DNA of 26,322 bases from positions 1 through 26,322 of the IMG/VR virus record IMGVR_UViG_3300046028_000823. One strand, written 5' to 3'. Position 1 is the stretch's first letter, and each line of letters begins with the position of its first letter. Source of the stretch: a virus. The notes beneath the pieces are model-generated. The model saw nothing but the letters and a program-made list of their open reading frames with translations, did not search any database and was not told the DNA's origin. The position numbers were made by a program, and so were the translations under genes. Of the stretch, positions 1-26,322 are shown one piece after another.

Positions 1-58
1 GGGAAATTTGTGTGCAGGTTTGGGTGTTTTACCCACAGGGATTAAACCCACCCCCCCC
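1..58. other. Non-coding left edge
   Basis: No convincing gene is seen here. The stretch lies just downstream of the stop codon of the structural gene that ends at 59, and has a run of eight C residues at 51-58. Short GGGT/ACCC pairs are present but do not make a convincing terminator. The next gene of the minus-strand operon (by position perhaps a terminase gene) would lie outside the window. Confidence 0.4.
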
Positions 59-862
59 TTACGGATAACTTTCTGCTTCAAGGAAAATCACTTCCATGTC
101 GATGCTTATCGCACCTGTGCCGCTTGTGACCTTGGCAAGAACACCAATGTCGGTCAGTTCTGGCACGACCAATGGCATATCGAAAGTGATGCCAAAGTTT
201 GAAACCATACCGATTACTTCCTGAATTTTTATGATTGGCTTATATGGTGCTGCGGTCTGCAAGATGCCTTCACGCTTTAGGATAAGAACATCTGTTGTCT
301 TGTTGGCTTGTATCTCTGGATTGATATGAATGGATGTTATCAGGCCCACATGATTGCGTGGAACAGTGATTGATCCAATACCCGTTGTTCCAGACGGAAA
401 CCCGTTTAGTTGTATCTGGCCCCAATCCTCTGTCCCTGCCGCATTTTCTATCGTGATGTTGCCAAGGTGTGACCCAGCCGTTGCCGTGCCGTATGTCCCG
501 CTCTCATATACTTCCGCCAAGTATAGCCGAATAAATGCCACAGCGGTTGCGGCTGATGCTGATGCACCATTGGTTGCGATAATAGCGGTTATCTCATCCC
601 CGCTTGCATTTAGCCCCCACAGCTTCACAGAACGCGCACCAGCGCCGTTAGATGTGTCACCAGCGTTACCACCCGCCTTAATGCGTAATGCTGTTGCAGC
701 GGCTGGCTGTGGCGTCCTGTATAGCCCTGTATCAGATACAGGCGCATATGTTGTGCCAACCAAGACATTACGACCGAACTGATGATGAACGTGGGCTTGG
801 TTCATGTTGCCGATGGCAAGGTGGTGTGAGTAAGGCAAACTGTTCTTCTGGCGGATTTCCAT
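59..862 (-). CDS. Probable virion structural protein (267 aa)
   Basis: A 267-residue protein rich in Gly, Ala, Thr and Ile, with alternating beta-strand-like segments and no signal peptide or membrane segment. The central pattern (VKLWGLNASGDE near residue 80, then a GNITIEN-type strand, then TVPRNHVGLITSI) resembles a virion-associated protein family I recall from marine phages, in which a G-L-D/N-x-x-G-x-E motif is followed by PAGxxGYI-like strands. That resemblance is from memory and unverified. The ATG at 862 overlaps the TAA of the upstream HNH gene (TAATG), so the two are coupled. It may be a head decoration, neck or capsid-associated protein. No enzyme motif is visible. It is likely cotranscribed with the HNH gene and packaging genes beyond position 1. 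Confidence 0.55.
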   Translation of the reverse strand: MEIRQKNSLPYSHHLAIGNMNQAHVHHQFGRNVLVGTTYAPVSDTGLYRTPQPAAATALRIKAGGNAGDTSNGAGARSVKLWGLNASGDEITAIIATNGASASAATAVAFIRLYLAEVYESGTYGTATAGSHLGNITIENAAGTEDWGQIQLNGFPSGTTGIGSITVPRNHVGLITSIHINPEIQANKTTDVLILKREGILQTAAPYKPIIKIQEVIGMVSNFGITFDMPLVVPELTDIGVLAKVTSGTGAISIDMEVIFLEAESYP

Positions 863-1221
863 TAGCGATTTCCCCTATGTCTTGGGTCAATGGGCCAACC
901 ATCATCACCGATGGATAGATCAAACCCGTAGTGTTCAGCCTGTTGGATGTCGCCTGAGTGACACTTCCAACATACCGATTGCAGATTGTTATAGTCGAAA
1001 AACAAATCCAAGTCACCCTTGTGCGCGACAATGTGGTGAACAACGGCTGATCGTTCATGTGTCCTGCCCCGTTTGAGCAATGCGCCACAGCTTTTGTGCT
1101 GGCATCTGTAGCCATCCCTAAGCAGCACACGGCGGCGCAACTGTTGCCATTGCTTGGTCTGGTATAGCTTCCGATACTCAGTGGCTTCGGGTGTGCGCCA
1201 CCTGTCCATGATCTTGCTCAA
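862..1221 (-). CDS. HNH endonuclease
   Basis: A 119-residue HNH nuclease. Zinc-ligand cysteines are seen as C40/C45 and C84/C87 (CWKC). The His pair is at 62-63 in VVHHIVAHKGD, Asn is at 79 in YNNLQS, and the final His is at 88. In many tailed phages such a protein is encoded next to the terminase and helps DNA packaging or cos cleavage, and its position here fits that role. I chose a TTG start at 1221 because GGAG lies about 7 nt upstream. An ATG at 1209 has no good Shine-Dalgarno and would lose four residues. The 5' end overlaps the upstream small gene by 44 nt in another frame. A free-standing homing nuclease is the main alternative. Confidence 0.85.
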   Translation of the reverse strand: MSKIMDRWRTPEATEYRKLYQTKQWQQLRRRVLLRDGYRCQHKSCGALLKRGRTHERSAVVHHIVAHKGDLDLFFDYNNLQSVCWKCHSGDIQQAEHYGFDLSIGDDGWPIDPRHRGNR

Positions 1222-1375
1222 TCATTATCTCCATCACGATACCAAGGGCCACAATCATTTCCAAAGCAGTAACGCCTTCATCCTGTATGTCTGCAAAGAA
1301 AAGCAATATTTCGTGGGCAACATCTCTCGCCACTTTTTCATCGACCTTACTCATGTCAACTTCAAATTTTGCCAT
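1178..1375 (-). CDS. Small acidic phage protein (65 aa)
   Basis: A 65-residue protein, acidic in its first half, with a predicted amphipathic to hydrophobic helix (residues about 37-50, ALEMIVALGIVME). I do not recognise the family. The ATG at 1375 has a good GAGG Shine-Dalgarno 5 nt upstream. It is the first gene after the intrinsic terminator at 1387-1413, so it would open the transcript that continues into the HNH nuclease. Its last 44 nt overlap the HNH gene out of frame. It could be a regulator or a small terminase accessory protein by position only. Confidence 0.5.
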   Translation of the reverse strand: MAKFEVDMSKVDEKVARDVAHEILLFFADIQDEGVTALEMIVALGIVMEIMIEQDHGQVAHTRSH

Positions 1376-1386
1376 GATGTCCTCGC

Positions 1387-1413
1387 AAAAAAAGACCCAG
1401 CGTTAACTGGGTC
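1387..1413 (-). terminator. Rho-independent terminator, end of early minus operon
   Basis: Read on the minus strand, a perfect 7-bp stem GACCCAG/CTGGGTC with a 6-nt loop (1394-1413) is followed by seven T residues (1393-1387). This is a textbook intrinsic terminator. It lies 47 nt downstream of the stop of the 1461-1682 gene. The Shine-Dalgarno of the next gene (start 1375) begins right after the T tract, so any read-through transcript carries that gene immediately. Confidence 0.85.
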
Positions 1414-1460
1414 AAGTTGGCCGCATCGCAACAAGCAGAGAGGCTTGCACCATGCAGACA

Positions 1461-1682
1461 TTACCGCTTCACCGCAAGATAAAAAAACATCCCTTCCGCT
1501 TCGGCCCGTTTCATCACCAGCAAGCATAGGCCCGCATCGCTGGCCTCTGCCGCATCGCGCCGATGAACGCCACCGCAGTGCTGACCAATGTGATAGATCA
1601 GGCGATCACCCTTTGCCGCGTCAGCAAGCCTGTGACCGAATACACCCTGCTTTTCTTTCGTGATGTCTATCATATTGCTCAT
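1461..1682 (-). CDS. Conserved small phage protein (73 aa)
   Basis: A 73-residue basic protein. The core VFGHRLADAAKGDRLIYHIG, then HCGGVHRRDA, and an aromatic C-terminal strand (MFFYLAVKR) match a small family I recall from phages of alphaproteobacteria. No function is known to me. The HxG-x-HCGG-x-HRRD cluster of His and Cys could bind metal, but this is only suggestive. The ATG at 1682 overlaps the stop of the upstream gene (ATGA). It is the last gene before the intrinsic terminator at 1387-1413. Confidence 0.6.
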   Translation of the reverse strand: MSNMIDITKEKQGVFGHRLADAAKGDRLIYHIGQHCGGVHRRDAAEASDAGLCLLVMKRAEAEGMFFYLAVKR

Positions 1683-2251
1683 TCAAACAAATCTCCCAAG
1701 TCATCATCTATGCTGTCGTTCACTGGCTTCCTGATTGCCGTGACTTCAGCGCCATTGAAACTTTCTTTGACCTGTCGCACCAGATCATTGTGATGTGAAG
1801 CTAACGCAACGGCAACTTCACGCATCGTGCAGATCACTAAGCCTTTGCGCTTTCGGTAAGCTGCGGGCCACTGCCGTCCATCTTCAATGATGCCATAGGT
1901 CACCCCGTCCAACTCATATTCCCAAATCATCGGGTCGGCTGGCTGGTGGCCCGCTTCAGTAGCTTCGGCATCCATCATGGCTAAACCACGCACACACACC
2001 TCAGCCCAGCCAGCGACCTTCCCAGCGTCCTTTTCATCTTCGGCGGCATAGAGGCCCGCCATCGCTTTACCCCATCTGGCAAGCGTCTCTGGGCCTGTGA
2101 GGGTTACTAGAACACCGATGCCCCACTTCTTGTCCATCAGGTCGCTTGCCCGCGTGAATGCAGCCAAGGCGATGTCGCATTTAATGTCATCCGCCGATGC
2201 CTGTGGATGGATGACGCGATCTGTCTTTTTCTGGTAGGTCGGTCGTTTCAT
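1679..2251 (-). CDS. Hypothetical phage protein (190 aa)
   Basis: A 190-residue, mostly helical soluble protein of unknown function. An N-terminal helical half (residues about 20-100, rich in Ala and Trp) precedes a short beta segment (MIWEYELDGVTYGIIEDGRQWPAAY at roughly 108-132, quoted in part), and the C-terminus is very acidic (DSIDDDLGDLFE). The acidic tail resembles the protein-docking tails of DNA metabolism proteins, which fits the replication operon, but this is inference. Start and stop are both coupled to neighbours by ATGA overlaps (2248-2251 and 1679-1682). Confidence 0.6.
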   Translation of the reverse strand: MKRPTYQKKTDRVIHPQASADDIKCDIALAAFTRASDLMDKKWGIGVLVTLTGPETLARWGKAMAGLYAAEDEKDAGKVAGWAEVCVRGLAMMDAEATEAGHQPADPMIWEYELDGVTYGIIEDGRQWPAAYRKRKGLVICTMREVAVALASHHNDLVRQVKESFNGAEVTAIRKPVNDSIDDDLGDLFE

Positions 2252-2847
2252 GTCACAATCAAACCTTGCATTGCATCGTCAAACTTCCCTGCTTCATCCC
2301 CAAATGCAGTCCACCCATCTCTTGTCTTGCGTGAGAACAGATCAAGCCGCTTGGCTGTGGGCATAAGTTGTTCAGCCGCAGCATATGCTTCTTCTGGTTT
2401 TTCAGAATGTGCGCGTCCAGAACCTGATCCGCCAAGGCCCATGATAAGCGACCTAACATTGCGTTCATTCTTTGGTTTACCTTTACGGGCCAAAATTATT
2501 GGTTCACCTGAACATCGGAATCCATACCCAGTGCCAAACGCAATTTTTCCTGTCTTGGTCAGCTTGCCCCAATAGCCAAGCGTGGAATACCGAAAGCCCC
2601 ATGCTGGCAAACACTCCAAAGCCAGCGGTAGGTTTGCGCCTGTCGCCCACAGCCAAAGAAGGCAATCCTTTGCAGCTACGTCACCGACAGGCAAAGACTT
2701 GATCACATCAAGCGGCATGGTTTTGTAGTGCGCTTGCGGCGATTTACTTCCACCTTTTGCGCTAAAGGTTGTGAAGTGCCACGGCGGGTCTGCCATAATG
2801 AAATCCCACCCGCCGTTAGTTTCTGGGATGTTGAAAGCGTTTGCCAC
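2248..2847 (-). CDS. MT-A70 family DNA adenine methyltransferase
   Basis: A 199-residue protein with the MT-A70 catalytic motif DPPW at residues 20-23 (FIMADPPWHF), followed by a family-typical CLLWLWATGANLPLALECL segment (about 62-80), a GYWGK strand and HSEKPEEAY near 145. The family transfers a methyl group from S-adenosylmethionine to adenine N6. In phages these enzymes usually methylate the phage DNA, often to evade host restriction. A GTG start at 2847 is used because the next ATG would sit only two residues before DPPW. It starts 3 nt after the dcd stop, so is probably cotranscribed and coupled. No specificity domain or partner nuclease gene is seen, so it is likely an orphan methylase. 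Confidence 0.88.
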   Translation of the reverse strand: MANAFNIPETNGGWDFIMADPPWHFTTFSAKGGSKSPQAHYKTMPLDVIKSLPVGDVAAKDCLLWLWATGANLPLALECLPAWGFRYSTLGYWGKLTKTGKIAFGTGYGFRCSGEPIILARKGKPKNERNVRSLIMGLGGSGSGRAHSEKPEEAYAAAEQLMPTAKRLDLFSRKTRDGWTAFGDEAGKFDDAMQGLIVT

Positions 2848-2850
2848 CGC

Positions 2851-3333
2851 TCAACGCTCAAACTTAGCTTCGACAGGCCCGCGTGGCTGGTCTTGGTATT
2901 TGCCATTGCCGTAGGATGCTGGTTCAGCAAGCTGGTGAAACAGCACCTGTGCGATGCCTGAGCCAGCTTTGATGTGAAGCGGTTTCCAGCCGTGATAGAC
3001 CAGTTCCAACGTAAGCCAGCCGCGCCAGCCACTTTCGATCACAGTCGAAAACACAGCCAGCCCTTGTCTTGCCCAGCTTGATTTATCGTGAACAACTCCA
3101 ACCAAATCAAACGGCATATCGAATTGTTCAATTGCCGATGCCAATGTAAAACGGCCTTGCTTCCACTCGCCATCAACGCACACACCTTGTTCGCTGAAAT
3201 AAACATCTTCGGCAATTCTAATATCATATCCGCCTTGGCTTAAACCATGACTGACGCCATGCGCGATCTGCTTGGTTGTCAGCATATCGACAATTGGTTC
3301 CGCTTTAATAAGTTCTCTGCCATTGATAATCAT
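2851..3333 (-). CDS. dcd: dCTP deaminase / dUTPase family protein
   Basis: A 160-residue member of the Dcd/dUTPase fold. Family motifs seen in order are GYDIRIAED (35-43), HDKSSWARQGL (82-92, with candidate Arg89), SGWRGWLTLEL (101-111, with candidate catalytic Glu110), GSGIAQVLF (124-132) and the KYQDQPRGP tail (145-153). Dcd enzymes deaminate dCTP to dUTP, feeding dTMP synthesis; bifunctional members also hydrolyse dUTP. In a phage this adjusts nucleotide pools during replication. The ATG at 3333 overlaps the TGA of a 42-codon upstream ORF (ATGA). I cannot tell deaminase from dUTPase or bifunctional activity by eye. Confidence 0.82.
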   Translation of the reverse strand: MIINGRELIKAEPIVDMLTTKQIAHGVSHGLSQGGYDIRIAEDVYFSEQGVCVDGEWKQGRFTLASAIEQFDMPFDLVGVVHDKSSWARQGLAVFSTVIESGWRGWLTLELVYHGWKPLHIKAGSGIAQVLFHQLAEPASYGNGKYQDQPRGPVEAKFER

Positions 3334-3458
3334 TTCGACACTCTCCCAAGCGATCCAGCCAACGTGGCGTTTGCATCCGTTACCATGTGCGCCAACGCAG
3401 GTCCAACATTTTCCGTCTGACCTTCGGCTGGGCTATCTTTTCCCCACCTTTTTCCCAC
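3330..3458 (-). CDS. Candidate small ORF coupled to dcd (42 aa)
   Basis: A 42-codon ORF that starts with GTG at 3458, preceded by GGGAG about 7 nt upstream, and ends at TGA overlapping the dcd ATG (ATGA). The product is a basic N-terminus (VGKRWGKDSPAEG) followed by an Ala/Gly-rich segment ending SLGRVSK. No family is recognised. The good Shine-Dalgarno and the coupling, typical of every other junction in this operon, are the main support. The reading frame stays open further upstream into the repeat region, so its true start is uncertain. It may simply be a leader. Confidence 0.4.
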   Translation of the reverse strand: MGKRWGKDSPAEGQTENVGPALAHMVTDANATLAGSLGRVSK

Positions 3459-3582
3459 CTGAAGTCTCCCACTCGTTACCCCACCACCACCAGCTATCCC
3501 TAAAGGGATTAGCAGGTGGTGGGAAGGTAGTTTTTACCCCACTTCCCACTTGCTTCCCACTTGAGAAATCGCAGGTGGGAAA
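3441..3582. repeat. TTCCCAC/GTGGGAA repeat array, candidate origin or operator
   Basis: The heptamer TTCCCAC occurs at 3452, 3543 and 3554, and its complement GTGGGAA at 3519 and 3575, with near matches at 3442 and 3467. CTTCCCACTTG is present as two perfect tandem copies (3542-3552, 3553-3563). The second copy forms a roughly 10-bp stem with CAGGTGGGAA at 3572-3581 (8-nt loop). Most of the array is in the only sizeable non-coding gap of the replication operon, between the stand-alone helicase-domain gene and dcd. Iteron-like copies with inverted repeats fit a replication origin or a binding site for an autoregulator. No function is proven. Confidence 0.6.
3480..3525. repeat. Large imperfect inverted repeat
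   Basis: Within the repeat array, CCCACCACC (from 3480) pairs with GGTGGTGGG (ending 3523). Inner arms GCTATCCC (3493-3500) and GGGATTAGC (3505-3513) pair around a TAAA loop with one bulge. The result is a long cruciform- or hairpin-capable element. No T tract follows directly on either strand, so I do not call it a terminator. Confidence 0.55.
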
Positions 3583-3583
3583 A

Positions 3584-3937
3584 TCATGCGGTAAGATAAA
3601 TCGGTATGTCACGACCCTTTTTTGAGTCTCTAACATAGCCAACCTTCAGCATACCCATCGCCACAATATCACTTAAATGCCGCATAACTTGAAGCCGACC
3701 AATATCGCTTGAAAGTTGAATCCCAAGCAATTCAGCAACAATATATCCAGCCCAATCGCTTGATTGGCTAGAAAGTTTTTGTTTGCCACTTTTCATAATT
3801 ACTTCTGCAATTTTAATCGCATCATCCTTATTAAGCAAACTGATAGAAAATGTTTTAGCCAAACTCATCCTTTCACGTTGTAACGCCTCAATAATGTTAT
3901 CAAGCGCATTGATATGCGACTCTATATTGTCAGACAT
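3584..3937 (-). CDS. Stand-alone copy of the primase-helicase C-terminal domain (117 aa)
   Basis: A 117-residue protein. Residues 57-116 align without gaps to residues 701-760 of the primase-helicase encoded just upstream. Shared motifs include SQSxxW, WxGxxxAxxLGI and KKGRDxPI, with exactly 49 residues between SQS and KKGRD in both; I count about 22 identities in 57 positions. The domain looks like a winged-helix DNA-binding domain. Residues 1-36 form a likely coiled coil instead of the ATPase. I chose the ATG at 3937 because AAGGAG lies 7 nt upstream; upstream in-frame starts lack this. It may compete with or assist the helicase at the adjacent repeat array. The DNA looks more AT-rich than its neighbours. 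Confidence 0.75.
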   Translation of the reverse strand: MSDNIESHINALDNIIEALQRERMSLAKTFSISLLNKDDAIKIAEVIMKSGKQKLSSQSSDWAGYIVAELLGIQLSSDIGRLQVMRHLSDIVAMGMLKVGYVRDSKKGRDIPIYLTA

Positions 3938-3967
3938 GGTGATCTCCTTTTCCATAACACCACACAC

Positions 3968-3996
3968 AACATCACCCACAGTGGTGGTGGTGTCAA
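3968..3996 (-). promoter_or_regulatory. Candidate internal promoter within an inverted repeat
   Basis: On the minus strand TTGACA (3996-3991) is followed after 17 nt by GATGTT (3973-3968), a good -35 with a weak -10, about 30 nt upstream of the 3937 start. The same 3953-4007 stretch is an imperfect inverted repeat (ACACCAC-type arm against GTGGTGGTGT, flanked by ATAAC/GTTAT), which could be an operator or attenuator. This would allow the stand-alone domain gene to be expressed separately from the primase-helicase. Confidence 0.35.
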
Positions 3997-4002
3997 GAGT
4001 TG

Positions 4003-6315
4003 TTATGAAACCTCATCGCTGTTGATCCACTCGCCGACAACGATGATAGGAACGTCACGGCCTTTTTTCTGGTCAAACATCTTTTCAACTGTCAGCACGT
4101 TGGTTCTTAGCCAAGTCTTCAAGATCAATGTCAGCTTCGCCTTTCCCTTCTTTTCTGAGATGTCTATGCCAAGCATATCGGCGATTGGAATGCCAACCCA
4201 GCTTGTGGACTGCGAACTTTCACGCAAAGGGTTTCCGCTTGAGTGGGCATCTGCCACTATCTTCTGGGCTGCTTTAGCATCTTTGCCGCTGATACCATCA
4301 AAGACATCTGGCAATTGGTAGCCCACGCAAACACCTATCCACTCTCCGTTGGCAATCTTAACCCCGATCATCTTGCGGTAAACGGCGGCATCGGCGGGTG
4401 GGGCAAGGTTGGCTTTGCCATCGTCCACGCGGAAGATGCTGCGGGCTTCGGCTTCGTCTATGCCGATGCGGGCAGCTTCATCGGGCGACATCCTGTTGAT
4501 CACACGGGCAGCACGGGCAGCACCGATTAGGGAGCCAGCACCGCGCACAGAGTCGATAGAGGCATCTTCGCCGTTACCTTTGCGGATGTGGTGGACCAGC
4601 CCGATGGAACAGCTTGTTTCATCCGCCACGCGCCTGATCTCGCCCACGATGGCATTGACAGCCATGTTGTCATTCTCGTTGATGCTATGCGCCCCAATGA
4701 ATGGGTCGATGAAAACGCAGCCGATCTGCTTTTCGGGTATCTTGTGGCATAGGTATTCGACCAGCTTGGTATTCGGCAGGACGCCTTCACGGGTCTGGAT
4801 GCCGAACTTTAGGCTGAAATCACGGCCCGCATTGACGAACAGCTTACCGCGCACTTCTTCTGGCTTGATGTCATAGTGCTTCATGGCGGCTAACACACGG
4901 CGCTGGATTTCTTCCAACGGGTCTTCAAGGTTGACGATCCAAACATTGGTTTGCTCTTTGACGGGTTCGCCCAACAGCGGTTTGCCCGTGACAATGGCAA
5001 GGGCTTCGACGATCTGCAAAGACGTTTTGCCAACGCCGCCAGCCGATGCCAACACACTGACAAACGACCGCAAATAATGATTGCCGTATATCCAGCGTCT
5101 TGGCTCAATGCTGGCTTCGTCAAACATATCGTAAACGCTGGGCCAATCTGGTGCGGCCTGTGGGGCATCGGCGGTCGCATCGGGTATGTCGATGTAATCT
5201 TGCGAATTATTTTCGCTGCCAATGTGATCCACTTGGGCTGGCTGAACGTAGTCGAAATCATCCATGCCGTTTTCGGGCATTTCGATCTTCGGCGGATTGA
5301 TTTCCAGCCCATAGGCCCGCACGGCGGCTGTAAAGTCGCCTTGGTGTTCATAGTGGGCGAACAGGTCGAAGGCATCGCCAAAGCAATAGGACATTTCGCC
5401 CATAGCCTTTGACCGACCGATGCCAGCCGCCGCATCTGATCCAGACAGGCTAACCCAATGTGTCACGAAGTTCTGCGTGGCAAAACTCTCTGACGATTGG
5501 TAGCGCGATTTGAAATGGGCAGAAGAACCATGTCGCTGATAGCCATAGCGCAACAACAGGTCTTCGATGGTGTGGCTATCGTTGAAAACGTCCACAGGGT
5601 TGACATCGTTAGGATGCTGTTGGCGGCGGTCTGCCCGCTGCTTTTCCCGTTCACGCCGTTCCGCATCGGCCTGTTCGTTGGCAAGTCTGCGTTGTTCTTC
5701 GCGCCGTTCAACCTCTTGCATGATGGGGCTGGCTTCGGTCAAAAACACGTTAGACCCGCGCACAATCTCAAAGTCATAGAACAGAGGCTTTAGGTCTGGC
5801 CCGCGCTTTGCCATCGGCACATTGGGCAAATAGATAGGTTGACCGCAGCGGGCCAGTGCGCCGTCAGGTGTTAGCCCGTGCTGCCGCAATAGGTCAAAGA
5901 ATGCGGATTGGGCTGCTTCGTATTGATCACCACTTATAGGTGCTGCCAGAGGCAACAGGACGCGCCATTTACGCTTGCCTTGCGTGGCCCCTGATGACGA
6001 ATAGACCAGCATGGAAACCTTGCCTAGAACGTCTCTGACGGCCTGTATGACATCGGCCTTGGATGGGTTGCCTTGGTCCACATCAATGGCAAGCATCATG
6101 AATAAGCCACGTTCGCGCTGGGCTTGATGCGCCCTGCCATCGTTGCCGCGATAGGTTGACGGGATGAAAAAGTCGGCATCAACTTTATCTTTGGCCTGTG
6201 GTTCTTTGCACAGGCGGACAATTTCGGGCCAGCTTATCGCAGGGTATGACTGATCTGGCTTGTCGATCAGCGTGAAAAAGCTGCCATGCGCCATAAGGAA
6301 TCTGACATTAGACAT
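4003..6315 (-). CDS. Primase-helicase (PrimPol-like N-terminus, RepA-like AAA ATPase)
   Basis: A 770-residue replication protein. Residues 1-185 look like an archaeo-eukaryotic-type primase: the acidic motif LAIDVD at 75-80 and the KRKWRVLLPL strand at 114-123 fit this fold. A charged Arg/Glu-rich linker (about 200-235) leads to a middle domain. Residues about 395-670 are a RecA-like ATPase of the hexameric RepA/AAA_25 type, with Walker A GGVGKTS at 426-432, EDP at 464-466, Walker B CVFIDP at 533-538 and VHHIRKG at 574-580. Residues about 679-760 form a small C-terminal domain duplicated in the next gene. It should prime and unwind phage DNA at the fork. The ATG at 6315 has no clear Shine-Dalgarno; a short upstream ORF may provide coupling. 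Confidence 0.85.
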   Translation of the reverse strand: MSNVRFLMAHGSFFTLIDKPDQSYPAISWPEIVRLCKEPQAKDKVDADFFIPSTYRGNDGRAHQAQRERGLFMMLAIDVDQGNPSKADVIQAVRDVLGKVSMLVYSSSGATQGKRKWRVLLPLAAPISGDQYEAAQSAFFDLLRQHGLTPDGALARCGQPIYLPNVPMAKRGPDLKPLFYDFEIVRGSNVFLTEASPIMQEVERREEQRRLANEQADAERREREKQRADRRQQHPNDVNPVDVFNDSHTIEDLLLRYGYQRHGSSAHFKSRYQSSESFATQNFVTHWVSLSGSDAAAGIGRSKAMGEMSYCFGDAFDLFAHYEHQGDFTAAVRAYGLEINPPKIEMPENGMDDFDYVQPAQVDHIGSENNSQDYIDIPDATADAPQAAPDWPSVYDMFDEASIEPRRWIYGNHYLRSFVSVLASAGGVGKTSLQIVEALAIVTGKPLLGEPVKEQTNVWIVNLEDPLEEIQRRVLAAMKHYDIKPEEVRGKLFVNAGRDFSLKFGIQTREGVLPNTKLVEYLCHKIPEKQIGCVFIDPFIGAHSINENDNMAVNAIVGEIRRVADETSCSIGLVHHIRKGNGEDASIDSVRGAGSLIGAARAARVINRMSPDEAARIGIDEAEARSIFRVDDGKANLAPPADAAVYRKMIGVKIANGEWIGVCVGYQLPDVFDGISGKDAKAAQKIVADAHSSGNPLRESSQSTSWVGIPIADMLGIDISEKKGKAKLTLILKTWLRTNVLTVEKMFDQKKGRDVPIIVVGEWINSDEVS

Positions 6316-6361
6316 GGATGCACAAGATGTTGTGTGAATTTTTAAGATGATGTATAAACAT
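6308..6361 (-). CDS. Candidate 17-aa leader peptide overlapping the primase start
   Basis: An ATG at 6361 opens a 17-codon frame, rich in His (MFIHHLKNSHNILCIHV), whose TAA at 6308-6310 lies inside the first codons of the primase gene (ATGTCTAA). A GAGGAG Shine-Dalgarno lies 13 nt upstream, too far for the ATG, but at normal distance for an in-frame ATT three codons earlier. The primase ATG itself lacks a Shine-Dalgarno, so coupling through this leader is plausible. It could also be chance. Confidence 0.3.
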   Translation of the reverse strand: MFIHHLKNSHNILCIHV

Positions 6362-6399
6362 GGTGCGAATGGTTCTCCTCAACCTTTGCGGTTTGTTAT

Positions 6400-6428
6400 G
6401 GCCTAGCTGGTCCTCCCCCAGCTAGGCC
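6400..6428. terminator. Perfect 11-bp hairpin between SSB-like and primase genes
   Basis: GGCCTAGCTGG (6400-6410) and CCAGCTAGGCC (6418-6428) form a perfect 11-bp stem with a 7-nt loop, 9 nt downstream of the SSB-like gene's stop. The minus-strand side is followed by ATAACAAACC rather than a T tract, so full intrinsic termination is doubtful. It may be a partial terminator, an mRNA 3'-end stabiliser or a processing site that raises SSB-like expression over primase. Confidence 0.6.
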
Positions 6429-6437
6429 GATTCTTTA

Positions 6438-7106
6438 CTAAAACGGAATTGAATCCGCATCCAGATCGTCTAAAGCAGCCTTGGCTTTAACCTGTGCAAC
6501 AGGCGCTGGCCCGATGTCGCCAAACGGATCATCCGCTGGCTTCTTGACTTCGACTGTATCGAAATCATCCATGCCGCCATCGCCAAATTTGGCATCTGTC
6601 ACTTGGACGGCATCCAACAGCAAGCTGATGCCACCAGCGCCATCTGGGTCAACCACAGCCACAGCCCAAGCCCGCACAGTGCCGACCGATCCGCCCCAGA
6701 AGTCTAGCTTAGTCATGGCCTGTTTTGCGCCGTCGATAACTGTTGGCGGTTCGTTTCGGTCGCCATTCTTTTTCGTGCCATTTCGCTTGGCGGTAAACTG
6801 GGTCAAGCCTGTCGGGTTTCCGTCTTTGTCTTTCAGCCGCCTCGCGCCGAACACTGTTTTAAACTCAGGCAACTTGGTGTTGCGTTGACGGCTGGCTGCG
6901 TAGTGTTCTTTCAGTTCAGCCACCAGTGCCTTCGCATCGACATCGGGCATATCGAAGGCCACAGACCACGCCGCGTTGCTGGCTGTCGGCGCACATGGTT
7001 CGCTGCGCTGGGTTGCAGTGTTGAAGCGGTATGTGCCGTTCAGCTTGGGAAATTGCAGTGTCACGTTTTTCGCCAAGACTTTCTTAAAGTCGCTAGTATC
7101 TGCCAT
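6438..7106 (-). CDS. Single-stranded DNA-binding protein (DUF2815-like)
   Basis: A 222-residue protein. The N-terminal part has LQFPKLNGTYRFN (residues 17-29) and alternating strands, as in phage DUF2815-type SSBs with an OB fold. The C-terminus (from about 178) is a flexible, acidic tail ending DDLDADSIPF, like the DDDIPF-type tails by which SSBs recruit partner proteins. It should coat single-stranded DNA during replication and recombination. The ATG at 7106 is preceded by GAGGAG about 6 nt upstream. It lies 25 nt after the RecE-like exonuclease gene and before the primase-helicase, a standard recombination/replication order. A single-strand annealing role is an alternative. Confidence 0.72.
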   Translation of the reverse strand: MADTSDFKKVLAKNVTLQFPKLNGTYRFNTATQRSEPCAPTASNAAWSVAFDMPDVDAKALVAELKEHYAASRQRNTKLPEFKTVFGARRLKDKDGNPTGLTQFTAKRNGTKKNGDRNEPPTVIDGAKQAMTKLDFWGGSVGTVRAWAVAVVDPDGAGGISLLLDAVQVTDAKFGDGGMDDFDTVEVKKPADDPFGDIGPAPVAQVKAKAALDDLDADSIPF

Positions 7107-7131
7107 TGGTGTTCTCCTCGTTGTGGCAGTT

Positions 7132-7938
7132 TCAAAAATCGGTAAATACGTCTTCTTCGGGTTGTGCGTTCTGCCAGCGGGGCAGATCGATCACGTTACA
7201 CAAAGGCCAGCCGCTTGGATAGTCATTGGCTGCTTCTGCATTGGCGATTTTGTGCAGCGTCTCCGTCACCTTCAGGTCGGCGGCTGCTAGATAATCTTCG
7301 GTCAGCGTATGGACGCAGACAGCGTGTGGTGCTTCCTTTTCGACGCAGATGAAATAGAACTCCATGCCATCGCCGCCAGTATGCAACCGCATGACGCGGC
7401 GGTAGAAAGATGCTTGCAGATCATATCCGTATTTACGCACATCACGCGGAAAGCCTTCTGGGCTGGCATCCTGCGTTGTCTTAATGTCAAACAGCATCCC
7501 GATGCTGGCGATAAAGCCATCAGGGCGACATTTTAGCTTTACGCCTGTCTGCGGATCGTCAACGAAAAAGCTACCTTCGGCGATCATGTCGGGGTATCTG
7601 AAGAACGCGCTGGCTGCTTGATGCTGATAGACAGCAGTTGCCATCGCCTGTGCCAGATCGAAGTCGCTTTCGGTTAACAGGGTCTTGCCGTCGATGTCAG
7701 CCGCCAGCTTCATTTCCTTCCAGCGATTGCCACGGCGGTCTTCGGGCCCACGCATTACCAAATCCTTGTCAGGTTCCAGCAACATGGCGTGAACCGCTGT
7801 GCCAAGGTCGAAGGCTGTGCTGGATTTGTAAACCTTGTTTTTCCAGTGTAGCAAAGACTTCAACGCAACGGCTTTGACATCGCTGCTGCTGATTTCGGGC
7901 CTTGCGTGGTATTCCTCGTTGGTCATATCAAGTCTCAT
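7132..7938 (-). CDS. RecE-like PD-(D/E)XK exonuclease
   Basis: A 268-residue nuclease of the RecE/YqaJ-like PD-(D/E)XK group. Motifs are GTAVHAMLL with His50, CRPDG with Asp140, FDIKTT with Asp151 and Lys153, and YDLQASFY with Tyr172 and Gln175. N-terminal YHARPEISSSDVK is typical of phage exonuclease VIII-like proteins (DUF3799 group). It is expected to resect double-stranded ends 5' to 3' for phage recombination, with the SSB-like or an annealing partner downstream. I chose the ATG at 7938 because it overlaps the TGA of the resolvase gene (ATGA) and has a GGGGGAAG Shine-Dalgarno; an ATG at 7950 is also in frame. Helicase-associated domains are absent, as usual for phage versions. Confidence 0.83.
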   Translation of the reverse strand: MRLDMTNEEYHARPEISSSDVKAVALKSLLHWKNKVYKSSTAFDLGTAVHAMLLEPDKDLVMRGPEDRRGNRWKEMKLAADIDGKTLLTESDFDLAQAMATAVYQHQAASAFFRYPDMIAEGSFFVDDPQTGVKLKCRPDGFIASIGMLFDIKTTQDASPEGFPRDVRKYGYDLQASFYRRVMRLHTGGDGMEFYFICVEKEAPHAVCVHTLTEDYLAAADLKVTETLHKIANAEAANDYPSGWPLCNVIDLPRWQNAQPEEDVFTDF

Positions 7939-8378
7939 TTCTTCCCCCATCCATAATAAGCAATTAGAGCCGCTTCGGCCCTTCCGTCATCCTTCACCCG
8001 CTGCCATTGGTCTGAGCAATCGGGGAAGTATTGGCTTGCCAACGCACGGCTGGCGTTCTTGTCGCTGGTCAGATGCATGGATTTCTTCCATGTTGACGGA
8101 TCGACTTCGAAGGTCGGGATGCCCGCAAAAAACAGGCAAGCCTTTAGTTCGCCGTATGCCTTGGCGATGGTCACAGCGTTCTTGATGCCGATCATGCGCG
8201 GGAAGAATGGCCTTTCAACCCATGCACATTTTACGACACCGATGTCGCTAATGAGTTGCCGCTTGGCATCCAGTGTCGCTGGCATATCGTGTGTCTTCAC
8301 CGACAACGCGCCATCGTAATCATCAATAACCGCGAATGCGCCTTGTTTTCCAAGGTCTATGCCGATCAGGCGGGTCAT
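7935..8378 (-). CDS. RuvC-like Holliday junction resolvase
   Basis: A 147-residue RNase H-fold nuclease. IGIDLGKQGAFAVID carries Asp8, WVERPFF carries Glu55, and the C-terminal KDDGRAEAALIAYYG carries Asp130/131 and Glu135, together matching the acidic set of RuvC. The DPSTWKK segment at 93-99 is also typical of phage RuvC-like proteins. It should resolve branched recombination or replication intermediates before packaging. Start and stop are both coupled by 4-nt overlaps to the flanking genes. Confidence 0.82.
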   Translation of the reverse strand: MTRLIGIDLGKQGAFAVIDDYDGALSVKTHDMPATLDAKRQLISDIGVVKCAWVERPFFPRMIGIKNAVTIAKAYGELKACLFFAGIPTFEVDPSTWKKSMHLTSDKNASRALASQYFPDCSDQWQRVKDDGRAEAALIAYYGWGKK

Positions 8379-8644
8379 ACATCACCCGATGCTATCTCAC
8401 CGCCACAGGCCAGATAGCCGCAGCCGTCGATCCACGAATCCATGTTGTCTGGGTTTGCCTTTATGCGGGCCAGCTTTAACAGGGTCATCATCACGGCAAC
8501 ATCACTGGCTGACACATCTGCATCCAGATGGGCTGACCAGTATGTGGCGATCAGGCTAAATCCGCGTTCAGCATCGCCATGCTGGGCAGCACGATCTTGG
8601 GTGACGTATCGCTTAGCCGTGTCCAAAATCTCAGAGCGGTTCAT
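8375..8644 (-). CDS. Phage protein, DUF6378-like (89 aa)
   Basis: An 89-residue helical protein. Features are an N-terminal ILDTAKRYVTQDRAAQHG, then FSLIATYWSAHL and ASDVAVMMTLLKLARIKANPDNMDSWIDG in part. This is the pattern of the DUF6378 family, which is common beside phage nucleotide or replication genes; by memory it resembles small MazG-like helical folds, but no activity is shown. The ATG at 8644 has GGAG 7 nt upstream and overlaps the end of the HTH gene by 14 nt. Its stop overlaps the resolvase start (ATGA). Confidence 0.68.
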   Translation of the reverse strand: MNRSEILDTAKRYVTQDRAAQHGDAERGFSLIATYWSAHLDADVSASDVAVMMTLLKLARIKANPDNMDSWIDGCGYLACGGEIASGDV

Positions 8645-8810
8645 TGAATTTCTCCACATATTTGGTCAGGGCGATCAACGTGCTTTCCTTGGGGTCTTGG
8701 TTGTCGTTGAAAATCCGCCACATGGTTGAGTAACTCATGCCGCAGAATCGCGCAGCATCGGCGATCTGGTTTGGGATGATCTTTTTCAGTTCATCGACAG
8801 TATAGATCAT
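8631..8810 (-). CDS. Cro/XRE-like helix-turn-helix regulator (59 aa)
   Basis: A 59-residue single-domain protein. QIADAARFCGMSYSTMWRIF (residues 15-34) followed by a TLIALTKYV helix matches an XRE/Cro-type helix-turn-helix with its following helices. I chose ATG at 8810 because AGGAG lies about 7 nt upstream; a GTG at 8819 is less well placed. It is the first gene of the leftward operon and faces the rightward operon across a region with two palindromic operators. It most likely binds these to control one or both early promoters. There is no sensor or dimerisation domain as in CI repressors. Confidence 0.75.
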   Translation of the reverse strand: MIYTVDELKKIIPNQIADAARFCGMSYSTMWRIFNDNQDPKESTLIALTKYVEKFNEPL

Positions 8811-8836
8811 GGGTTGCACTCCTATCGTGTCGGGCG

Positions 8837-8865
8837 ACCTTATGCGGCGGCGCAGATATGGTCAA
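8837..8865 (-). promoter_or_regulatory. Candidate leftward early promoter
   Basis: On the minus strand TTGACC (8865-8860) and TAAGGT (8842-8837) are separated by 17 nt, 27 nt upstream of the HTH gene start. The -10-like hexamer closely matches that of the opposing rightward promoter (TAAGTT). A second possible -35, TTGACG, lies inside operator O1 but has a poor -10. Confidence 0.45.
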
Positions 8866-8876
8866 CCGAAATTATT

Positions 8877-8888
8877 TGCGTCAACGCA
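8877..8888. promoter_or_regulatory. Operator O1
   Basis: TGCGTCAACGCA is a near-perfect palindrome (one mismatch). With the following TAA it matches operator O2 at 14 of 15 positions. It lies upstream of both divergent promoters, 34 nt centre to centre from O2, roughly three DNA helical turns. It is a probable binding site for the small HTH protein. Confidence 0.65.
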
Positions 8889-8899
8889 TAATTTTGTGC

Positions 8900-8928
8900 T
8901 TGACATAGTGTGCGTTAACGCATAAGTT
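8900..8928 (+). promoter_or_regulatory. Rightward early promoter
   Basis: TTGACA at 8900-8905 and TAAGTT at 8923-8928 are separated by exactly 17 nt, about 33 nt before the first plus-strand gene. The spacer contains operator O2, so a bound protein would block RNA polymerase directly. Confidence 0.65.
8911..8922. promoter_or_regulatory. Operator O2
   Basis: TGCGTTAACGCA is a perfect 12-bp palindrome placed between the -35 and -10 of the rightward promoter. This is the classical position for a repressor operator. The copy at 8877-8888 differs by one base. Confidence 0.7.
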
Positions 8929-8960
8929 GGTATCACGAACAAGCAAACAAGGAGACTGCA

Positions 8961-9173
8961 ATGACCATGCTTTCAAATATTCTCGCTAACGAACTCTTTA
9001 CATTGCGTGGACACACATACCGCGCAACGTCTGACGCTGTTAGCTTTGGCGGCACAATCCGTATCAAGGCTGTTCGCAGCAACGGGGCAATGCCGTCAGG
9101 TTGGGAACTTGCCGACATTATGGAATGGGATGACGTTCCTGTCACTAATTTTGGCCTCACTTGGCTGGTTTAA
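8961..9173 (+). CDS. First rightward early gene, unknown protein (70 aa)
   Basis: A 70-residue protein with no recognised family. It is probably a small beta-rich fold (HTYRATSDAVSF, TIRIKAV, and a hydrophobic C-terminus FGLTWLV). The ATG at 8961 has AAGGAG 6 nt upstream. It is the promoter-proximal gene of the operator-controlled transcript and is followed by a hairpin at 9190-9212, so it may be made at a higher level than the genes downstream. The position suggests an early regulator or host-directed protein, by inference only. Confidence 0.6.
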   Translation: MTMLSNILANELFTLRGHTYRATSDAVSFGGTIRIKAVRSNGAMPSGWELADIMEWDDVPVTNFGLTWLV

Positions 9174-9189
9174 AGCACAGCATTTATGA

Positions 9190-9212
9190 CCAGCCCCACG
9201 CAACGGGGCTGG
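9190..9212 (+). terminator. Hairpin after first rightward gene
   Basis: CCAGCCCC and GGGGCTGG form a perfect 8-bp GC-rich stem with a 7-nt loop, followed by CTTTA. The T tract is short, so it may act as a partial terminator or attenuator between the first gene and the rest of the rightward operon. Confidence 0.55.
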
Positions 9213-9239
9213 CTTTACCCTCAACCAAAGGAAAACCAA

Positions 9240-9335
9240 ATGCGTGAATTTCTTGAAGACCTGATTGGCTGCTTGTGCCTGTTTGCCCTTATCCCCAGCT
9301 TGTGGTTTCTGGGCTATGGCTTGGGGTGGCAGTGA
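9240..9335 (+). CDS. Small single-pass membrane peptide (31 aa)
   Basis: A 31-residue ORF from ATG at 9240 to TGA at 9333-9335. MREFLEDL is followed by a hydrophobic segment (about residues 9-28) with two Cys, ending WQ, as expected for one short membrane helix. AAGGAAAA upstream can serve as Shine-Dalgarno. Its stop overlaps the next start (TGATG), matching the coupling seen across this operon. I recall similar tiny membrane proteins in alphaproteobacterial phages, but no function. Confidence 0.55.
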   Translation: MREFLEDLIGCLCLFALIPSLWFLGYGLGWQ

Positions 9336-9568
9336 TGGAAACCAGCTATCAAGCCATGCTGGACCGCTACACAGTGGCTGATTGGAATGCGGTCATTGCC
9401 CTGCATCGCGCCGACATAGTGCGCCTACAAGCCCGCTACGGCACACAGACATCCATCGCGTGGGTTTGCGAGGAAATAGACACCCTGCGCTATAGGATTC
9501 AACAGGGTGAACAACGTAAGGCCAAGCTAATCGCGCTGGCAAATGGAGACGATAATGCAGACCTCTGA
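9335..9568 (+). CDS. Unknown small helical protein (77 aa)
   Basis: A 77-residue, mostly helical protein with a possible coiled coil (residues about 20-70: LHRADIVRLQARYG and EEIDTLRYRIQQGEQRK). No family is recognised. The ATG at 9335 shares a base with the preceding TGA (TGATG). Its last 14 nt overlap the next gene. Confidence 0.55.
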   Translation: METSYQAMLDRYTVADWNAVIALHRADIVRLQARYGTQTSIAWVCEEIDTLRYRIQQGEQRKAKLIALANGDDNADL

Positions 9569-9986
9569 GATTATGGTTATCAATCGGCTGGATACCAGCA
9601 CGGCCTTCGCAGCGACAGTTGACGGCAATCAATCCGTGTTTATCCCAGCCAAAGTTGCATCCAGCTTGGATATTCAGGTTGGCGAACGCTTCAATGCCAT
9701 CTTGATCGAAAACACAACGCATCCCGAAAAGACGCCTTGGATGGCGATCCGCATCATTCGGATTGATCCATTGCAGCAAGCACAGGTGCAGGATGATTTG
9801 GCTAGGATGATATTGGCAGACCTGATCGAAGGCGGTCGGGCCACTGTCGAAGATGTGGCTGAAAGCGTTGGCAAGCCTGTGACGATTGTTGTTGCCAAGA
9901 TGCAGGAAATGGCGCGGGGCGGCATGATCAAGCGGCGGACGTTTTACGCCATCGACGAAGCTGATTTTTATGATGGCGACGAATGA
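9555..9986 (+). CDS. Winged-helix-type regulatory protein (143 aa)
   Basis: A 143-residue two-part protein. Residues 1-70 are strand-rich (TAFAATVDGNQSVFIPAKV, then VGERFNAILIEN and WMAIRIIRI), reminiscent of a small OB-like barrel. Residues 80-135 look like a winged helix: two helices (RMILADLIEGG, TVEDVAESVG), then PVTIVVAKMQEMARGG and the wing MIKRRTFYAID. The C-terminus is acidic. It is a likely early transcription or translation regulator. The ATG at 9555 has GGAG 6 nt upstream, better than the ATG at 9543. Its stop overlaps the next start (ATGA). Confidence 0.6.
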   Translation: MQTSEIMVINRLDTSTAFAATVDGNQSVFIPAKVASSLDIQVGERFNAILIENTTHPEKTPWMAIRIIRIDPLQQAQVQDDLARMILADLIEGGRATVEDVAESVGKPVTIVVAKMQEMARGGMIKRRTFYAIDEADFYDGDE

Positions 9987-10159
9987 CAGCCCGATACGGA
10001 AACCGAACCATCATCAAGATGTTCAACCAGATCAACGCGCTTCGCAAAGCAATCCGCAGCGAAGGCACACCAGCGATCCAAGAGGCTTGGGATAAGGTCG
10101 AAGAACATATCGACTTTATTTACGCAGAGCAAAAAGCAGAGGCAAAGAATGCTGATTAA
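9983..10159 (+). CDS. Unknown small helical protein (58 aa)
   Basis: A 58-residue helical, charged protein (MTARYGNRTIIKMFNQINAL to QKAEAKNAD). No family is recognised. The ATG at 9983 overlaps the upstream TGA (ATGA), and the stop lies 11 nt inside the next gene, so it sits neatly in the coupled series. It could be a small DNA-mimic or adaptor, but nothing specific supports that. Confidence 0.5.
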   Translation: MTARYGNRTIIKMFNQINALRKAIRSEGTPAIQEAWDKVEEHIDFIYAEQKAEAKNAD

Positions 10160-10451
10160 AATTAGAGGCGTGACATACCCCAATGCGAGAGTGGCGGCAG
10201 AGGCACACAATGTGAAAATTGATGCCATCTATTCGGCACTCAATCGCGGCAAGATTGACGCCGTTGGCACGGGCAAATGCCGAAAGAGGAAGATCACCCT
10301 AAACGGCTTTACCTTCCCGTCGATTTCCGCTGCCAGCGTGGCCTTGGGCTTCGGTCGGACGTATCTGGGCAAGGCTTTGGTCAACGGCAGCGAAATCAGC
10401 CAAAAGCGGGTGGCAAACGCAATCAAGGTTTATGCGGAGAAAATGGAATGA
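10149..10451 (+). CDS. Protein of two NUMOD1-like DNA-binding repeats (100 aa)
   Basis: A 100-residue protein with two copies of the same helical motif. Copy 1 is at 6-36 (GVTYPNARVAAEAHNVKIDA, then ALNRG), and copy 2 is at 53-81 (GFTFPSISAASVALGFGRTY, then ALVNG). The pattern G-x-T-[YF]-P-x-[IA]-x-A-A-x-x-x-x, a turn, then I/L-x-x-AL-x-x-G is that of NUMOD1-type modules, which bind DNA in homing endonucleases. No nuclease domain (GIY-YIG or HNH) is attached. The product should bind DNA and may be a regulator derived from a homing enzyme. Start overlaps the upstream gene by 11 nt; the stop overlaps the next start (ATGA). Confidence 0.6.
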   Translation: MLIKIRGVTYPNARVAAEAHNVKIDAIYSALNRGKIDAVGTGKCRKRKITLNGFTFPSISAASVALGFGRTYLGKALVNGSEISQKRVANAIKVYAEKME

Positions 10452-10768
10452 GTGACGATCTGATCAAGCGCGATAATGCGCTGAATGCCTGTGTATTGCG
10501 CGAAGACAATCCGCCAACTGAAATGCAACTAAGTCTACGCAATGTTATCAGCGCCCTGCCCGCTGTGCCGACCCACCGTTATGCTGGAGAAAGCGAAGCC
10601 TCTGTGTATGACCGCAAAGGGTTCCCGCCCATTGAGATTGTCAATGACCCCGCCGCTATTCGTGAGGCTGCATTGAAGGCTGCGTTGGCTGAACTGGAGG
10701 GAGAGCCTCTTGGCGCTGAGTTTGAGGCGGTGTGGGACGCCAACAAAGAGGGGTTGTATGAGCCATGA
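10448..10768 (+). CDS. Unknown phage protein (106 aa)
   Basis: A 106-residue protein. The N-terminus (MSDDLIKRDNALNACVLR, then RNVISALPAVPTHRY) matches a small phage family I recall with an I-x-A-L-P-A-V motif. The C-terminal half is acidic and helical (REAALKAALAELEGEP). The start at 10448 overlaps the previous stop (ATGA), with GGAG about 8 nt upstream. The LAELEG segment is encoded by a DNA stretch closely related to repeats at the ends of the next two genes. Confidence 0.6.
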   Translation: MSDDLIKRDNALNACVLREDNPPTEMQLSLRNVISALPAVPTHRYAGESEASVYDRKGFPPIEIVNDPAAIREAALKAALAELEGEPLGAEFEAVWDANKEGLYEP

Positions 10769-10953
10769 GTGAAGTCCGGCGCAAGCCTATTAAAACAGAA
10801 GACACAGATAGCAACCCTGTCATCACCTTCACCGAAGACCACACTATTCGCGACATCATTCGCTATTTGCTGTCAACAGGCGTGGACGCAGAGGAACTGA
10901 TTTACCACATCAACGATCCAGAGTTGCTGGCTGAACTGGAGGGGAAAGAATGA
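10765..10953 (+). CDS. Unknown small acidic protein (62 aa)
   Basis: A 62-residue acidic protein: a flexible charged N-terminus (MSEVRRKPIKTEDTDSNP), a strand (VITFTEDH), then two helices (TIRDIIRYLLSTGVDAEELI and PELLAELEGKE). No family is recognised. The start is coupled to the previous stop (ATGA). The C-terminal LLAELEG is encoded by the 10926-10946 repeat, which also supplies the GGAGG Shine-Dalgarno for the following gene. Confidence 0.55.
   Translation: MSEVRRKPIKTEDTDSNPVITFTEDHTIRDIIRYLLSTGVDAEELIYHINDPELLAELEGKE
10926..10946 (+). repeat. Gene-junction repeat, copy A
   Basis: A 21-nt stretch (GCTGGCTGAACTGG then AGGGGAA) is identical to 11162-11182 and closely related to 10685-10702. 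It encodes the C-terminal LAELEG of one gene and carries the GGAGG Shine-Dalgarno for the next. Confidence 0.8.
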
Positions 10954-11189
10954 GCAAAACAATTAAGGAACTGGAAGCAGACGTTGCGCTTGCTTACGCA
11001 GAACACAAAGCAGCGTTTTCTGATACCGCTGGCGAACTCCTTGCAGCACTGTGCGTCAACGATGAATATGCGCCATCAGATCGTGCTTATCGCGCTGCCT
11101 CAAAATATGTTTCCGCGTGGGCGGCACTTGAGAAAGCGTATAGCGAACGCCGCGCCGCTGTGCTGGCTGAACTGGAGGGGAACAAATGA
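10950..11189 (+). CDS. Unknown helical protein (79 aa)
   Basis: A 79-residue, Ala-rich helical protein with a probable helical hairpin (IKELEADVALAYAEHKAAF, then AASKYVSAWAALEKAYSERR). No family is recognised. GGAGGGG lies about 7 nt upstream of the ATG at 10950, which also overlaps the previous TGA. The C-terminal VLAELEGNK is encoded by the 11162-11182 repeat. Confidence 0.55.
   Translation: MSKTIKELEADVALAYAEHKAAFSDTAGELLAALCVNDEYAPSDRAYRAASKYVSAWAALEKAYSERRAAVLAELEGNK
11162..11182 (+). repeat. Gene-junction repeat, copy B
   Basis: Perfect 21-nt match to 10926-10946, in the same position relative to the gene end and the next Shine-Dalgarno. Confidence 0.8.
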
Positions 11190-11392
11190 AACTACTTGCC
11201 ATCCTACTCATCACATGGATTGACGGCTCTCAGTCTGGTTACAATGTGCCAACCTATATGACTTGCGGCGATTTGATGGATGAAGCCATAGCCTTAGCCC
11301 GTGAGCATGAAATGCGCTACTCAGTTATGCGCTGTATTTACACGGATCAGATAGTTGTATCGCCAAGACCACCCAAGCGTCCAGTGAGTTAA
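11186..11392 (+). CDS. Unknown small protein with hydrophobic N-terminus (68 aa)
   Basis: A 68-residue protein. The N-terminus MKLLAILLITWIDGSQSG is hydrophobic and could be a short signal-like or peripheral segment. Two Cys follow (MTCGDLMDEA near 26 and MRCIYTDQ near 50), reminiscent of small phage proteins in which a Cys pair forms a disulphide after export. The C-terminus is Pro/Arg-rich. GGAGGGG is upstream. It is the last gene before the bidirectional terminator. Confidence 0.55.
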   Translation: MKLLAILLITWIDGSQSGYNVPTYMTCGDLMDEAIALAREHEMRYSVMRCIYTDQIVVSPRPPKRPVS

Positions 11393-11399
11393 AAAGCAG

Positions 11400-11425
11400 A
11401 AGGCCGAAGGTTGCCCTTCGGCCTT
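11400..11425. terminator. Bidirectional terminator between convergent operons
   Basis: AAGGCCGAAGG and CCTTCGGCCTT form a perfect 11-bp stem with a TTGC loop. The plus-strand side is followed by CCTTGTTTCT, and the minus-strand side by CTGCTTTTTAAC. It lies 7 nt after the last rightward gene and 16 nt after the end of the endolysin gene, so it terminates both. Confidence 0.88.
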
Positions 11426-11441
11426 CCTTGTTTCTGGGCGA

Positions 11442-12278
11442 TCATGCAAGCAGTTTAGCCAGCGTCTTCGGCCCAGCAACACCATCAGCAGCCAGCCCGT
11501 TGGCTGTTTGCCACTTTTTCAATGCAGCCTCTGTGGCAGGGCCAAACGATCCGTCAGCTTCCAAGCCAAGTTCAGCTTGCATCCGCTTGACGTTCTCGCC
11601 CGTGGAGCCTTTTTTAAGCACACCAGCGATTGATGCCGCATTGGTAATAGGTGCGGGAACAGCCCCGCCAAGGACCGCCAGCGCAGCCTCATAGTGTTTG
11701 CGCCGATCCTCTAGGCCAATCGTCCCGCCATTGACCAGCTTGGTCATCTTTACGATGTCGTTGGCATCACAAGCTGCATTGAGGTTGCGGCTGTTCCAAT
11801 ACCAGCAAGCCGACTCTAACGCGCCTTTCTTGGTTATCACATATTCGATTACATCAATTGCCATCATGCCAATCGTCAGACCAAAGGCCGTGTAATTGTC
11901 GCGGCCTGTTAGCTGGACCACACCGCGCCCACGGAAACGATAACCATCGCCAGAGGCTGTATCACCATTACCCATGCGGCTGGCATAGATCACATTGGCA
12001 ATCTTTTCAGGCTGCTTTGCGTAGTCGGCGGCATTGCGTCCAGACTTGGAAAAATACTTGCTGAACAGCTTTTCCAGCGTTTCGGCGCGATAATTCAGGT
12101 TCTCCGACAGCACAGTGAAGTTCATGCTTTCGTGACCACATTGGGCAAAGAAACCAGCAATCCGATTTGGGGTGTTGATTTCATATTTGGGCAGGATTTC
12201 CATTGCCGCATCAGCCCATGCCGCCGCTTCTGCATTGCCATGCAACAGGTGGATGATTTTGTCTTTGGTCAGGGTCAT
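11442..12278 (-). CDS. Endolysin: GH19 chitinase-like lysozyme with peptidoglycan-binding domain
   Basis: A 278-residue endolysin. Residues about 10-205 are a GH19-type lysozyme: GFFAQCGHES at 42-51 gives catalytic Glu50, NLNYRAE is at 61-66, and the family loop GYRFRGRGVVQLTGRDNY is at 112-129. Residues about 217-278 form a Peptidoglycan-binding-1 domain (LKKGSTGENVKRMQ, then GSFGPATEAALKKWQ). It should cleave the peptidoglycan glycan chain at the end of infection. The ATG at 12278 overlaps the stop of the upstream 60-codon gene (ATGA); longer in-frame starts read through that gene and are rejected. There is no signal peptide, so export should need a holin. Confidence 0.92.
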   Translation of the reverse strand: MTLTKDKIIHLLHGNAEAAAWADAAMEILPKYEINTPNRIAGFFAQCGHESMNFTVLSENLNYRAETLEKLFSKYFSKSGRNAADYAKQPEKIANVIYASRMGNGDTASGDGYRFRGRGVVQLTGRDNYTAFGLTIGMMAIDVIEYVITKKGALESACWYWNSRNLNAACDANDIVKMTKLVNGGTIGLEDRRKHYEAALAVLGGAVPAPITNAASIAGVLKKGSTGENVKRMQAELGLEADGSFGPATEAALKKWQTANGLAADGVAGPKTLAKLLA

Positions 12279-12457
12279 GTTTTCTTCTTTCCAATGTTTT
12301 TGGCAACAGCGCCGATCACATCGGTCACATCGCCCGTGACGGCGGTTTTGATAAGCCCTTCCACTTGCGGCGGCAAATCCACCTTGTCCAGCACCGCATC
12401 CGCGATCTTGCCTTTGATCTTTTTGCCAATCAGCGCACCTACCAGTTTCCCAATCAT
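12275..12457 (-). CDS. Small basic amphipathic protein of lysis region (60 aa)
   Basis: A 60-residue Lys- and Gly-rich protein: MIGKLVGALIGKKIKGKIAD forms an amphipathic, membrane-active-looking helix, followed by VEGLIKTAVTGDVTDVIG and ending NIGKKKT. It is directly coupled to the endolysin gene downstream and the probable holin gene upstream (ATGA both sides), with AGGAG as Shine-Dalgarno. A role in lysis timing or membrane disruption is suggested by position and composition only. Confidence 0.55.
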   Translation of the reverse strand: MIGKLVGALIGKKIKGKIADAVLDKVDLPPQVEGLIKTAVTGDVTDVIGAVAKNIGKKKT

Positions 12458-12717
12458 TCTGATTTCTCCTCAACTTCGGGTTTGCGGTTGTTGCCAGCAG
12501 CCATCACGCCACCAAGTGCGCCCACGATAAAGCTGGCAATGGGTGTCAGCAGTTCAAAGAACTTGCGGTCATTCTCGCTGCTTTCACCCATCGGCTGGGT
12601 GACAAAAACCAGCGAATAGAGAATGGTGAAAATTGTTCCAGCAAGGATGACAACCAAGGCGCAGCCGATGAAATAGCGCAGCTTGGCTTCCAGTTCGTCA
12701 GGATCATTTTTAGCCAT
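12454..12717 (-). CDS. Probable holin, two membrane segments (87 aa)
   Basis: An 87-residue membrane protein with two hydrophobic segments, about 16-38 (FIGCALVVILAGTIFTILY) and 56-75 (LLTPIASFIVGALGGVMAAG), and charged N- and C-termini. This is the layout of class II holins with both ends in the cytoplasm. It lies one gene upstream of the signal-less endolysin. The ATG at 12717 has TAGGAG 7 nt upstream and overlaps the previous gene by 8 nt. Other small membrane proteins nearby could be the true holin. Confidence 0.6.
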   Translation of the reverse strand: MAKNDPDELEAKLRYFIGCALVVILAGTIFTILYSLVFVTQPMGESSENDRKFFELLTPIASFIVGALGGVMAAGNNRKPEVEEKSE

Positions 12718-12898
12718 TTGTTGCTCCTAGCAAATCTTGTGGGCATTGTTTTGTCGCCGTGCAAATCGGCGGCTGGCATTCAGGTGCAGTCCAATTTTGT
12801 GGGTCCATGCAGGGATAACGATAGAAGCCATCCTTGCTGATCACGAAGATGGCAACGATGGCACAGGCAAAGACCAGCCAAAACAGTTTTTCTTTCAT
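12710..12898 (-). CDS. Small cysteine-rich membrane-anchored protein (62 aa)
   Basis: A 62-residue protein. One membrane helix (residues about 5-20) is followed by a short outside domain with four Cys at 30, 41, 46 and 52 (FYRYPCMDPQNWTAPECQPP, then ICTATKQCP). I recall this YRYPC-x-DP-x-NW pattern from small proteins of marine phages, with no known function. The even number of Cys suggests two periplasmic disulphides. It is placed between the coiled-coil membrane protein and the holin candidate. Confidence 0.6.
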   Translation of the reverse strand: MKEKLFWLVFACAIVAIFVISKDGFYRYPCMDPQNWTAPECQPPICTATKQCPQDLLGATNG

Positions 12899-12908
12899 AT
12901 CATCATCC

Positions 12909-13409
12909 TTATTGCGCCAGTGGGTTATCTAAGGCGCGTTGCAGTTTGCCGTTTAGCCTGTCTTCCAACTCTTTCATATCTTGATCTTGCGACATTCTGA
13001 GTTGGTCGCGCCGTGTTTCAAAACGCTTTTCGGCATCGTCGATCAGCGTTCTAACCTTTTCCTCATTGGTTCTTACGGCATCTTCCGCCCGATCAACCTG
13101 TTTTTCAAGTTGGATGATGTCATCCTTTAGCCCGTTCTTGATGTCGCGGGCATAGTCCAAGGCTTCCTGCACCTTGGCATCCATCACTTCCATCTGTTGC
13201 TGATACGCGCCAAGGTCCATGCCAGCGACAGCCTCAACCTTTTGATACATGACAAAGCCGCCGTAAAGTGTGCCGCAGATGGTTGACAACATTGCCACAG
13301 CGGCAGCAATGGTTGCTGGTGTCATGCGGATGCCAAGGATAGAGAAAGCCTTATCCTTCAGGCCGTCGATCCCATCCAGTGCTTCGCCAAGGTCGCGTTC
13401 GGTTGTCAT
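12909..13409 (-). CDS. Membrane-anchored coiled-coil protein (166 aa)
   Basis: A 166-residue protein. A short N-terminal segment precedes one membrane helix (about 31-55) and then a long charged coiled coil (about 69-150, e.g. IQLEKQVDRAEDAVRTNEEK). The architecture, one membrane helix then a periplasmic coiled coil, is like that of an inner-membrane spanin, but it is longer than usual and no outer-membrane lipoprotein partner is found. Its ATG at 13409 overlaps the previous stop (ATGA). A scaffold or anchor for the exported proteins encoded upstream is another possibility. Confidence 0.55.
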   Translation of the reverse strand: MTTERDLGEALDGIDGLKDKAFSILGIRMTPATIAAAVAMLSTICGTLYGGFVMYQKVEAVAGMDLGAYQQQMEVMDAKVQEALDYARDIKNGLKDDIIQLEKQVDRAEDAVRTNEEKVRTLIDDAEKRFETRRDQLRMSQDQDMKELEDRLNGKLQRALDNPLAQ

Positions 13410-13810
13410 TGCTCAAAACTCATCTGTTCATCTTGCAATGCCTTCATCGCATCAAGTTCTTCTTGAAGTTGCTGAATTTCCAACCGCCGTTGTTGCAATT
13501 CCAAAAGATAAAGTTGGTTGCAGTCGATCCGCGATTTTGGCGCATTCAGCGGGATGACGATGCGGGCGAACAGGCCGATGTCTTTTGTCTGTGGTGATAG
13601 GTTGCTTCCACCTAAATTGTTGACGCCACCCATGACGCCCATTTCTAAGTTTGTGGAACCGCCGATAGCCATGCTGCAATCAAGTTCACCAGCACGGAAG
13701 CTGTCGCTTTGATACGTCATAGGCGATGAAGGCAACTGCAAAGCCAAAGAACTGCTGTCAGCCTGTGCTGCGCCGCCAAGCATGGCTAAGATGACAGCCA
13801 GCCGCTTCAT
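13406..13810 (-). CDS. Exported protein with C-terminal coiled coil (134 aa)
   Basis: A 134-residue protein with a clear signal peptide (MKRLAVILAMLGGAAQA, probable cleavage before DSS). The mature part has a Ser/Gly/Asn-rich strand region with two Cys (ELDCSMAIG near 45 and IDCNQLYLL near 97). A Gln/Glu/Leu-rich coiled coil (about 101-125) ends it. No family is recognised. It is coupled by 4-nt overlaps to both neighbours and is the last of five consecutive exported or membrane proteins. The coiled coil could pair with that of the 12909-13409 protein. Confidence 0.6.
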   Translation of the reverse strand: MKRLAVILAMLGGAAQADSSSLALQLPSSPMTYQSDSFRAGELDCSMAIGGSTNLEMGVMGGVNNLGGSNLSPQTKDIGLFARIVIPLNAPKSRIDCNQLYLLELQQRRLEIQQLQEELDAMKALQDEQMSFEQ

Positions 13811-14190
13811 GCCTTTTCACCATCCAGACGCGAACAGATGCGCGATGAAACGATGGCGTTATCTTCTTGCCCAGCCCGCAGCATGGATGTGGTGCAGACG
13901 TAAACCACACGCTGCACATCGGTTTGCCTAATATAGATTTCAAAGGCTTTTCTGGCCCCTGATGGAACGTGCATCACACGCTGTGCCGATGCGAAGGCAA
14001 TAGGTTGCCATTTTGCATCAAACACGCCGACAGCAAAATATTCAACATCGTCACGCGCATTAAACAGCGATAGATCAGCTTGCATGATTTCTGGCACAGA
14101 AGATGAATGCAGCTTTGGATAAGCTGGCGTCATCTCATGCGCCGCAACCGCAGTTGACATAAAGATCAACGCTGATGCCATCCGTATCAT
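13807..14190 (-). CDS. Exported protein resembling a single pilus-chaperone-type Ig domain (127 aa)
   Basis: A 127-residue protein with a signal peptide (residues 1-17, MIRMASALIFMSTAVAA). The mature part, about 110 residues, is strand-rich: ADLSLFNARDDVEYFAVGVF (38-57), then a RVMHVPSGARKAFEIYI segment (71-87) and VQRVVYVCTTSM (92-103). The order of an N-x-x-x-x strand, a VPSGA-x-K turn and edge strands resembles the N-terminal domain of PapD-like chaperones, but the similarity is weak and the second domain is missing. Cys99 and Cys119 could bond. The ATG at 14190 overlaps the upstream stop (ATGA). It is encoded directly after a pilin-like protein. Confidence 0.5.
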   Translation of the reverse strand: MIRMASALIFMSTAVAAHEMTPAYPKLHSSSVPEIMQADLSLFNARDDVEYFAVGVFDAKWQPIAFASAQRVMHVPSGARKAFEIYIRQTDVQRVVYVCTTSMLRAGQEDNAIVSSRICSRLDGEKA

Positions 14191-14681
14191 TTTGCGATGC
14201 ACTCAGCTTGAATGATGGCGCGATAGGTTCCCGCAGGAAAGGCTTTGTTGAATCCATATTCGGCGGTTGAATCGACCTTGAAGAAGGTTGTGCCAGCGGT
14301 GGTTAGGTCAAACTCAGTGGTGGCATCATATTCAACTTTGTCGGCATCATAGGCCGACATATCAGGGTCAGAGACGTTTGATACAGATGTGCCGCCTGTC
14401 CATGTGACAGTATCAATCAAGGTTGGGCTGGTTGAAAACGCTGTGGGATGCGTGATGCGGGCAATGTAATAGCCAGCCAGCGCAACATCATATCGGATGC
14501 TTGGCGTAACACCGCCATCAGCAGGGCTGGCACTCAGTTTGCTTGGCGTAGGGTTGCCATAGACGCCTGTGCGGTCGGTGCGGATGATGCACTTGGCCTG
14601 AACATTGCCTTCGATCTGGACGTTATCAGCCAGCGCGATTTGCGGCAGCAAGGCCAGTGCAATGATTGCAAGATGTTTCAT
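14187..14681 (-). CDS. Exported pilin-like / spore-coat-U-like protein (164 aa)
   Basis: A 164-residue protein with a signal peptide (MKHLAIIALALLPQIALA, cleavage before DNV). The mature protein is strand-rich, with Cys31 in an early strand (QAKCIIR) and Cys161 in the last strand (FPAGTYRAIIQAECIAK). A Cys in the first strand and a PAGTY-type last strand are typical of fimbrial and SCPU/spore-coat-U subunits. However, in classic pilins both Cys lie in the N-terminal half, so this is only resemblance. The ATG at 14681 has AAGGAC 7 nt upstream. It is 10 nt after the preceding gene and coupled to the chaperone-like gene. Confidence 0.5.
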   Translation of the reverse strand: MKHLAIIALALLPQIALADNVQIEGNVQAKCIIRTDRTGVYGNPTPSKLSASPADGGVTPSIRYDVALAGYYIARITHPTAFSTSPTLIDTVTWTGGTSVSNVSDPDMSAYDADKVEYDATTEFDLTTAGTTFFKVDSTAEYGFNKAFPAGTYRAIIQAECIAK

Positions 14682-14691
14682 GTCAACGTCC

Positions 14692-15561
14692 TTACTGATA
14701 TTGCAGATCAATCATCTGCTCATGCAGCACTTGCTGCGCTAGGCCATTCCGCAGCCCACGGCGGTTTTCTGGCAGTTTGCCATCGACCAGCATAGGTGCA
14801 TCCGCGTAAGAGCCGCCGTCTATGCTGGCGGCATAATAGGCATCCACACCAGCAGTATAACCCATCGCAGCCAGAATAGCATCCTGCGAAATGCCATTGG
14901 CTAAAGCCAGCGCATTCTTGGATGCAGCTAGGCCACGCTCTAGCCTTGCTTTGCGTTCTTTGTCATCGCTTTGATCTTCTTTGGCTGCTTCTTCGTCTTT
15001 GTATTCTTGATCAGTTTTCTGGGTTGCGATGCGGTATGCGTCATCTTCCAAGGCATCATAGCTTGCCTGTTCTTCGACAGTCACGGGCGGTGTTGGCGCA
15101 AGATAGCCATCGCATGATGGGCTAGATTGCGGGTTGGCGCATTGGTCAACACGATAGGCATAGATCACAGACGCATCCGAAATCGTGCCTTCGCCTTCGA
15201 CCTCAATTGAGCCGATGCCCCAATACTCCAATGGGATGTTAGAAACTGGAATGCCTCTGGTGATGGTGTTGCCAGCAAGGCCAGACCAATCATCTGTCTC
15301 ACGAAAAATGTAACCGCTGCCCAACGCGTTTTCGTTTTGCACATGGACCAAGGCATCTGCGGCTGGGTCCTTGCCGATGGTGTAGCGGTAGTAAACGCCA
15401 GTGACATCTAGGCCAACCACATCTGGCATGATGTTCACCATGTCCCACGTTATGCCACTGGATGCAGCGTTTCCGCTTGTGCCGTAGGTGTAGGGGTCAG
15501 AGTGCGATAAGGAGGCCCAAGACGCCAAGCAAAGCGCCAATGCCCATCTTTGTTTTACCAT
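14692..15561 (-). CDS. Exported protein with charged coiled-coil middle (289 aa)
   Basis: A 289-residue protein with a signal peptide (MVKQRWALALCLASWASLSHS, cleavage before DPY). Residues 22-140 are strand-rich and end in a Cys pair (DQCANPQSSPSCDGY, Cys131/Cys140). Residues about 150-210 are a highly charged helical coiled coil. A Gly/Ala-rich helical tail ends with QQVLHEQMIDLQYQ. No family is recognised with confidence. The ATG at 15561 has AGGGG about 7 nt upstream. Its first 65 nt, coding exactly the signal peptide, overlap the end of the upstream gene in another frame. Confidence 0.6.
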   Translation of the reverse strand: MVKQRWALALCLASWASLSHSDPYTYGTSGNAASSGITWDMVNIMPDVVGLDVTGVYYRYTIGKDPAADALVHVQNENALGSGYIFRETDDWSGLAGNTITRGIPVSNIPLEYWGIGSIEVEGEGTISDASVIYAYRVDQCANPQSSPSCDGYLAPTPPVTVEEQASYDALEDDAYRIATQKTDQEYKDEEAAKEDQSDDKERKARLERGLAASKNALALANGISQDAILAAMGYTAGVDAYYAASIDGGSYADAPMLVDGKLPENRRGLRNGLAQQVLHEQMIDLQYQ

Positions 15562-16093
15562 CAATGCGCCCCTTCTGGTTGCCTTCTGCGCGGTCTGGGT
15601 CGGCTTCCCACGCCGCCTTGGCTTCCTCGCCGATCATGCCATCGTAGGGGCATGGTGTGCCAGCATCGAGCATGGATTGGAAAACCCGTTCATCTTGGCA
15701 CATGGTTGAAACTGCGGCGACCTTCATGCCCATATCGTAAAGGGCTTTAGCGTTTTTCAGCATTTCGCAGTTCATGTCTCTGACAGTCTTGCCAGCGGAC
15801 AGGCCAAGGATTTGCGTCTGCACTGCACCAGCGATGCCAACTGTGCAGAGATCGTTTCCGTTGCCCGCGCTGAACTGTGGCGAAACCGCCGTTGGCGGGG
15901 GCGAAATCACAGTGGTGGTCATCTCGCCTGTAGTGTTCACAGAGCCGTCAGAGCCTGACCAAGTGCAGATGTAGCCTTCGGGGCATTGCACGTCAGGAAC
16001 AGTCTGTGGATGTGCGATGGCAGCGGCAAGCAAAAAGCCCAGAACAATAATGCAGATCACTATGACCTGATCTTTGTCTGGCTTCAGTTTCAT
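15497..16093 (-). CDS. Cysteine-rich periplasmic protein anchored at both ends (198 aa)
   Basis: A 198-residue protein. A hydrophobic segment (about 9-29) is followed by a Thr/Ser/Pro-rich stretch with Cys37 and Cys43. A helical domain follows with four Cys (CTVGIAG at 83, MNCEMLKNAKALYDMGMKVA with Cys109, MCQDERVFQSMLDAGTPCP with Cys132 and Cys148). A second hydrophobic helix (about 183-198) ends the protein. By memory the MCQDERVFxxMxxAGTPCPxxGxIG pattern occurs in phage proteins of unknown function. Both hydrophobic ends suggest that the central part sits in the periplasm. The start is coupled to the upstream stop (ATGA). Confidence 0.6.
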   Translation of the reverse strand: MKLKPDKDQVIVICIIVLGFLLAAAIAHPQTVPDVQCPEGYICTWSGSDGSVNTTGEMTTTVISPPPTAVSPQFSAGNGNDLCTVGIAGAVQTQILGLSAGKTVRDMNCEMLKNAKALYDMGMKVAAVSTMCQDERVFQSMLDAGTPCPYDGMIGEEAKAAWEADPDRAEGNQKGRIDGKTKMGIGALLGVLGLLIAL

Positions 16094-16323
16094 TTTCTCA
16101 GCACACCTTCGATTGTGTCCAGCTTCTCGAAGATGCGGCGGAAGTTTTCGCGCATCTCTTTGAACTCTTTATCGTGGGCTTCCTTGTTGGACTCATGCAC
16201 AGCTTGCAGCACGGCGATCTGGGTCGCGTGGGTTTGCTGGGTCCGATACATGAATAAAACGCCAGCCAATATCGGCGCGACGATCCATTGCATGGTGGCT
16301 TGGATTACATCCAGAAGTTCCAT
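16090..16323 (-). CDS. Small membrane protein with coiled-coil tail (77 aa)
   Basis: A 77-residue protein with one membrane helix (about 9-26, ATMQWIVAPILAGVLFMY) followed by a charged coiled coil to the end (HESNKEAHDKEFKEMRENFR). This layout is common among phage holin-like and XhlA-like accessory lysis proteins. It lies between the fibre-associated gene (3-nt gap) and the exported-protein block. It could be a second holin, an antiholin or an anchor for the block. Confidence 0.5.
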   Translation of the reverse strand: MELLDVIQATMQWIVAPILAGVLFMYRTQQTHATQIAVLQAVHESNKEAHDKEFKEMRENFRRIFEKLDTIEGVLRK

Positions 16324-16326
16324 GCT

Positions 16327-16644
16327 TTATGCCTCTGGATAGGGAAAGCGGGCCTTGATCTCTGCGACCTTGGCTTGCCATTCTTCAACAGTTGCTTCGC
16401 CGCGCTGGGCTTTGAAGAACAGCGGGTCGGCTTCCTTGGTATAGGCTGCTGAACGCTGGGCTTCTTGCTCTTGCTGTGACGGCGCGTAAGGCGGAGGCTC
16501 GCTGAACGTCGAGCCATCGTAAAGCCAATTCGGACCTACGCCATCTGGCAGCAAAACCCAACCCTGCTCTGCCGCAAAGTCTGCTTCTGCTAAGACAGCA
16601 TTAACGACAACGCCATCTTCGATCACGCCATAATTGCTTACCAT
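16327..16644 (-). CDS. Tail fibre-associated protein (105 aa)
   Basis: A 105-residue protein. Its N-terminal domain (NYGVIEDGVVVNAVLAEADF, then GWVLLPDGVGPNWLYDGSTF) matches the small domain seen in phage fibre-assembly or fibre-tip proteins, where G-x-x-W-x-Y-D-x-x-x-F is typical. The C-terminal half is helical (EEWQAKVAEIKARFPYPEA). It directly follows the fibre gene and overlaps its stop, with GAGG about 8 nt upstream of the ATG at 16644. It is likely a fibre chaperone or accessory. Confidence 0.6.
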   Translation of the reverse strand: MVSNYGVIEDGVVVNAVLAEADFAAEQGWVLLPDGVGPNWLYDGSTFSEPPPYAPSQQEQEAQRSAAYTKEADPLFFKAQRGEATVEEWQAKVAEIKARFPYPEA

Positions 16645-17921
16645 GTGTAAACCTCACAATATCCTGCTGCACCAGCGCCACCAGCGCCACCAGAAAAGCC
16701 CGTGCGTGTGGTCCCACCTGCACCACCACCGCCACCGGGGAATGCACCCGCACCGCCAGCGCCGCCATTTGTTGTTTGTGCTGAACCACCACCGCCGCCG
16801 CCACATCCCGCAGACGTAGCCGCGCCACCAGCCGTTGGTGCGCCAGCAGACGATGTTCCGGCAGAACCTACGCCAGTTGCAAGCCCTGACTGGCCCCCAA
16901 GCCCGCCTGCAAACAATACGTTTCCGCTGCTTTCCCACCCGCTACCGCCACCGCCACCGCCACCCAAGATAGATTGCGAACCTGTAGAGCCTAAGGTAGA
17001 AGACCCGCCTCCGCCGTAATAGCTTAGGCTACTACCGCCCACGCCAGCCAGAAGCCCTACATTCGCCGATGTACTGGATGTTATCCCTTGGGCGCTGCCA
17101 CCAGTTGAACCTCCAAATGCACCACCAGTACCACCATTAGCAGTTACAAGAGTTCCGAAGGATGTTTGTCCACCAGCAACACCTACTGTCGCAGAAGCCC
17201 CGCCAGTTCCAGCCGCACCAATCGTGACAGAAACAGTGGATGCTAGTTCACTGGCATAGAAAAACTTTTCGTAAAAAGCGCCGCCGCCGCCACCGCTACC
17301 GCCACTTTTGCTCGTAGATACAGCACCAACTGTTCCACCAGCACCGCCTCCACCCGCACCCCAAACACGCACAAGCACCAGTGATGCCCCAGATGGCTTG
17401 GTCCATGTGCCAGAGGATGTGAAGGTTTGTTTGTTGACTGCCCCGCCATTAGCCAAAACAAATGCGGTAGTCGCTAGTTGTGTCGTATTAGTGCCAACGC
17501 TTGCAGTCGGCGCAGTAGGCACACCTGTCAGCGCAGGGCCAGCCAATGCAGCCTTTGCATTAAGCTGCGTCTGGATGGCAGAGGTGACGCCCGTGACATA
17601 TCCTAGTTCAACCGCTGTAGTAGCAAGGCCAGCCAACTTGTTTATCTCAGTGCCTGTTGCCGTAACTTCAACACCGCCGACAATCGGGAAAAACTGATCA
17701 CTGGTCTGGTTCAGTTTTGCCACGCTGATCCAAGCATCGTTTGCTTCGGCGCGAATTTTCAAAATGCCGTTGGTTGAGTCATACCACCATTGGTTTGCGT
17801 AGGTGGTAGCTGGTGCAGATGCGCCACTGTTGTTCGACGCAATCGCCAGCAACGCTGCGTTGATGTCGGCCCGAACGTTCGCTGCGGTGTCATTCCCAAT
17901 CACATAGTCATGCTGTGACAT
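16638..17921 (-). CDS. Glycine-rich tail fibre / receptor-binding protein
   Basis: A 427-residue protein. The N-terminus (residues about 1-60) has the YVIGNDTAANVRADINAALL and WWYDSTNGILKIR patterns typical of phage fibre attachment modules. The middle (about 85-170) has fibre repeats such as EINKLAGL and AALAGPALTGVPTAPTASVG. From about 190 there is a TFTSSGTWTKPSG strand followed by a long Gly-rich region with many GGGG runs to the end, as in glycine-rich adhesins that bind cell-surface receptors. ATG codons at 17924 and 17921 both follow AAGGAA; I use 17921 on spacing. It should be the host-range determinant. Confidence 0.8.
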   Translation of the reverse strand: MSQHDYVIGNDTAANVRADINAALLAIASNNSGASAPATTYANQWWYDSTNGILKIRAEANDAWISVAKLNQTSDQFFPIVGGVEVTATGTEINKLAGLATTAVELGYVTGVTSAIQTQLNAKAALAGPALTGVPTAPTASVGTNTTQLATTAFVLANGGAVNKQTFTSSGTWTKPSGASLVLVRVWGAGGGGAGGTVGAVSTSKSGGSGGGGGAFYEKFFYASELASTVSVTIGAAGTGGASATVGVAGGQTSFGTLVTANGGTGGAFGGSTGGSAQGITSSTSANVGLLAGVGGSSLSYYGGGGSSTLGSTGSQSILGGGGGGGSGWESSGNVLFAGGLGGQSGLATGVGSAGTSSAGAPTAGGAATSAGCGGGGGGSAQTTNGGAGGAGAFPGGGGGAGGTTRTGFSGGAGGAGAAGYCEVYTW

Positions 17922-17930
17922 CATGTTTCC

Positions 17931-20597
17931 TTATGCATAGTTGCCAGTGGCACTCAGTTCACTGATAGCGGGAGAAATCCCAGCAGCGTCTGAGTGCAAT
18001 TCTACCTTAAACCGCAGCCCGCGACCATATATATTTGCCGCACGGATTTTTGTCCATGCCGACCATGTTGGCGAACCAGAAGGATTGTCGTTTGTTGTCG
18101 AAACATAGGCGATCACGTTGGTGTCATTGAAGTCTGCACCCCCCGTGAGTGCATCCCAAAGGCCTGATAAAACGTCAATATCTCCAGCCAGATCGTCCCA
18201 CAGGCCGTTGGTTGTATCAAACCGCCGTGTGACCATATCAACAGTGATGAAGCCTTGTTCCGCCACTGTGCGGTCGATGACGTTGGCAAAGTAATATGTG
18301 CCGCTTGTATTGACATAACTAATGCCAAGCGCATCCCATTGGCCTGTTAAGCTGTCAATGTTGCCAGTTATGCTGTCAAAGTTTGCAACTGTGCCAAGCC
18401 TAATTTCACCATCTTGCAAAACAACGTCTGTTTTTGTGCCAGTGAATGTCGGGTTTTCCGTCACTGTGACAACAGTGGCGCGGGCTGTGATGACATCCGC
18501 AGAGACAACAACAGTTGTGGCGTTGATGGATTGAACGCCTGTTTTATCGACGGCCTTGATAAGATACGAACCAGCCTTAGCTGGCACGTTGGATTCGGTC
18601 GAAGGCCGCGCAACTTTTTCAACATAGGTGACTGATCCAGCCCACGTTGCGCCTGTTGTTTCTGACGCATGGCGGATGATGTAATAGGACAAATCAAGAT
18701 CAGGCACGGCTGTCCATGACAGGTTGATCGTATCGCCGTTAACCTCTGCCGCAAAGCCTGTCACGTCCTGCGGCGGTTGCGAAAGCCCTTCAACTTTGTA
18801 GTTCGACCGCGTTGTGTATTCGCCCTTGAGTCCAAGACCACTAACCGCCCTGACCCTAAAGTCATAAGTCCCATCTTCAATGTCGTTGACTTGGAATTGC
18901 CCAAGTTCGCCATATCCACCATCAAGCCAAGCAGTGTCAGCAGATTTCTTAAACTCAACCTGAACATAGTCGATCAGTTCAGATTGGGATGACGTTGTGT
19001 TCAGCGACACAACATTGGTCAGCTTTTCGTGATAGACAACCAGCGCATCTGACACAGATAGGCCAAGCGTTGGCACATAATATGCTGACGGCAAGTTTGT
19101 GTTGTTTGAGATAATGGCGCTTTCTTCAGCGGTCCAATCAAAAGCCGCTTCGCTGGTTTCACGCAGTTCAAGATTAACCCGCAGATCACCAGCGTCTTGG
19201 TTTGCGTAAAACCGCCAGCCGATCACCTCAAACTCTTTTGCCGTCCATCCATAGCGGCTGTTCGTGAAGGCAACGATGTCGCCAACCTGAACTTCAAAAC
19301 CAGCCATGCCAAATTCGGCGGAAAGCGTCATCTGTTCCCGCCCACGGAATAGCGTCAGCTTTGAAATTCGCTGTGCGCTGGATGACGATGTAGTGAACGG
19401 CAAAGCCAAATCAATCGGGCTGTCAACGCTGTTGTCTTCAGCCAAGAATGTCGCGCTGGTCAGCTTGGGATAATCAACTGTGATATAGCTTTGCGCCGCA
19501 TCGTTAAATGTGCCGACCACAGAGTTGAAGATTGATCCCATCGACTGCCGTGTTTGCAGCGAGATAGGCCCACGCAGATCATCTAGCGTGAATGTCTTAA
19601 CTGGTGGCGTGTAGTAGCCAACCTTTAGCTGCCAATCACCTTGTCCCCAGAATGTTGTGCCAGCGCAACAGGTCATCATTTGCTGCAAGATGTCGTTTGG
19701 CGTTTGTTCAGCATTGATGACGCCATTCATGGTATAGCGTTTTTCAGTGCCGCCAGCCGCCAGCGTTATGTTTTCATCGCATACGTTAGCCGATGCAGAG
19801 AATGTTGTGTTATTCACCGCAGCATCGCCAAGCCCACGGCTATCTGTAATGTAATCACGGATGCACAAAGCCGCGTTGGCTGAAAATGCCGTTGTGGTTG
19901 TGCGCGGGTCATAGACCTTCTTGCCCTGCACCATTGCCGTAAACAGCGGAACACCATTCGGGAAAACGTCCTGATTGTATTCAAGACGGATATAAAGATA
20001 GGCCAGACCATTGCCGACAAAGTTGCTGTCGATCTGTGCGCTTTCTGCCAACAGCAATGCAGGGGCAGTTGTCTGGCTTCCCGTGTATTTGACAATCCTA
20101 ATCTTGCTGGCCCATGATTGCGAAGTGACGTAGCCGCTGCCGTCTATCGTCGCAATCTGATCGTCGATGTAAATGTCGCCAATGGCGTTAACTTCATGCC
20201 CAGCCAGCGTCAGGATCATGTGTAGATAATTATTGTTGGCCCCTGTCGATTCCATGTAGGTGATCGTTCCGCCTTTGCGGACAGTGCCATAGACGTAATC
20301 ATGCGGTGCTGCGGCTGATCTGGCATTAACCAACGTGCCTTGGCTGCTCATGCTGTCGGCTGGCGATGATGGCTTTGGCGATAGGGCTTTGACAGCCCAC
20401 GATGTCACCAATGTGGTGGCAATAAAGCCAACAGCATATGCACCGACCGCCAAAGATGCTCCAAGCACTGTGACAGTGGTTGCAGCCGTTGCCGCCGATC
20501 CAAGGATAGCCGCGCCAATCGTAACTGGATCACGGGGCGCAACAGCCCAAATTGACAGGCTTGTGGTTCCAAGCAGCAGCTTTTTCAGAGGCGTCAT
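17931..20597 (-). CDS. Tail-tip host-specificity protein, J-like (888 aa)
   Basis: An 888-residue tail-tip protein. Residues about 25-72 are very hydrophobic (ILGSAATAATTVTVLGASLA, then VGAYAVGFIATTLV), as in tip proteins that meet the membrane. Residues about 100-480 form the J-type hub: DYVYGTVRKGG, a TPNDILQQMMTCC segment, then GFEVQVGDIV near 433. Two fibronectin-III-like domains follow (about 510-600 and 605-695). The C-terminus (about 735-830) has WD-L-GDID-L-GLWDAL-type repeats and ends in a strand-rich module. It overlaps the peptidase gene (ATGA). Expected to attach the tail to the host and carry side fibres. Confidence 0.85.
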   Translation of the reverse strand: MTPLKKLLLGTTSLSIWAVAPRDPVTIGAAILGSAATAATTVTVLGASLAVGAYAVGFIATTLVTSWAVKALSPKPSSPADSMSSQGTLVNARSAAAPHDYVYGTVRKGGTITYMESTGANNNYLHMILTLAGHEVNAIGDIYIDDQIATIDGSGYVTSQSWASKIRIVKYTGSQTTAPALLLAESAQIDSNFVGNGLAYLYIRLEYNQDVFPNGVPLFTAMVQGKKVYDPRTTTTAFSANAALCIRDYITDSRGLGDAAVNNTTFSASANVCDENITLAAGGTEKRYTMNGVINAEQTPNDILQQMMTCCAGTTFWGQGDWQLKVGYYTPPVKTFTLDDLRGPISLQTRQSMGSIFNSVVGTFNDAAQSYITVDYPKLTSATFLAEDNSVDSPIDLALPFTTSSSSAQRISKLTLFRGREQMTLSAEFGMAGFEVQVGDIVAFTNSRYGWTAKEFEVIGWRFYANQDAGDLRVNLELRETSEAAFDWTAEESAIISNNTNLPSAYYVPTLGLSVSDALVVYHEKLTNVVSLNTTSSQSELIDYVQVEFKKSADTAWLDGGYGELGQFQVNDIEDGTYDFRVRAVSGLGLKGEYTTRSNYKVEGLSQPPQDVTGFAAEVNGDTINLSWTAVPDLDLSYYIIRHASETTGATWAGSVTYVEKVARPSTESNVPAKAGSYLIKAVDKTGVQSINATTVVVSADVITARATVVTVTENPTFTGTKTDVVLQDGEIRLGTVANFDSITGNIDSLTGQWDALGISYVNTSGTYYFANVIDRTVAEQGFITVDMVTRRFDTTNGLWDDLAGDIDVLSGLWDALTGGADFNDTNVIAYVSTTNDNPSGSPTWSAWTKIRAANIYGRGLRFKVELHSDAAGISPAISELSATGNYA

Positions 20598-21022
20598 TCT
20601 TTAACCCATGCGCTGTCGATGCATTCGATGGGGCAATATACCACACCCTGTTCAGAAAGAAACGCCGCGCTTGAGCCTACGGATATACCAAAGCCAACGC
20701 CTAAATATTCGGCCCGCAGACTTGTCGCGCTTGATGTGACCAACGCACCCCTAGGCGGCACATCGTAGGCCCGCTGCATCCTGTCTTGCAGCATATCGTC
20801 AACTGTCTGGTAGCCGTATTCATAGCGAATCTGGGCGCGTGTCAGCAATTTGTTGCCTTGCGTGTAGCGGTTCAGCAGATCGTCGGCCCAGCCTTCGCCG
20901 TCCATGCGCCTGAAAGCCTCATTGGTGAAAATCAGGCAATCCCACACGCCCCATTTAAACGGCCTGTCCTTAACCTCTTTCAAGAAAGAGTGCAGTTCGC
21001 TTATGCGATTTTGCGGCCCCAT
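20594..21022 (-). CDS. Tail-tip NlpC/P60-like protein (DUF6950 type, 142 aa)
   Basis: A 142-residue protein with the sequence PFKWGVWDCLIFTNEAF at 21-37, giving nucleophile-like Cys29, a hallmark of DUF6950 proteins that occupy the place of phage NlpC/P60 tail peptidases. A conserved-looking VPPRGALV strand follows near 88-95. The expected His partner is not obvious, so peptidase activity is uncertain. The gene order between the hub protein and J-like protein fits lambda K. Its start overlaps the previous gene by 22 nt. Confidence 0.7.
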   Translation of the reverse strand: MGPQNRISELHSFLKEVKDRPFKWGVWDCLIFTNEAFRRMDGEGWADDLLNRYTQGNKLLTRAQIRYEYGYQTVDDMLQDRMQRAYDVPPRGALVTSSATSLRAEYLGVGFGISVGSSAAFLSEQGVVYCPIECIDSAWVKE

Positions 21023-21552
21023 ACGATTTCTTTGTCCTGAAGGTCAGCAACGAAGCTGAAGAATGTATCGGTCGGATAGCGCGATTTCTGGCTTTCGTGC
21101 GTGTAACGGCGCACACGCGGGCGGTTCAATTCGATCAATCGGCTTTCAACTGTCAGCGTGATATTCGACGTTTCACCGCTGTCTTCGATAGACATGGTGT
21201 TCATGTAGCCGCCAAATATCTCTACAAAATCATCAACATTGGTCACGCCCCATAAAATGCGGCATAAACGGCGCTGGTAGGGTTCCGTCAAAGCCAGCGA
21301 AACAATGCTGCTGACAATTCCATTCAGCGAAATCGTTGCAGCCTTAGCTGACAGATCGTTGACCTCATCAATCCCGCTGATCGACAGAAGGTTTCCCGCG
21401 CCAAGATATGTCTGACCATCAATGGTGCGGTCGGTGTAGCCCGTCCAAAGTCTGACAGCACCGCCGTCAAACAGCATTTCTACCGCATAAAACGGATAAA
21501 CTTCAGGCTGTGTCAGTGCTGACAGAATTGCGGCTGGAATTGAACGTGCCAT
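21001..21552 (-). CDS. Tail-tip hub protein, lambda L / DUF2163-like position (183 aa)
   Basis: A 183-residue strand-rich protein. It begins MARSIPAAILSALTQPEVYP, then LWTGYTDRTIDGQTYLGAGNLLSI and a SAKAATISLNGI strand. It ends with RLIELNRPRVRRYTHESQK, a pattern I know from minor tail or hub proteins of siphoviruses of alphaproteobacteria. Its position between the distal-tail-type protein and the peptidase-like protein fits. The start overlaps the previous stop by one base (TGATG). Confidence 0.7.
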   Translation of the reverse strand: MARSIPAAILSALTQPEVYPFYAVEMLFDGGAVRLWTGYTDRTIDGQTYLGAGNLLSISGIDEVNDLSAKAATISLNGIVSSIVSLALTEPYQRRLCRILWGVTNVDDFVEIFGGYMNTMSIEDSGETSNITLTVESRLIELNRPRVRRYTHESQKSRYPTDTFFSFVADLQDKEIVWGRKIA

Positions 21553-22175
21553 CAGACAGCCTCCATCGCTGCAAATGTCATGCCATAGATTGCCGATTCA
21601 TTGATTGAAAAGCCTTGATCGTTGCTGGATAGCCTGAACAAACCTTTGGAATCGCTGACAGTCACAGTGGCATTGTCTGCAGGGGCAACACGGATGTGGG
21701 GCCAAATGTCTAAGGTGACGTTGCCGCTGCCATCGCTGTTGGCATCTGTCAGCACCTTGTGCAGCCGCGATGAACTGCCGCTGCCAAGCTGGATATAGTC
21801 ACCAGCCTTTAGCCAGCCCGTTGTGCTATTTGTTGCGCCGTCGATTACAAGCGATCCACCAGTTTGGCTTGCGCCGTTAACGAGCGGTGTGCCAGTTGCA
21901 TCGCCTCTAGCAGTTGCGCCCATCGGATCACCCATTAGGAAAGTGCCAAGCTGCCCACGCAGACTGAGTAGCCATGCGTTCCATTGTTCAGCATCGGCCC
22001 GCTTCATCGGCTTCAGGGTGACATCGGCTGTCCACATCTGACCAGCATAAGCAAAAGCCTGACCCGCAAAGGTGAACGGCGATCTGCTATATGCAACCGC
22101 GTTGATTGCCCTGATTTCGATAGACTGGATGGCCTTTGTCGCAACTGGCAAAGACAAGGGAAAAGTTATTGCCAT
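21552..22175 (-). CDS. Distal tail / minor tail protein (207 aa)
   Basis: A 207-residue protein downstream of the tape measure. AYSRSPFTFAGQAFAYAGQM (residues about 28-47), then WTADVTLKPMKRADAEQWNAW and GTFLMGDP form a conserved core that I recall from minor tail proteins of siphoviruses. The rest is strand-rich (GDYIQLGSGSSSRLHKVL, then VTLDIWPHIR). It likely connects the tape measure or tube end to the hub. It starts with a one-base overlap with the tape-measure stop (TAATG). Confidence 0.7.
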   Translation of the reverse strand: MAITFPLSLPVATKAIQSIEIRAINAVAYSRSPFTFAGQAFAYAGQMWTADVTLKPMKRADAEQWNAWLLSLRGQLGTFLMGDPMGATARGDATGTPLVNGASQTGGSLVIDGATNSTTGWLKAGDYIQLGSGSSSRLHKVLTDANSDGSGNVTLDIWPHIRVAPADNATVTVSDSKGLFRLSSNDQGFSINESAIYGMTFAAMEAV

Positions 22176-24130
22176 TAGAACGCACTCCCATAACTGCCGC
22201 CGCGCCGTTTTGCATCAAGCACAGCAGCCTTGGCGCTGTCGGCGATCTGCGGCATCAGCGACTTGATCTCTGCACGAACAGTTTGCTGAACACCAGTGCT
22301 GACATTGATGGTCTGCATCACTGTAACGCTGCCGCCACCGCCGACAGCGGCCTTGGATTGCGGCACAGACAGCACACGGCCCGCGCTAGATGGCACAAAC
22401 AGTTCGCGCCCATGTTCACCCACCACAGAAGGCTGACCAGCCTGTATCGGCCCGCCAGCGGCGCTGCCAGTGATGCCAAGCGCACCTCCGATAAAACCAA
22501 GGATGCCAGAGCCAGCTTTTCCAGCCGTTGCCAGTTGACCAACCATACGCTGCACAACTAGCACACGATAAAGTTCCTTGATGATGTCAGCCGCCATGCT
22601 GCGGAAAGCATCTTTGGCGCTGGATGTGCCATCAACCATGCCCATGAACGCATCTTCCATAGACGATTGGATCGTGCTGGATATGGTTTCAAACTCGCTC
22701 ATGGTCAGGCCAAGGTTTTGCACCTGTGCTTGATAAACTGCCAACGCTTCTTTTGTCTTGAGTGCAATAATGGCGGCATCGCTCATGCCTTTGTTTGCGC
22801 CAGTTTGGGCTATCTTGCCCATCTCGTTCGCAATGGTTAGCTGTTCTTGCTGTGTCGCAAGTGCTTCAATGCTTTGGCGTTGTGTTTCCGAAACTGTGCC
22901 ATTTGCAGCCATCGCTTGCGTCATCAGCGTTTCAACTAATGCAGCCTTTTCAACCGCCGCATTTTTCTTGATCTGTTCTTCTTTGCTCAAACCATTCAAT
23001 GCAATTTCAGTTTGCAATTCTGAGTTTTTGTCAGACACAGATTGAACGGATGCACTATAGGTTGCATCCAGTTTTTTCTCTGCGGCCTCTCTATCAACAG
23101 CGGCAACAACCAAAGCCCTGTTAACTTCAACTTCAAGTTCTGCAACTCTTAAAGCATCTGCCCTATCTTGCCCTGATCGTGCGTCAAAAATTGGAGCATT
23201 TGTATTCAAAGAGTTTACTTTATTGACGGCTGCTCCATATGCCAAATACGCATCACGGACTTCACCAGTAGCCGTGGCTGCATAAGCCAGCGCATTGTTT
23301 GATGTGACTTGGCGCTGTGTTCCTGCAAACAGAAAGTCATTTACAGCCTTTGTAAGGCTGGCAATACCCTGCGCTGCATCAATGACAAACGGCATCAAGT
23401 TTACAAGCGCAGATGTCAGGTTCGCACTAACAACCATCGACATCGCATCAAGTTTGTCAGCGGCCTCTGCGGCATTATAGATAACATCGCGGTTAATAAC
23501 GACACCAAGGCTTTGCGCTTCAGCAGCCATTGCCTCTAAACCAGCCGAGCCATCAGCCAGCATATTGACCATCGCCAAGCCGCTTTTTCCAAACAGATCA
23601 GTGGCAAGTGTGGCGCGTTGTGCAGGGTTTTCAACTGCCGCCAGTTTGTCGGCAATTCTAGACAATGCTTGGTCTAGCGGTATGGTCGACAACTCAGAGC
23701 CAGACAGGCCAAGTTCGTCCAGCGATTTTTTAGCAGATGTGCCACCCATCGCGGCATCGCCAAGGTTCTTAGTTAGCTTCTGCAAAGACCCTTGCAGCAC
23801 ATCAGCCGAAACGCCGCTAAGTTGTGCCGCATATTGCAGTTCTTGCAAAGCATCTGTGGTAATGCCGATGACTTCAGCCGCGTCTTTCAAATCGCCAAGT
23901 TTATTTGCGGCATCTCGCACAGCCACGCCAAGCTGCTGAATTGCAGCAACGCTTAGAAATGCAGCGGCAGCACCGCCCAACTTGTCGAAGCCCATGCTAA
24001 CAACGCTTAGGTCTTTGTTAGCGTTCTTGGCAAAGCTGGCAATCCTCTTGGCATTCTTATCCATCGCGGAGGCAAACGCTTTATCCTTGGCGGTCAGGAT
24101 GATGTTTAGCTGTTCTGCACTAATTGCCAT
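22175..24130 (-). CDS. Tape measure protein (651 aa)
   Basis: A 651-residue, largely helical Ala-rich protein. Coiled-coil parts include AKDKAFASAMDKNAKRIASF (about 13-32). Also typical of tape measures are LGDAAMGGTSAKKSLDELGL and the C-terminal GEHGRELFVPSSAGRV motif (about 595-610). It sets tail length and is ejected with DNA; at roughly 0.15 nm per residue the tail would be near 95-100 nm. I chose the ATG at 24130 because GGAG lies 8 nt upstream; the in-frame TTG at 24145 lacks this. The start overlaps the chaperone-extension frame by 11 nt. Confidence 0.88.
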   Translation of the reverse strand: MAISAEQLNIILTAKDKAFASAMDKNAKRIASFAKNANKDLSVVSMGFDKLGGAAAAFLSVAAIQQLGVAVRDAANKLGDLKDAAEVIGITTDALQELQYAAQLSGVSADVLQGSLQKLTKNLGDAAMGGTSAKKSLDELGLSGSELSTIPLDQALSRIADKLAAVENPAQRATLATDLFGKSGLAMVNMLADGSAGLEAMAAEAQSLGVVINRDVIYNAAEAADKLDAMSMVVSANLTSALVNLMPFVIDAAQGIASLTKAVNDFLFAGTQRQVTSNNALAYAATATGEVRDAYLAYGAAVNKVNSLNTNAPIFDARSGQDRADALRVAELEVEVNRALVVAAVDREAAEKKLDATYSASVQSVSDKNSELQTEIALNGLSKEEQIKKNAAVEKAALVETLMTQAMAANGTVSETQRQSIEALATQQEQLTIANEMGKIAQTGANKGMSDAAIIALKTKEALAVYQAQVQNLGLTMSEFETISSTIQSSMEDAFMGMVDGTSSAKDAFRSMAADIIKELYRVLVVQRMVGQLATAGKAGSGILGFIGGALGITGSAAGGPIQAGQPSVVGEHGRELFVPSSAGRVLSVPQSKAAVGGGGSVTVMQTINVSTGVQQTVRAEIKSLMPQIADSAKAAVLDAKRRGGSYGSAF

Positions 24131-24299
24131 CAACTTGCTCCACAAGTGCGCGATACTGTTCAGCCGTCATTGCAGTTGATCCAGCTTTTTTAGGTGCGTG
24201 GGCATCATGCCAACCTTGGAACACAAGCCACGCATCCAGCGGGATCATATCACGGATTTCTTCAGGACGTAACCCAATGACAATTCCGTTTTTGACCAT
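24120..24299 (-). CDS. Tail assembly chaperone extension (GT-like second frame, 59 codons)
   Basis: A reading frame too short for standard tracks. From ATG at 24299 it encodes 59 residues: MVKNGIVIGLRPEEIRDMIP, then LDAWLVFQGWHDAHAPKKAG and MTAEQYRALVEQVDGN. It has no Shine-Dalgarno and lies 11 nt after the chaperone gene. The frame is open upstream into that gene and is reached by a -1 shift on its A run at 24342-24350. The fusion would be about 189 residues (116 + 73). In lambda and many siphoviruses such a G/GT fusion is required for tail assembly. Overlaps the tape measure start by 11 nt. Confidence 0.7.
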   Translation of the reverse strand: MVKNGIVIGLRPEEIRDMIPLDAWLVFQGWHDAHAPKKAGSTAMTAEQYRALVEQVDGN

Positions 24300-24310
24300 G
24301 CCGCGAACAT

Positions 24311-24688
24311 TTAATCGGCTAGGTTTTGCTCCGCTATGGTCTTTTTTTTTGATGCTTCATCCATTGCATCAGGCATAAAGGCCACGCCGACCACAGCTTG
24401 GGCGATCTGATACAGGCGCAACAGATCAGCGGGAGTTGCCGCCGAAATAACCTTGTCGGCTTCTGCGTCTTTCATCCCACCGCCGACCAAAGCCAGCGCC
24501 AAAAGGTCACGGGTTTCTTTGCTGTTTAGCTTTGTGCCACGACCAAACAGGCCATCCCACACATCAAATATGCCGCGATGCTTATCCTCAAACCGCTCAA
24601 TCTCACGATTGCGTAACAGGAAAACATAAGAGGTGTCGCCGATATATTCGGCAACACCCCCACGCGGCGCTTCAGCCGTTATACTCAT
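24311..24688 (-). CDS. Tail assembly chaperone (lambda G-like, 125 aa)
   Basis: A 125-residue helical protein located between the tail tube and tape measure genes, the position of tail assembly chaperone G. It contains YVFLLRNREIERFEDKHRGI, then LNSKETRDLLALALVGGGMK. This order also resembles chaperone proteins next to tube genes in gene-transfer agents. Near the 3' end, codons TCA AAA AAA AAG ACC contain an A AAA AAG slippery heptamer, after which the -1 frame stays open into the 59-codon extension. The ATG at 24688 overlaps the tail tube stop (TGATG). Confidence 0.78.
   Translation of the reverse strand: MSITAEAPRGGVAEYIGDTSYVFLLRNREIERFEDKHRGIFDVWDGLFGRGTKLNSKETRDLLALALVGGGMKDAEADKVISAATPADLLRLYQIAQAVVGVAFMPDAMDEASKKKTIAEQNLAD
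24341..24350 (-). promoter_or_regulatory. Programmed -1 ribosomal frameshift slippery site
   Basis: On the minus strand nine A residues and a G (24350-24341) give the slippery heptamer A AAA AAG in frame with the chaperone. After a -1 slip the next codon is GAC and no stop is met until 24120. This is a classical location for frameshifting in tail chaperone genes. A sequencing error in the A run would mimic it. Confidence 0.72.
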
Positions 24689-25113
24689 CAGACAGCCGTA
24701 AACGTCACAGCGCCACTGCTTGTCAGCGACAGTGAATAGGTTACGCCGCCTTCAGTTTCGCCGCCAAACTCCAGCGACTCGATGTAGAATGTGCCAGCAT
24801 ACGTTCCGAATGCAGGAATAGTCACAGTAAAGTTGGCCTTGGGATCAGCCGCCATTGCGGCAGTGTTCATCCGCAATTCGGTAACGCTATCTTCAAAATA
24901 GCCGTCACCAGAGATGGTCACATTTTTTACGCCGTTTAGGCTTTCAGTCCACAACGCACCAGCGGGGGTGGTGCAATCAGGCGTAGTCACATCAATCAAC
25001 GAGTTGTTCAGTGTGATTGCCTTGCTGTTCAGCCCGCAAAGATTTGCAAACGCTTCAGTTGCAGCGCCATCGCCAATCTTTACTAGCAGGGCGCGTCCAA
25101 GTTGTTTAGCCAT
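24688..25113 (-). CDS. Major tail tube protein (TP901-1-like, 141 aa)
   Basis: A 141-residue strand-rich protein: MAKQLGRALLVKIGDGAATE, then FANLCGLNSKAITLNNSLIDVT, TTPAGALWTESLNGVKNVTISGDG in part, and FYIESLEFGGETEGG. This is the pattern of TP901-1-type tail tube subunits. Many copies stack to form the tail tube around the tape measure. The ATG at 25113 is preceded by GGAGG 5 nt upstream, the strongest Shine-Dalgarno in the tail region, in keeping with high expression. An in-frame start at 25125 lacks this. The stop overlaps the chaperone start. Confidence 0.82.
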   Translation of the reverse strand: MAKQLGRALLVKIGDGAATEAFANLCGLNSKAITLNNSLIDVTTPDCTTPAGALWTESLNGVKNVTISGDGYFEDSVTELRMNTAAMAADPKANFTVTIPAFGTYAGTFYIESLEFGGETEGGVTYSLSLTSSGAVTFTAV

Positions 25114-25157
25114 GATGGCCTCCATGTATAGGGCTTGCCCAAGGCCCGTTGCTAGGC

Positions 25158-25568
25158 TTATTCAAGCAATGCTTGAAGTGCGATTACAGCCGTATAACCA
25201 CGACCATCAGTGTCTCTTGTAACCGAATACGTCTGGAAAATCAATTCTACCAGCGTAAACCCAGTGACTGTTACGTTAGCCTCTTGCCGATGCAAAGCTG
25301 CACGAACGGCCTCAACGATCTGCACAGCCTCAACTCGACCTGATGCCGATCTGCTATTGGCTTCGATGGTGATGTCCACAACCGATCCAAGAGTGCTGTC
25401 TGTGTCGAAAGCATTTGCCGTGATCTGGTCAAACCGCAGATATGGGAATGTCACGGCTTGCGGCGGTTCGTCATAGACGCGGGTGGAAACAATCGCAGTC
25501 ACGCCAGCGTTAGCCACAAGCCTAGCCCGTAAGCCTTTTTGTAGAGCAAGTGCAAAGCCGTCAGCCAT
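25158..25568 (-). CDS. Tail completion/terminator protein (DUF3168-like, 136 aa)
   Basis: A 136-residue protein with the DUF3168 pattern: ALQKGLRARLVANAGVTAIV (residues about 8-27), TRVYDEPPQAVTFPYLRFDQ (28-47), then SVVDITIEANSRSASGRVEAVQIVEAVRAALH. These proteins cap the tail tube and join it to the head. The ATG at 25568 overlaps the upstream gene by 8 nt. A 44-nt gap to the tube gene holds a weak GC hairpin. Confidence 0.82.
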   Translation of the reverse strand: MADGFALALQKGLRARLVANAGVTAIVSTRVYDEPPQAVTFPYLRFDQITANAFDTDSTLGSVVDITIEANSRSASGRVEAVQIVEAVRAALHRQEANVTVTGFTLVELIFQTYSVTRDTDGRGYTAVIALQALLE

Positions 25569-25950
25569 TGGTTGCTTCCTTCATGCCGCGATTAACAGCA
25601 GACTTGATGCTTTTGCCAAACTTCTTGCCCTGCAATTTTTGCGCCAAGCGAATGTAAGGTTGCGCTGCAGTTGTGCCGCGATTGCCTTTTTGACGCCCAA
25701 ACTCGACAGCGTTTGCCTTGGTCTGCGCTTCTTTTGTCGGCGGTGCAGCTTCCACCGATGCAGTTAAGCCATCGGCTTCATAAACAGTATGTATCCATCC
25801 ACGCAGTTCGCCAGATTTTGTAGGAACCAAACGCCGCGCCATGTTTGCGGCCTGTTCAGTATTCAGCCGAACAGACTTCACCAAATTGCGTTCAACAGCC
25901 TTTGGCATAGATGCAAGTTGTTTGATGAGTTTTTCAGCATCCACCTTCAT
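25561..25950 (-). CDS. Head-tail connector, HK97-gp10-like (129 aa)
   Basis: A 129-residue basic protein with typical HK97-gp10 features: LIKQLASMPKAVERNLVKSV (about 8-27), RLNTEQAANMARRLVPTKSGELRGWI (28-53), and KANAVEFGRQKGNRGTTAAQPYIR in which FG precedes a P-Y/F-I-R motif (79-102). It links head and tail during assembly. It is coupled to neighbours at both ends (ATGA at the start). Confidence 0.82.
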   Translation of the reverse strand: MKVDAEKLIKQLASMPKAVERNLVKSVRLNTEQAANMARRLVPTKSGELRGWIHTVYEADGLTASVEAAPPTKEAQTKANAVEFGRQKGNRGTTAAQPYIRLAQKLQGKKFGKSIKSAVNRGMKEATNG

Positions 25951-26285
25951 GTTGCCACCCCGCGTTCAAGCATGAACTCGACAACAACATCTTTGGCGTC
26001 AATGTGGGTCACGTTTTTGATGGCCCAAGTGTAGCCACGAATGACCACACGATCAGCCGCCGTCACAGTGTCTGTAAAGCTGTCAGCACGGCAGCGCATG
26101 GTTGCCATAGCCACATCATTTAAAGCGCCACCTTGGATAGCTTCACGGCCCGTGCGTTCACGAAGGTCAGCCCAGCGCACACCGACCTGTGACCAGCCAG
26201 TGTAGACGTTGCCATAAGCGTCAATGGCGCTCTGATCTAGGCGCTGAAATGTAGCACGTTCACTGAATGCGCCAGCCCTAGCCAT
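25947..26285 (-). CDS. Head-tail adaptor / stopper (SPP1 gp16-like, 112 aa)
   Basis: A 112-residue strand-rich protein. RATFQRLDQSAIDAYGNVYTGW is followed by GVRWADLRERTGREAIQGGA and a C-terminal RVVIRGYTWAIKNVTHIDAK. R-x-x-x-Q, D-x-x-G-x-x-x-x-W and the terminal Y-x-I-x-x-V-x-x-x-D are the usual marks of phage head closure proteins. I chose ATG at 26285, which overlaps the stop of the partial upstream gene by 8 nt; a TTG at 26303 is also in frame. Confidence 0.78.
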   Translation of the reverse strand: MARAGAFSERATFQRLDQSAIDAYGNVYTGWSQVGVRWADLRERTGREAIQGGALNDVAMATMRCRADSFTDTVTAADRVVIRGYTWAIKNVTHIDAKDVVVEFMLERGVAT

Positions 26286-26322
26286 ACCAAGTATTCCGTT
26301 CAATGCCGATCATGTCGGTGTC
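26278..26322 (-). CDS. 3' end of an upstream head gene (partial)
   Basis: An open frame enters from the right edge and ends at TAG (26278-26280). The visible C-terminus reads DTDMIGIERNTWYG. By order it is probably a gp6-like head-tail connector, but the fragment is too short to recognise. The 8-nt overlap with the next start supports it as a real gene end. Confidence 0.5.
   Translation of the reverse strand, partial: DTDMIGIERNTWYG

Follow-up and report, generated by a model that had tools for sequence, protein, structure and literature searches.

A conserved block of six genes for exported-type proteins

The known functions of late phage genes concern the virion and lysis. What, then, is the role of a run of genes for exported-type proteins placed between the tail-fibre and lysis genes of an aquatic phage? 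We addressed this question in a 26,322-nt stretch from a lambda-like siphovirus (IMG/VR record IMGVR_UViG_3300046028_000823), hereafter the window. An earlier note on this DNA had described five coupled exported genes at 13406-16093. All five open reading frames (g1-g5) were found there, consecutive, coupled or overlapping, and on the minus strand. The block nevertheless comprises six genes rather than five, since g6 belongs to it too. Its computed position lies between the tail-fibre and the lysis genes, and the features are as follows.

16090..16323, minus strand: 77-aa protein with TM segment and coiled coil, directly upstream of the cassette
15497..16093, minus strand: g1, 198 aa; membrane/signal segment at the N-terminus, conserved domain rich in Cys, hydrophobic C-terminal tail
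14692..15558, minus strand: g2, 288 aa; signal peptide, Cys pair, charged coil
14187..14681, minus strand: g3, 164 aa; signal peptide and beta-sandwich, pilin-like by predicted fold
13807..14190, minus strand: g4, 127 aa; signal peptide and single PapD-like Ig domain (predicted)
13406..13810, minus strand: g5, 134 aa; signal peptide, conserved domain, C-terminal coiled coil; phrog_37374
12909..13409, minus strand: g6, the sixth cassette gene, 166 aa; long coiled coil and transmembrane segment, NPLAQ at the C-terminus
12710..12898, minus strand: 62-aa small protein, TM and Cys-rich, downstream of g6
12454..12717, minus strand: 87-aa candidate holin (judged from its position), a membrane protein with two hydrophobic stretches; phrog_25359 (function unknown)
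11442..12278, minus strand: endolysin, a lysozyme of GH19 type that has a PG-binding domain; start taken as the M of MTLTKDK

The endolysin is identified by synteny and by a close relative, which is assigned to phrog_181 (endolysin) and, in Pfam, to Glyco_hydro_19 and PG_binding_1. The first 62 nt of g2 also encode the end of g1, in a different frame, and g3 and g4 meet in an ATGA overlap. Gene order is kept in relatives, and differences from relatives concentrate at third codon positions (about 0.43-0.58, versus 0.06-0.13 at second positions, for g1-g5), showing that g1-g5 are real genes.

The earlier note had suggested looking for conserved co-occurrence across phage genomes. We fetched 200 loci, of which 128 are distinct, and the order and strand of g1-g6 were constant throughout; where the flank was sufficient, all six genes were present in this arrangement (45/45 and 40/40 loci). 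The carriers comprise at least 120 other phages of quite different types, T4-like phages among them. The g1 family, with the conserved motif GMKVAAVSxxCQDxRVFxxMxxAGTPCP and with relatives in pelagiphages and roseophages, was confirmed in at least 596 IMG/VR stretches; it is therefore common in aquatic viromes, and it carries no annotation. The gene set, previously called unusual, is so by comparison with textbook phages but is common in aquatic ones. The only sign of prophage hosts came from 19 MAG contigs, probably mis-binned phage DNA, and a literature search returned nothing relevant to the cassette. Co-divergence was rejected as evidence that the cassette is a unit: pairwise divergence of its genes correlates no better mutually than with the flanking endolysins, so the signal is unspecific.

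In each of the families g1-g5, 92-98% of members have a strongly hydrophobic N-terminal segment, scored by a heuristic of our own rather than SignalP. The mature proteins of the window contain 6, 2, 2, 2 and 2 cysteines, respectively, in agreement with the even numbers noticed before, and each family has 2 or 4 invariant Cys positions. The coiled coils reported earlier are likewise supported. By sequence, the N-terminal part of g2 appears rich in residues typical of beta structure, and its C-terminal stretch is conserved, with HEQMIDLQYQ as the last residues; the cysteines of the conserved domain of g5 are Cys45 and Cys97. By computation, the six-gene cassette is conserved and its N-termini are of exported type.

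g4 is predicted to adopt a one-domain PapD-like fold

The AlphaFold2 model of g4 (pLDDT 88.9, pTM 0.78) contains one Ig-like domain. In a Foldseek search against the PDB, chaperones of the chaperone-usher pathway made up the top 16 matches and 33 of the top 50, with a best E of 1.5e-4 and TMq up to 0.63; the best solved matches were the PapD, FimC, DraB, FaeE and SfaE chaperones. g4 is thus confidently predicted to be a single Ig-like domain with a PapD-like fold, as the earlier note had proposed for this 127-aa protein. The fold is shared with the N-terminal domain of both FGL (Caf1M, DraB) and FGS (PapD, FimC) chaperones. Like them, g4 is of exported type, and it is encoded beside a candidate subunit gene. 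The known chaperones, however, have two Ig-like domains, whereas g4 has one in 127 residues; unlike them, g4 is encoded by a phage, has no detectable sequence homology to them, and was found with no usher gene.

In the model, the invariant Cys99 lies on the predicted F strand and Cys119 on the predicted G strand. FGL chaperones carry an F1-G1 disulfide (PMC4133393) at the place of this pair, which in g4 may likewise form a bond. The G-like strand of the model (117-121) has a weak and unconvincing donor-strand hydrophobic pattern. At the sequence level, none of 98 g4 relatives matched a pilus chaperone family of Pfam, and hhalign scores against eight K-12 chaperones were within chance. The g4 relatives of Vibrio phages end in CAKLRLYWP, resembling SRIKLYYRP of FimC, with a profile match that is not significant.

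The predicted fold of g3 weakly resembles pilins

The g3 model is a confident beta-sandwich (pLDDT 92), and its top six PDB matches are all chaperone-usher pilins, its best solved neighbours being the PapG pilin domain, CfaB, FimF and FimG. The scores are weak (best E 3.3e-3, TM 0.3-0.5), unrelated viral proteins score similarly, and a search of a viral structure library with g3 returned nothing useful. The predicted fold therefore resembles chaperone-usher pilins weakly, and to this extent the pilin-like pattern claimed earlier for the 164-aa protein stands; the likeness to spore coat U was not borne out, as the profile of the spore coat U / Csu pilin family (PF05229) gave no match. Nor did g3 match the Pfam fimbrial families. 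A profile match to K-12 pilins was discarded because it came mostly from the signal peptide, mature sequences scoring within shuffles.

Individual positions point both ways. Like pilins, g3 has a Gly at -14 from the C-terminus (87/87 members, compared with 18 of 19 K-12 pilins) and a hydrophobic-x-hydrophobic-x-Gly stretch before the first Cys. Unlike pilins, it lacks the penultimate Tyr, with Ala at -2 in all 87 members, and of its invariant Cys31 and Cys161 the second sits at -4, outside the usual pilin place. Residues 12-30 are modelled without secondary structure ahead of the first strand.

Partial sets of the genes occur in cultured phages

Cultured Vibrio phages of several types (pVp-1, Ceto, 1.205.O and PS14A.1) carry a homologous g3-g4-g5 triplet behind tail-fibre-like genes; in the first three, holin or endolysin genes come next. 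In pVp-1 it corresponds to phrog_25895, phrog_25455 and phrog_37374. Profile comparison established homology both for g3 (score 58 against a null maximum of 18; HMM E 2.2e-7 at the predicted position) and for g4 (score 40 against a null maximum of 21); an alignment of Vibrio g3 against viral contigs recovered only four close T5-like relatives. The triplet keeps the cassette order and is annotated as hypothetical proteins only, but g1, g2 and g6 were not seen adjoining it. The large genes upstream, considered as a phage-borne usher, are tail-fibre-like and have no signal peptides.

A different subset occurs in pelagiphages and roseophages (HTVC115P, HTVC202P, HTVC033P and CRP-207), in which a g1 relative is followed by a further exported or long protein, and a g6-like TM-coiled-coil protein ends in NPL. 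The g2-like partner of pelagiphages is much longer than cassette g2, and acidic. In contrast to the cassette, no g3 was detected in this trio. As pelagiphages and several jumbo phages keep g1, g2-like and g6-like genes without g3, the putative chaperone-subunit pair is not indispensable.

Possible roles of the cassette

With signal peptides removed, the similarity of the cassette proteins to chaperone-usher sequences stayed within chance. No usher was found among the large proteins of the window, perhaps an incomplete genome; the families that these proteins match are those of the tape measure, tail fibre and primase. A link to curli secretion was rejected, since a CsgG homologue was present in 0/26 records while control genomes were positive, and true PapD-family chaperones in 'phage' records appear to lie on host DNA included there. 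Of the 128 distinct loci, 80 have an endolysin, spanin or EF-hand two-TM protein no more than 7 kb from the cassette.

We propose, at close to even chances, that the cassette is a phage-encoded, usherless periplasmic chaperone-subunit assembly module that acts, near lysis, on the envelope of the host. We infer that g1-g5 would leave the cytoplasm through the host Sec system late in infection, and that g6 would have its anchor in the inner membrane, the coiled coil reaching into the periplasm. The one-domain chaperone g4 may take up g3, an incomplete Ig-like subunit, through strand complementation and then deliver it to an assembly that includes g2, g5 and g1, for which g6 would be the tether. 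As no usher would be involved, this assembly would remain periplasmic or span the envelope rather than form an exported pilus. Most probably it would serve to condition the envelope of the host at about the time of lysis and release.

The exported set could instead coat or alter the host surface or periplasm, barring entry of further phages and saving released virions from loss to dying cells. Every product is of exported type, very different phages carry the cassette, as expected of a fitness add-on, and expression late in infection would fit a role in protecting the progeny once cells have lysed. Exclusion genes, however, are usually early and single, whereas these six are kept together in the tail-fibre-to-lysis interval; no link to a receptor emerged either, and we regard superinfection exclusion or surface modification as unlikely. 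Still less probable is a set of separate small periplasmic effectors that have Ig-like folds by chance, with no chaperone, subunit or assembly. The lack of sequence homology to the chaperone-usher pathway and the weak g3 matches would fit such effectors, but the six genes strictly co-occur in order, one functional family dominates the g4 matches, and the triplet persists in phages whose neighbouring genes differ.

The earlier note had also raised replacement of spanins. In such a reading, g6 would be an i-spanin-like component, with g2 and g5 as outer partners, and the set would disrupt the outer membrane. g6 does share with Rz/Rz1-type spanins an N-terminal membrane segment, a coiled coil and the lysis neighbourhood. 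Yet Rz-like spanins themselves lie within 7 kb in 14 of the 128 distinct loci, with both i- and o-type in 8, so that real spanins coexist with the cassette in some carriers; a lipoprotein partner is missing, the lipobox pattern being conserved in no family (g1 0/178, g2 2/182, g3 13/154, g4 0/154, g5 3/144). This reading is disfavoured and, in our judgement, improbable. We hold it equally improbable that the products join the particle, for example as processed decorations: tail-fibre genes do adjoin these genes, both in the window and in Vibrio phages, but tailed virions assemble in the cytoplasm, whereas an oxidising compartment outside it is the destination implied by the conserved signal peptides and Cys pairs (literature searches found neither virion proteomics nor functional data on these proteins).

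Returning to the assembly module, the chaperone-like fold of g4 and the less certain pilus-subunit fold of g3 together suggest that phages may build an envelope structure of their own. It is a tentative generalisation, and one we consider somewhat less likely than not, that aquatic tailed phages possess their own usherless periplasmic assembly line, in which a one-domain PapD-like chaperone, a donor-strand subunit and four partners yield an envelope structure at the end of infection. If so, it would be a phage system not described so far, perhaps related in minimal form to the chaperone-usher pathway. To virion and lysis proteins, such a conserved and exported assembly of several genes, with its own chaperone, would add a third product of late infection. 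Because the triplet occurs in cultured Vibrio phages, it is testable by ordinary phage genetics. Upstream of the cassette, a small TM-coiled-coil gene similar to the 77-aa one occupies the same site in 21 of the 128 distinct cassettes.

A conserved six-gene cassette

The window is a siphovirus contig in IMG/VR, in which tape measure, major tail, distal tail and lambda-J-like tail proteins were recognised, together with primase and exonuclease genes. The tail-fibre gene is followed by two small genes and then by the cassette:

16638-17924, minus strand, tail-fibre gene
15497-16093, minus strand, g1 (198 aa)
14692-15558, minus strand, g2 (288 aa)
14187-14681, minus strand, g3 (164 aa), candidate pilin-like subunit
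13807-14190, minus strand, g4 (127 aa), candidate PapD-like chaperone
13406-13810, minus strand, g5 (134 aa)
12909-13409, minus strand, g6 (166 aa), directly after g1-g5

The genes g1 to g5 are coupled or overlapping, at exactly the coordinates that an earlier note had read from the sequence. The 3' end of g1, coding for a hydrophobic C-terminal tail, overlaps the 5' end of g2, coding for the signal peptide, by 62 nt in a different frame (15497-15558), and an overlap is kept in relatives, with a median of about 70 nt by longest ORF. Downstream of g6 lie three small genes, of 62, 87 and 60 codons, and then an endolysin gene; a close relative of this endolysin is recognised as GH19 plus a peptidoglycan-binding domain. 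The gene at 12710-12898 encodes a membrane protein of 62 aa whose Cys-rich tail reads YRYPCMDPQNW...C..C..CP; its relatives follow g6 in close relatives.

An initial search with g4 returned 14 contigs, with identical gene order wherever complete. Deeper IMG/VR searches confirmed 191 relatives for g4, 198 for g3 and at least 596 for g1, and 80 of each were fetched. Using profiles from these, g1-g6 were all found in a single order on a single strand in 200 loci (128 distinct by g3). Deep-search loci with enough flank carried all six genes in 45/45 cases for g3 and 40/40 for g4. Among 50 g1 loci with room, 36 had all six and 13 only g1, g2 and g6; these last suggest that g1, g2 and g6 form the core, to which g3-g5 were added. 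Close relatives differ mostly at third codon positions. The cassette genes are real and form a unit. A T4-type major capsid protein was present in 9 of 34 large carriers and not found in the others, many being fragments; as the window is lambda-like, the cassette occurs in unrelated phage types. No description of it was found in the literature searched, and PHROGs lists its families as unknown.

Predicted export and folds of the products

A hydrophobic N-terminal segment was detected by an in-house heuristic in 92-98% of each of the families g1-g5, in agreement with the earlier claim of five exported proteins; all five are thus predicted to be exported. Each family has either two or four invariant cysteines: C31/C161 in g3, C99/C119 in g4, C45/C97 in g5, C140/C149 in g2 (alignment numbering) and four in g1. 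The g6 protein has a membrane segment, a coiled coil and the end NPLAQ, of which NPL is retained in pelagiphage and roseophage proteins.

The g4 model (98 relatives; pLDDT 88.9, pTM 0.78) is confident and is a single Ig-like sandwich. Its top sixteen PDB matches are all chaperone-usher chaperones, which number 33 among the top fifty and include PapD, FimC, DraB, FaeE, SfaE and Caf1M (best E 1.5e-4, TM up to 0.63 on query). Its invariant cysteines lie on predicted strands corresponding to F1 and G1, the strands joined by a conserved disulfide in FGL chaperones (PMC4133393). The PapD-like fold proposed earlier is therefore supported by the model. However, none of the 98 family members matched a pilus chaperone Pfam family, and the g4 profile reached chance level only against eight K-12 chaperones, so the likeness is one of fold.

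For g3 the model is very confident (87 relatives; pLDDT 92). Chaperone-usher pilins or pilin domains account for all six of its best PDB matches and for 17 of the first fifty, yet the matches are weak (best E 3.3e-3, TM about 0.4-0.5) and unrelated viral proteins have similar E-values. The family shares with these pilins a Gly at -14 from the C-terminus (87/87; K-12 pilins 18/19) and, ahead of the first Cys, a hydrophobic-x-hydrophobic-x-Gly stretch to which the model assigns no secondary structure, but lacks their penultimate Tyr and usual second Cys. The earlier pilin-like assignment thus stands as a lead, not a classification. The cassette departs from the chaperone-usher pathway in the two-domain rule, the usher and the sequence families, and on these models the relation is one of fold.

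The triplet in cultured Vibrio phages

Relatives of g5 pointed to cultured Vibrio phages (184 records). In pVp-1, Ceto, 1.205.O, PS14A.1, D71 and K251, chaperone-like and pilin-like exported genes directly precede the g5 relative in the window's order, and a holin or endolysin gene follows in the first three. Profile comparison scored 58 for the pilin-like genes against g3 (shuffled maximum 18, 129 columns) and 40 for the chaperone-like genes against g4 (shuffled maximum 21), with no match in crossed controls, and the g3 profile model found the pVp-1 gene at E 2.2e-7. These sequence comparisons support homology to g3 and g4, and the presence of the triplet in Vibrio phages suggests that g3-g5 can also act without g1, g2 and g6. 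Vibrio jumbo phage 2.275.O, Schizotequatrovirus 1.081.O and Klebsiella phage Eowyn carry triplets that are more distant and differently ordered, with relation tested for g5 alone and neighbours assessed by inspection. No usher was seen; the large genes preceding the Vibrio triplets, considered for this role, are tail-fibre-like and lack a signal peptide. In Vibrio phages, g5 is directly followed by a small gene with a lipoprotein-like product (SGCTxNFxIDTDYA...; L299:7314-7472 and relatives), which might anchor the assembly to the outer membrane. About 4 kb from the triplet of Vibrio phage D71 lies a gene (L306:9224-9661) annotated as a PagP-like lipid A acylation protein, which is a modifier of the outer membrane.

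Possible role at lysis

Of the 128 distinct loci, 44 have an endolysin, belonging to two recognised types, no more than 7 kb from the cassette; at the same distance, 14/128 have an Rz-like spanin and 58/128 a small EF-hand protein with two membrane segments. At least one of these was present in 80/128 loci, counted without a control gene in compact phage late regions, and the cassette therefore lies near lysis genes. The EF-hand protein (e.g. L243:9743-10054), without a PHROG match, is possibly a calcium-sensing holin.

From this position, our best guess is envelope conditioning at lysis. The g1-g5 proteins would be exported late in infection, g4 would take up g3 in the way that a chaperone binds a pilus subunit, and g3 would then pass into an assembly that includes the other exported proteins and is held in place by g6. 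Lacking an usher, this structure would remain in the envelope. Superinfection exclusion by the cassette is the main rival. Replacement of spanins is less likely, as is a place for the g1-g6 products in the virion.

In pelagiphages (loci L040, L041, L042 and L046), the g2-like partner is long (430-610 aa); its middle part is rich in Glu and very acidic, and a stretch at its C-terminus resembles the end of g5. Ordinary fimbrial chaperone genes in records named Salmonella phage S.Kent 1-2-1, Escherichia phage ECO95 and Acinetobacter phage MD-2021a (among H12-H31) look like host DNA. Relatives of g1 also turn up in bacterial MAGs (L280-L298) whose taxonomic range is implausibly wide, with Bacteroidetes, Actinomycetota and an archaeon among them; these are probably phage contigs that were binned wrongly.
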